Below are positions 1 to 64,000 of a stretch of DNA of 64,000 bases, in pieces. This DNA comes from Haematobia irritans (taxonomy: Eukaryota > Arthropoda > Insecta > Diptera > Muscidae): NCBI RefSeq assembly GCF_050003625.1, contig NC_134401.1, positions 63,581,242 to 63,645,241 on the forward strand, in the 5' to 3' direction. The position numbers were made by a program, and so were the translations under genes. Positions within the stretch are counted from its first letter, which is position 1. The number at the start of each line of letters is the position of its first letter. The notes beneath the pieces are model-generated. The model was not told the DNA's origin. It made no database searches and saw nothing but the letters and a program-made list of their open reading frames with translations.

Positions 1-691
1 AATAATATGTTATGAACATTGTATGCTTGCACTTAAATTGTGTTAAAAAATGTTAGTTCCAAACATATAATTTTTACACCCAAACGTACGTAACAGTCTT
101 TTTCGTCCGTGTTGAAAACATATAGTTTGGGAGTATATGTTACAGTGCCGATTTTTTGAGGGTATAGACGAGAGAAACTATGAAGAAAAATTATAAGCAT
201 ACCAGGTAAAACCTTCATTGCGATTAATTTCTTAACGAATACATCTTCTCGAATTGTGAAGTAGATGTAGCACAGGACAGTCGGCTAAATTTTGATTTTG
301 CCTTTTCCCACATATCTTCTCATTATCATTTAGGAACTTTTTCCATTGCCTGGACGTAGTTGTGTTTATTCAAAATTTTTGCCAATTATCAAAATACAAA
401 TTAATGAAGTAATCCCATTAAAAGCAATCTCTAATTTTTAATGTAAACAAAAAGAGAAAAACCAAAACTACATACATTTACATGCTATTTGTAAAGGAAA
501 CATGAAATTGCATGCATATAGATGACTCGATTCGATGCTCCCCCAATGTCTATTGAATCACTGAAAGTAGATTGAATGGTTTAAGTGATTAAGGAATCAA
601 GAATTCCAATGTATGTAGGGGATGGGATAAAGTGACTTTTTACTTTAAAGTCTAAACAAATTAATGGAAAGAGCATATCATAGATTTTAAC
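1..691. other. AT-rich non-coding stretch
   Basis: No credible coding region or recognisable transposon end was seen. The longest open frame is about 60 codons with AT-driven composition and no motif. It lies upstream of the DINE-1-like element and the Ig exon, so it is intergenic, 5' UTR intron or promoter-distal DNA of that gene. Confidence 0.4.
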
Positions 692-2074
692 AAGTACATA
701 CGGCCGCAAGTTCGGCCAGGCCGAATCTTATGTACCCACCACCATGGATTGCGTAGAAACTTCTACGAAAGACTGTGATTTAGTCCATACATGGTATATA
801 TTAGACAAAAAAGTTATGTATAGTTAAGTCTACAAATAATTACGAATCGATATGGACTTTTTGTACTTAGAGAGCCAGAATTGAAATATGGGGGTCGCTT
901 ATATGGGGGCTATATACAATTATGAACTTGATATGGACCAACTTTTGTGTGATTGGGGATCGATTTATCTGAGGGCCATATATAAGTATAGACCGATATG
1001 GATCTAGTTAGGCATGGTTGTTAACGACCATATACTAGCACAATGTACCAAATTTCAACTCACTCGGATGAAATTTGCTCCTCCAAGTGGTTCCAAAACC
1101 AAATTTCGGGATCGGTTTATATGGGGCTATGTACGATTGTGGACTGATATGGACCACTTTTGGCATGGTTGTTAAATATCATATACTACCACCACGTACC
1201 AAATTTCAAGCAGATCGGATGAATTTTGCTTCTCCAAAAGGCACCGGAGGTCAAATCTGGGGATCGGTTTATATGGGAGCTATATATAATTATGGACTGA
1301 TAGGAACCAATTCCTGCATGGTTGTTGAATACCCTATACTAACATCACGTACCAAATTTCAACCGAATGGCAAGAATTTTGCTCTTCCAAGGGCTTTGGA
1401 GGTCAAATCTGGGGATCGGTTTATATGGGGCCTATATAATTATGGACCGATATCGACCAATTTTTGCATGGGAGTTTGAGGCCATATATTAACACCACGT
1501 ACCAAATTTCAACTGAATCAGATGAATTTTGGTCTTCCAAGAGGTTCCGGAGGTCAAATCTGGTGATCGGTTTATATGGGGGCTATATATAATTATGAAC
1601 CGATGTGGACCAATTTTTGCATGGTTGTTATAGACCATATACTAACATCACGTACAAAATTTCAGCCGGATCGGATGAAATTTGCTTCTCTTAGCGGCCT
1701 CGCAAGCCAAATCGGGGGATCGGTTTATATGGGGGCTATATATAATTATGGACCGATGTGGACCAATTTTTGGGGTCCGTTTATATGGGGGCTATACGTA
1801 AAAGTGGACCGATATGGCCCATTTGCAATACCATCCGACCTACATCAATAACAACTACTTGTGCCAAGTTTCAAGTCGATAGCTTGTTTCGTTCGGAAGT
1901 TAGCGTGATTTCAACAGACGGACGGACGGACGGACGGACATGCTCAGATCGACTCAGAATTTCACCACGACCCAGAATATATATACTTTATGGGGTCTTA
2001 GAGCAATATTTCGATGTGTTACAAACGGAATGACAAAGTTAATATACCCCCCATCCTATGGTGGTGGGTATAAT
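692..2074 (+). mobile_element. DINE-1/mini-me-like (Helentron) element with ~152-bp tandem array, copy 1
   Basis: The left end has a short GC hairpin (CGGCC...GGCCG) followed by ACCCACCACCATGG. The right end has the inverted counterpart CCTATGGTGGTGGGTATA. Between them lie about five diverged repeats; spacing between successive TTTATATGGG motifs is 152, 152, 151 and 153 bp, then a 56-bp partial unit. Next comes a unique tail with a (GACG)n tract at about 1916-1939. A GTCY/GACR microsatellite core with subterminal inverted repeats is the established signature of the DINE-1/mini-me group. It ends about 90 bp before the Ig exon start codon. Open frames inside it are by-products of the repeat. 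Confidence 0.75.
1916..1939. repeat. (GACG)n microsatellite core of DINE-1-like copy 1
   Basis: A short run of GACG tetranucleotides sits in the 3' unique part. Equivalent runs occur in copies 2 and 4 at about 6214-6235 and 61998-62020, so the tract is an inherited part of the element rather than an independent microsatellite. Confidence 0.8.
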
Positions 2075-2163
2075 AATACACAAAGAATCATAGTAAATGG
2101 ATTAATAATCCTTATTGAGTAATATTGACTGCAATTACTTTAGAGAATTTCCCTTGGAAAAAA

Positions 2164-2563
2164 ATGGCTTTAATTTTAATAGATCCCTTTCGTTTTATTC
2201 TTTTTACAGTGATATACCTGCTCATTGCCATTCATTTGCCCGCATTTTGTCATGGTCAACAACAGAAATTCCGCGTAACCCCTCACGATTTGCAAGTACT
2301 GGAAGGAGCCGAGGCCATGCTACGTTGTGAGGTAACCAATTTAGCTGGGGCAGTTCAATGGACTAAAGATGGTTTTGCATTGGGGTTTTCAGCAGTGATA
2401 CCAGGTTTCCCTCGCTACTCAGTCCTCGGTGATCGTAAGCAGGGCGCATACAATCTGAGAATATCGAATGCCTCGACCAGCGATGATGCCGAATACCAAT
2501 GCCAGGTTGGGCCTGCTCGCCTGAATTCGGCCATACGGGCCAATGCCAAACTCACCGTTATCT
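2164..2563 (+). CDS. sns: Exon of an Sns/Hbs-type cell adhesion protein: signal peptide plus first Ig domain
   Basis: The reading frame codes 133 residues plus one base of the next codon. Residues 1-31 look like a signal peptide, with hydrophobic core at about 11-23. Residues 36-133 form one Ig domain with paired cysteines C55 and C113, core tryptophan W66 in AVQWTKDG, the DDAEYQCQV motif and a possible N-glycosylation site at N102. This matches the first Ig domain of the Drosophila nephrin-like proteins Sticks and stones and Hibris, membrane adhesion receptors of fusion-competent myoblasts and nephrocytes. I favour sns from the wording of the domain, but hbs is not excluded. The ATG at 2164 has a good fly context (AAAAATGG). 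Alternatively a strong acceptor ending at 2209 means the exon starts at 2210, in phase 1, and the signal peptide begins upstream. The exon ends in phase 1 at ATC-T|GTAAGT, usual for Ig exons. No second Ig exon was recognised downstream. Confidence 0.85.
2191..2209 (+). other. Possible splice acceptor inside the predicted signal peptide
   Basis: A pyrimidine-rich run ends in TTTTTACAG. Use of it would give an exon starting at 2210 in phase 1 and would remove the ATG at 2164. The choice between this and the ATG start cannot be settled from sequence alone. Confidence 0.4.
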
Positions 2564-2570
2564 GTAAGTA
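2564..2570 (+). other. Splice donor of the Ig exon
   Basis: GTAAGTA follows the last exon base T2563, a near-perfect donor. It lies where the Ig domain ends (LTVI) and leaves phase 1. Reading past it loses all similarity to Ig proteins. Confidence 0.85.
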
Positions 2571-3816
2571 TAGCCCGAATTTAGTGGATTTTAATTATTT
2601 GATAGTGGCTCATGTAATTGAATTTCCATCAACTCTGCCCCCTGATTCGTGTAGCTTTAGTGCTTCCCAAATTGTGTAGCTGCATTCAGCCATTCAATCC
2701 ATTCTATTTAGACGTACATCGATGATAGAACTTTGCGAATTTAATTCACAAGCTGATGCATTCACACCATTGCAAGCAAATGCAAACACTTTGTTCCCGC
2801 TCAAATAAAGCAGCTTTGTCATTATCGGATGTCTTTATGCTCGCTCGATGAAGCATTCGATCTGAAATGAAATGTAATCAATTTGATTGGATTGGATGCG
2901 TTTATGGCTGCTCTAAACGGTTTGGCACAGGAGAGTGTTGTTGTCGATATAGTTGGCCCAAAAATAGGTCATATCTGTTGATGACGATGACGATGACGAT
3001 GATGCTGATGCAGATGCAGATGTGGATGCTAATGCTTGAAGGGGTGGATGGTGCTGGAGCTTGGCTTGTTGGTGTTAGGGAAGCAGTTTATTTAATTGAA
3101 ATTCTCATGCAGACAATTTGATAAAAATGCTTTACGGAAAATCGCAATTATTGCGAATAAATTTATTGATTGCTTCATATGGTCAGTGGTTGTGCTCTGT
3201 TGGCCACAAGCACTTGTATTACGTTTTTTTTATGACAACCACATAGCTTGGTTTGTCTGCCATCGTGGTCTGCCCCCTCTGTGATTGCCCTCCCTATCGT
3301 TTGAATGTAACTAACGAAACAATTGCAGTTTTTTAATGCTAGTGTGAATCTCTGTTGTTTGTGTATGATTGAATTTTGCCTTTTATGGAAATTCTCTTTA
3401 TACCACTTAGTTTATGAATTTAAATAAAATGCATAAATGTTTAAACTCAAAGTCTTAGTTGTGGCAATCACTTAATTGGAAAATATTTAAAATTCTTCTC
3501 TGTTGTTGTCCAAATGCACGTACAAAATAAACAAATTTCAAACAAAAACATGTTATGCATGAAAAGAACATAGCCATTAGGCATGTAACTGAAAAAGAAT
3601 TTATTTACATTTAAAGATAAATTATTTTTTCCACAGAAATCTTCTTGTGGCGTAGTACTATTTGCACAAAAACTAAAACAAAAAATGCACTTTTTCGTAA
3701 GCAGATGACAGACTATGTGGTTTAAGTAAAAAGCCTTTTAATTTTGTCGATTCAAACAAAAAGCGTTTATTGCGAATGGAGATATATTCTTCCGCAGAAA
3801 ATTTATTGAACTTCTA
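2571..3816 (+). other. Start of the large intron of the Ig-domain gene
   Basis: AT-rich intron-like sequence without further exon-like reading frames. The only distinct feature is a degenerate GATGAC/GATGCA tract at about 2978-3040. The intron probably runs to the end of the window, giving more than 61 kb filled with transposons; this is inferred from not seeing a second Ig exon. Confidence 0.5.
2978..3040. repeat. (GATGAC)n-like microsatellite
   Basis: Imperfect GATGAC hexamers pass into GATGCA/GATGTG hexamers. It produces Met/Asp-rich open frames that should not be read as protein. Confidence 0.8.
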
Positions 3817-4534
3817 CACTGAAAAAAATATTGTCGTGAGGTCAAAGATTTCATGTCTACGAATGGAAATTTTGCTTAGAATAGAAGGCGCATTTGTCTA
3901 ATATAGAGTTTTTTCCTTGTCCAAAAGTCGATAAACTTTTCAATGAAGTCGTTATGTGATTTCACTTAACCCTTTCACTACCGATGTCCACTTAGAAGGA
4001 CATTCGAAAAAGACACCAAATTCTATTTTCCCACTTCGTTTAGATTCATTTCACGATGTTATTTTAAAGTAGAGGCTTTAATCTAAATAAGCTATAATTA
4101 TTTTCCATATTGGTGAGAACTAAAATACATTTTTATAGACTTCTTTAACAAAAAACGAAAAATATGAAAATTTGAGACAATTTTTCTAATGTATGTTTCT
4201 AGTAAATGGACATTTATACAAAAACTATAGCTGATAGTTTTTCGGGTTCTTTTTGAAAGAAAAAATGTTTTGGCTAGAGTCAACTTGACATTAATAATTC
4301 AGAAAAATTCTTTAAATTTAATGAAATTGTCTTTAAATTTGTTGTATTTTTGCATCTTGACTACAAAGCAAAAAATCGTTTAAATAACATATAGGACATG
4401 TTTTTCAACACTTTATTTTAAAGACGTTTTTTACTTGAAACATAGCATAATTTCTACTGGAAGTCGAGTCATAATTTGGAAAATTAAGTTATCGTTCACT
4501 CATTTTTACAGGAATTTAATAGCATATGAAGAAA
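3817..4534 (+). mobile_element. CACTGAAAAAAA-ended MITE, copy 1 (left part, interrupted)
   Basis: It begins CACTGAAAAAAATATTG after a TA. It matches the intact copy at 46817-47448 but is interrupted twice: by a piggyBac-like MITE at 3970 and by a DINE-1-like element at 4535. The remainder (AAAAAGCTGAAAATG...) resumes at about 6368-6407, and its right end is cut off by an inverted copy of the same family. TA flanks and matching ends suggest Tc1/mariner-type mobilisation. Confidence 0.75.
3970..4250 (-). mobile_element. piggyBac-like MITE fragment nested in the CACTGAA MITE
   Basis: It starts TTAA|CCCTTTCACTACCGA, the same end as the complete copy at 53521-54029, in reverse orientation. The far end and its TTAA are lost at about 4250. 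The empty site is visible in the copy at 46817, where the host MITE reads CACTTAAAAATGGG, so the target was a genuine TTAA. Confidence 0.75.
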
Positions 4535-6367
4535 CAAGTATAAACGGCCGTAAGTTCGGCCAGGCCGAATCTTATGTACCCTCCACCATGGATTGCGTAG
4601 AAACTTCTACGAAAGACTGTCATCCACAATCGAATTACTTGGGTTGTGGTATCTTAAATTGTTTTCTAAATTGTGTGTTAGTCCATACATGGTATACATT
4701 AGACAAAAAAAAAGTATGTGTAGGTAAGTTTACAAATAATTACGAATCGATATGGACTTTTGCACGGTACGTAGGGAGCCAGAATTAAAATATGGGGGTC
4801 GCTTATATGGGGGCTATATACAATTATTGATATGGACCAATTTTTGTGTGATTGGGGATCGATTTATCTGAGGGTTACATATAACTGTAGACCGATATGG
4901 ACCTAGTTAGGCATGGTTGTTAACGGCCATATACTAGCACAATGTACCAAATTTCAACTGACTCGGATGAAATTTGCTCCTCCAAAACCAAATGTCGGGA
5001 TCGGTTTATATGGGGGCTATATATGATTATGGACTGATATGGACCAATTTTGGCATGGCTGTTAAATATCATATACTACCACCACGTACAAAATTTCAAC
5101 CAGATCGGATGAATTTTGCTTCTCCAAAAGGCACCGGAGTTCAAATCTGGGGATATGTTTATATGGGCGCTATATATAATTATGGACTGATATGAACCAA
5201 TTCCTGCATGATTGTTGGATACCATATACTAACATCACGTACCAAATTTCAACCGAATCGGATGAATTTTGCTCTTTCAAGGGGCTCCGGAGGTCAAATC
5301 TGGGGATCGGTTTATATGGGGGCTATATATAATTATGGACCGATGTGGACCAATTTTTGCATGGTTGTTAGAGACCATATACTAACACCATGTACCAAAT
5401 TTCAGCCGGATCGGATGAAATTTGCTTCTCTTAGAGGCCTCGCAAGCCAAATCGGGGGATCGGTTTATATGGGGGCTAAATATAATTATGGACCGATATG
5501 GACCAATTTTTGCATGGTTATTAGAGACCATATACTAACACCATGCACCAAATTTCAGCCAGATCGGATGAAATTTGCTTCTCTTAGAGGCCTCGCAAGC
5601 CAAATCGGGGGATCGGTTTATATGGGGGCTATATATAATTATGGACCGATGTGGACCAATTTTTGCATGGTTGTTAGAGACCATATACTAACACCATGTA
5701 CCAAATTTCAGCCGGATCGGATGAAATTCGCTTCTCTTAGAGGCCTCGCAAGCCAAATCGGGGGATCGGTTTATATGGGGGCTATATGTAGTTATGGACC
5801 GATGTGGGCCAATATTTGCATGGTTGTTAGAGACCATATACTTACACCATGTACCAAATTTCAGCCAGATCGGATGAAATTTGCTTCTCTTAGAGGCCCC
5901 GCAAGCCAAATCGGGGGATCGGTTTATATGGGGGCTATATATAATTATGGACCGATGTGGACCAATTTTTGCATGGTTGTTAGAGACCATATACTAACAC
6001 CATGTACCAAATTTCAGCCGGATCGGATGAAATTTGCTTCTCTTAGAGGCCTCGCAAGCCAAATTTGGGGGTCCGTTTATATGGGGGCTATACGTAAAAG
6101 TGGACCGATATGGCCCATTTGCAATACCATCCGACCTACATCAATAACAACTACTTGTGCCAAGTTTCAAGTCGATAGCTTGTTTCGTTCGGAAGTTAGC
6201 GTGATTTCAACAGACGGACGGACGGACGGACGGACATGCTCAGATCGACTCAGAATTTCACCACGACCCAGAATATATATACTTTATGGGGTCTTAGAGC
6301 AATATTTCGATGTGTTACAAACGGAATGACAAAGTTAATATACCCCCCATCCTATGGTGGAGGGTAT
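4535..6367 (+). mobile_element. DINE-1/mini-me-like (Helentron) element, copy 2, most complete
   Basis: Inverted subterminal ends TACCCTCCACCATGG (about 4576) and CCTATGGTGGAGGGTA (about 6351) bound it. The tandem array has an exact period of 153 bp: TTTATAT motifs lie at 5311, 5464, 5617, 5770, 5923 and 6076. The (GACG)n core is at about 6214. It sits inside MITE copy 1 and no obvious target duplication is seen, as expected for Helitron-type insertion. A 373-codon open frame at 5208-6329 exists only because 153 is divisible by three. Confidence 0.8.
5311..6228 (+). repeat. 153-bp tandem array of DINE-1-like copy 2
   Basis: Five full units at constant 153-bp spacing plus a 3' partial unit. 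Each contains a TATATGGGGGCTATA block, a TGGACCGATGTGGACC block and a GGATCGGATGAAATTTGC block. Confidence 0.9.
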
Positions 6368-6407
6368 AAAAAAAGCTGAAAATGTGAAAAATCAAAATCA
6401 AAATTTG

Positions 6408-7064
6408 CACTGAAAAAAAAGCATACTCGGTTCCAAAGATTTTGTCTTTACTTTAAAAATTTTGGTATTGATTCCGAGCCAAAGAATCGGAGAATACAAG
6501 TAAGAATACTTTTAAGACACAATTCACTTTTAAATTTAGGTTTTGCGTACTTGCTTCTAGGAAGCAAATTTTAATTTTTCGCTTTCTCAGCTTGTTTTCT
6601 TCATATGCTATCAAAGTCCTTTAAAAACGAGTTAACGGCAACTTTATTTTCCAAATTAAGACTCGACTTCCAGTAGAAATTATGCTATGTTTGAAGTAAA
6701 AAACTTTTTTAAAATAATGTTTTGAAAAACATGTCCTATATTTGAACGATTTTTTGCTTTGTAGTCAAGATGCAAAAAGACAACAAATTTAAAGACAATT
6801 TCATTAAATTTAAAGAATTTTTCTGAATTATTAAAGTCAAGTTGACCTTAGCCTATAAATTTTTTCTTTCATGTTAAGATACCCATTTTTAAGTCAAATC
6901 ACTTAATTATAAGGACAATACGACTTCATTGAAAAGTTTATCGACTTTTGGACAAGGAAAATAACTTTAATTTTAGAGAAATGCGTCTTCTATGCTAAGC
7001 AAAATTTGTATTCGTATTTTAAAGACATGAAATCTTTGACCTCACGACAATATTTTTTTCAGTG
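6408..7064 (-). mobile_element. CACTGAAAAAAA-ended MITE, copy 2 (complete, inverted)
   Basis: It starts CACTGAAAAAAAAGC and ends TATTTTTTTCAGTG, and is the reverse complement of the 46817-47448 copy. It is inserted into or against the tail of copy 1, so two members lie in opposite orientation around 6408. No coding capacity. Confidence 0.8.
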
Positions 7065-7366
7065 CAATGGTTAGCATGCCTGCCTTGCATACACAAGGTC
7101 GTGGGTTCGATTCCTGCTACGACCGAACACCAAAAAGTTTTTCAGCGGTGGATTATCCCACCTCAGTAATGCTGGTGACATTTCTGAGTGTTTCAAAGCT
7201 TCTCTAAGTGGTTTCACTGCAATGTGGAACGCCGTTCGGACTCGGCTATAAAAAGGAGGTCCCTTGTCATTGAGCTTAACATGGAATCGAGCAGCACTCA
7301 GTGATAAGAGAGAAGTTCACCACTGTGGTGAGCCTGATACATCGGGCTGCCATATAACCTAACCTA
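7065..7366 (+). mobile_element. tRNA-derived SINE, copy 1
   Basis: The head contains a good pol III A box (TGGTTAGCATG, from about 7067) and B box (GGTTCGATTCC, about 7102-7112), with a TTGCATA segment where a tRNA anticodon loop would lie. The body continues GGAACGCCGTTCGGACTCGG and TATAAAAAGG. It ends in GAGCCTGATACATCGGGCTGCC followed by CCTAA repeats. The tail is the same as that of the RNase H LINE in this window. About 25 bp of the shared tail are missing here compared with the 10099 copy. The final CCTAA repeats are split by the next element and resume at 8336-8350. Confidence 0.8.
7100..7113 (+). promoter_or_regulatory. pol III B box of SINE copy 1
   Basis: GGTTCGATTCC fits the GGTTCRANYCC consensus, and the A box TGGTTAGCATG lies upstream at tRNA-like spacing. 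Together they form an internal RNA polymerase III promoter. Confidence 0.75.
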
Positions 7367-8335
7367 CCCAGCAAAAACTCTCATTACCCGGTAATCTTGT
7401 AGGTAAGCCTATTTAAAAATTAATAACCACTTATTAATTGGCATCGCTTCGGATTACATTTACATACGCATCTCCTAGAAGGAAAGTACTTCTCCCCAGG
7501 CATACTTTCGGCCATAAAATAAGTAGTGCATTTAAAGCATATCATCACCTAATATGTAATGACTTATTCGTAGATACACCAAACCTTGCAAAATAGCCAC
7601 TTATTGTCTCAGGCAACCATATCTCGAAAATATTGATTTCTATCGCCGATTACAATAAATCAAAATATGGCGAGTGATGCTGTAATAGAAGAACTACTTG
7701 AATAGAAACGAATATTGTATAAATAAACAAAAAAATCTAATAAATAATCTAAATAATATGCACACTTAAAATAGAAATAAATGTAGGTTGTTTAAGGGAA
7801 TTGGATTCGTGAATTACGTTATAATATATCCAATAGCCAATTCACATAAGGTTCAAAATCTACTAAAAGTGGATTTTAAGTCTCTTTTTTATAAGGCAAA
7901 TGGCATTTTAAATTTAGTTTAAGCGCATTTTGGAAGTGTAATGTGAATGAGGTATAAGAAAGCATTTATTTAAAACATAATATGACAATGTCATTAAACA
8001 CAATTATTATGAAATATTTGTGATAAAAATTTCTTAACGGAACAATTTTCAGAATTACCGTTACATTACATATTCTTTTTGATATTTTATGTAAGTGCTC
8101 GATTATGTGAATAATTATACCTAATGGTACCATCATTTATTCTATTTTATTAATTCGTTAACTACAACTGCCTAAAAATTTGAGAATAACAATTCGAAAA
8201 TTACCGAGAAGTATTTATTTTTGTCATTACAAGTTAGTCATTATAACTCGCCGCAATGTAATGCAACGTGTAATGACAGCTTTACTCCTGGTAATGTCAA
8301 TTGTAATGAGATGTGGTTACCTAGTTTTTGCTGGG
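7367..8335. mobile_element. CCCAGCAAAAA-ended element inserted in the SINE tail
   Basis: It starts CCCAGCAAAAACTCTCATTA and ends TAGTTTTTGCTGGG. Flanks are AACCTAACCTA on the left and TAACCTAACC on the right, so it landed in the CCTAA tail of the SINE. The subterminal zones also pair: ACTCTCATTACC against GTAATGAGATGTGG. It is 969 bp, AT-rich, and has no reading frame. The ends are those of the CCCAGCAAAA family found at 23594, 42027, 46018 and 50972, but the interior differs. Confidence 0.75.
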
Positions 8336-8350
8336 TAACCTAACCTAACG

Positions 8351-10087
8351 TGAAATTGGTTGCAATACACATCAGCTACACTGTAATTGCAATTTTAATA
8401 TATCGCAAAAGAAAGTAAAATTAGATGTATCCTAATTTCAATTTTATAAATTATAGATTTACTCTCGTATTCAAACAAAAAACTTAAATTGAACTTTAAA
8501 CCTACTTTTCCAATATAAATTCCTTTGGTAAGATGCTTACAAATTATTTTGAATATGAACATTAAAGTTTGTTACATCCTCTAAATATTAAATATTTTAA
8601 AGAAGGAGCTTCTTTGGCTCGGAATCAATGCCAAAGTCCTTAAGCAAAAGTATTTGTTTTAAGTGAATAGACATATTTCTACTTTCTTAGATTTTTGTTT
8701 TAACTTTCACTTCTGCATTTGATTCCTCCAGAAATTAAAAGTCCCTATCTTGCTTCAAGAACTTTAACCCTCTCATGGCCAATGTTGCCTATAGGAATAT
8801 TGTGCATATATGCTTCTAAGTCCCGTTATTTTGATTTGCTCGACATGCGATTTTTTTGCATTGTGTAACGAACCAGGATTTTTGAATTTTTTCATTTCAT
8901 GTTTGAGGCAACACTAACATATATAGCGCGTAAAATTTTGTTAAATCCGTGCATTTTATATGCAGTTGTCAAATCTATTAAGACGTTGTTAATTTGAACT
9001 TGTTATTTTTTCTGGCAAAACTATTTCATACGCCTCTATGGATATCTCCACGGTCGCAGTAGATATATGCCATCGATTCTTTCAAAATCTCGTAATAGTT
9101 GTTAATATCGTTCTTCGGGCTAACATTTAATTCCCGAATGTCGGGCGGGACCGAGATACAAATGCACAACCTTACAATTCAAAGCAGATTTTTTCATAAA
9201 ATAACAAAAATAAAATAAATCAATGATGTAACATCATGAAAATAAAGCCTGAAATAAATTATTAGAATTATTATTTTTTACTGTAGTAATAAGCAAGTAA
9301 TATAATGCCTAATAAAAATTCAAACAAAAAGAAAAAAGCATACAGGAAAGAACAAATTCTAAACGTATTATTCCATTCATATCCTGCACTCATATCATTA
9401 AGTAATATTTATCTTGCGGTTTTCTTGGTACAATCTGAACAAGGTAGTTGAATTATTTGAATCCAAGCAGTAGCCGAAGAGACAGAGGCCGGACACTATG
9501 CGTGTACATTTTGGTAATATCATATATTATTAAACAATTTTTTTTTATATCAATACAAATATTTTTCTTTAAATCAAAGTAAAGAATTTATTTCATAATG
9601 ATTACAAGTGCTCAACAAGTTACAATCAACGACAACAAAGTGCAATCCTTGCAAACTACAGGCCATATACTAATCCCGATTAATAAGAACATGAACATTG
9701 TCATTCTTTTTAGTAGCAAAATTAAGATATTCCCCAAGTTCCAATATTCGGAATCGCAAAACGCAAAATTTCCCTTTGGTGATATTTTCTTAATAGTACA
9801 ATGTATAAACTTAAAATTTAGCAACATAATTCTCTCAAATGAGAAGTTCAAATTAAATATAGATTCCGAGATTATTTCGATTCTTTTGTTATAAAAAAAA
9901 AATAAATTCTTGATAATCGATTTGTGATTATACACGCAAAGAAGACAAAAAGTTCGGAAAACGTGTACCGAAATCGTTTTTCTTTTGTTACAAAATTTTT
10001 ATTTTTTCAATAAAAAAAATATTTTTGAACCAACAACACAGTCCGTTTCGTTTTCTGTTCTTTTCTGACTTTAATAAGACACATTTT
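8351..10087. other. AT-rich stretch with no recognised gene
   Basis: Probable intron or decayed repeats. The two facing frames at 9598-9935 have no family resemblance and strong AT bias. At 8766 an AACCCTCTCATGGCC motif resembles a piggyBac-type end, but I found no partner end. Confidence 0.35.
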
Positions 10088-10098
10088 ACAGTATCATA

Positions 10099-10319
10099 TT
10101 TCTGAGGTTCTCAAAACTTCTCTTAGTGGTTTCACTGCAATGTGGAACGCCGTTCGGACTCGGCTATAAAAAGGAAATCCCTTGTCATTGAGCTTAACAT
10201 GGAATCGGGCAGCACTCAGTGATAAGAGAGAAGTTCACCAATGTGGTATCACAATGGACTGAATAGTCTAAGTGAGCCTGATACATCGGTCTGCCACCTA
10301 ACCTAAGCTAACCTACAGT
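10099..10319 (+). mobile_element. tRNA-derived SINE, copy 2 (5'-truncated, with target duplication)
   Basis: It lacks the tRNA head and begins in the body, then carries the GGAACGCCGTTCGGACTCGG block and the complete LINE-like tail (about 10244-10316) ending in CCTAA-type repeats. It is bounded by an 11-bp direct repeat ACAGTATCATA at 10088-10098 and 10320-10330, which shows target-primed insertion of a 5'-truncated copy. Confidence 0.85.
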
Positions 10320-10330
10320 ACAGTATCATA

Positions 10331-10866
10331 GGAAGTTCTTCTAAAAGCACAACTTTAAAAGCACTTCCAAAAATGCCCTCCCAAAGATGTTCTTCTACAC
10401 AGGAAGTTCTTTTGATTCAAAAAACTCGTTTTTTTCATATTTTTAATAAGCAATTTGAAATTATTTTGTTTCAAATATGTTAAAAAGAGAGTACGAATTA
10501 ATAAAATGGTACAAATTATTTAAATTTTGTCGAATAAAATTCTAAATCCGTTCTAGAAAAATTTTTTAGAATATTTGAGGTCGAATGTTTTAAACAAGCG
10601 TTAGAATGCATTAAAAATCATAAAAGATTATAAAAATTATATATTTGACAAAATATCACACAATTTTATAATTCACATCCAAATCATTGAATTCGGACCA
10701 CACTTTAAGAAGTGATGCAAATTCAGTGCAACGTCTGTTGAAATGGTGGGCATCCGTCCTATGACAAACCCATGTTAAATTCATCGCTTCTGTGCCAATT
10801 TTGCACCACTTCCGGATCCAAACAGAACATTTTCATTACTTTTTTGGCGACGCTTTTTTTGCTGGG
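10331..10866 (-). mobile_element. CCCAGCAAAA-family MITE, one end lost
   Basis: Contains the family blocks GGAAGTTCTTC, AAGCACAACTTTAAAAGCAC and, near the right end, TGGCGACGC followed by TTTTTTTGCTGGG. The left terminal CCCAGCAAAA is missing next to the SINE target duplication. Orientation is opposite to the copies at 42027 and 46018. Confidence 0.7.
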
Positions 10867-10868
10867 AG

Positions 10869-10978
10869 GCTAAAGGTTAGGTTAAAGTGGCGGCCCGATT
10901 AAGGTACAGGCTCACTTAGACTATTCAGTCCATTGTGATACCACATTAACTAAAAGTACCTATTACATATGGGCACTT
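10869..10978 (-). mobile_element. 3' tail of the RNase H LINE (very short insertion)
   Basis: The reverse complement reads GTGCCCATATGTAATAGGTA...GGTATCACAATGGACTGAATAG...CACTTTAACCTAACC, the same 3' end as the copies at 24321, 28503 and 40740. Only about 110 bp were copied, a typical severe 5' truncation. Confidence 0.8.
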
Positions 10979-10981
10979 CTA

Positions 10982-12548
10982 CACTGAAAAAACAGTGAAC
11001 CCTTTTCCATTGCAAAATGAACCAAACTGTAGTAATATTGACCATGATTTAGCCCTTAAGATTTTTTCTGCTTGTCTAGTTCAAAATTGTCTTATATTTT
11101 AGTTCAACTATGGCATTGTATTTTAGTTCAATGTTACACGACCATAAGATATATATACCCCTACCAAGTTAAAAAACCTGTATTATTTTGGCAAACTTAT
11201 CTATTTTTTGGGAAACCCTATAATAAAATTTGGTTAACAGTCTCTTTAAAATGTCGACGACTAAACTATCTTTAAATCAATCATTCAACAGAGAAATTAA
11301 ATAATTAAAGGAACAACAAACCGTTATTCTATTATGAAAATTTTCATACATTAAAAGTAAATATTCATTCAGCTAAAGTACTTTATTATAAAAACTTATG
11401 ATGAAAGTTCTTAATACAATGGTTTTTGTCAATAGAAATTACAGCCACGTGGAACAAGAAAGTAGTTTATTTTAACTAGCTGTTTAGACATTTTGACTTA
11501 TCCTGAGTTTTTTATTCACCGTAAGTATACTTTTCACATATCTTGCTGAAAAAATGGAAGGAATAATAAAAATTGTTAAAAACTAACACCATATAATATA
11601 ATATAATTTTTAAATTCTTTATATTAGCTTATAACTTACCATTTTTGGGGGCAGTTCATAAAATGGTGTAAGGAATTAAACTTTTCTTAGGTAAACGTAC
11701 CTCATAAAATTTGTACCTGAAATAATTAGAGAAATAATGAAGTAAGCTATATTAACTCAAAAAAACTGTTAGTGTTTTTATATCCCTCACATCAAGGACA
11801 TAGAAACGCTAAATATTCTAGTTAAAGGAAACACAAAAATTTAAAAGAAAACTTACCAATTCTTTATTAAATTATACACTGAGGGAAATGTAAAAATTTG
11901 TCGAAATTCATTTAGGGTTACTCTGAAATTAAATATTTTTTTACATTAAATAAAAACATTAAATTGGTTTCCAAAAAATTCTTATTAAATATATAATAAA
12001 CTAAAAAACTAAATATTTTGGTTAAAAGAAAGTTAAAGAACCTTACCAATTATAATTATAAGCAGAGGAATACCAAAAATTTTTCCAATTGTTCTGGGTT
12101 ATTCTCAAATTAAAAATTTATTTTTTACATTAAAAATATTAAATTAGTTTCCAAAACAATTGATAATTGAATATTTATTTTTTACATGGAATAATATTAA
12201 ATTAGATTTCTATAAAACGATTTCAATATACTTTCCATTTCAGCACTTTTTCTTAAATATTGAACATTCTTAGTGATTTTCCGATCACCATCGTACAAAA
12301 TACCAAAATATTTCATACCTTTATATTCCCTTGTTGCATACCTGCTAAAAAGATACAACCGCACACGCCAACGCCAACTATACAACTGAAGCATGTCAAA
12401 CAAAACCGGGCAAAACATTCCTACAACAACAAAAACACATGTGCCTTCATTGAAAACAACACCTCATCCAGACAAATAAACCATCCGCGAATAACACACA
12501 CAAACCACTGAAAGAACAAAAATAAAAACAACCCCACGCTCAGATATA
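10982..12548. other. AT-rich stretch with a diverged ~190-bp tandem duplication
   Basis: A CACTGAAAAAACAGTG end at 10982 follows a TA. TTACCAATT blocks at 11853 and 12043, each followed by a GGGTTA/GGGTTATTCTCAAATTA and TTTCCAAAA series, show a diverged tandem repeat of about 190 bp. A minus-strand frame at 12197-12418 (73 codons, with YFGILYDGD) is not recognised and may be chance. Confidence 0.4.
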
Positions 12549-13672
12549 ACAGGTTGGCTGATAAGTCCCCGGTCTAACAAAGAAAAACACTTTTTTTTGT
12601 CAAAATTCGTTTTTACTATTCAACATAGTTCCGTTCAAGAACGATACAACGATTATAACCATTTTGGTAGTACTCCTTCAGTTTTGCCTCAAAGTAGGCC
12701 TCAGTTTCGGCGATCACCTCTTCATTGCAGCCAAATTTTTTCCCTGCGAGCATCCTTTTGAGGTCTGAGAACAAGAAAAAATCGCTGGGGGCCAGATCTG
12801 GAGAATACGGTGGGTGGGGAAGCAATTCGAAGCCCAATTCATGAATTTTTGCCATCGTTCTCAATGACTTGTGGCACGGTGCGTTGTCTTGGTGGAACAA
12901 CACTTTTTTCTTCTTCATATGGGGTCGTTTTGCCGCGATTTCGACCTTCAAACGCTCCAATAACGCCATATAATAGTCACTGTTGACGGTTTTTCCCTTC
13001 TCAAGATAATCGATAAAAATTATTCCATGCGCATCCCAAAAAACATAGGCCATTACTTCGCCAGCGGACTTTTGAGTCTTTCCACGCTTCGGAGACGGTT
13101 CACCGGTCGCTGTCCACTCGGCCGATTGTCGATTGGACTCAGGAATGTAGTGATGGAGCCATGTTTCATTCATTGTCACATATCGACGGAAACAAATACT
13201 GCTCAGAATCATCAACAACTTGTTGTTTTTGGTCAAATGTGAGCTCGCGCGGCACCCATTTTGCACAGAGCTTTCGCATATCCAAATATTGATGAATGAT
13301 ATGACCAACACGTTCCTTTGATATCTTTAAGGCCTCTGCTATCTCGATCAACTTCATTTTACGGTCATTCCAAATCATTTTGTGGATTTTTTTGATGTTT
13401 TCGTCGGTAACCACCTCTTTCGAGCGTCCACTGCGTTCACTGTCCTCCGTGCTTCGTGCTCATTTCACCACGCTTGAATTTTGCATACCAAACAATTAAT
13501 GTTGATTTAACAAAAGTTGCTTCACAAAAGACGCTCTATCTCACAAACTAATTGACTTACAGACGTCAAATTTTGACACGAATCATTTGCAGGTTGGTAC
13601 TATATAAAAATAATATGCATTTAATACTAGCGACGCCATCTATGTGTCAGCCCGGGGGGACGTATCAGCTGT
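12549..13672 (-). mobile_element. Himar1-like (irritans subfamily) mariner, copy A, decayed
   Basis: Starts ACAGGTTGGCTGATAAGTCC after a TA (12547-12548) and ends in a mutated counterpart ...ACGTATCAGCTGT before TA (13673-13674). The terminal repeat equals the known Himar1-type end. It is 1124 bp against about 1.29 kb for a full element because of internal deletions. Confidence 0.9.
12616..13530 (-). pseudogene. mariner transposase pseudogene, copy A
   Basis: Remains of a DD34D mariner transposase, which cuts and pastes DNA at TA sites. The N-terminal part before about the TDENIKKIHKM motif is lost through a deletion near 13510. The helix-turn-helix region is kept (KMKLIEIAEALKISKERVGH, WVPRELTFDQKQQ). 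A second deletion removes the stretch before FRRYVTM. The catalytic half is open from 13311 to 12616. The first catalytic aspartate is changed to asparagine (MNETWLHH in place of MDETW). The second (HQDNAPCH) and third (LAPSDFF) are intact. A short deletion near the C terminus removes the IKK...G part before RYNRC. The protein would be inactive. Confidence 0.9.
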
Positions 13673-13674
13673 TA

Positions 13675-14889
13675 TTTGCTTGGTGTCGATGGCCGTTTTC
13701 GAGTTAAGGAATACAGAGTCCAAGGATTTTATTGCAGGTTGACTGTCTGAGTATATATTAATGCCAACAATTTTTGGAACATTATTTCTCAGCCAATTCG
13801 CCACCTCTCATGTTGCTCATGTTGTTCAGCCTGAAAAACACTACAGCGATTAGGTAATCTTTTCGCTATTCGAAGTTCCAGATCTTTAGAATATACTCCG
13901 AAACCCACTCGTTCATCCAATTTGGAGCCATTAGTGTAGAAATCTATATATCGTTTATTCCCCGGGGGTTGTGTGCACCACGCCTCACTGTTGGGAATTA
14001 GAGTTTCAAACTTTTTGTCGAAAAGTGGTTTCGCCAGAGTGTAACCCACTACGTTAGGCACATCTGGCATTATTTTGAGGACCGAACTGTGGCCGTAACT
14101 TTTTTCCGACCACAGCGATAGCTCGCGCAACCGCACAGCCGTTGTTGCAGCTGACTGTTTGGCCAAAATGTTAAGGCAATAGATGCAGCATGATATTAAG
14201 GGAATTTGTTTCTGTCTTGCTGAATGCACCTGAGATACACAAGCACGCCATACGTTGAACTTTGTCTAAATTTGTCGGCCGGCCACCAGACTACAACACC
14301 ATATAGGATCATAGGTCTAGCCACTGCCGTGTATAGCCAATGCACAATTTGTGGTTTTAGTCCCCAATTTTTTCCTATTGCCTTTTTGCACGAGTACAAA
14401 GCTATCGTTACTTTCCTCGCCCATTCTTCAATATCAAGCTTAAAGTTCAGCTTCCTGTCCGAAATAACGCCAAGGTATTTTGCACACTCACCAAAGGGAA
14501 TTTCAATACCCTCTAAGGAAATGGGCCTAACCGTGGGAGTTTTGCGATCTTTGCAATACATGACTAGTTCTGTCCTTGCAGGATTTACCCCAAGACCATT
14601 ATCATTCGCCCATTTCTCAGTCATCTAGAGGGCTCTCTGTATAATATCTCTGATTGTGGATGGGAATTTTCCTCTGACTGCTAGCGCCACATCATCTGCG
14701 TATGCCACCACTTTTATCCTTTCTTTTTCTAGGGAAACCAGAAGGTTGTTTATAGCAACATTCCAAAGGAGAGGTGATAGAACTTGGGGAGTGCCGCTGT
14801 TCACATACCGTTGTATGTTTGCTTGTCCTAGTGTGGCTGAAATACGTCTCTTCGTTAAAAATTCGTCTAACAGCCTAAGTATACATGGA
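13675..14889 (-). pseudogene. RNase H-bearing LINE, copy A, RT and RNase H part
   Basis: Minus-strand remains of the second open reading frame of a non-LTR retrotransposon. 14900-14625 carries the polymerase core with the YADDVA catalytic motif and the upstream GTPQ motif. 14624-14196 continues into the thumb (AKYLGVISDRKLNF). 14229-13790 carries the start of RNase H, DFYTNGSK, where the first catalytic Asp is Asn. Frames shift several times. Near 13690 the sequence jumps from GGCCATCGAC directly to ACCAAGCAAA, a deletion between two CGAC sites that removes most of RNase H and the zinc knuckle. The 3' end is absent; mariner copy A follows directly. It is the same family as the plus-strand copies at 24321, 28503 and 40740. 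Confidence 0.85.
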
Positions 14890-14898
14890 TCAACATTC

Positions 14899-16608
14899 AT
14901 GTGCGTGAAGATAAATTGTAAATTTAACTAGTCGAGACACAAACCAGGTAGTTTTTGCCTGCGCACCTAATGGGTTAATTACAATTTGGGGAGATAAAAT
15001 ATTTAATGAAATACAGCACTTTCCAACATATTTGCGCAAAATATTTTGGTATTAAACGAAAGATCTTGACAAGTACTATAAATGCAAGTGGTTGTCATGT
15101 TCGAAAGCGTCCCATAAATGTTAGTTTTGCAGCTATATTTTAAAAGTCAGTTTGTCCAACTTGAAATAAAGTTAAACTACGCCCACTGTGCAAAACCTGC
15201 TCTAGATTTTTTGGTATCAAATGAAAGCTCTTGACGAGTACTATAAACGCAAGTGGTTCTCATGTTCGAAAGCATCATAGAAATATCGATTTTTATCAAA
15301 AATATAATTAATATGTCAGAATTTAAAATATAGTGCACGCGGGCCCACTGTGCAATACCTGCTCTAGATTTTTTGGTATCAAATGAAAGCTCTTGATGAG
15401 TACTATAAATCCAAGTGGTTGCTATATTCGAAAGCATCACAGAAATATCGATTTTTATCAAAAAGAAACTTAGTTTGCACGAAGTTACAATATAGGACAC
15501 CCGTGCCCACTGTGCAAAACCTGCTCTAGATTTTTTGGTATCAAATGAAAGCTCTTGACGAGTACTATAAACGCAAGTGGTTCTCATGTTCGAAAGCATC
15601 ATAGAAATATCGATTTTTATCAAATATATAATTAATATGTCAGAATTTAAAATATAGTGCAGGTTTTGCACAGTGGGCACGGGTGTCCTATATTGTAACT
15701 TCGTGCAAACTAAGTTTCTTTTTGATAAAAATCGATATTTCTGTGATGCTTTCGAATATAGCAACCACTTGGATTTATAGTACTCATCAAGAGCTTTCAT
15801 TTGATACCAAAAAATCTAGAGCAGGTATTGCACAGTGGGCCCGCGTGCACTATATTTTAAATTCTGACATATTAATTATATTTTTGATAAAAATCGATAT
15901 TTCTATGATGCTTTCGAACATGAGAACCACTTGCGTTTATAGTACTCGTCAAGAGCTTTCATTTGATACCAAAAAATCTAGAGCAGGTTTTGCACAGTGG
16001 GCACGGGTGTCCTATATTGTAACTTCGTGCAAACTAAGTTTCTTTTTGATAAAAATCGATATTTCTGTGATGCTTTCGAATATAGCAACCACTTGTATTT
16101 ATGGTACTCATCAAGAGCTTTCATTTGATACCAAAAAATCTAGAGCAGGTATTGCACAGTGGGCCCGCGTGCACTATATTTTAAATTCTGACATATTAAT
16201 TATATTTTTGATAAAAATCGATATTTCTATGATGCTTTCGAACATGAGAACCACTTGCGTTTATAGTACTCGTCAAGAGCTTTCATTTGATACCAAAAAA
16301 TCTAGAGCAGGTTTTGCACAGTGGGCGTAGTTTAACTTTATTTCAAGTTGGACAAACTGACTTTTAAAATATAGCTGCAAAACTAACATTTATGGGACGC
16401 TTTCGAACATGACAACCACTTGCATTTATAGTACTTGTCAAGATCTTTCGTTTAATACCAAAATATTTTGCGCAAATATGTTGGAAAGTGCTGAATTTCA
16501 TTAAATATTTTATCTCCCCAAATTGTAATTAACCCATTAGGTGCGCAGGCAAAAACTACCTGGTTTGTGTCTCGACTAGTTAAATTTACAATTTATCTTC
16601 ACGCACAT
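14899..16608. mobile_element. 1710-bp foldback element with 762-bp arms
   Basis: The two arms, 14899-15660 and 15847-16608, are near-perfect reverse complements around a 186-bp loop that is itself one repeat unit. Ends are ATGTGCGTGAAGATAAATTG and its complement. Each arm has a unique outer part (about 280 bp) and an inner tandem array with 162-bp period (CACTGTGCAA motifs at 15184, 15346 and 15508). The 9-bp duplication fits foldback or Mutator-like elements. The 207- and 215-codon frames inside are repeat artefacts, since 162 is divisible by three. No transposase is present. Confidence 0.9.
15184..16330. repeat. 162-bp repeat array, inverted about the centre
   Basis: Units contain GCACAGTGGGC, CATTTGATACCAAAAAATC and GATAAAAATCGATATTTCT blocks. 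Two subtypes alternate: one with AACATGAGAACCACTTGCG, the other with GAATATAGCAACCACTTGG. The alternation gives a dimeric higher-order structure. Confidence 0.85.
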
Positions 16609-16617
16609 TCAACATTC

Positions 16618-17985
16618 AGAGTTGTCAGTCCATTTAATATCGAGCTCGGATGGATATTATTGAACGCCCCTTCGATGTCTAGAAACGCCACGATTATGTA
16701 TTCTTTGACAGATAGTGAGCTTTCAATAAAGCTGACTAGTTCATGTACTGCGGTCTCAGTATACCTGCCCTTCGAGTACGCCCATTTTATTCTATATTTC
16801 GATCAATTTCCTCGATAGGAAACGACCGCTGAGCCCCTGTGGCACCGACAGAACATGGTTCGACCGTCTGATTTCCAGGAAAATATGTGTCCAATAGTAC
16901 CACCAGCGTCTCCTCACTGGACGTTGTCCAATTGCCCTCCGATGTTTTAATGAAACCTTGGGCAGAGTTAGTGGATGCTAGTACCTTCCGTAGTCTGGAA
17001 GCCTCGGACGTATTTTCAATACTGCTGCAGTAATCATTCCAAGAGTTATGTTGAGCCTTTCTCAGTTCTCGCTTGTATTCACTCAGATTCTTCTGAGTCC
17101 CAATCTGGTGGACTTTGCTTTGTTAAAGAGCTTCCTACAGGATTTCCTCATATTACTTAACTCTGTAGACCACCATGATGGTCAAATTTTTCCCCTTGGT
17201 TTCCCTCTAGGGCATGCAGCTTTCAGTGAGATGTTGAAGGCCTTAGTAATCCTCTCCACTGCGTGTTCGATATCTTGCACAGTGCTCATATTTGTCTCTG
17301 GTATTTCCGGTATCATCATTTTAAACGATTCCCTATACCTATTCCTAACAAGTGGCGGAAATGTGGTCTTGGTGGTATGAACATCAAATTTGAAACTGAT
17401 GTAGCGATGATCTGAGAAACTATGTTCACCTAAAACCTGCCCATCAGATATCATTTCATTCAGTTCTTTCGAGGCCAAGTTGACGTCCATATCCTCTTGC
17501 CTGTTTTTAGTGACGAAGGTTGGGGCATCTCCCAACCTTCTACCAAATTAATACGCAAAATAAACTCTAGGAGTGACTCTCCTCTTGTATTAATGTCACT
17601 ATGATGTGCATTTGCATCGCATCCCATAATGAGTTTTGTCTTTGTTTTCAATGGCTCCTCAACTAAGGTGTTAACGCCACATGGAGGCATCTCCCTATCA
17701 TGTCCCATGTAGACCGAAGATACGCAATATTTGCATTTGGCTAATTCTAAATTGGCAACGACAGTGTCAGTATTGCACATTGAAGGAAGCAGAAACAAGT
17801 TGAGCTCGGTTTTAGCAATTATATAGGCTCGATTTACATCATTATCAGTATACTGCCATAGTTTGAACCCCGGAGTACTTAATTCACATATTTTGTTTCA
17901 ATAAACATATGGTTCTTGAATAAGAATTATATCTATGTCCCCTTTCATCAGGAGAACTTTTCAGGCAGCACATGCAGCCTATTGT
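16618..17985 (-). pseudogene. RNase H-bearing LINE, copy A, endonuclease and N-terminal RT part
   Basis: Minus-strand remains upstream of the foldback insertion. 17930-17460 encodes an APE-type endonuclease: IILIQEPYV near the start, then IMGCDANAHH with DINTRGESLLEF. The usual Trp-Gly stretch between HH and DIN is deleted. 17535-17182 gives its end with the SDHRYISFKF motif. 17180-16620 gives the linker and the first RT blocks, with stops and frameshifts, including FLDIEGAFNN. The 5' end is truncated at about 17985. The endonuclease nicks target DNA for target-primed reverse transcription. With RNase H this points to the I/LOA group of LINEs. Confidence 0.8.
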
Positions 17986-19787
17986 AAATAAATGTCTATT
18001 GTAAATATATCATTTAATTTCAAATATTTTCAAAAAAAAAAAAACATAATATTTTAATATTCTTTAATTACTTTATTTATTTATATATATATATTTTTTT
18101 TTTTTTGAGTTAAATCTATTATTAGTCGTGGGAAATTTTAGACACACGGCGAACAAAAGTAACACAAACATGAACAAATGAAATCAAGAATATAATAAAA
18201 TCAACATCATCAACGTATGGCAAACTTGCTGCAAAATTTAAATGCTTTGTATATCACATTTCCCTCAATTGCTACTTGTTTCTCCCTTACCACCAGGCAT
18301 ATAAAACCAAAAAAGAAAACAAAATCCGGCCCTGGAGCTTTAAGAGAATCGCTAGAGTAATTGTTGGTCGTTCCTTTTAATGTTGTCGTTGTTGTTCTTT
18401 TGCATCTTTGATTTCCTTATTTCGTTTGTTCCATTCTTGTTTTCATTTCGTTTCATTCTTTGTTTTATGAAAATGGTCAAATTTCCTTTGGCAAACAACA
18501 TCAGGAAATTGACCCAAAAACACACAGACGCACACACACAAATGCAAAAGTACAAGACAAGAGGAAAAATCGTATAGGCCTTAATAATGTTGATCATATT
18601 CCTTCTCTGCGTATTTCATTTACAGCATTGCAAGAATTGTTTCATCAAAAACCGCTGGATTATTAAAAAAAAAAAACAGAAAAAAATGTTCCCACTAAAA
18701 GAAACAAAATAGCCAAATTGGCAACGCTGTTCACTTTGTACGCAATCAATATCAAATTTCTCTATATCTAGTAAATTTATTTGAACTTACTTATACTTCT
18801 AAAAATTCTCGAATTCTATTCCACCATCAGACTTTTACAATTTCTTCTTAACTAAGGCCCACTATAAGTTTTGCCTTAGAAAATCAGTCAATAAGAAGCT
18901 GATATCATACCAATGGCCAGATGAAAAGGGAAATCATTTACAATGTGGGCACTGCTCAAAGTTCTCGAATAAGATGGAAGCTGGGTGGCGACAAGGGCCA
19001 CAATTTCCAAAGCAAGACGCTTACTTTGTGTTGCCAATAAAAAGGCCAAAATAATGAAAATAAACGAATATTTAAATGGAAAAACAAAAAGAAGGCATCG
19101 AAACAAACGACGATGACTGTGATGGCAATGGCGATAGCGATAGCGATGAGCGAAACAAAATGCAATAAATGTAAAGCAATAAAAGCATAAATATGGCTTA
19201 AGGGTAACATTTTAACGAGTACCCCAGAGCTTGTCAACTCTAAACGCTACTCTGTGAAATCATTTTTGCAAAACCTTTCGGCTTGGTTTCTTTGGATTTG
19301 TTCCTTTAGCAGGTCGACTTTTCGTCCAACTGACACACTTTTATGCAAATACATCAACTGACTTCATAACGATGGACTAACAGAAACAAGGCCATCCAGC
19401 CGTAGAAGCAACAAAAAAAACTGATAATTGAACTGTTGTTCTATAGTTCCGAAACCATCATAACTCACAAAAGCAAAAAATCAACCCGTTTTCATAGGTA
19501 TTTTTATAGTCGTTCACCACGGGGTTGACTCGCGGAGGCGGAAAGGATTAGAAAATTAATATGCAGTAGAGAACATTTTTGTGGCAGAAAATGAACGCAG
19601 GTTTATGTGTGTGTTAACATCCCAGCAGGAACAAGCGACATTGTAAAGGCTTTAGCAAGTAGTAGTAATACCACACAAATGCAATGACATTTGTTTCAAA
19701 ATGACATTTTGTTTCATTGGATGCCACGGCATTCTCCTCATACTTTTATTGATATTCTATTGAAATGTAAAAAAAAAATTGGCCATG
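17986..19787. other. Low-complexity non-coding stretch
   Basis: Includes an A-run and a TA/T-run at about 18026-18113 and a CACA-rich tract at 18520-18540. A TTGATCATATTCCTTCTCTGCG end at about 18589-18610 belongs to the hairpin MITE family seen at 19790. No coding signal. Confidence 0.4.
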
Positions 19788-19789
19788 TA

Positions 19790-20039
19790 CACCCAGAGAA
19801 GGAATATGATCGCCTCAAACATGTTTTAAGAGCAAAATGTTATTTTTGGGTGGTGACCATATAATATGGTTTTCGCAACCATATTATTTTCTCGGAAATC
19901 ATGTATCTGATTTCGACAAGCAGGTTATATTTGACGAGAAAATAACATTTTATTGACAAACATGTTACATGGTCACCATACAAAAATAACATTTTGCTCT
20001 TAAAACATATTTGAGGTGATCATATTCCTTCTCTGCGAG
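19790..20039. mobile_element. 250-bp hairpin MITE
   Basis: The left end CACCCAGAGAAGGAATATGA and right end TCATATTCCTTCTCTGCGAG are imperfect inverted repeats, and pairing extends inward (AAGAGCAAAATGTTATTTTT; TGGTGACCAT). TA flanks both ends. Almost the whole element folds into one hairpin. Related ends occur at about 18589, 38700, 42676 and 52370. Confidence 0.8.
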
Positions 20040-20149
20040 TACATTTTTATCTTGATGAATTTTACGACTTCTACTAATACTTTGAATACTACATGAAATG
20101 CTTGCCGAAATCAAATACATAATTTCCGAAAAAATATCATGGTTGTGAC

Positions 20150-22704
20150 CAGGGCTGTGGAGCCGGAGTCGGAGTCGGAGTCTGAAGATTTTGCTGGAGT
20201 CGGAGTCGTAAAAATTTTGCTCGACTCCGGCCCAACCAAAAATTGTAACTAAATATATATTTAAGAAATTTGAATTCATTGAGATCTTCAATCCATTTTT
20301 TGCCAGTCTGAAATTTTCATTCGGTTTGCCAGAATTGGGGATCCTTTTCGATATATGAATCCTGTCTGTCTAGCTTGATATAGCTGATGACACATAAACA
20401 TATTCTTGAGCTTATAGAAGCCTTCACATTCATTCGATTTGACTAAAATGTGGATCGTAGGCTTACTTAGGGGCCACAAGATTAGTACGTTTTTATACAA
20501 TATATAGAAGGTTTTGTCAAAATTTTAGTTCTATAGAAACCTAAAAGCTTAAATTTTATTTCTATAGAATATTGTTATTGTTGCAAGCTTTTATTTCTGT
20601 GTGCAGATATAAATATATAGACAATTTTGTCAAAAATTTATTCCTATAGAAAATTTTGTGAAAAATTTATTTCTGTAGAAAATTTTGACAAATTTTATTT
20701 CTATAGAAAATTTTGTCGAAATTTAATTTCTATAGAAAATTTTGTCAAAATTATATTCTAAAGAAATAAATATAATTTTAGATCTATAGAAACCAAAAAA
20801 AAAATAAATTTTATTCCTATATAAAATTTTGGCAAAATTTTATATCTGTAGAAAGCTTTGTCAAAATTGTATTTCTATAGAAAATTTTGTCAAAATTGTA
20901 TTCTAAAGAAATAAATAGAAATTTTAGGACCATAGCAACCAAAAAATTTAAAATTTTATTCCTATAGAAAATTTTATTTCTGTAGAAAATTTTGTCAAAA
21001 GTTTATTTCTATAGAAAATTCTATCCAAATTATATTCTAAAGAAATAAATATAAATTATAGTTCCATAGAAACCAAAAAAATTTAAATTTTATTCCTATA
21101 TAAAATTTTGGCAAAATTTTATATCTGTAGAAAGCTTTGTCAAAATTTTATTTCTATAGAAAATTTTGTCGAAATTTAATTTCTATAGAAAATTTTGTCA
21201 AAATTATATTCTAAAGAAATAAATATAATTTTAGATCTATAGAAACCAAAAAAATTAAATTTTATTCCTATATAAAATTTTGGCAAAATTTTATATCTGT
21301 AGAAAGCTTTGTCAAAATTGTATTTCTATAGAAAATTTTGTCAAAATTGTATTCTAAAGAAATAAATAGAAATTTTAGGACCATAGCAACCAAAAAATTT
21401 AAAATTTTATTCCTATAGAAAATTTCGTCAAAATTTTATTTCTATAGAAAATTTTGTCAAAATTTTATTCTAAAGAAATAAATAGAAATTATAGTTCCAT
21501 AGAAACCAAAAAATTTAAAATTTTATTCCTATAGAAAATTTTATTTCTATAGAAAATTTTGTCAAAAGTTTATTTCTATAGAAAATTCTATCCAAATTAT
21601 ATTCTAAAGAAATAAATATAAATTTAGATCTATAGAAACCCAAAAAATTAAAATTTTATTCCTATATAAAATTTTGGCAAAATTTTATATCTGTAGAAAG
21701 CTTTGTCAAAATTTTATTCCTATAGAAAATTTTGTCAAATTTGTTTTCTATATAAAATTTTGTCAAAAATTTATTCCTATAGAAAATTTTGTCAAATTTG
21801 TTTTCTATATAAAATTTTGTCAAAAATTTATTTATAGAGAAAATTTTGTCAAAATTTTATTTCTATAGAAAATTTCAAAATTTGAAAATTGAAGTAACTC
21901 TTAGTTGGAGAGGAATATTCTAAAAATTCTACCAAATGTTCAAGAATTCTACCAATCTACCATTTTTGGTAGAATTCTACCAACTGTGGCAACGATGCTT
22001 CTGAGTCCATCTAGCAATGTCCGTCTGTCTGTGAACCCAGACTATAGACTCAAGTCAAAACTTCTCTCCGATTTACTTGAAAATGTGCACAGAGTGAATA
22101 ATTAACATTTGAGAAATGTGTACCAAATTGGCTCAGATTTAGACAAAGTCCCATCCATAATATAAAAAGCCTTTAGATTTAAATATTTCCAATATTTTTA
22201 ACATACTAGCAGTGTGCTCCGCTCCAGGGCATTAGCCTATTTAAATTTCAACTATAGAGATTTTGTTCAAATCGATTCAGATGTAAATATATTTATACGG
22301 GGACATAAAGCTGTGTATATAGCAACCAAAAAATTTGATGGATTTAATATGGTATCGAACACGTAGATCTACAAAGTGGCCCAAGGTATAAAATAAGTTT
22401 TATAAAAATATATGCAGAAGATTTTTGGTATCTGTTCATATTATGCCAATTGGTCTAAATTTCTTTTAGACTTCTAAAATTCTAACATTTGTCGCTATGC
22501 AACTGGCATCAAATGTAAAATTTACAGTTAGAAATAAGATAATTTATATCGGTCCATTTTTTGTGGAGTATACAGCTTACAATTACAAATGAAAGAAATG
22601 CGATTTAGTTATATTACCCGGAGTCGACTCCGGAGTCGGAGTCGAGGCTGATGAAAAATGCTAGAGTCGGAGTCGAGCAAAATTGTCTCGACTCCACAGC
22701 CCTG
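20150..22704. mobile_element. 2.55-kb non-autonomous hAT-like element carrying a satellite-like array
   Basis: Ends CAGGGCTGTGGAG and CTCCACAGCCCTG, subterminal GGAGTCGGAGTC tracts at both ends, and 8-bp duplication together fit the hAT superfamily. No transposase. The interior 20510-21880 is a tandem array of TTTTGTCAAAATTTTATTTC / CTATAGAAAA units of roughly 30-35 bp. It was inserted into an older copy of the hairpin MITE family: the flanks read CATGGTTGTGAC and GTTGTGACAACAATG. Confidence 0.85.
20510..21885. repeat. AT-rich satellite-like array with ~430-450-bp higher-order period
   Basis: Short units around CTATAGAAAATTTTGTCAAA repeat throughout. Diagnostic blocks recur at long range: CATAGCAACC at 20931 and 21382 (451 bp), GTTCCATAG at 21061 and 21494 (433 bp). 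The same unit occurs in reverse orientation at 60085-60310. Confidence 0.85.
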
Positions 22705-22712
22705 GTTGTGAC

Positions 22713-23593
22713 AACAATGTTACAGGTTCCCCTTTAAAAAAATGTTGCGCTGTTTTAGATGATCATATTAATTTTATGTGACAATGAAAGTAAGGAGGTT
22801 TGGGTAAAACTTTTTTTTTGCTCTGCGTGTTTTCTCTTCGTGTACTTTAGCGCTTGTACATTCGATGAGGACGTGGAGTGTGTAATTTAGGAGCGCGAAT
22901 TTAGAGAAATTATTGGTGAGAGTAAAACAAATAGAATGTATAAAAATAGTTGATGTTAGCTTGCACGAAATTATAAAGACAACTAAACAAGGAATTAGTA
23001 AAGAAATAAATTTTCGAAATTATTTCTTACAGTTTTCTAAATGGCAACCACGTTACTTTTATTACCACTTGCTCACTAGGAGAACAGGGTTGTGTTGAAT
23101 TTTTCATATGTAATGTGTGTGTACATATATGGACCTATTTTGACGTCATATAAAGAAATTTTTGTAACAACAACTCTAAACAACCTAAATTATTAAAAAT
23201 TTATGATATGCACTGAAAGAATAGCTTTCTTTTTCAGGAAAGTTTGCACTCAACTGGTTCTCCAAAAAATTAATTTCTAACAAAAAGAAATATTTTAATA
23301 AGAGATTGTTTTACAAGTTTATTTAGTTTATTAACTTTTTTCTATATATTTTTTTTTGAGCTTTAAGGTCATTTTAAAGGCGAATAAAACAAATTTACGT
23401 TCTACTCCAAAGAGTCTAACAGAGTCTGATTCTGTATGTCGATCGAGCTAAATCGATCGATTGAAATGGGATAAAACAGCTGAATATATAACCAAAAGTC
23501 AGCTGTTCCTATGACCTTCAGGAGTTCAATGTGCAATACACAGAAAAGAAAACAAAGACAATACTAATGCTGCTTACACATTGGCTATTACTT
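22713..23593. other. Non-coding stretch
   Basis: Begins with the right part of an old hairpin MITE, then AT-rich sequence. A CACTGAAAGAATAG motif at about 23213 resembles the CACTGAA end. No coding frame supported. Confidence 0.35.
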
Positions 23594-24141
23594 CCCAGCA
23601 AAAAAAATTGGAAGTTCTTCCAAAGGCACAACTTTAAAAGCACTTCCAGAAGATGCACTCCCAATAATGTTCTTTATTTTAACTACCCAGTAAGTTCTTT
23701 TAATTTAATTTTTTATAACTTGGTTTTTTCATACTTTTAATGGGTAATTTTAACTTTTTGTTTCAAATAGGTTAAAAACAGAGTAAGAATTCACAAAATG
23801 GTACAAATTATTTACATTTTGTCGAAAAAATGCAAAATCCAATATGAAAAAATCATTAATTTTTAAAAATATTTGAGGTCAAACGTTTCCGACAAGCGTT
23901 AGAATCCATTAAAAATTATAAAAAGTATAAAAATTATTTATTTGACAAAATATCACAGAATTTTTTAATTTACAACCAAAACATTGAATTCGGATCACAC
24001 CCAAGGAAGTGATACAAATTCAGTGCAACGGCTGTTGATATGGAGGACTTCAGTCCTATGACAAGCCCATGTTAAATTCGTTTCTGCGTCAATTTTTCAC
24101 CACATCCGGATCCAAAAGGAACATTTTCATTACTTCAATAT
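23594..24141 (-). mobile_element. CCCAGCAAAA-family MITE, right end lost
   Basis: Begins CCCAGCAAAAAAAATTGGAA, followed by GTTCTTCCAAAGGCACAACT and the family blocks GGACTTCAGTCCTATGACAA and CACATCCGGATCCAAAAGG. The terminal GACGC...TTTGCTGGG is missing after about 24141. Same orientation as the 10331 copy. Confidence 0.75.
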
Positions 24142-24320
24142 TTTGTGATCGTAACCACAAGGAAAAATTTCTTTGATATTTTAGTTTAGTGTTGTAATTA
24201 TTTTTGAAATGTCGTGATGTTCCTGTGTCGTTTTTTGACAATTTAAAAATAAAAAAAAAATATAAAAAACATTTTAAGTTTAGAATTTAACTTATAGTAC
24301 GCTACATAGATGTCCATATA

Positions 24321-25049
24321 TCGCCGCAAATCTCTCAATGAGATGGCTGTGCAGCACAATATTCACCTAATATGGGTGCCTGGCCATAGGAACATACCGG
24401 GGAACTGCGAAGCAGATGAGCTAGCAAGGCTAGGAACTACCTTACATATTCCAGGGGAACTAGAATCTGTTGGTATGCCTCTGGCTACCTGCAAGCTCTT
24501 ACTGCGTGAGAAGGCTGTCATGATGGCAAATGTTAGATGGGAGAATTGTAAGGGTTGTAACAACACCAAGCAAATATGGCCCCATTTAAACTTAAACCGC
24601 ACACTAGATATGCTAGTGTTCTCGAGACGCCAGATATCACTCCTGATATCTGCTATAACGGGTCGCTGCCTGATAGGCGATTTTGCAAAAACTATTGGTG
24701 CGAAGTATAATGACTATTGTATGAGCTGTTATGATGCGGAGGAAAAGGAATCAATAAAACACCTCTTGTGTGAGTGTCCTGCATTTTGTGTAAGGCGTAA
24801 GCAAATTTTAGGGGCATATAACTTCAGATTACTGGCTGACCTGGAAAAAGTTAACTTAAGCAGTCTGCTAATGTTTTTGGAACAATCTGGTTGGTTCAAC
24901 AGAAGAAAATAATCGAGAAGGTTCAACGGTTAAAACTAGAAGTGCCCATATGTAATAGGTACTTTTAGTTAGTGTGGTATCACAATGGACTGAATAGTCT
25001 AAGTGAGCCTGAATCTTAATCGGGCTGCCACTTTAACCTAACCTAACCT
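24321..25049 (+). pseudogene. RNase H-bearing LINE, copy D (3' part, uninterrupted frame)
   Basis: A 5'-truncated copy with an open frame to its natural stop at 24912. It starts inside RNase H and keeps the last two catalytic residues in WVPGHRNIPGNCEADELA. It then has the LINE zinc-knuckle pattern YCMSC...ESIKHLLCECP and the C-terminal SGWFNRRK. After the stop comes a 3' UTR with GGTATCACAATGGACTGAAT and a CCTAACCTAACC end. It has the 17-bp segment (TGGCTGACCTGGAAAAA) that copies B and C lack, so it comes from a less damaged lineage. Flanks TGTCCATATAT and TGTTTATATGT may be a mutated target duplication. Confidence 0.85.
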
Positions 25050-28000
25050 GTTTATATGTATAGTTGCCAGATTTCAGTAAAAATTCATCCCAGAAGAGTT
25101 TGGAAATCAAAAACGTAACGTCCGATGTAGATATGAAATAAAGTCTTTTATTTCCATATTGAGAGACCTTGAAAGACTGTATTAGAACAGATCTAAAAAT
25201 AACCAAAAATAAAAAATAAGAAGGTCGTACAACAACTGAAAAATATTGCATTAGTCCATAATCCAATGTTTCGCTGGAATTATTTCCAGCCACATCAGGA
25301 ATGATTTTTTATTAGATCTGGCAACAATATAATATTAACATCACAATTGAGATCTTCGCAGTTCGTAGTATCCGTATATCTTCAGAAAGGGGATTTGTGA
25401 TAAACAAAGAGTTTTTGTCTTTAAAAACCATTTAAAAAAATAATAAGTGTTGGTCATAACATCGTAAGGAAAATCGTAAGGAAAATAGTCCCATCACCGA
25501 TTTTAAATTACAGCAGAACCTTGAAACAGCAAATTTTATACGGCTTTACAAGTTTTTCATGGATACTCTAATGTATCTTCCAGCTCTTTCCATTGGCGTT
25601 GGATAAGCGATAGTGATATTTATGCAAACAATTGAAACATTTGCAAATTCCATTTTCTGGTAGGATGGAATATCCTTTGAAATTGAAACTTTGTTACAAA
25701 TACACGTAAATACATACTGCGGCATATATATGAAAGGAATGTACATTGAAGTAGGAATTACACATAAACACGCAGATCTGTATGTATGTACCATTTTCAC
25801 ACATGTACACTATTGAAGAAAAACTTGTCATTCCTGGCGATTTGAGCGGAAAAGAAATTGAAAAGGAAACTCTTTTCCACCCAATAACACTTCGAGAACC
25901 ACCACAGCAGCAAGAGCTGTAGCAGCGGTAGCAGCATCGACTACCTTAGGCTACTATAACACCAACTCTATACGGTGCCGTATAATTTCGTGTGTCAGTA
26001 CTCCTGTGGTGATCGTTATGTGGATCCAGTAATTCCAACTCCAGCAGCTCGACAATACCACCTCCACTCGTATAGCAGAACAAAAACTGTCGAGTTGTCG
26101 ACTTCAATGAAATGCAATAAAAAGAAAATTTAATACCATTGTTATGTGGCACTTTTTGAAATTCAATTCTAGCTGCAACAGGAGGAGCAACACAATCGCG
26201 ATGGCTGCTACAACATCAGCCTCATTTGATTCTAAAGGGAGAAAAAAACTGAAAGAAAAATCATTCTCATATTCGATTTCAATTCAACGTCATGCCAACA
26301 ACACCACAAAAACTCTTTCTAATGTGCTTTTTGGAGCATTTCAACAATAGTGACAAGATTGCTACCACCATTGACACCTAAGCACCACCAGACATGTCCA
26401 ACCTCATTCAATTCCATCGATGCAATTCGTTTTGCTGTTTTTGTTTTCTTTTCAATAATAGAAGGTAATGAGCTGAATGCACAGCAGGAGAAATTCTTGG
26501 AGCCATTCTTGATTGAAATAACCACAAACTCTCTTTGGCCTGATAAAGTTTTGGAAAACATTGTATCTGGAAGGCCAAATCGAATATTTAGAGCTTTTAA
26601 TTAAGATGAGGTGAACGCCGAGAAAAAGGCGAGAGATTATTTGCATGGCTTGCACCATGGTCTACTTGTAAAATGAAAGTTTTTGACAATCCCAGCAAAA
26701 AGTGGTCAAGTGATATATAGCATTTGTGTTATATGAATTTATTGGAGGTTATAACAGTTTGCAATACTCCCGGAACACTAATGATCGAAATTCACTATTT
26801 TTATTTTCCTTCTAACAGTGACTCAAATTTGACTTCTAATCAACCGATATACATACTTACACGTAAGAATAAGTTCTAGTCAAATTAATTAATTTATAAT
26901 GGCAATCAAGAAATGCTAGGGTAGAGTTTCGCGTCCTATCCCTGTCTGCCTTTTGTTTTGTGCGTGTTATATGTTGTTTCTTAGGCTCAATTAGATTGGA
27001 TTGTTGTACTTTCAATATAGTCACAAGAACCGACATTCGGTGTTAATTTTTCGCAAACGCCCGTTCTTGGTTTCCTGAACATCGGTTTACCAGTTTATAA
27101 CGTTGTCTTTTTAGTTAGTGCGAAACATAAAAAGATGACTAATAAATTAAGTTAAAAAATCCTAGAAATGTAGGAAGGCCTTCTAAGGATAATAAATTAA
27201 AAAATAAAAAAATAATATTTTTATCATGAAAAAATTAGTGAAAATAATTGTTTTAATTAATTATTAAAAACATTTTTTTGGTAGCCACCAGGGCTGTGTT
27301 GTCGGAGACTGAAGATTTTTCTGGAGTCGAGTCGGAGTAGTAAAAATTTTGCCCGACTCCGGCTAAACCAAAATTTTAGAAACACATCCTTATACGGCTG
27401 GAGTTTTATAATGATATGCTTCAAATTTTTCACAAGGAGGACATTTGACAGCGTAGTCAAGTGTGTCAAATTAGGTTGAAATCGCTCCAGATTTAGATAT
27501 AGCTCCCATATATATCATTAAATTCTTAATTGCATATTTTTGAAAATCAATAAAAATTTTAATTGGAAAAATGTTGGTGATATTTTTTTTGTGTACTGAG
27601 AAAGTTATGCAGTTGGGATTGTTGGCTACATCTTTTGTTACTTTTCCAATATTCTAGGAAAGTCGCTGTAATTTATTTTTATTATTATTTAACAGTTATG
27701 TAGCTTCAACTATTCCCTGTATGTTTAAAGATTTCAACATTTTGTTTAAAAGTTATTGCCCCGGGCGATAGTACTTATCAATGATTATTAAATATTTAAA
27801 TAATCATGATTAAACCTTATATCCCGGGGTAATAATTTTGTATATTTGCAATTTGCAGTTTATAAAAATATGCATTTTTTATGAAAATTTTCCTGGTATT
27901 GACCTCGAACCGTGTGATGTAAAATATTTGGTTCTGTTCCATATACGATAAGGCGCCTAACAACCACCACCTCCTTGTACTTGTAGGATGTAGACCCTTA

Positions 28001-28491
28001 TTGCATGTAGTTTGAATAGTCCTCAATTTGCTTGTTTCAGCTAATCGAGAAATACGGAGTGTAGTGCACATACTTGTATCTGTAGTAAGCATTACCACTT
28101 TATAGGACTTGCTGCGTGACTTTTGGGCGATTTGGAAGTTACAATCGTGACGCTTTGGCACAATAACTGAAAATGACAGCAGGGTTAAAAGAGCACTGTG
28201 TATGAAGAGGAACAGAAAGGGAGGTTTTTTACTATTTTTGTCGCACCACAATCTTTGTAAGAATTTCTAATCAAATGTTGGTGGAGAGTATACATCTTAC
28301 CAAATATTATTGTTATATATTGTTATTATTTTTCCCCCCCCAACGAAGTACTTGAGCCATCAGCTAAAGCAAAAGTATCGCCAGGGCTACTTATTATGGT
28401 GTAATGTATTTTATGTATTCTTATACAAAAGGAGAATGATTTTTACAGCGACCCTTCTGGTTTAAAACCCATAACCAAAATCTGATTTGTT
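25050..28491. other. Non-coding stretch with minor repeat relics
   Basis: No convincing exon. At 27287-27365 lies a fragment of the hAT-like end (CCAGGGCTGTG...GGAGTCGAGTCGGAG). At 26691 a CCCAGCAAAAAGTGG end stands alone. Short frames at 26350-26604 and 27817-28251 carry no recognised motif. Confidence 0.4.
27288..27366. mobile_element. Left-end fragment of the CAGGGCTG hAT-like family
   Basis: CAGGGCTGTG, a TCGGAGACTGAAGATTTTTC block and GCCCGACTCCGGC match 20150-20235. No right end or target duplication was found. Confidence 0.75.
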
Positions 28492-28502
28492 TAGTGTCAA
28501 TA

Positions 28503-29941
28503 ACGGTAGTTTTGTACTCGTGCAAAAAGGCAATAGGAAAAAAGTGGGGACTAAAACCAAAAATTGTGCATTGGCTATAAACGGCAGTGGTTAGACCTAT
28601 AATGCTATATGGTGTTGTAGTCTGGTGACTGGCACTTCACCAGCCAACAAGTTTAGACAAAGTTCAGCGTATGGCGTGTTTGTGTATCTAAGGCCATTCA
28701 GCAAGACAGGAACAGATTCCCTTAATGTCATGCTGCATCTATTGCCTTTAGACATTTTGGCCAAGCAGTCAGCTGCAACAACGGCTGTGCGGTTGCGCGA
28801 GCTATCGCTGTGGTCGGAAAAAAGTTACGGTCACAGTTCGGTCCTCAAAATAATGCCAGATGTGCCTAACGTAGTGGATTACACTTTGGCGAGTCCACTT
28901 TTCGACAAAAAGTTTGAGACTCTAATCCCCAACAGTGAGGCGCACACATACCCCGGGGAATAAAGAATATATAGATTTCTACACTGATGGCTCCAAATTG
29001 GATGGATAAGTGGGTTTCGGAGTATATTCTAATGATCTGGAACTTCGAATAGCGAAAAGATTACCTAATCACTGTAGTGTTTTTCAGGCTGAAATATTAG
29101 CAATAAGAGAGGTGGCGAATTGGCTGAGAAGTAATGTTCCAAAAAATGTGGGCATTAATATATACTCAGACAGTCAACGTGCAATAAAATCCTTGGACTC
29201 TGTGTTCCTCAACTCGAAAACGGCCATCGACTGCCGCAAATCTCTCAATGAGATGGCTGAGCAGTACAATATTCACCTAATATGGGTGCCTGGCCATAGG
29301 AACATACCGGGGAACTGCGAAGCGGATGAGTTGGCAAGGCTAGGGACTACCTTACATATTCCAGGGGAACTAGAATTTGTTGGTATGCCCCTAGCTACCT
29401 GCAAGCTCATGCTACGTGAGAAGGCTGTTATGATGGCAAATGTTCGATGGGAGAATTGCAAGGGTTGTAACGACACCAAGCAAATATGGCCCCATTTCAA
29501 CTTAAACCGCACACTAGATATGCTAGTGTTCTCGAAACGCCAGATATCACTCCTGATATCTGCTATAACGGGTCGCTGCCTGATAGGCGATTTTGCAAAA
29601 ACTATTGGTGCGAAGTATAATGACTATTGTATGAGCTGTCATGATGCGGAGGAAAAAGAATCAATTAAACACCTCTTGTGTGAGTGTCCTGCATTTTGTG
29701 TAAAGCGCAAGCAACTTTTAGGAGCATATAGCTTCAGATTACGTTAACTTAAGCAGCCTGCTAATGTTTTTGGAACAATCTGGTTGGTTCAACAAAGAAA
29801 AATAATCAAGAAGGTTCAGCGGTTAAAACTAGAAGTGTCCATATGTAATAGGTACTTTTAGTTAATGTGGTATCACAATGGACTGAATAGTCTAAGTGAG
29901 CCTGAATATTAATCGTGCTGCCACTTTAACCTAACCTAACC
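28503..29941 (+). pseudogene. RNase H-bearing LINE, copy B (5'-truncated, target duplication)
   Basis: Bounded by the 11-bp duplication TAGTGTCAATA at 28492-28502 and 29942-29952. It begins in the RT thumb (GTACTCGTGCAAAAAGGC). The RT C-terminus is frameshifted near 28630 and 28940. RNase H is complete: DFYTDGSK, FQAEILAI, IYSDSQRAIK and WVPGHRNIPGNCEADE carry the expected D, E, D, H and D. A TAA stop splits SKLDG from VGFGVYS at 29008. Near 29744 a 17-bp deletion changes the frame and ends the protein after FRLR. Copy C has both lesions at the same places. The 3' tail ends in CCTAA repeats. Confidence 0.9.
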
Positions 29942-29952
29942 TAGTGTCAATA

Positions 29953-30289
29953 TGGGTGCATATCGATTTCTCATGTACCAGGTCCATGAGCTACCACTGA
30001 GGATAAAATGACATAAACCTAGACCTCTGATTGAAGATACCCGAAAATGATTAGACAGTAGCCTTTTTCATGCCACAATTGCACAAAATGTGCCATCAGA
30101 CAGACTGTTGGCATTTTAAAAGATTCATAAGTTATGCTCAACATCGAGTTTAAATTGAGCTTCAAATTGAAGGTTTAAGGTTCAGCGGTTATGTGGATGT
30201 TCAATGTTGCTTGAAATGGAGATTTGTAATGCTATTGCTATAGAAATTTTACCAGGTATACGGGTATGAAATGAGCGTTTTTTTTTATG
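29953..30289. other. Non-coding stretch
   Basis: AT-rich sequence between the LINE copy B duplication and the mariner fragment. Nothing recognisable. Confidence 0.4.
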
Positions 30290-30631
30290 TGGCACACATT
30301 TTCCACACTTTTCTTCATCTTTCTCATAGCTTTTAAACGGCCAGAAATTGTTCAACATTTAACATTGCTGCCATTTGCTTTTGAGAAAGTGTCATCTCCA
30401 TCCAATTCGACGTCTTCAAACTTTTCGGTGTCTTCCACGTTCTTCATTTCTCACATCAAACTCAATATTTCTGAACTGTTGAAACCACCTTTTTCATATT
30501 GCTTCTGATAGAGCATGATCACCATATGCTTCGACAAACATTCGATGCGACTCTACAGCACTTTTCTTCAAATGAAAACAAAAAATTAATGCTTTCCGCA
30601 AATCATCACTTTCCGGTACAAAATTCGACAT
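30290..30631 (-). pseudogene. mauritiana-type mariner transposase, N-terminal fragment
   Basis: Starting at the ATG at 30631 the minus strand codes MSNFVPESDDLRKALIFCFH and continues KKSAVESHRMFVEAYGDHAL, the N-terminal DNA-binding domain of Mos1-like (mauritiana subfamily) mariner transposases. A stop follows LSEAI, then KRWFQQFRN and FDVRNEERG continue, then a frameshift into FEDVELDGDD and SQKQMAAMLNV, and a last trace of CGKWVPH at about 30290. The catalytic domain is absent. This is a different mariner lineage from the Himar1-like copies. The stretch upstream of the ATG is open but not part of the transposase. Confidence 0.8.
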
Positions 30632-31862
30632 TTTAAACACGAAGATAAATCTGTTCAATGACTTGATATATACTAAATAATTTTGACAAACAAAAAACAA
30701 TTTGGACTCGTTCACAACAAATGGAAAGCCTATTAGTGGCAGCAAGAAATTTCTAAATATTCCAATTTCCTTAAATATGAGTTGCATTTGACAATCCGCC
30801 TCACGTATTCGACTAAGACAAAGAACCCAGCAAAAACAATTGGGAGGTGATACAGTTCCAAACATAAGTATTGGCACAGCAACCATGTAGTGGTCGAGGT
30901 ATCTGCCAAAAATGTGCCTACCAGTAATATTCATTTTAAACCCCATGAAATATATACCGATCGACTCAGAAGCAGCTCCTGAGTCTGTCCATGTATTTAT
31001 TGTTAGCAGTATTCAGATCGCTATTATTAACCGATTTTGATGAAATTTGGTACAGTGTTGATGGAAGAATGCAGGTACAAAAAAAAATCCGTCCATTCAA
31101 TGTTCTTATTAAACAAAAAGCAATGACCAACAAGTACTAAATGTACCAAGAAACTAATTTAGAACTATCTGTGCCAATAAAATAGGTACATATCACTTTT
31201 AACATGTGGTTTTCATCAAAATTGTTTGGTGTGCCAATACTTAGTATGTGTGTCACTGTGTATAAAAATGCTAAATTTTGAAAATTTCTTGGTAAATATC
31301 TATTATCGAAATTTTCCAATGGTTTTTTCCTCATGTTTTCTGAAAAAATAATTGAATCAAATACGATTTCGATAAAGATTTGAAAAAAATTTCATAATTT
31401 TTTTCTGTGGGCCCATTCTTTTGTCTTGTATTTCTTAACCTTTAACTGTCGACGTGGTGATAAAATTTACCTCCTTAACACGTTGTTTTCTGTATTAATA
31501 GTAAGACTTGAGAAATGAAGTGCCTGTTAAGTTTGTAAAGTACATATAATATTGCGGAATATTGGTTTCTTTTCATTAAACATAATGTGTTGTAATCAAT
31601 ACAGAGGGGTCAAAATTACCTCCGTCACAAAGAACGAAAAAAAATCACATCACAAGTTAAAGGTCAAAAGTTAATGTTTATGCCTTCTGGAAAAGCTTGC
31701 GAACGGACCTATTTAAATTGCAATTGAATACTGTGCTGTGTGCCAAGCAGTAGCCAATTGACATTGTTGGTGTGCTTGACGCAGAACCACAATGCTGTGT
31801 GCAACATGCGACTGACACTCGTTCACACATATACGCCACACACACACAAACACTTTCGCTTG
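30632..31862. other. Non-coding stretch with stray transposon ends
   Basis: Contains an isolated CCCAGCAAAAACAATTGGG end at about 30828. At 31438 and about 31660 the sequences TTAACCTTTAACTGTCG and AAGTTAAAGGTCAAAAGTTAA could be weak inverted ends of a small TTAA-type element. No coding evidence. Confidence 0.3.
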
Positions 31863-32668
31863 GTCACATGCAGTGTTGCCAGTATTGGGGATTTTTCCCC
31901 AAATCGGGGATATCTTTCAAAGAATGGGGACAAAAGTTTTGAGTTGGGGACTTGGGGATTTGATGGGGAATTCCCAAAAATTTGGGGATTTTTGTGGGGA
32001 ATTTTCGAAACCTGTTCACTATAATAAATTAGATCAAAAATTATGGTTTATATGAAATTCTTTACTTCTACATGCTTAAATAAGGCTTAAAGAAGTACAG
32101 AGAATCTCCAAAATATAAAAAAAAAAACTTTCCTCCTCTTTATTGCACGACATTTATTTTGGGGAGCCCAAGAGCTATTTTACAATTTTTTACTATTGAG
32201 AAATTATTTCATAAGGACTCATCTGCGTACGTCACTGATTTGGAAAATATATGCCATATATATAGAATAGAGTTCATATCGGGACAACAAGGCCTCTGAT
32301 CTATCACCCTATTTTACCTCTTGACTATTTAGAACTAAAATTTGATTCATAAATACACATGTTGACCGAACTCCCATTTTTATTACTCGAGCATTTAGAA
32401 AATGATTTGCATAAGAAAAAATTCGATGACTCTTTATAACACTAATTAACTCTGATGAGGGCTTGTATCGGATGATATTTTGAGCATCCGCCTCTTGGTT
32501 TTGCGTTGGTATAAAAAAATTGCACATTTTTCCAATTTGTAATTTTTTACGCATTTCCTTTACTTTGTTTTATTGGGGAATTTTAAATTAAATTGGGGAT
32601 TTTTGGGGATGAAAGCGTTCCATTTTGGGGACAAGGGCCCGGAAAATACTGGCAACACTGGTCACATG
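31863..32668. other. 8-bp target-site duplication GTCACATG
   Basis: GTCACATG is present at 31863-31870 and 32661-32668, immediately outside the CAGTGTTGCC ends. Confidence 0.9.
31871..32660. mobile_element. 790-bp non-autonomous hAT-like element
   Basis: Ends CAGTGTTGCCAGTATTGGGG and AATACTGGCAACACTG are inverted repeats, with 8-bp duplications. Subterminal TTGGGGATTTTT/GGGGA tracts lie at both ends in direct rather than inverted sense (31886-32010 and 32572-32632). No transposase. A related GTCCAGTGTT...TTGGGGG relic lies at about 57505-57600. Confidence 0.9.
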
Positions 32669-33546
32669 GGCACACAAAGGACTTTCAGTGCTGGCAAAAA
32701 AGCTTCCATACACAATGTCGATATTCGAATGGAGTAAAGTGTACGTGTATGCTTGCCTATGCGCTCGTATTTGTGTATCGGAGCGATATCATATCACACC
32801 CACGCTGGGAGATACAAACGAGGCATAGGACCATGCGTGACATTGCTAACGCGTTTACATTTGCCTCAATCATTTGAAGATGTGTTGGTGTTTTCATTTG
32901 CCTTTTGTATATGTGTGTGAGTGAGTGTCTGTTCTGATTTCATTTTTCCATTTCGGTTGTTTGATTCGTTCATCGCGTATTATATGCGCCTCAAAAGTTG
33001 GCTTTTTATGTCACGAGCTGGCATAATAAAATAGGGTACCAAATGCTAACTCCACACTTGTTCTCCATCACCATTACCCATCATTATCATCATCACTAAG
33101 AGGATGATGATGATGATGATGATGACAACGAAAACGACATCGTCTATCCTTGTAGCCGCTAATGATGATGATGATGGCGATTGAGCTGGTGACTTGTACT
33201 GGATGATGTGAGATGGCACAAGCCAGATTTTCCTCTCATATTTTATTACCGATTTTATTTACTAACATTGTTGTTGTTCGCGTTGCCTCTTTAAGATATT
33301 TATCATTTGGGACATAAGAAAATCTGCACTGTGTGGATATGAATGTGTGAGTTCGAATGTTTTCAAATCGATGTAGGGCTAAGAGAAGTCTTATTTGGGT
33401 ATTCTCTCATCACTTTACAGTGGGTTATTTTGTAAAGAAAATTTAACCCGAATGTAGAAAATACGTGTTATAGCACGTCCACCGAATATGAAGAAGATGG
33501 TTTAAAACAATATTTTTATTGAATTGAAAGTAGGGGAGCGTATATA
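32669..33546. other. Non-coding stretch with (GAT)n microsatellites
   Basis: ATGATG tracts at about 33100-33125 and 33162-33178 are the only clear features; the rest has normal composition and no open frame of note. Confidence 0.5.
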
Positions 33547-34982
33547 CACCCAGAAAAAAGTGACCCCTTCTTTAAGTTAAAATGAACTCATTGTGAAGAA
33601 AGTTGAACTTCGTATAGCGCCAAAGACATTTTTATTTGTTTGAACGATGTGATTTTCGTAGAAATTAGGAATAATGCATTCCATATATTAGTTAACATTT
33701 TCCCATATTTATATACCACTATACTACAGAATGAAAAAATTTAACTAATTTGAATTCATATATGGAATGATTTTATTGAAATTTTTTCATTCATTTCGAC
33801 AAATCTTACACATTTGTGGTAAAACTTTTACTTCATAATTAGAACTGCTTACCTTCGTTTTTAAATACAATTTTATTTATTTCTATAAGCAATTTTATCT
33901 TCAATAAAAGACATGTTTTATTAATATATTGAATATATTTATTAAGAATCAACAGCATCGAATCTCTTTGAAATATTAGTTTATTATTCCACTATTTCCA
34001 ATTTCCGTGTGATATTATCAACTGTAAAACGCACTTTTTCTTCTTCTTGTACTTTTCACTTTTAATAAGTTGCTGCCTAACGATTTTGTCCTCCTTTTAC
34101 AATTTCAATACCTACAAATATAAAAAAATCATAAAACATTTTTGTTGCAAAAGGTTAGCGTCACTGAATATTACCTGATAATTGAAGATTCCAAAATGAA
34201 GACAAATGAAAGGGTTGTTATTCTGCTGGTGTTTTCTTTCTTTATACACTATCACGAACATTGATAGATTTATTTAAAAAAACGAAAATTTTTCTCACTA
34301 ATTTAAGATAACAAATATTTTATATATTTTATTTGTTATTTATTATATTATTTTACCATATTATTTTTTAACAATCTCTCCGTATACCAAAACAACGCGA
34401 TTCCAACTAAAAAAACAACCGACGCGCAAATATATCGATTACACCCACGCGCAAACACATCGATTACGATGACAGGTATCGATTACAGGTAGACAATAGA
34501 AATTTAGGAAAATTTCCTATATTCTAACAAGTGTGTTTCCTTAAGTTTTGAAAGGATTGCATACTTCTTAGTACGAATGAACTAAAATATTTTTCTATGC
34601 CAAGTGTTGTTCGTATGTATGAAAAACTTTCTATTATAAAGGAAGTCGCAATTATCATTTTATAAGAAATTTTACTAATTTTTAAGAAACTTGGTTTTAG
34701 TTCGGTTTTTGTTTATTTTTACGAATGCTTTGTTATCGGTGAATAAAATTTTCTTTTTCAGTAGTAAATTCTTATACCCAGCGAAGAAAATAGTATGAGT
34801 AAAATTCCATGCCTTATTCTAGTTAATGAACTATTCATAACTGCTTACAGTTTAGGATTTTTTTACTGAAACGAGTAAATTTTATTATTTTTCACAAAAA
34901 TTTACCTTAATGGAAATAAAATGGATAAACTATATTGATGAAAATTTTTTCCTTTAGTTTCGAAGGCACTTTTTTCTGGGTG
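33547..34982 (-). mobile_element. 1.4-kb CACCCAGAAAAAAGTG element, left copy
   Basis: Starts CACCCAGAAAAAAGTGACCC and ends GGCACTTTTTTCTGGGTG, flanked by TA on both sides. It is the inverse of the copy at 36104-37516. No transposase. In the minus reading it holds a conserved pair of splice-like sites (CAG|GTAATATT and TTTGTAG|GTATTG) about 75 bp apart near 34115-34185. Confidence 0.8.
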
Positions 34983-35458
34983 TATGGGAACTATGATTAA
35001 ATCTGACTATTTAAATTATTGAATTGTGTTATTCAAATGAGTGCTCTGTTAAGTTAGTTCAACTGGCGCTTCTTCCATTTTGGACAACAGGCTTGCGTAA
35101 AAAAAGTCTTAGTTTGGTGCGGTTTATAATCTGGTGGGTTATTAAGAGGCGAGTTTGGTGAACATTTTATTTTACGTTCAGGATCCGTCAATTCGCAGGT
35201 ACAAATTAACGCCTTTTGGTTTTTTCTTAGGGGCTATGTTAAAGCTAATGTGCAGACAAGCTGGCTTCAATTGACGCATTGGAAGACATCATTGAAGCAT
35301 TTATTCATGAGATACTTGGATGGATGTCCAATATTGGGCTAAATGGATGGATGACATTAGCATGAAATATTTGTATGAAACAGTACATTATACACAGAAA
35401 GAAAAGTTTTCTTTTCTGAGGAACGAAATTTTAGACAAGCAAAGTTTTGTTTGTTTGT
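34983..35458. other. Spacer between inverted element copies
   Basis: AT-rich sequence. At 35390 a TACACAGAAAGAAAAGTTTT end begins; its inverted partner GTGTTTTTCTTTGGGTGTA lies at about 38030-38050, so a small element may surround the LINE insertion that follows. Confidence 0.45.
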
Positions 35459-36103
35459 TTTTTTTTTTTATTTTATCATGCACAACAAGATTTAGATCTT
35501 ATAAATTAAAGTACATGAATTATATGATACAATTGCGATATTCTCCACATCTTAATATAAATAAAAATGTATAAGTATTAAAAGATTCCAAATAATATAA
35601 AAAGGCAATTAATACAATTAAATTAAATTAATGGAAAAAATAAAAAAAATAATAATAAAAATAAATAAATAATTAAATAAGCAAAGTTTAATTAAAATAA
35701 AATTTTGAATCGAGATATAACATTATGATAATTATTTTGTATAAAACAATAAGTAAAAAAAAGTAAAAGTTAGCATATACCTGCATATTATATTACATCT
35801 GGTTAAGATAAGTTTTTCCTTAGAAACATTTGCGTTGCTGTTAAGCTGTAGACTATGTGGAAGAACATTCCAGAGTCGCACTGCATTTATAGAGAAGTGC
35901 CATTCCGAAAACATGGATCGATACCGAAATGGAGTCAATGTCTTGTCCCGATTGGATCTCGCAAACTGAAGCCTCTCGTAGAGATAAGGAGGTTTCCGAG
36001 TATATATAATTTTATGAAGAAACAAAATAGCCCTGTATTTAAGCAGATTTTCCAAAGACATACCGTACCTGGAGATATGTTCGAACGATTAAGTCGATAC
36101 ACA
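35459..36103 (-). pseudogene. Second LINE family: C-terminal RT part and 3' end
   Basis: Minus-strand frame 36061-35732 reads SLENLLKYRAILFLHKIIYT and, further on, FARSNRDKT and NAVRLWNVLPHSLQ, the usual C-terminal end of a non-LTR reverse transcriptase ORF. It belongs with 37517-37950. A T-run on the plus strand at about 35459-35475 may be its poly(A) tail, unlike the CCTAA tail of the other LINE. It has no RNase H. The clade is not assigned. Confidence 0.7.
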
Positions 36104-37516
36104 CACCCAGAAAAAAGTGCCTTCGAAACTAAAGGAAAAAATTTTCACCAATATGGTTTATCCATTTTATTACCATTAATGTAAATTTTTGTGAGAAATA
36201 ATAAAATTTACTCGTTTCAGTAAAAAACTCCTAAACTGTAAGCAGTTAGGAATAGTTCATTAACTAGAATAAGGCATGGAATTTTACTCATACTGTTTTC
36301 TTCGCTGGGTATAAGAATTTACTACTGAAAAAGAAAATTTTATTCACCGATAACAAAGCATTCGTAAAAATAAACAAAATCCGAACTAAACCCAAGTTTC
36401 CTCAAAATTAGTAAAATTTCTTATAAAATGATAATTGTGACTTCCTTTATAATAGAAAGTTTTTCATACATACGAACAACACTTGGCATAGAAAAATATT
36501 TTAGTTCATTCGTACTAAGAAGTATGCAATCCTTTCCAAACTTAAGGAAACACACTTGTTAGAATATAGGAAATTTTCCTATATTTCTATTGTTACCTGT
36601 AATCGATACCTGTCATCGTAATCGATGTGTTTGCGCGTGGGTGTATCGATATGTTTGCGCGTGGGTTGTTTTTTTAGTTGGAATCGCGTTGTTGTGGTAT
36701 ACAGAGAGATTGTTAAAAAATAATATGGTAAAATAATATAATAAATAACAAATAAAATATATAAAATATTTGTTATTTTAAATTAGTGAGAAAAATGTTC
36801 GTTTTTTGAAAATAAATCTATCAATGTTCATCATGGTGTATAAAGAAAGAAAACACCAGCAGAATAACAACCCTTTCATTTGTCTTCATTTTGGAATCTT
36901 CAATTATCAGGTAATATTCAGTGACGCTAACCTTTTGTATTCACCGGTTTATGATTTTTTATATTTGTAGGTATTGAAATCGTTAGGCAGCAACTTATTA
37001 AAAGTGAAAAGTACAAGAAGAAGAAAAAGTGCTTTTTACAGTTGATAATATCACATGGAAATTGGAAATAGTTGAATAATAAACTAATATTTCAAGGACA
37101 GTCGATGCTGTTGATTCTTAATAAATATATTCAATATATTAATAAAACATGTCTTTTATTGAAGATAAAATTGCTTATATAAATAAATAAAATTGCATTT
37201 AAAAACGAAGGCAAGCAGTTCTAATTATGAAGTAAAAGTTTTACCACAAATATGTAAGATTTGTCCAAATGAATGAAAAAATTTCAATAAAATCATTCCA
37301 TATATGAATTCAAATCAGTTAAATTTTTTCATTCTGTAGTATAGTGGTACATAAATATAGGAAAATGTTAACTAATATATGGAATGCATTATACCTAATT
37401 TCTACGAAAATCACATCGTTCAAACAAATAAAAATGTCTTTGGCGCTATACGAAGTTCAACTTTCTTCACAATGAGTTCATTTTAACTTAAAGAAGGGGT
37501 CACTTTTTTCTGGGTG
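36104..37516 (+). mobile_element. 1.4-kb CACCCAGAAAAAAGTG element, right copy, inserted in the second LINE
   Basis: Starts CACCCAGAAAAAAGTGCCTT and ends GGGGTCACTTTTTTCTGGGTG. It splits the LINE RT between ...NGLYNNIIRY and ...EHISRYGMS. The same splice-like pair is found at about 36910-36971. If spliced, the ATG at 36830 gives a 53-codon frame (MFIMVYKERKHQQ... to ...SAFYS); in the left copy this frame is broken beyond the acceptor. Confidence 0.8.
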
Positions 37517-37950
37517 CATATCTAATTATATTGTTATATAAACCATTCATTTTCCTTTTACTTGCAGCATCACATCTCGCAAATAGCTCACATCCATATA
37601 ATAAACTCGGAATAATCACACATTTCGCCAAAAGAATTCGAATATTAAGCGGAGTTAGGTGCTGGATATGCCACAAAGACCTTAGTTTTGAATATGCCTG
37701 TCCTATAATATTATTCATATGGTTCGTCCAAGTAAGAGTGCTATTTAACGTAATGCCCAAGTTCTTCACTGAGTTCACAATCTCTATCTTCTGGCCGTTG
37801 AGAACGATATCGATATCACTTGGAAGTTGAAAACCGCGTTTACCCAAAACAAGACATTTGGTCTTCCTAGGGTTAAGGTAGAGACCGTTTTCTTTTGGCG
37901 CTAATTTTTTTTCTTTTAAAGCAAATAAAAAATATGAATCGCTTATCATA
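37517..37950 (-). pseudogene. Second LINE family: RT thumb region
   Basis: The 149-codon minus-strand frame contains GLYLNPRKTKCLVLGKRG, VKNLGITLNSTLTWTNHM and IIPSLLYGCELF, typical of the region just after the YADD core of non-LTR reverse transcriptases. The polymerase core itself is missing, so the copy is 5'-truncated at about 37930-37950. Confidence 0.8.
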
Positions 37951-38793
37951 AATTCGGCTTTAGTTGCTCTAAAAGAAAATATGTGATAAGAAAGGGGAAT
38001 TTCGTTTGTCTAAAATTTCGTTCCGGAGGAAAGTGTTTTTCTTTGGGTGTATGGACCGTACGTACAAAAAATGATTTCTTGCATTTTTGTATTTTTTTTT
38101 TTTTAATTTTCCTATAGCCCATAAAATCACTCTTTATATAGTGTGAGCCTCCTTTAAGGCATTCAAAACGTCAAAACACACATGGAACTTGGTCATCGTC
38201 TAAAATGTTATAATCTTTATGAAAACAAAAATTTACGTCTAGTTAAAAACATACATTTGAAAAAAAATAGTTTAATTTTAAATTCAATGCTTAACAAATT
38301 CTTGATTAATTGCGTTTATACTTTTGCACATGCAGCTATCAACATTTTATTTCGGCAACCTTCAACAATAAAAAAAACTTTGCACACTTACCTAGTGTCT
38401 TCATCATATGTAAAACTCGGTTAATAATTGAATAAAATATGGCTAAATTGGTCATGGTTCAATCAATTTAAACTAAAAATTATTGAACACTATGGTTTTT
38501 AAGACATATGTTTGACGACTTATACCTAAAAGTTTATTTATAGTCTCATTTCTTAAAACACATGTAATATGTTTGTCGCAAATATGTTTTTCTTTGATTT
38601 CGGCAAACATTTTATGTTTGACTAGAAAAATAATTTTGCGGCAAAAAATTTCATGTTCTCAATCCAAAAATAACATTTGGCTCCTGAAACAGGTTTGAGG
38701 TGATCATTTTCTCTGCGTATAGAAAATACCGACTTATTCATAATATTTACTGTGAATGATGACAAATATTTCCATAAAATTATTTATGAGCTA
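37951..38793. other. Non-coding stretch with MITE relics
   Basis: Contains the right end of a TACACAGAAAG-type element (to about 38050) and, at about 38650-38720, one arm of the hairpin MITE family (CAAAAATAACATTTGGCTCC...GAGGTGATCATTTTCTCTGC). No coding evidence. Confidence 0.45.
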
Positions 38794-39726
38794 AAGGGTG
38801 ATTTGTTAAGAGCTTGATAACTTTTTTTAAAAAAAAAACGCATAAAATTTGCAAAATCTCATCGGTTCTTTATTTGAAACGTTAGATTGGTCCATGACAT
38901 TTACTTTTTGAAGATAATTTCATTTAAATGTTGACCGCGGCTGCGTCTTAGGTGGTCCATTCGGAAAGTCCAATTTTGGGCAACTTTTTCGAGCATTTCG
39001 GCCGGAATAGCCCGAATTTCTTCGGAAATGTTGTCTTCCAAAGCTGGAATAGTTGCTGGCTTATTTCTGTAGACTTTAGACTTGACGTAGCCCCACAAAA
39101 AATAGTCTAAAGGCGTCAAATCGCATGATCTTGGTGGCCAACTTACCGGTCCATTTCTTGAGATGAATTGTTCTCCGAAGTTTTCCCTCAAAATGGCCAT
39201 AGAATCGCGAGCTGTGTGGCATGTAGCGCCATCTTGTTGAAACCACATGTCAACCAAGTTCAGTTCTTCCATTTTTGGCAACAAAAAGTTTGTTAGCATC
39301 GAACGATAGCGATCGCCATTCACCGTAACGTTGCGTCCAACAGCATCTTTGAAAAAATACGGTCCAATGATTCCACCAGCGTACAAACCACACCAAACAG
39401 TGCATTTTTCGGGATGCATGGGCAGTTCTTGAACGGCTTCTTGTTGCTCTTCACTCCAAATGCGGCAATTTTGCTTATTTACGTAGCCATTCAACCAGAA
39501 ATGAGCCTCATCGCTGAACAAAATTTGTCGATAAAAAAGCGGATTTTCTGCCAACTTTTCTAGGGCCCATTCACTGAAAATTCGACGTTGTGGCAGATCG
39601 TAAGTCCATTCATGATGAAATGTCAAAGCATACTGAGCATCTTTCTCTTTGACACCATGTCTGAAATCCCACGTGATCTGTCAAATACTAATGCATGAAA
39701 ATCCTAACCTCAAAAGAATCACCCTT
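38794..39726 (-). mobile_element. DD41D-type Tc1/mariner element, internally deleted
   Basis: Flanked by TA at 38792-38793 and 39727-39728, with inverted ends AAGGGTGATTTGTTAAGAG and CTCAAAAGAATCACCCTT. At 933 bp it is shorter than an expected 1.2-1.3 kb because the N-terminal coding part has been removed. Confidence 0.85.
38901..39659 (-). pseudogene. DD41D Tc1/mariner transposase, catalytic domain open
   Basis: The catalytic half is open for about 250 codons to the natural stop at 38901. It shows ILFSDEAHFWLNGYVNKQN (first Asp), FQQDGATCHTAR (second Asp) and LTPLDYFLWGY (third Asp), with 41 residues between the second and third Asp. That spacing fits the DD41D (rosa-like) group, not the DD34D mariners elsewhere in the window. 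Upstream in frame are HGVKEKDAQYAL residues, then homology stops, so the helix-turn-helix DNA-binding domain is deleted and no good start codon remains. The lack of stops and frameshifts suggests a young insertion or recent mobilisation in trans. Confidence 0.85.
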
Positions 39727-39728
39727 TA

Positions 39729-40727
39729 TTTATGAATTACAGTTTGTCATTATTCTGCACGAATGAGCTTGGCAAATTTGTTTTCCCAAGAGAGATAAAA
39801 AGAGTTTTTTTCCACATAATATCCCACTGTATTTTGTTTGAATGAACTGACATGGGTGTGCAGAATTACATGTGTCGATAATAATCACGATTATGTGCCG
39901 CACAAAAATCCATATTAGCTTGTATGTATGTTATATCCCCTGCGTATGTTTTCCCTTTTATTATTTGATAATTTCACTTTCACATTTTGCCAATTTCTTT
40001 GTCTTCTAATGCTTCAGATGAAAATACGCAGAAGTCTCAACGGTCATAGCCCTTTAAGTGGAGTTTCGGCAATTCATGTTGTACTCTTTGCGCATGATGT
40101 CCTCGAAAGGAAATGGGATACATATGTGAAGACGTAAATTAATTTGTGAGGATAACATAAATTAAATTTATTGATGTGAAAAAATACCCTCCGTTGGGGT
40201 CGCCGTAATGTATGGTCGCATTAAACCTTGGATTGAATTTTTTGAAATGTTAGCGAGTACGATTTAAGTGCAAAACGTTGTTCGAAAATATGGTACATTA
40301 CCACAGAGAGATTCATTGTTTCTACTGAACCAAAAATTTTATTAGAATAGCAAAAACGGAAACGTCATTAAATTTGGCTGGGTCGAAGGATATGTATCCT
40401 ACAAAAGACGTCTTTTGATAAAAATAGATTTCAATTTGCAGGCGTTAATTAAACAATTTGAATATAAAACAATTTGAAAATCTCGAATTCTAATGAACCT
40501 ACTCCTTTGTCGCACTTTGTAACAGTACTTCAATTTTAGTATCGATTTAAATCTTAATCCTGAAGGAGGAACGATAATACCTTGATAGTATTGGGAAATT
40601 GCTTAATAGAAAAAAACGATTGAACGATTGTAAACTTTTAAACTTTTTATTTGCTTCTCAAGAAAGTTTAAGATCAAAATCTTCGATTTACTAAAATTTC
40701 GTTCTACGTTTAAGAAATCTCTTCTTT
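39729..40727. other. Non-coding stretch
   Basis: AT-rich, no recognised transposon ends or exons. It ends at the target duplication of LINE copy C. Confidence 0.4.
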
Positions 40728-40739
40728 TAGCGTGGATCA

Positions 40740-41908
40740 ACAACGGCTGTGCGGTTGCGCGAACTATCGCTGTGGTCGGAAAAAGGTTACGGTCACAGTT
40801 CTGTCCTCAAAATAATGCCAGATGTGCCTAACGTAGTGGATTACACTTTGGCGAGTCCACTTTTCGACAAAAAGTTTGAGACTCTAATCCCCAACAGTGA
40901 GGCGTGGTGCACACAGACCCCGGGGAATAAAGAATATATAGATTTCTACACTGATGGCTCCAAATTGGATGGATAAGTGGGTTTCGGAGTATATTCTAAT
41001 GATCTGGAACTTCGAATAGCGAAAAGATTACCTAATCACTGTAGTGTTTTTCAGGCTGAAATATTAGCAATAAGAGAGGTGGCGAATTGGCTGAGAAGTA
41101 ATGTTCCAAAAAATGTGGGCATTAATATATACTCAGACAGTCAACGTGCAATAAAATCCTTGGACTCTGTGTTCCTCAACTCGAAAACGGCCATCGACTG
41201 CCGCAAATCTCTCAATGAGATGGCTGAGCAGTACAATATTCACCTAATATGGGTGCCTGGCCATAGGAACATACCGGGGAACTGCGAAGCGGATGAATTG
41301 GCAAGGCTAGGGACTACCTTACATATTCCAGGGGAACTAGAATTAGTTGGTATGCCCCTAGCTACCTGCAAGCTCATGCTGCGTGAGAAGGTTGTTATGA
41401 TGGCAAATGTTCGATGGGAGAATTGCAAGGGTTGTAACGACACCAAGCAAATATGGCCCCATTTAAACTTAAACCGCACACTAGATATGCTAGTGTTCTC
41501 GAGACGTCAGATATCACTCCTGATATCTGCTATAACGGGTCGCTGCCTGATAGGCAATTTTGCAAAAACTATTGGCGCGAAGTATAATGACTATTGTATG
41601 AGCTGTCATGATGCGGAGGAAAAAGAATCAATTAAACACCTCTTGTGTGAGTGTCCTGCATTTTGTGTAAAGCGCAAGCAACTTTTAGGAGCATATAGCT
41701 TCAGATTACGTTAACTTAAGCAGCCTGCTAATGTTTTTGGAACAATCTGGTTGGTTCAACAAAGAAAAATAATCAAGAAGGTTCAGCGGTTAAAACTAGA
41801 AGTGCCCATATGTAATAGGTACTTTTAGTTAATGTGGTATCACAATGGACTGAATAGTCTAAGTGAGCCTGAATCTTAATCGGGCTGCCACTTTAACCTA
41901 ACCTAACC
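40740..41908 (+). pseudogene. RNase H-bearing LINE, copy C (target duplication)
   Basis: Bounded by the 12-bp duplication TAGCGTGGATCA at 40728-40739 and 41909-41920. It begins in the linker before RNase H (AVRLRELSLWSEKGYGHSSV) and carries the whole RNase H with all five acidic/histidine residues (DFYTDGSK, FQAEILAI, IYSDSQR, GHRN, CEADE). It has the zinc knuckle CMSCHDAEEK...HLLCECP. One TAA at 40974 interrupts the frame after SKLDG, and a 17-bp deletion near 41711 ends it after FRLR; both are shared with copy B. The sequence is otherwise almost the same as copy B, so the two are recent sisters. The tail ends CACTTTAACCTAACCTAACC. Confidence 0.9.
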
Positions 41909-42026
41909 TAGCGTGGATCATCAAAGAGCAAAAATGTGTTTTTTAAGTTTAAGGCCTAAGTTGATTTTTCAAAAAATCTGAAAAATAATTTTGGACTATA
42001 TACCACAGTTGATTGTGCCCTTACTA

Positions 42027-42615
42027 CCCAGCAAAAAAAAAAAACGTCGCCAAAAAAGTAATGAAGATGATCTTTTTGGATCCGGAAGTGGTGCAAAATT
42101 GACGCAGAAGCAATGAATTTAACGTGGGCTTGTCATAGGACGGAAGTCCTCCAATTCAACAGCCGTTGCACTGAATTTGCATAGTTTATTTAGGTGTGAT
42201 CCGAATTCAATGTTTTGGATGTAAATTAAATTAAAAATTCTGTGATATTTTGTTAAATAAATAATTTTTATAATTTTTTATAATTTTTAATGGATTCTAA
42301 CGCTGTCAGAAACGTTTGACCTCAAATATTTTCAAAAATTCAATTTTTTTTCAGATTGGATTTAGCATTTTTTTCGAAATTTTTTCAAAATTTAAATGAT
42401 TTGTACCATTTTGTGAATTCTTACTCTGTTTTTAACCTATTTGAAACAAAAAAAGTTAAAATTACCCATTAAAAGTATGAAAAAACCAAGTTATAAAAAA
42501 TTGAATTAAAAGAACTTCCTGGGTAGTTAAAATAAAGAACATCATTGAAAGTGCATCTTCTGGAAGTGCTTTTAAAGTTGTGACTTTGGAAGAAATTCCA
42601 AATTCTTTTGCTGGA
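42027..42615 (+). mobile_element. CCCAGCAAAA-family MITE, complete
   Basis: Starts CCCAGCAAAAAAAAAAAACG and ends CTTTTGCTGGA, flanked by TA on both sides. Interior blocks: GTCGCCAAAAAAGTAATG, GGATCCGGAAGTGGTGCAAA, TTGTCATAGGACGGAAGTCC and GTGCTTTTAAAGTTGTG. No coding capacity. Confidence 0.85.
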
Positions 42616-42673
42616 TAGCTTCCTGATTTTCTCAATAATTATTAGTCATGGTCACTATAATAAAATGTTGAAC

Positions 42674-42899
42674 ATCAAGAAAAGGAATATGATCACCCCA
42701 AATGTTTTACGAACATAATGCTACTTTTTTCACGGAGAACATGGAAAATTTTGTGGCAAAATTATAGAACACATGCTGATATAAGATATACAACTTTCGA
42801 GAAAATAACGTGGTTGTGACAAGCATGTCACATGTTCTCCGTGAAAAAGTAACATTATGCTCATGATGACCCCAAAATGGTCATATTCATTTTCTGTGT
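42674..42899. mobile_element. Hairpin MITE related to 19790
   Basis: Left AAGAAAAGGAATATGATCACC and right TGGTCATATTCATTTTCTGTG are inverted, with inner arms GAACATAATGCTACTTTTT and AAAAGTAACATTATGCTC. Roughly 226 bp, ends approximate. Confidence 0.65.
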
Positions 42900-44325
42900 A
42901 CATGTAGACCGAAAAAAATAAACAGTTCTATAGGAAGAATGAACTAACTTGTGCGAAAATTTAACTAAATTGTACTCCACATTTTTAGATTTCCACAAAG
43001 CGTTGTTAAAATCACGAAAATTTAATGCCCTGTATAAATTTGTAAAAAATGTTGATAGTTTATTAAATTTATAGAACACTCAACTCAATGTTATTAGATT
43101 CCTCAAGTCTCACGCATAAAAATATTTTGCTTCACATCTTCATTTGGCTATTCAAATAATCCTTCCACGTAGGATTATTTCAAATCATAAGTTTCTCCCT
43201 ATCCTAAGGCAAAAATAGAACTACCATAGTATATCAAACAGTCTTCCCCTTAGCTTTTTCGACTGTAATTGCATTCTACTCCAGCCAAAAACTCAAATAC
43301 ATATGCACGTTTAACATCAATATTCAGGGTATTTCTGTTTTTGATGTTCGGAGATGAATGATAAGCCAAGTGTAGCCCATTTTTTATACTCCATTCCATT
43401 TTAAACAAAAAAACTCTGTACTGGTTTTTGACTTCCTTTGATATTCACTTTCACTCGTAATTCACATTAGTTCATGTTCTCTCGTCTTCTGCCCGTAAAA
43501 GTGTGTGTCTTTGAATATACAATCGTTAGCGACAAAATCTGGCCACCATTGAATGCCATATGATTCAGTTTTGAGGAAACACCTTCCGTGACACAGTCTG
43601 CTGTAACACGAGAACATGCCTCACTGCGACTATGACTATGGAAGCGAATAACCCGGTCGCAGTGTGTACGTGTCTGAATTTGACAACAAGTGTGACAAAC
43701 TGCGTTCTCACGACATCAAATCAGTTGGCAATTTATTTCGCAAATCTACCAATGTGTGTGTGTGTGTGCATGCGTGTGTATATGTCGCAGCAAATTTGTG
43801 TTATATTCCCAAGTGGCATTTTTTCCTTTTTCCTTAGACATAGTGGGTACCCCAATTTTCTACCAAGTTATGAAATCTTCTTTAAAGGAATTATTCATAA
43901 GGTGGATTCGAAAGCAGGCACGAGTGTGAATGCCAGTGTGTTTATTAATATGCGTGTTTGTGTTGACGATTACGATGTGTCTGTACATGTATGCATAAGT
44001 TTGCTGATACGGTGTGGTCCCCAATGGGATTGTATTACCTTGTAACGATTACTTTGTACTTAGTTTTGAATATTGAAGAGCCTCCTTCAAATTTGTTAAT
44101 GCCTGAGAGTGTGTGTGTTGTTGTAGTGTTAAAAGCTTTTGTTTGTGTATTAAGGAGGTTTCGTAAGGGCTACATATTAGCCATGGCTAAAAATTAAAAG
44201 TCGTTTGCATCAATAAGTGTGGCACCTTACATAGGCAATTTTGAGTTCAGATATTTCTAGTAATTCAAAAAACTGAAATAGATTATTAAAACGCCAAAGC
44301 ATATTAGACAAGAATACACGAAAAC
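42900..44325. other. Non-coding stretch with a GT-rich tract
   Basis: A (GT)n tract at about 43752-43768 and a GTGTGTGTTGTTGTAGTG tract at about 44107-44127. The 137-codon frame at 43632-44045 runs through the GT tract, has biased composition and no family resemblance, so I do not call it a gene. Confidence 0.4.
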
Positions 44326-44327
44326 TA

Positions 44328-45588
44328 ACAGGTTGGCTGATAAGTCCCCGGTCTAACAAAGAAAAACACATTTTTTTTGTCAAAATTCGTTTTTATTATT
44401 CAACATAGTTCCCTTCAAGAGCGATACAACGATTATAACGACCTTCCCATTTTTTGATACCATTTTGTTAGTACTCCTTCGGTTTTGCCTCAAAATAGGC
44501 CTCAGTTTCGGCGAGCACCTCTTCATTGCAGCCAAATTTTTTCCCTGCGAGCATCCTTTTGAGGTCTGAGAACAAGAAAAAGTCGCTGGGTGCCAGATCT
44601 TTTAGAATACTGTGGGTGAGGAAGCAATTCGAAGCCCAATTATGAATTTTTGCCATCGTTCTCAATGGCTTGTGGCACGGTGCGTTGTCTTGATGGGACA
44701 ACACCTTTTTCTTCTTCATATGGGGCCGTTTTGCCGCGATTTCGACTTTCAAACGCTCCAATAACGCCTTCTCAATATAATCGATAAAAATTATTCCATG
44801 CGCATCCCAAAAAACAGAGGTCATTACTTTGCCAGCGGACTTTTGAGTCTTTCCACGCTTCGGAGACGGTTCACCGGTCGCTGTCCACTCAGCCGACTGT
44901 CGATTGGACTCAGGAGTGTAGTGATGGAGCCATGTTTTATCCATTGTCACATATCGACGGAAAAACACGGGTGTTTTACGACTTAAAAGCTGCAAACACC
45001 GCTCAGAATCATCAACACGTTGTTGTTTTCGGGCAAATGTGAGCTCGTGCGGCACCCATTTTGCACAGAGCTTCCGCATATCCAAATATTGATGAGTGAT
45101 ATGACCAACACGTACCTTTGATATCTTTAAGGCCTCTGCTATTTCGATCAACTTCATTTTACGGTCATTCAAAATCATTTTGTGGATTTTTTGATGTTTT
45201 CGTCGGTATCCAACTCTTTCGGGCGTCCACTGCGTTCACCGTCCTCCGAGCTCATTTCACCACGCTTGAATTTTGCATACCAATCAATTATTGTTGATTT
45301 CCCTGGGACAGAGTCCGGAAACTCATTATTAAGCCAAGTTTTTGTTTCCACCGAATTTTTTCCCTTGAGAAAACAGTATTTTATCAAAACACGAAATTCC
45401 TTTTTTCCATTTTTTCACAATAACAAAAGTTGCTTCACAAAAGACGCTCTATCTCACAAACTAATTGACTTACAGACGTCAAATTTTGACACGAATCATT
45501 TGAAGGTTGGTACTATATAAAAATAATATGCATTTAATACTAGCGACGCCATCTATGTGTCAGACCGGGGACTTATCAGCCAACCTGT
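44328..45588 (-). mobile_element. Himar1-like (irritans subfamily) mariner, copy B, full span
   Basis: ACAGGTTGGCTGATAAGTCC at the left and its complement GGACTTATCAGCCAACCTGT at the right, with TA at 44326-44327 and 45589-45590. The length of 1261 bp is close to the roughly 1.29 kb of Himar1. Both ends are much better kept than those of copy A. Confidence 0.95.
44406..45410 (-). pseudogene. mariner transposase pseudogene, copy B
   Basis: The whole DD34D transposase can be followed from the ATG at 45410 to the C terminus near 44406, but it is broken. A one-base loss in the A-run right after the ATG shifts the frame. 45387-45175 reads IKYCFLKGKNSVETKTWL and GKSTIIDWYAKFKRGEM. A second one-base loss near 45190 shifts the frame at IKK. 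45178-44468 carries the helix-turn-helix (IEIAEALKISKVRVGH), MDKTWLHH, HQDNAPCHK and LAPSDFFLF, so all three catalytic Asp are present. About 11 residues are deleted after FIDYIEK, a short stretch near 44620 is read out of frame, and a stop follows EAKPKEY near the C terminus. Inactive. Confidence 0.92.
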
Positions 45589-45658
45589 TATACTCCTTTT
45601 TGGTTTATTTTCTACATAAAACTTTTACAACGTTTATTGTTATCATTTTAAATTCAAA

Positions 45659-45880
45659 CAAGTATAGACGGCCGTAAGTTCGGCTAGGCCGAATCTTACC
45701 ACCATGAATTGCGTAGAAACTTCTACGAAAGACTGTCATCCACAATCGACTTACTTCGGTTGTGGTAATTCTTACCGATGCCAAGGTATCTTAAAACCGG
45801 GGACCGGTTTAACATATATAGTTGTGGACCGATATGGACCACTGTTTGTATGGTTGTTAGAGACCCGGCTGATATTAGCC
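45659..45880 (+). mobile_element. DINE-1-like element, copy 3, 5' fragment only
   Basis: CAAGTATAGACGGCCGTAAG and the following GCGTAGAAACTTCTACGAAA match copies 1 and 2. It enters the tandem region (GTGGACCGATATGGACCA) and stops at GAGACCCGGCTGATATTAGCC, followed by an (AAAT)n run. The right end is missing. Confidence 0.8.
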
Positions 45881-46017
45881 GTGTAAATAAATAAATAAAT
45901 AAACTAACGCTAACTTTAACTTATTTTTATTGGAAAAAATTTGTTTGCTTGTAGTTAAATTTTATTACTTTTATCGAAATTTTCCACAGCTTAATGAAAT
46001 CTTAGTTTTTTTAAGTA

Positions 46018-46591
46018 CCCAGCAAAAAAAGCGTCGCCAAAAAAGTAATGAAAATGTTCTTTTTGGTTCCGGAAGTGGTGCAAAATTGACGCAGAAGCGA
46101 TGAATTTAACATGGGCTTGTCATAGGACGGAAGTCCTCCATTTCAACAGCCGTTGCACTGAATTTGCATCACTTCTTTAGGTGCGATCCGAATTCAATGT
46201 TTTGGACGTTAATTCAAAAATTCTGTGATATTTTGTCAAATAAAGATTGTTTTTGGATTTTTTTTTTATTTTTAATGGATTCTAACGCTTATCGGAAACG
46301 TTTGACCTCAAATATTTTCAAAAATTCAAAATTTTTTCAGATTGGATTTAGCATTTTTTTTCGACAAAATTTAAATGATTTGTACCATTTTATGAATTCT
46401 TACTCTGTTTTTAACCTATTTGAAGCAAAAAAAGTTAAAATTACTCATTAAAAGTATGAAACAACCAAGTTATAAAAAAATTGAATTAAAAGAACTTCCT
46501 GGGTAGTTCAAATAAAGAACATCATTCGAAGTGCATCTTCTGGAAGTGCTTTTAAAGTTGTGCCTTTGGAAGAACTTCCAAATTTGCTGGA
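46018..46591 (+). mobile_element. CCCAGCAAAA-family MITE, complete
   Basis: CCCAGCAAAAAAAGCGTCGC at the left, AATTTGCTGGA at the right, TA flanks. Nearly collinear with the 42027 copy throughout, so the 570-590-bp unit is the family standard. Confidence 0.85.
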
Positions 46592-46816
46592 TAGTTATGT
46601 CTCAAAAATTTTATAAACTCAACGTGAGTATAAAGTTCAATGACCGTACACATAAGATAAGTATAGGTCCTATATATACTATTCGTCCGATTTACACTCT
46701 GATGACCACAGAGGCGAATGTTCTACAGAGATTTACTTAATTCTAGAATTACATGCTAGAATTAAGATTACATAAAAATCGCTTAAGATTTAGAAAATGT
46801 CTCATATTATTCCCTA

Positions 46817-47448
46817 CACTGAAAAAAATATTCTCGTGAGGTCAAAGATTTCATGTCTTTAAAATACGAATGTAAATTTTGCTTAGCATAGAAGACGCTT
46901 TTCTCTAATATAAAGATTTTTTCCTTATCCAAAAGTCGATAAGTCGTATTGTCCTTATAATTAAGTGATTTCACTTAAAAATGGGTATCATAACATGAAA
47001 GAAAAAATGTTTGGGCTAAGGTCAATTTGACTCAGAAAAATTCTTTAAATTTAATGAAATTGTCTTTAAATTTGTTGTCTTTTTGCATCTTGACTACAAA
47101 GCAAAAAATCGTTCAAATATAGGACATGTTTTTCAACACTTTATTTTAAAGACGTTTTTTACTTGAAACATAGCATAATTTCTACTGAAAGTCGAGTCTT
47201 AATTAGGAAAATAAAGTTGTCGTTAACTCGTTTTTAAAGGACTTTAATAGCATACGACGAAAAAAGCTGAAAAAGCGAAAAATTAAAATTAGCTTCCTGG
47301 AAAAAAGTACACAAAACCCAAATTTAAAAGAGAATTGTGTCTTAAAATTATCCTTACTTGTATTCTCCGCGTCTTTGGCGCGGAATCAATACCAAATTTT
47401 TAAAGTAAAGACAAAATCTTTGGAACCGGGCATGCTTTTTTTTCAGTG
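46817..47448 (+). mobile_element. CACTGAAAAAAA-ended MITE, copy 3 (reference, complete)
   Basis: CACTGAAAAAAATATTCTCG at the left and CATGCTTTTTTTTCAGTG at the right, with TA at 46815-46816 and 47449-47450. 632 bp, no coding capacity. It shows the uninterrupted state of sites that carry insertions in copy 1. Confidence 0.85.
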
Positions 47449-47454
47449 TAACAT

Positions 47455-47645
47455 TGAGCCATGTCCTAGGGCATTAGCGGGTCTAAAGAGTTTGTAGAAG
47501 TATAAAAAATGTTGTCCGATTCGTTTCAAATTTAAATATTTGGATATGGGTATAATATATAAACCTTTTTATATAACATAGTTCCCAACAAACTTGAATA
47601 ATTTGAGATGGTATCGAAAATGTAGATCAACATAAAGGTGTAGGG
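47455..47645. repeat. Relic related to the right interior of the hAT-like element
   Basis: CTAGGGCATTAGC, GGTATCGAAAATGTAGATC and the order of blocks match 22225-22385. No terminal repeats are left. Confidence 0.55.
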
Positions 47646-47648
47646 TGA

Positions 47649-50600
47649 CTTTTCTTACTTGTTTTTTATTTACTCCAGTTACAATGTACAAAAAATAGAA
47701 AAAAGTTATAATCTAATTGAACTAAATTTTAATTTCTTACAAAATAGTTCAAAATTTCCCAAATTTGTAAATTTTACTAAAACTTTGTCCATCTTGAACT
47801 CCGCATTATTATTTCAATTCTATAAAATTACGTTAGTGCTATGTTAGCAAATAGACTTTTGAGCCGTGCTAGGGACATACTTGTCCCTGCAGTTAAAGAA
47901 AAGATATTTCCAATTTACTTTCTATTAACTTGAAGTTAACGCCTAACGAAGCTGCATGATAATGGTCAGTGAATTGTCATTCTTATAACAACTCTTATTG
48001 AAAATCTCAAATAATGGACTACACATTAGTTCAAATTGTTTCCGCTATCTGACGCTAACCTGCGGTAGCAGTCGGCTTAGTACACAACTGATGCAGTTGC
48101 CGCATCATGTCTAGGACTTTTCATGGCCAAATAAAATAATGGAAATTGTTTGAAATGTTTGCAGATCCATTTCTCACCTAAAGACGAATTTACCATTAAA
48201 AAGCTATTTCAGAAACCGAAAATTTATTTTTTTCTTGTGCTTTAAAATGAAATCCGAAGTACTGAAATATCATCACACCTGAAGAACTAAAGCGAATTTA
48301 ATGCATCAGAAACTTAAAGAGATGACTATGGTAAGTCCATGAAAAAGTTATTGCTTCTGATCCGCTTTTGCACCAATTCCGGATCCAAAATGAACATTTT
48401 CACTCCGTTTCTGGCTACGCTGTTTTTGATCGGCAGGAGTAAAAGTTTTGGAAATAGAAATAGGAAATAGTTTTGCTATTTAATTAAAATTTGCAGCTTT
48501 CATATACCTCAAACATCAAGTCGGGGATGCCTTTGTGCTTCAAATGTCAATTCTCAGATCAATATTTTCATATGTTGCAATGTGATAAATTAAATCACCA
48601 AGTTAGAATATCTTTCTATTATATTTTGGGACATAGAAATCTCCTAATCCAAATAAAAATATTGTGAAAGTCAAAGAAATGATGTTCCGTAGATACACCT
48701 CTGAAATGTATGTTGCTTTGCTGAAGACATCAAACAATTCGTATTATGGAACGCTAGTAAGAATGCTTAATATCAGCAATACTGATGGATTTAACCATCG
48801 TTGAAGAATCTTGTATGTTTTGTCTGGGTATGCTCACGATAGGTCCAGTATGCCTTACTTTTAATGTTAGAATAAAAATTTTAAACTGCTTTGAAAGCTA
48901 TATGATGTAAACATTTCTTTTATATGATCTCTAGTACTCTCCCATATTCACTTGTATTCACTATTTACCCCATACAGGAGTCTTAAACGGTATATGTGAC
49001 GTTCTCTTTGGGCAATATGCGTTTGTTGAAACCCGCTTGTTCGGAAAGTAGCTATTGTCGCATTTTCCCTACCTATATAAGCACTCCCAATGTTCAGGAG
49101 GTTATTATGGTATAGAATAATGAGTTCAAAAAGTACTAAAGACCCGTTTTCTGTATGTATATAATGTACCCTTCCATTATATCCAATTCAGCACCATAAA
49201 GTAATCTGTTAAATAATCGATAGATTATATTGGGCATTACCAGTTGAGCATGAAATCGATAAGAAAGACGCTGTCTCTCTCACAGAAAATAAATGAGAGA
49301 GAAATTCAAAAATATAATCCAGGGACCATTTAATTTTGTTATCTAAAAGTAATGTACAAAATAGTGTCTCTAGCAAAACTAAACAAAAACACACACTTAT
49401 GATCGGAATAGAGTTTCGGTGGTTACGCGTAATGCATAAAAAGATATGATATAATCGTAAGGTGAAGTTTGGTTTACTGAACAAAAATAAGCAAAGTCCC
49501 GCTAGAAGACGTCACAAAAATTCCACTTCTCATAATTTGTTTAGTTGTTCTCTGGGTTGCAAATGGTTTGGTCGGACACGGAGTTCTCATAGGGTAATCA
49601 AAACGAAAGAAAAATGTAAGTAAAAAATTAGTAATAATTCTATTATATAGCAACTATATTTATTTCATATTTATATTCAAATTTCAGGTGCAGTTTATTT
49701 ACTTTCTAGCAGGATTGGACCTCCATAACAACACATACGCCTAACAATGCAGCGACAAAAGAAGTGCCAATTTGAAAGTAAATGCGTCTTACCACGAATA
49801 TTAAAATAATTCCTTGTTGTTTGTATAGTCATAACTTAATTATTTTACTTATAAACTAAATAACATATTTAGTTAAAGTCCAAATATAAATTTGGCTTAA
49901 TAAAAAACTATAAAAATCATTCTAGCAAAATTAGTGCTTATTTAGCTAGCATTTTTTCACTATCCTTTTCAGTGGGTAGAGAAGTGTGTACAAATTATGT
50001 GTGAATTTTCAGCTACCAAATTGGTGGTTATCGATAATGCAGAGAATAGTCTATTGGTTATATTCAGCGACATGTTCTCGTTAAACTCTCCGCTAAAACA
50101 CATGGGGTGTAATGCGGAGCGTAAGTAGGGGTGTTTATAAATTAGTAGCTATATAGTTAGGTATTCGCTGCTTCCCAGAACAAGCGGGAATAGTTGTCTA
50201 TATATAAATGTGTGTGTGTGTGCGGGTATGAAATGCTATTTTGTTTATATTATATTGCTGTTTAATTTTTGTATTTACAAAATTTTTAGTTCAACAATTT
50301 GTTCCTCTTGTTTGCCTTTAGTCTTAGAGTTATGATGAGTGTTGTTTTTGGAGTGCAACATGGGATAACAACATGAACATAATTTCAACAAATTCAGGCG
50401 AAACAAAACGAAAAAGAAGTGAAAACAATCCGGCAACTTCTCGTAGTAGTTGAAATTTTATATTGCTTCTCCAAGGATATGAAGGTCCTATATATACTCG
50501 AACATGCATTTATGAAAATACTTTTATATTCGAGTCTAACTTTGGGTTCGCATGTAACTGAAAGTGGACCGAGTAGAAGTGAAGATCAAATAGAGTGTAA

Positions 50601-50971
50601 CGACAAAAAGGCGAACCCGCCATGAAATAAAATGTGGGCCATGAAATAAAATGCAGGTTTTTAGAAAATTTAAATTAAATTTTTTACTAAGTGCATTATG
50701 ACAAAATGTGTTAAAATAGATGTAGTTAACACATTTTTCCAAATTGAAAAAAAAGAAAAATTATTAAAATGAATACTCTTTTGGATGTTGTTGTTTCATA
50801 TTTCGAAGAAAAAAATTTAACTTAACAATTAGTAAAATGTTTTATGTGATATACGAAGTTGAATTAGAAAATTATAAACAGAATTTAAGTGATATTTGTG
50901 CGCATTTTGAAATTAATAAAATTGTGTTCTTCATTTATATGTAGGTTGGTTTTTTTCTGTCATTATTACTT
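47649..50971. other. Long non-coding stretch with few repeats
   Basis: At 48360-48432 a fragment of the CCCAGCAAAA family (TTGCACCAATTCCGGATCCAA...TGGCTACGC). A (TG)n tract at about 50208-50224. No frame with family resemblance. Ordinary intron-like DNA. Confidence 0.45.
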
Positions 50972-52107
50972 CCCAGCAAAAAAAGAGCTTCCAAAAAAGT
51001 ATTTTGGATCCCCAATCTGTGATCCGGAAGTAGTGCAAACTTGGATCATCTCTAATGAATTTTACATGGGCTTGTCATAGGACGGAAGTACTCCCTTTTT
51101 GGATCCTTTGCATTGCTTTAGAAGTTGTGCCCTGGAAGTTAATTTGAATGAAGAAATTTAAAAAGCGAAAAAAAAAAATTTTTCAACTAATTTCACTTTT
51201 TTTATCCATATTTTTTATTACACTATTATTTTCCTATTATCTAATTTTTTACAATTTGAAAACCTTTTTCGCTCCGAGTTTTAACCTGAGTTTGTTGGCA
51301 CCATAACAGAACGCCTTAGCACACTCAGCCACAAACGCCATTGAACATAAAGCGTCGAAAGGTCAATTCAAATGTTTGTGATATGATCGTAATACGACAC
51401 CAAGGAATAACATTCTAATTGCTTCTCGATATGTTCTTTATTAGTATGAAAGAAAAAATAAGAAACGCAGGTTCAAATCTCACCAGCGGCAATTTTTTTA
51501 TCAAATATTTTTCTAAAAAATTATTTTTTTATGTCATGTATCGTTTTTATTTTTTATTTTCGGCATATATTTTCGTATAAATATATTTTTTCCATTAAAA
51601 ATCAACCAAAAAAAAAATTAAAAATTCTCGCAATTTGCAAAACCTTCTCAAAAGAACTTCCATGGAAGCGAAAAAGTCAAACGGCACAGGTTCAAATCCC
51701 AGCGGGGATGAAATTTATTTTTTTTAAATTATTTTTTTACTTTTTTATTAATTTCTATTTTTTATTAGTTTTCTATTTTTTGTAAAATTTAACTGTACAA
51801 AATTTGCACTTAAAATAGCCTGATTGCGTTCTTTCTGATACTTGTCCACAAGGACTGCATCGGAACTAGAAAAAAATCATTGGGGGATCCCAAGATGCGC
51901 TTTAGAAGAAATGTTTGTGGACTTGTCCAAAAGGACTGCATCGGAAGTGGAAAAAAATTATTGGGGGTTCCCACGATGCGCTTTAGAAGAAATGTTTGTG
52001 GACTTGTCCAAGAGGACTGCATTGGAACTTGAAAAAACTCGATGGGGGATTCCGGGATGGGCTTTAAAAGAAATGTTTGTGGAACAACTTCCAATTTTTT
52101 TGCTGGG
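50972..52107. mobile_element. CCCAGCAAAA-ended element, long variant with 81-bp triplication
   Basis: CCCAGCAAAAAAAGAGCTTCC at the left; TTCCAATTTTTTTGCTGGG at the right. The first 200 bp resemble the short family (GTGATCCGGAAGTAGTGCAA, TTGTCATAGGACGGAAGTAC) but the rest is different and about 1.1 kb long. Near the right end an 81-bp unit is repeated three times. Confidence 0.7.
51840..52082 (+). repeat. 81-bp tandem repeat, three units
   Basis: ACTTGTCC occurs at 51840, 51921 and 52002, exactly 81 bp apart. Units read ...AGGACTGCATCGGAA...TGCGCTTTAGAAGAAATGTTTGTGG. Frames stay open on both strands because 81 is divisible by three. Confidence 0.9.
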
Positions 52108-53516
52108 TTCATGCTATTAAATTGAAAAAAAAAAATAATTAAAATAAAAAATATTTTTCCACCATAGGCAAAATTTAAATAAACTCTCGACATTTTTAAT
52201 GAGCTAAAGAAAAGCTAAATGGCTAGTACGAAATGTCACTATGATCTTCTTATACAAAAAAACAAACATAAGTATAATAAACAAAAACATAAACATAAAA
52301 TAGTTGTCAGAATCAGATACATAATTTCCGATAAAGTAACACGGTTGTGACAAACATGAAAACATTTGAGATGATCATAATCTTTCTCTGGATGTGGCAA
52401 CGATGAAACAACACCATGTTTAGAACAACAATCAGCGTTCATGATTTAAAAAGAGAATGCTTATAATCAGGCCTGTATAATTTAACAAGTAATGGAAATC
52501 ACAGACTGTGGGATTCGCCTCCCGTCTTGATCGATTTTTTATTCTCTTTTATATTGGAATTTAGTTTTTCAAAATGTTTGTTAAATCTTTCTTTTTAAAT
52601 ACCACACATTTAAGTTTACTCAAATCCTGGAAAACATGTAATATTCCACCGCTGCCGATTAAGTCAAAATTCCTAATTTCGACTAAAATGTAGCCGGGAA
52701 CTAATGAAAATATGTTTATTAAAATATGAAAAAAATATTATATTTGTTGAGTTTTCTGTCACAAAACTGTCTTTTTTATCCAAACTAATTCAAATCTATT
52801 ACGTTTCTATGAAAATCTAACAAAAATCATGCACCGCAGTGGTGAATAAAATTAAAATGTGACTGACAGATTGGTTGTACAATTAATCCCATGGTGGCTC
52901 GGATACTTCTAACCTTTAACTGGTGAGGTGAAATTTTTTTGCGTAATTTGGGATCTGGGGTAAATTTTTATTTTTATATCGGTTCTGCCATCAAGCCAAC
53001 CCAATGGATGCAGAAACTGAGGGTGAGCCGCCGCTGAAAAAATTGGGTCGGCCTCATTTTCTTTTTTTTTTATTTGAATGAATTTATTCTTAAAAATTAG
53101 AAATCTAATATTTTCCAAAATCGTCTTGACGTATATTTTGTGCACTTATACTGCAGAGTTTTGTGTGGGAAGTCAAAATATAGTAGGTACCATCCCTTAG
53201 AAGATACACAATCGACTTAGTGGATATGTTCACCATATTCGAACGCCTAAACACACTCATCCACCTATGGAGTCGAACCTAATACTAAGTATTTCTCGAA
53301 ATATTCTTTATTATTTTGAATACAAAAATATAGAACGCAGATGCGCATCTCGCCTGCCAGCAAATAACTCGAAGTCTAAAAAGCAATGAGAATATTTTTT
53401 TGAAGTGGTGGTTCCGGAAGTAGTGCAAAATTGCCTGAGAAGCAAAAAAATTTACATTGGCTTGTCACACAGCGAAATCTTTATAAGCATTTGCTGCATT
53501 GATTACACATCAATTC
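52108..53516. other. Non-coding stretch with hairpin MITE and CCCAGC-family fragments
   Basis: About 52230-52395 holds a hairpin MITE relic (ATGATCTTCTTATAC ... GAGATGATCATAATCTTTC). About 53395-53470 matches the CCCAGCAAAA family (GGTTCCGGAAGTAGTGCAAA). No coding evidence. Confidence 0.45.
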
Positions 53517-53520
53517 TTAA

Positions 53521-54029
53521 CCCTTTCACTACCGAAATAAGCCTAATATTAGAACTTTAATTTTTCTTCTGTTTTTACTTGTACTAAACAGCATATAGAA
53601 CAAAAATTGTCATTTTGAGAACCTACCTCAATTACTTCAAGAGCTGTATGAGCTTGTTCTGAAAATTTGATTTTCGAATTGTGACCAAATGGCCTTACGA
53701 AAATAAGAGCTATATGGTCTATAATATCTTTCACAGTGTGAGAAAAAATACAAAAAAGAACCGGTAAAAGTATCAGCTATAGTTTTTCTATAAATGTCCA
53801 TTTACTAGAAACATACAGTAGAAAAATTGTCTCAAATTTTCGTATTTTTCGTTTATTGCTAAAGAAGTTTATAAAAATGAATTTTAATGCTCACCAATAT
53901 GGAAAATATTTATAGCTTATTAAGATTAAAGCCTCTACTTTAAAATAACGTAAATCGAAACTAGGTGGGAAAATAGAATTTGGTGTCTTTTTCGAATGTC
54001 CTTCTATGTGGACATCGGTAGTGAAAGGG
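53521..54029 (+). mobile_element. 509-bp piggyBac-like MITE, complete
   Basis: TTAA|CCCTTTCACTACCGA at the left and TCGGTAGTGAAAGGG|TTAA at the right: 15-bp perfect inverted ends with TTAA duplications at 53517-53520 and 54030-54033. A CCC start and TTAA target are the piggyBac signature. No transposase is encoded. A partial reverse copy is at 3970-4250. Confidence 0.9.
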
Positions 54030-54033
54030 TTAA

Positions 54034-57000
54034 GATTTAAGATAAAGTAAAAAACAACAAAAAATCTTCTTTCAGGTCTGCCGGGAAATGAAAATTTCCA
54101 TTCTTTTATTTGTATTTATTGAAAAAAAATATTATTTAAAATTATTGCGAAAACTGCATAAGATTTTTATATATCACCCCAAAATAACTTTTTGTGAAGC
54201 GAAAATTAAGTTTATCTCTAGAAGAGAATTTTGGTATGTACTCTAAATGTAATAACTTACGAAGAACTTCCAAATTTGTTCTGGTAAAAGTATATTTTAC
54301 TAAATATTTTTATAATATTGTTTTTTTTTTCTTCAAGTTATGCATATATATTTTTTTTAATAATAATACAATTTTGTCATTTACATTACTATTTTCAGCA
54401 ATGTAAAAACTGTTTCAGCTTAAAACCGTATGACGTTTCGGAACTTCCATATTAGAATAATTTCGATGATTTCACCAAACCCGGTGTGAAGTACACTTCG
54501 ACTTTCCCAAAAAAAGTGTAACATTTTGATTTTAAATTCATTATTTATTTTTTACTTTTTATTGAATTTCTGCGAGTATTTTTTCTTATGACATATCATT
54601 GTATGAAACAAATTTATTGCTTAAAATAGCGAAATTGTGCATGTTAAAAGACTTGTCAAAAGGGCTTCATAGAAATACCTTCAAAAAGTATTCTTGGATG
54701 AGTTTGAACAGTAATGTGTTTGCAACAACTTTTAATTTTTTGCTGAGTTCATTTAGAGTTTCCATTGAAATTGTATCTTATCTTGTGATAAACTCTCCGA
54801 AACCCTTCCCAAGAAACTAATTTTTTATTATATGTTTTAACTTATAAATTTATCACATTTGAAGAAAATGTATTAACAAGTAATATAGTTATGGGATATT
54901 TTTATTTTTATGACAAAAAAGTTCAAATTTATTCATCTTCTGCTTTTTTATTCAATGCTAAAGGAGGCGCGCCTAATTTGATGATGAGTATTTCATAGAT
55001 GTACATCTACAGAGACAAAAATTTCATGAAAATTTTTCCAATTAAAATCTTAATTGAGTTTTAAAAAATATTCAATTAAAAATTTAATTGAATCAACAAA
55101 TTTTTTAATTGAAATAAAAATCACTCACACAAATTAATAGCATCAAATAATTTTTTAATTGGATCAATTAATTTTTTAATTGAGTGTCAATTAATTTTTA
55201 ATTCATACCATCATTTTCGTGATTGAAGACGTTTCAATTAAAAAATTAATTGGATCAATGAATTTCGTGATTGAATCAAAACAGTATTTTTTTGTGTGTA
55301 CATCATCCATGAAAACTCTAATATGATATTAATACGAAAAATCGTTGAAAATGAGCCACTAGTTAAAACAAAAGAATATTCAAGCCTAATAAACGCGGTA
55401 CAACTCAGTGTTCCTACTAAAGTTGCTTTGAAAATTTGGGGGGAAGATGCAATCTCGCCACTTGTTCTTGTTGCTGGTCTGCGTTTTCGGTATATATGTA
55501 TGCTTTCTTCTTTTTCATATACATATACGTTTGAGTGTGTGTGTGAGAGAGTTAGTTCACTTGTGTATGGTAAAATCCTTTTGGCAATTAATGCTATGCT
55601 CGTTTGCTTTTTTGAACTGTTTACTCAAGGACAACAATAATGGCAGTTACTACGAAATGGGTGCATGTGCCAAACAATCCCTGTAGAAGCAGTAGTGGTG
55701 CACTGACTAATGTCCACATATACATATATATCTGACGTTTGCACGTTAGATTGTGCACGTGTGTGTATAGCCGTGCTTCCATATGTGTGTGTGTGTTAGT
55801 GTGTCATCACAGTTATATCACGCTCCCAGCACTCATCATCAACATTTGTCCTGAATAAATGTTCATAAAATTGGATTTGTTGACAGTACAGCGACTACAT
55901 GTTCGCTCACTTGTACTTGCAGCAGACTCACCCGATGCACGAGTGTGAGCGTTCATGTAAATGTGAATGTTTATAAAAGCTAATGTTCGCTTTTAAGTGT
56001 GCATTGCTTTGCTGGGTACACAGTATTCGTCCTTACATACATACATAGATGAACGCACACATTCCTATTTGCATGGGTCTGTATATTCTGCATGCATTCT
56101 ACCAAGTGTGTCAATGTAATGTTAGTGATGCTGTTGTATTCCTGCTGCTATTTTGGAGAATGACAAAATTTTATCAATTTCGTTTGTCGTGATTCAATTT
56201 AGTGGCATTATGCATTTATGAATGCTTGTCTCGCTTGCGAAAGGACCCATGCATTTATGGCTGTGTTTACTGCAAATAAACAATAATTTCCAATTGGTCG
56301 AATAGGTGAAATTTTAAATGAAATTAAATTTTTTATTTTACGCATTGAATATTTTGGGTAGCAACTTGCTATTTGAAATTTAGCTAAATTAAAAATTTTG
56401 ACATTCATTCGAATCGAAATGGCTTAAAGTTAAACTAAAGAGAATTTAGTCGATAAGATACAGCCTTGTGCTTTAAAAATGAGCGAACATACATACATAG
56501 AAAGAATTTTGATATTTCTTTATTCACGAAATATGGATATTTCTTTATACACGAAAATGATGGTATCAATCAAAGAATTAATTAGAATTAAAAAATATTT
56601 GTTTAAAACCTTTTAGTAAAACAAATTTTCGAAAAAATAAATAAATATAAAAAATCAATTAAAGCTTCAATTAATTGTGGTCGAAAGATTCCATTATCTC
56701 TTTTTAATCAGCCAAATAATTATTTATTGAATTAATGTATTTTATTTATAATTATTTTTCCTTTAAATGAAATAATTTCCTGGTAATTCTAAAGAGTTCT
56801 TATGAGCCCAAATTTAATGAACCAATGAATTTAATAATCATTTCCCAATAGAATTTTGAATTGTTTTATTTAAAGGAGATATTTTTTGTTTTTATTCAGT
56901 CTGTTTGTTTCAAAATACGTTGATCATCTATTATGCGCATTCGAGACTGTTGTTTTACGAAGTATATTATTGTACTCTAGTAAATACATGTAACGATACT

Positions 57001-60000
57001 ATGTTCCATATATATATGAGCCTATCATTAATCATTATTTATTATGATATTATGGAAAGGCAAAAATGTTGTCCAAAATGGTTGGGAAGACAGCAGCTTC
57101 GGATTTCCTCATCAGTTCCCTTTATTGGACGATCTACTCATTTCAATTATTAGACTATATTGCTAAAGCTTTATTGCAAAGAACGAACTTTAACAATTTA
57201 ACATAGCCAACAATTTTTTTTATTTAATTAAAATCTTAATCACACGGCCAGATCTTACTAAAGACTGTGGAAATGTGTATTAGCCAACACTGCAACTTTT
57301 GTATAGTCAAGATTGTGAGATTTGTATCGTTTCTTTTGAATAATTTAATTGTATCAATTCCTTTAATTTTCTTGTCCAATAAGCTCGAATAAATATTGTA
57401 ATAATATGTAGTTAATTGTTATTTTAATTAAAAAATTAAAAAACAATCAATTTAAATGACAGAACTGTATCTTCCTCTAATTGGTCTTTGGTTCTTCAAC
57501 CATGTCCAGTGTTTTCTTTATTGGAGAGTTTCTCCAAATTGGGGGTTTTATTAAGAACTTTTTAGAAATTTTGGGAAAAATGGGGGAATGTTGTTTACAT
57601 ATTAATTTTTTTTGCTACATTCTCAAATGGTAATACAAGTTCAACGTCCCTAATACGGACAGATATGGTTTCCACCTTTTTGTGTCAATGTAGTATACAA
57701 TCCACTAGCTTTAGACCTTTATGGAATGGTGAATCTAGCTTATGATAGTTATGAAGCGTTGAAAAACATAAAATAGAAACGGTAAAACTGTAAAAAAATA
57801 TCAACCATTTGACATATGATTTGCACAAATTTGGCATATAGTCATCAGCCAACCCACTATGTGGTCATGGTCTAACATCGATCTGTGTGAAAATGTGACT
57901 CCCAGAAGTATTGATTCTAGAAGCCATATTGTTTAAATTCGTCATCAGCTGAGTGTCGAAAAATCGAAATTGCCATAAGGGTTTTTATGGTATTTTATTT
58001 TATTTATTAATTTTTGGTAAATAATAAATGTCGTTTCCTTTATTATAAATAAAGATCCCTAATATCAAGAAAGATACAACAATTAATAATTCCTTATTTT
58101 GCTACCAAATAAGACTGAAACATGGGCAGACCTTTTGGGATGCTGGTTAATTCCTTGTTAAAAAGAAAAAACAAAGAAAACAAAAGACTTATTTGGAAAT
58201 GTACGTGTCAGTATTATAGCAACATAATCAAAATTAATATTCGCCTTAATACACCATTACTTAAAATATCCCAATTGCACCCATTGGGGTGTTGTCCTTG
58301 AAATCTTCAAGAAAAAAAAACCGAAAAAGTTGTCTTGTTTTTTAACAACCATAAAAAATTGCTATTACGCAGCTATTGTTGTTGCATTTCCCCAGTTGGT
58401 AGCTTCGTTATATGGGTGACCATAGAAGCACATCCATATTGACAGCCTGTCTTCAAATGCGGCAAAGATCTTTACGCTCATTTAAAATGTTATTCAAAAC
58501 ATTTCGCCCAACTTTGGTCATGTATTTTCATATCCCAGTCATAGAGCGTTTCACATAGCAACACCTTAAGGCAACAGTTTTACGGAATTCTGGTACACCT
58601 GTCCTCAGGAAAAGTAATACGAAAACAATCTTTCTTCTCGGGCAATACAAAAGCCAAGTTAAATGGAAGGAGCATACAAATAAGTTTTGTGTTAATTTCT
58701 GGATATTTTTTTTTTGCATTTTGTCTTTCCCAGCGTGAATAACAAAGACCGAAATTCTTGGAAAACTTACAACATAAGTTCCAAAGAAAAGTTTAGGGAG
58801 GTGGAAGGGGACGAGTGTGGGTAAAAAGGACATGATAATAAACAATCAACACTTGTTGTCAGACAGAATAACAACCTTCAGCCACCTTCGCTTCCAACGG
58901 ACAGACCAACTCATATGACGATGGACCCGACAGACGGGCAATAGGACAATTTCCACAACAGTAAATACGAGGTGTACGAAACAAAGGTGCCAAGTATTCA
59001 CTGACAACAAAAAGTTCTTCCCTCCTGCTCATCGACTGACGGCGATAAAGTGAATGGGAGGGTAATAGGGCACACTGAAGATGGAGTAATAGCTGCATAA
59101 TGTATTTGTTCTTGTTGTTTATTTCAAGTACACCATGAACAAATTACTTGGCAAATAATAGCAAAAGTGTCATATCAAACAAGAAACAATCTGTTATTGT
59201 AAACCGAGAAAGCCTGCCCGGGAGGGGTAAAGAGACTTGCTATAGTGCACTCCAAGAACACAATAATAATAAGCACACATATTAAATCGCTAGAATGGCT
59301 AGGTGTGGTGATAGTATGAGATCTACAATGCCAGCTAAAGGGAGTGGGTTGGCGATAAAAACATAGAATCTCAAAGGCATAGAAGAACATATTAGGGACT
59401 ACCGAGGTTCGACTTGTGCTTAAAGGAATTCAATCCAGGTATCGAAAAAAAGAACACAATATTTATGACTTTGTGTGGTACTCCTTCCGGTCTAAGCTAT
59501 AAGACAAGTTGGACTTATCAATGATCCTGGACCCTTATGGGATTCTCGAGGGAAATGTTGTACGATTGGTGTTATGAACACCACTTTAGGAAGATAACTT
59601 TTAACATTCTGAATCAATTGATCTGATACAAGTATTCCATATACGGCTATTATAAAAAGTAGCTTTATAAATGAAACTACCATTGAAGGTAGTAGGTATA
59701 CAAAAATCGATAATCTATATCTACATGACCCTACAATTCGCTCATGCCTCACACAAAATGCAGGAAAAAAGTAGCAAACGTCGCAAACTTAAATTACTTC
59801 AGTCCCTTCAGCTAGGCAGTGATATCCAAGATGATGATATGTGCGATGAAATTTAAATTCTCAGGAATGACCATAAAATTATTAACGAATTTACTTTTTG
59901 GCTTATTGGAGCCAATTTTCATATTAATTAAAAATTTTCAAAATTGTAGCTGGCCATTCGCTGATGCAACTAAAGCTTGGATGGACATTATGGAGCATGA

Positions 60001-60084
60001 AACTCAAGAATAGTTTGAAGTTGCGAAGGAGAGATGTTGATCTAATATAAAAAGATCGATCCAATACGTATATAATTCAGTTTG
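54034..60084. other. Long AT-rich non-coding stretch
   Basis: 54590-54750 resembles the right part of the 50972 element (GACTTGTCAAAAGGGCTTCAT...TTTTTTGCTGAGTTC). 55005-55300 and 56500-57000 contain many AATTAAAAAATTAATTGGATC-like motifs. GT-rich tracts lie near 55535 and 55785. At 57505-57600 there is a hAT-like relic. Short frames near 55300-55640 and 58500-59100 have no recognised domain. Confidence 0.4.
55040..55290. repeat. Degenerate TTTTTTAATTGAATCAA repeat cluster
   Basis: At least seven imperfect occurrences of TTTTTAATTG with GGATCAAT or GAATCAA neighbours in both orientations. It is probably the inside of a small palindromic MITE ending GTGTGTACATC, but I cannot define both ends. 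Confidence 0.5.
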
Positions 60085-60312
60085 ACAAAGTAGACATAAA
60101 ATTTTGACAAAATTTTCTACAGAAATAAAATTTTAACAAAATTTTCTATAGAAATACAATTTTTCACAAAATTTTCTATAGAAATAAAAATTTTCACAAA
60201 ATTTTCTATAGAAAGAATATTTTGACAAAAATGTCTACAGAAATAAAATTTTAACAAAATTTTCTATAGAAATAAACTTTTGGCAACATTTTCTATAGAA
60301 ATAAAATCTTGG
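60085..60312. repeat. AAAATTTTCTATAGAAAT array (reverse of 20510-21885)
   Basis: About seven units of AACAAAATTTTCTATAGAAAT type. Same family as the array inside the hAT-like element, opposite strand. It directly precedes the truncated DINE-1-like copy. Confidence 0.85.
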
Positions 60313-60340
60313 TACATTATTTTTGGCTCTTGTGGCAACC

Positions 60341-62151
60341 TTGATTATGAACCGATATGGACCAATTTTTGTGTGATTGAAACAATTTTGGTATGGTTGT
60401 TAACGACCATATACTAATTTGAACCGGATCGGATGAGTTTTGCTCCTCCATGAGGCTCCGGAGGTCAAATCTGGAGAACGTTTTATATGGGGGCTATATA
60501 TAATTATGGACCGATATGCACCAATTTTTGCACGGTTGCTAGAGACCATATACCAATACCATGTACCAAATTTCAGCCGGATCGGATGAAATTTGCTTCT
60601 CTTAGAGGCTCCGCAACCTAAATCTGGGGATCGGTTTATATGGGGGCTATATATAATTATGGACCGATGTGGGCCAATTTTTGCATGATTGTTAGAGATC
60701 ATATACCAACACCATGTACCAAATTTCAGCCGCATTGGATTAAATATGCTTCTCTTAGAGGCTCCACAAGCCAAATCTAGGGATCGGTTTATATGGGGGC
60801 TATATATAATTAAGGACCGATATGGACCAATTTTTGCATGGTTGTTAGAGATCATATACCAACACCATGTACCAAATTTCAGCCGGATCGGATGAAATAT
60901 GCTTCTCTTAGAGGCTCCACAAACCAAATCTGGGGATCGGTTTATATGGGGGCTATATATAATTATGGACCGATGTGGACCAATTTTTGCATGGTTGTTA
61001 GTGACCATATACCAATACCATGTACCAAATTTCAGCTGGATCGGATGCAATTTGCTTCTCTTTGAGGCTTCGCAAGCCAAATCTGGAGATCGGTTTATAT
61101 GGGGGCTATATATAATTATGGACCGATGTGGACCAATTTTTGCATGATTGTTAGAGACCATATACTAACACCATGTACCAAATTTCAGCCGGATCGGAAT
61201 GAAATATGCTTCTCTTAGAGGCTCTACAAGCCAAATCTGGGGATCGGTTTATATGGGGGCTATATATAATTAAGGACCGATATGGACCAATTTTTGCATG
61301 GTTGTTAGAGACCATATACCAACACCATGTACCAAATTTCAGCCGGATCGGATGAAATATGCTTCTCTTAGAGGCTCCACAAACTAAATCTGGGGATCGG
61401 TTTATATGGGGGCTATATATAATTATGGACCGATGTGGACCAATTTTTGCATGGTTGTTAGATACCATATACCAACATCATGTACCAAATTTCAGCCGCA
61501 TTGGATTAAATATGCTTCTCTTAGAGGCTCCACAAGCCAAATCTAGGGATCGGTTTATATGGGGGCTATATATAATTAAGGACCGATATGGACCAATTTT
61601 TGCATGGTTGTTAGAGATCATATACCAACACCATGTACCAAATTTCAGCCGGATCGGATGAAATATGCTTCTCTTAGAGGCTCCACAAACCAAATCTGGG
61701 GATCGGTTTATATGGGGGCTATATATAATTATGGACCGATGTGGACCAATTTTTGCATGGTTGTTAGTGACCATATACCAATACCATGTACCAAATTTCA
61801 GCTGGATCGGATGCAATTTGCTTCTCTTTGAGGCTTCGCAAGCCAAATCTGAGGGTCCCTTTATATGGGGGCTATACGTAAAAGTGGACCGATATGGCCC
61901 ATTTTCAATACCATCCGACCTACATCGATAACAAATACTTGTGCCAAGTTTCAAGTCGATAGCTTGTTTCGTTCGGAAGTTAGCGTGATTTCAACAGACG
62001 GACGGACGGACGGACGGACATGCTTAGATCGACTCAGAATTTCACCACGACCCAGAATATATATACTTTATGGGGTCTTAGAGCAATATTTCGATATGTT
62101 ACAAACGGAATGACAAAGTTAATATACCCCCATCCTATGATGGAGGGTATA
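60341..62151 (+). mobile_element. DINE-1/mini-me-like element, copy 4 (large array, 5'-truncated)
   Basis: The 5' hairpin part is missing; it starts in the tandem region. TTTATA motifs lie at 60635, 60788, 60941, 61094, 61248, 61401, 61554, 61707 and 61860, that is 153 bp apart with a single 154. The 3' unique part, (GACG)n and CCTATGATGGAGGGTATA end are present. The 253-codon minus-strand frame and other frames here are repeat artefacts. Confidence 0.85.
60712..61846. repeat. 766-bp higher-order duplication inside the 153-bp array
   Basis: The segment at about 60712-61080 recurs at 61478-61846. The offset is 766 bp, equal to five units plus the one-base insertion at about 61199. The frames at 60838 and 61604 translate identically over 75 codons. 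Confidence 0.85.
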
Positions 62152-64000
62152 AAAATATTCACAATTCCTTTAAATCAAAATTAGGTTTTCTACACTAGGT
62201 TTACGACTTTTGCGATATACGTATTATGCCGTCGTAAACGCACGTCGCAAAAGACACAGTTTGCGATAGGCCAATCATGATTATGACAAAATCCCATAAG
62301 TCGAGATAGGACAAATATTATGTTGTGTATAGTTTTTGGAGGTGCATCTTTCTGTCTTTACAGATTTTTGATATCTGCCCTAGATCTGGAGATATAGAAT
62401 CGTGAGAAACATTACTCTCGAATTTTTAAGTTTAATTTTGACAAAACAACGTATTTCATCATATGTTGCCAAATACATTCGAAGTACTTGTATTATATTT
62501 TTGGCAAAACAACATAAGTCCACATAAGAATTCTGTAATTGATCCATTTTTTTTTACAAAACAACATATATCGAGTCATTGTCGAATAACAGATCCAAAT
62601 AAGGGCACATTTAACTTCAGTTGTGTTGTTTTCTTAGTCAGGATATAATGGGACAAAACACTATAAATAAATATTTTTTTTTAATAAAATTTCATTTGAC
62701 AAAACAACATAAGTCAGTACTTGCTAATTTTCTCCGGGTCGGGGAGTGCGATGTGAATTTGATAAAGTGGAAAAATAACCCATTGAAAAGGTCTATCATG
62801 CAAATATTAAACATTTTTCAGATGTTTTTTACGCAAGTTTTTGTGAACCCTTAAAAGTGTATTTTCGATCTTCTGTAAAATTTAGATTTTTACTTTTGGG
62901 GTTTCGTCATAATTCCACAGATATTTATGACAAAGTTTGTTGGATAATTACGTCCCAGCCATTTTTTCACTTCTTGTATTGCTAATCTTTCCGCGATTTT
63001 AATTTGAGAATACTCCAAATTCCACATGTCCCTCCAATTTGGGGACATCGGTGTAGAAACTAGACTAATCAAATTTGGTTTTATTATTACAGTTTTTATT
63101 TTGCCCTAAGACGTCGTAGGGCAAAAAAAATGGAAAAGGAACTGATATTATTAATATATTGAAAATGCCAAATACCAATCTACACTTGTTTAGGTATACA
63201 TGTTTCATCATAGGATAAAGTGAATTTCAATAGCCTTCAGTAAAGATCTGACACGGAGAGGTGACTCATTTTGGGTCTTATATGCTAATTTCTAATGGAA
63301 ATTGTTCTTTCCAAATTGAACCATTTCCACTACCATTGCAACATGCAACATTTTTGCGTATAACTAAAATTGAGGGTAATCAAATAATAGCAAAAGAAAA
63401 CAATAAAAATAATTGAAACCGATTTTGATTTTCATTAAAGAAAAGAACTCCTTGCATTTTACGTCAGGATATCTCCAAGATTATCAAATTAGCTATTTTT
63501 CAGAGTGGAGTATAACAAGTATCATAGACCCGAAATCATCGACCTCCCTTAATACACCTTTGTAGGTGCATTGCAGGCGGCAATACACACATATAATTCT
63601 GCTAAGAAACATGGACCTGAGGTAACGCCAAAGCGCCTGTAATGCCTCAAGTCATGGCACAGCAATGAATTCACGTACAATGGAAATTTATGCACAATTT
63701 TGAAATGAAGATAAGCGCCGTGAAGAAGGATGAGTTGCGAAGGGTGCTTCGAGGATTCTTGTTCGGCAATATAAACAATATGAGATAGCAAGAAACCTTA
63801 AAACCATCAGGTTGAATGTCCTTTAGGATACCGGGAAGGATGTGACAACCCTGTGCATCATTCATCATTCACCATTTGAAGAAACCTAAAAACACACCAC
63901 GAACGCTTATGTGTGTGACCGTAATGGTGATGTATTGTACTGCAGAAATAATGACAGATGCTGCTGCATTTATCTTCAGAATGTTAACCTTTCAAATGCC
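62152..64000. other. Non-coding stretch with a short dispersed motif and a LINE scrap
   Basis: Five copies of ACAAAACAACATAAGTC-like sequence are spread over 62440-62715. Nothing recognisable after 63100. Confidence 0.4.
62890..63072 (-). pseudogene. Diverged LINE RNase H scrap
   Basis: The minus strand reads FYTDVPKLEGHVEFGVFS, then after a frameshift IKIAERL directly followed by AIQEVKKWLGRNYPTNFVIN. This corresponds to the RNase H region FYTDGSKLDG...IAKRL...AIREVANWLRSN...INIYSD of the LINE copies above, but with different residues and an internal deletion. It is therefore an older or different family member. Confidence 0.65.

Follow-up and report, generated by a model that had tools for sequence, protein, structure and literature searches.

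SINEs that share their 3′ end with a LINE are already known. One survey describes 58 of them, with CR1 and RTE partners predominating, and a row under Protostomes in its Table 1 contains the Gecko SINE of Aedes aegypti together with an I-clade LINE (I-74_AAe, MosquI) (PMC3747384). Other insect pairs have been described, including HaSE1 of Helicoverpa armigera, a tRNA-derived SINE whose last 43 bp match the LINE HaRTE1.1 (PMC3272025), and PxSE5 of Plutella, which pairs with PxLINE1 (PMC8010984). For zebrafish L2 LINEs, the binding of the stem-loop tail by ORF2 is described as demonstrated (PMC4176376), and UnaL2 ends in short repeats that are likely involved in template slippage (PMC3747384).

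We analysed a stretch of 64,000 nucleotides (hereafter, the window) that contains copies of both a SINE and a LINE ending in the same tail and in CCTAA repeats. The endonuclease of this LINE is similar to that of TRAS1 (1wdu, E = 5e-20) which, as SART1, is a silkworm LINE of telomere repeats; however, the insertions examined here lie in diverse flanks instead of telomere repeats, and the LINE possesses an RNase H. Gecko, a dipteran SINE with a tRNA promoter and a LINE-shared tail, resembles the present SINE, and the title cited for it mentions 3′ tandem repeats and slippage. At the level of its published description, it differs from the present pair in that here the endonuclease is closest to TRAS1, ORF1 matches DUF4780 and the repeat is CCTAA. 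HaSE1 is likewise an insect tRNA-derived SINE with a partner LINE ending in short repeats, although that partner is described as RTE-like with TGA repeats, whereas here the LINE bears an RNase H and ends in CCTAA (PMC3272025). The zebrafish L2 and UnaL2 elements, as described, are comparable in the stringent recognition of a folded 3′ tail, the fold being a predicted one in our case; L2 is a vertebrate clade with one stem-loop, whereas here a three-way junction is predicted and its binding is putative. Among the literature matches listed, which covered sources other than subscription journals, Repbase and SINEBase, no title or abstract opening dealt with this pair or with a LOA partner for any SINE. 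We conclude that the interest of this case lies in its copy number, likely host group and partner type.

The SINE family in the window and in the genome

The consensus of the SINE has 331 bp up to CCAC, after which CCTAA repeats follow, and starts with a tRNA-like head. Its features in the window are:

7062–7366, plus strand: SINE copy 1, with tRNA-like head, body, tail lacking 26 nt and CCTAA repeats (match to the SINE consensus)
10098–10316, plus strand: SINE copy 2, 5′-truncated, with body, complete LINE-type tail and CCTAA repeats (96.5% to consensus positions 132–331)
10240–10297, plus strand: shared 3′ tail of SINE copy 2, corresponding to positions 6753–6813 of the LINE copy at locus L089
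10088–10098, plus strand: target duplication ACAGTATCATA, 5′ copy, its last base overlapping the start of the SINE match
10320–10330, plus strand: target duplication ACAGTATCATA, 3′ copy

Copy 1 is 98.5% identical to the consensus over positions 14–281 and matches it at 25 of 25 positions over 306–330, whereas copy 2 begins at consensus position 132. The original prediction spoke of the shared tail in two SINE copies, which are in fact not equal: copy 2 has the whole tail, and copy 1, which lacks 26 nt of it, is the only one of the 67 SINE bodies that we collected to have just the second tail half. The 11-bp target duplication predicted for one SINE does exist: ACAGTATCATA flanks copy 2, with a few extra bases between the last CCTA of the SINE and the 3′ repeat. 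A 969-bp element with CCCAGCAAAAACT inverted ends (7367–8335) is inserted in the CCTAA tail of copy 1, so that the 3′ flank of this SINE lies beyond 8335.

We searched the 1.17-Gb assembly that contains the window (five large chromosomes) with a pattern that runs from the SINE body into the first part of the tail. Allowing up to 3 mismatches, we obtained 42,576 matches to this junction, counting both strands, and 0 to its reversed control. A query devoid of the tail (window 7050–7300) retrieved 30 loci, 27 of them with both tail halves; the exceptions were the window's own copy, with one half, a copy that breaks off inside the tail (L015) and one without any tail (L027). Considering all the loci collected, both halves were present in 62 of the 67 SINE bodies. 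Copies obtained by similarity queries are the best-scoring ones and, hence, biased towards young or query-like elements. We also sampled 20 SINEs by position along one chromosome, chosen by an exact junction match that included only the start of the tail: all 20 ran on past that start into a short-loop tail, and their identity to the consensus ranged from 80.1 to 100% (median 97.3%). A SINE consensus without the tail, named in the original prediction as an outcome that would contradict it, is incompatible with these results. The same applies to the idea that a LINE fragment was fused by chance to a few SINE copies: the junction count and its empty control refute it, as does the continuation of all position-sampled copies into the rest of the tail, and with nothing found in its favour we give it practically no credit.

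The tRNA-like head of one copy (L012) scored 25.6 bits (E = 0.004) against the Rfam tRNA model, under the gathering score of 29, and the SINE contains the motif GGTTCGATTCC, which we take to be B-box-like according to the box consensus. This weak tRNA match suggests that the SINE is tRNA-headed and that RNA polymerase III presumably transcribes it. As expected for a SINE, the element is short, dispersed and present in many copies, part of them with target duplications. Exact searches for its core or tail motif in prokaryotic genome contigs and viral contigs yielded 0 matches.

The LINE family and the common 3′ tail

We compared the LINE copies of the window with a near-full-length element of ~5.0 kb (locus L089, about 1818 to 6834) in which both reading frames are open:

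24314–25049, plus strand: 5′-truncated LINE with RNase H region and 3′ tail (94% to L089 6096–6816; RNase H match)
28502–29943, plus strand: 5′-truncated LINE (95.3% to L089 5371–6816), with TAGTGTCAATA at 28492–28502 and 29942–29952
40738–41910, plus strand: 5′-truncated LINE (96.9% to L089 5646–6816), with TAGCGTGGATCA at 40728–40739 and 41909–41920
10874–10981, minus strand: short 5′-truncated LINE tail (96.9% to L089 6719–6816 at 10981–10884)
13686–17980, minus strand: LINE fragments without 3′ end (matches to L089 3147–6102), split by an inverted repeat at 14899–16608

The arms of this large inverted repeat are 94% identical. The window also contains three tandem arrays (954–1772, 4853–6120 and 60344–61905) with units of ~153 bp that match each other.

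The L089 element is flanked by CTAACGGTTCT at both ends. Its ORF1 (from 1921) matches the Pfam domain DUF4780, and its ORF2 (1195 aa, with the first methionine ahead of the endonuclease at 3107) matches the Pfam domains Exo_endo_phos_2, RVT_1 and RNase_H, the endonuclease being of the apurinic type. Compared with solved structures, the endonuclease part was most similar to TRAS1, followed by R1 (R1Bm), and the reverse transcriptase part had its best match in human LINE-1 ORF2. The R1/LOA group combines an R1/TRAS1-like endonuclease with reverse transcriptase and RNase H, the latter being found in other clades too. The LINE shows this combination and, judging from its domain order and endonuclease similarity, looks R1/LOA-like, these traits not being specific enough to prove membership. 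For residues 400–900 of ORF2, the named relatives among the 120 matches listed were from the flies Calliphora vicina (51%), Episyrphus (50%), Musca domestica (49%), Bactrocera tryoni (48%) and Drosophila grimshawi (54% over 78%), but also from the moth Eumeta japonica (48%) and the ant Lasius niger (48%); because of these last two, a higher-fly host can be no more than inferred.

A LINE 3′UTR pattern located directly upstream of the tail had 8,856 matches in the genome, and 0 for the control. Some loci contained rearranged copies. At L071 (1032–1811), an internally deleted LINE consists of L089 1812–2196 fused to 6419–6816, with CTAGTCTTC on either side, a small derivative that retains both LINE ends. 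The LINE 3′ end is repeated with a spacing of 177 bp at L092, and LINE copies are interrupted by SINE copies at L035 and L043.

The tail of SINE copy 2 matched the LINE 3′ ends at 41831–41910 (88.8% of 80, E = 3e-23), 29864–29943 (87.5%, E = 3e-22) and 24973–25049 (88.3%, E = 1e-21), in agreement with the original prediction, which had described these three ends as matching the SINE tail down to CCTAA. A fourth LINE tail, absent from it, lies on the minus strand at 10947–10874 (E = 2e-18). CCTAA repeats come after the tails of SINE copy 2 and the LINEs alike, such that the 3′ end, terminal repeats included, is common to a SINE and a LINE of one genome, as in stringent-type pairs. Repeats aside, the shared stretch comprises 58 nt in SINE copy 2 and 61 nt in the LINE. 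In nearly every SINE copy aligned, the LINE homology starts at L089 6753 or 6755 and extends to the repeats; therefore, only the end of the LINE 3′UTR is shared, and the SINE has about half of its 122 nt. From 5′ to 3′, the consensus tails of both families have 40 identical nt, a loop that differs (TAC in the SINE and ATCTTA in the LINE, with AATTTA and AACTTA also in LINE copies), 13 identical nt, and a further difference just before CCTAA. A tail-start pattern had 34,313 genome matches at up to 2 mismatches (control 0), a count that mixes SINEs and LINEs because two mismatches admit exact SINE copies. We also compared 30 LINE copies retrieved with a tail-containing query: variation per column ranged from 0.008 to 0.018 in their last four 20-nt bins and was higher in 15 of the 19 bins upstream.

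Junction matches outnumber LINE 3′UTR matches by ~5:1, as might be expected if the LINE had acquired its 3′ end from the SINE. Nevertheless, this reversed direction seems very improbable: the stretch sits in the LINE 3′ tail, the region where ORF2 of other LINEs is described to bind (PMC4176376), it occurs in both LINE subfamilies, each with its own loop variants, and for published pairs the direction described is LINE to SINE (PMC3747384).

The loop raises a more serious alternative, namely that the true partner is a different, related LINE subfamily having the short loop of the SINE, with the LINEs of the window as its cousins. In fact, all 78 tails with the LINE 3′UTR upstream had the long loop, and 63 of the 66 counted as SINE had the short one. 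The three exceptions were L034 (a variant), L081 (an odd copy) and L134, which reads by eye as a LINE although it was entered as a SINE in this count and in that of the base after CTA described below. None of the LINE loops examined matched that of the SINE. However, no third family appeared among 60 loci with an exact tail start in which ATGTGG or CTGTGG is not preceded by CC (drawn from at least ~100 such starts among the matches listed): the first 20, inspected by eye, read as 16 LINE tails and 4 SINE or SINE-tail copies (L102, L104, L106 and L109), and the next 40 read as LINEs in all cases but L123. Moreover, the changes in the loop and the junction may simply have arisen in the SINE. We consider this alternative rather unlikely, and favour the LINE family of the window as the partner.

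The minus-strand locus L081 contains a full SINE with a LINE-type loop in its tail, followed by a partial duplication and with a LINE copy near it. Because of this close LINE and the partly duplicated region, gene conversion is as likely as template switching, and we left this locus out of the evidence.

RNA folding predicted the same three-way junction for the SINE and the two LINE subfamilies (approximately −22 kcal/mol, z from −2.9 to −3.2), whereas the tail of SINE copy 1, with its 26-nt loss, folds into a single hairpin. Covariation gave this predicted fold no support: we detected 0 compensatory changes in 35 LINE and 58 SINE tails, in which 20 and 26 changed pair cells, respectively, were broken. 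Changes per column were more frequent at unpaired than at paired positions in LINE tails (1.07 vs 0.61), with the opposite trend in SINE tails (0.33 vs 0.86).

Insertion sites and putative mobilisation

Of 58 SINEs, 25 carried exact target duplications of at least 8 bp, against a mean of 0.33 and a maximum of 3 under shuffled pairing; for LINEs, they were present in 9 of 26, against a mean of 0.08 and a maximum of 2. The majority of copies, 33 SINEs and 17 LINEs, had none. Copies with identical flanks had been removed from this set and the L089 row added, its 5′ end being read by eye, and at least one of the LINE rows (L035) is a false chain. A mismatch-tolerant scan, superseded by the exact one, gave 26 of 58 SINEs. 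Among the position-sampled SINEs, after dropping L157, 9 of 19 had duplications (shuffled mean 0.27, most 3).

The duplications overlapped the CCTAA run by a mean of 1.64 nt in SINEs and 2.56 nt in LINEs (nulls of 0.39 and 0.40), and the overlap reached 2 nt or more in 15 of the 25 SINEs and 8 of the 9 LINEs. Where there was overlap, a G came next at 8 of 17 SINE sites and 8 of 9 LINE sites. The TA at the end of the runs is partly due to construction, since runs follow the CCTAA phase. We interpret the overlap as the probable trace of pairing between the primer end and the repeat that terminates the RNA. Two insertions that consist of the tail alone, L102 and L107, have flanking repeats recognized by eye and fit reverse transcription that would have started in the tail and yielded 5′-truncated copies.

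The comparison of target duplications and site preference proposed with the original prediction had a mixed outcome. The exact duplications have the same median length, 11 bp, in SINEs and LINEs, but the base following a run that ends in CTA differs between them: 15 of 30 SINEs have a T there, compared with 4 of 30 LINEs (p ≈ 0.005; 0.008 after adding six later position-sampled SINEs and 0.013 without L081). Although the SINE samples are biased towards young copies, and this base was G five times in those six SINEs, the difference still stands. Together with the uniformly long loop of LINE-type tails, it makes a cousin LINE the main rival to the LINE family of the window as partner.

The mobilisation of the SINE by the LINE of the window would most likely proceed as follows. 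The LINE ORF2 protein would bind the folded tail of the SINE RNA as its own and nick the target; the exposed primer would then anneal to the terminal CCUAA repeat of the RNA, and the SINE would be copied by target-primed reverse transcription. Slippage on the repeat would produce the variable CCTAA numbers. Because both elements end in the same tail and CCTAA repeats, the SINE most likely borrows the LINE enzyme. The original prediction had already pointed to the borrowing of a partner LINE's reverse transcriptase, and the genome-wide tail, the predicted fold, the repeat and the duplication length all support it. From these sequence data we infer transcription, protein binding and mobilisation, as well as the role of this LINE family rather than a close relative as partner. 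Altogether, the two families very probably constitute a stringent-type pair in which a tRNA-headed SINE with a LINE tail is mobilised by the LINE ORF2.

Telomere-like repeats and host group

CCTAA is the insect telomere repeat. The sequence (CCTAA)12 had 152 overlapping matches in the genome; those listed, at least ~100, were located on contigs C1–C3 in short arrays megabases away from the contig ends. We accordingly rejected the interpretation of CCTAA as chromosome-end telomere arrays, none of which occurred at contig ends among the matches listed.

Published descriptions have Drosophila without SINEs and the blow fly Phormia regina with next to none (39 insertions; PMC5084420). In Philornis downsi none were reportedly detected, although some may have been masked there as unclassified (PMC9210292), and an arthropod survey gives them <1% of the TE content in most dipterans (PMC6327564).

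A wider joint reading of our results is possible, although we propose it tentatively. The (CCUAA)n RNA end would act as a repeat template to which a TA(G)-type primer pairs at the nick, much as telomerase or a telomere LINE would begin. In this way, the SINE and its LINE, with a TRAS/R1-like endonuclease, would have spread short telomere-like CCTAA stretches by the tens of thousands in a genome with no chromosome-end CCTAA array among the matches listed. No earlier pair would have had a partner of the R1/LOA group, and the SINE would be the first abundant one in a higher fly. In any case, the CCTAA tails caution against taking dispersed telomere-like repeats as necessarily telomeric. If the host is a higher fly, as we infer, the ~40,000 junction matches and the LINE copy with open reading frames would make the rise of this SINE directly testable and, both partners being available, would open tail swaps, loop changes and priming to assay.
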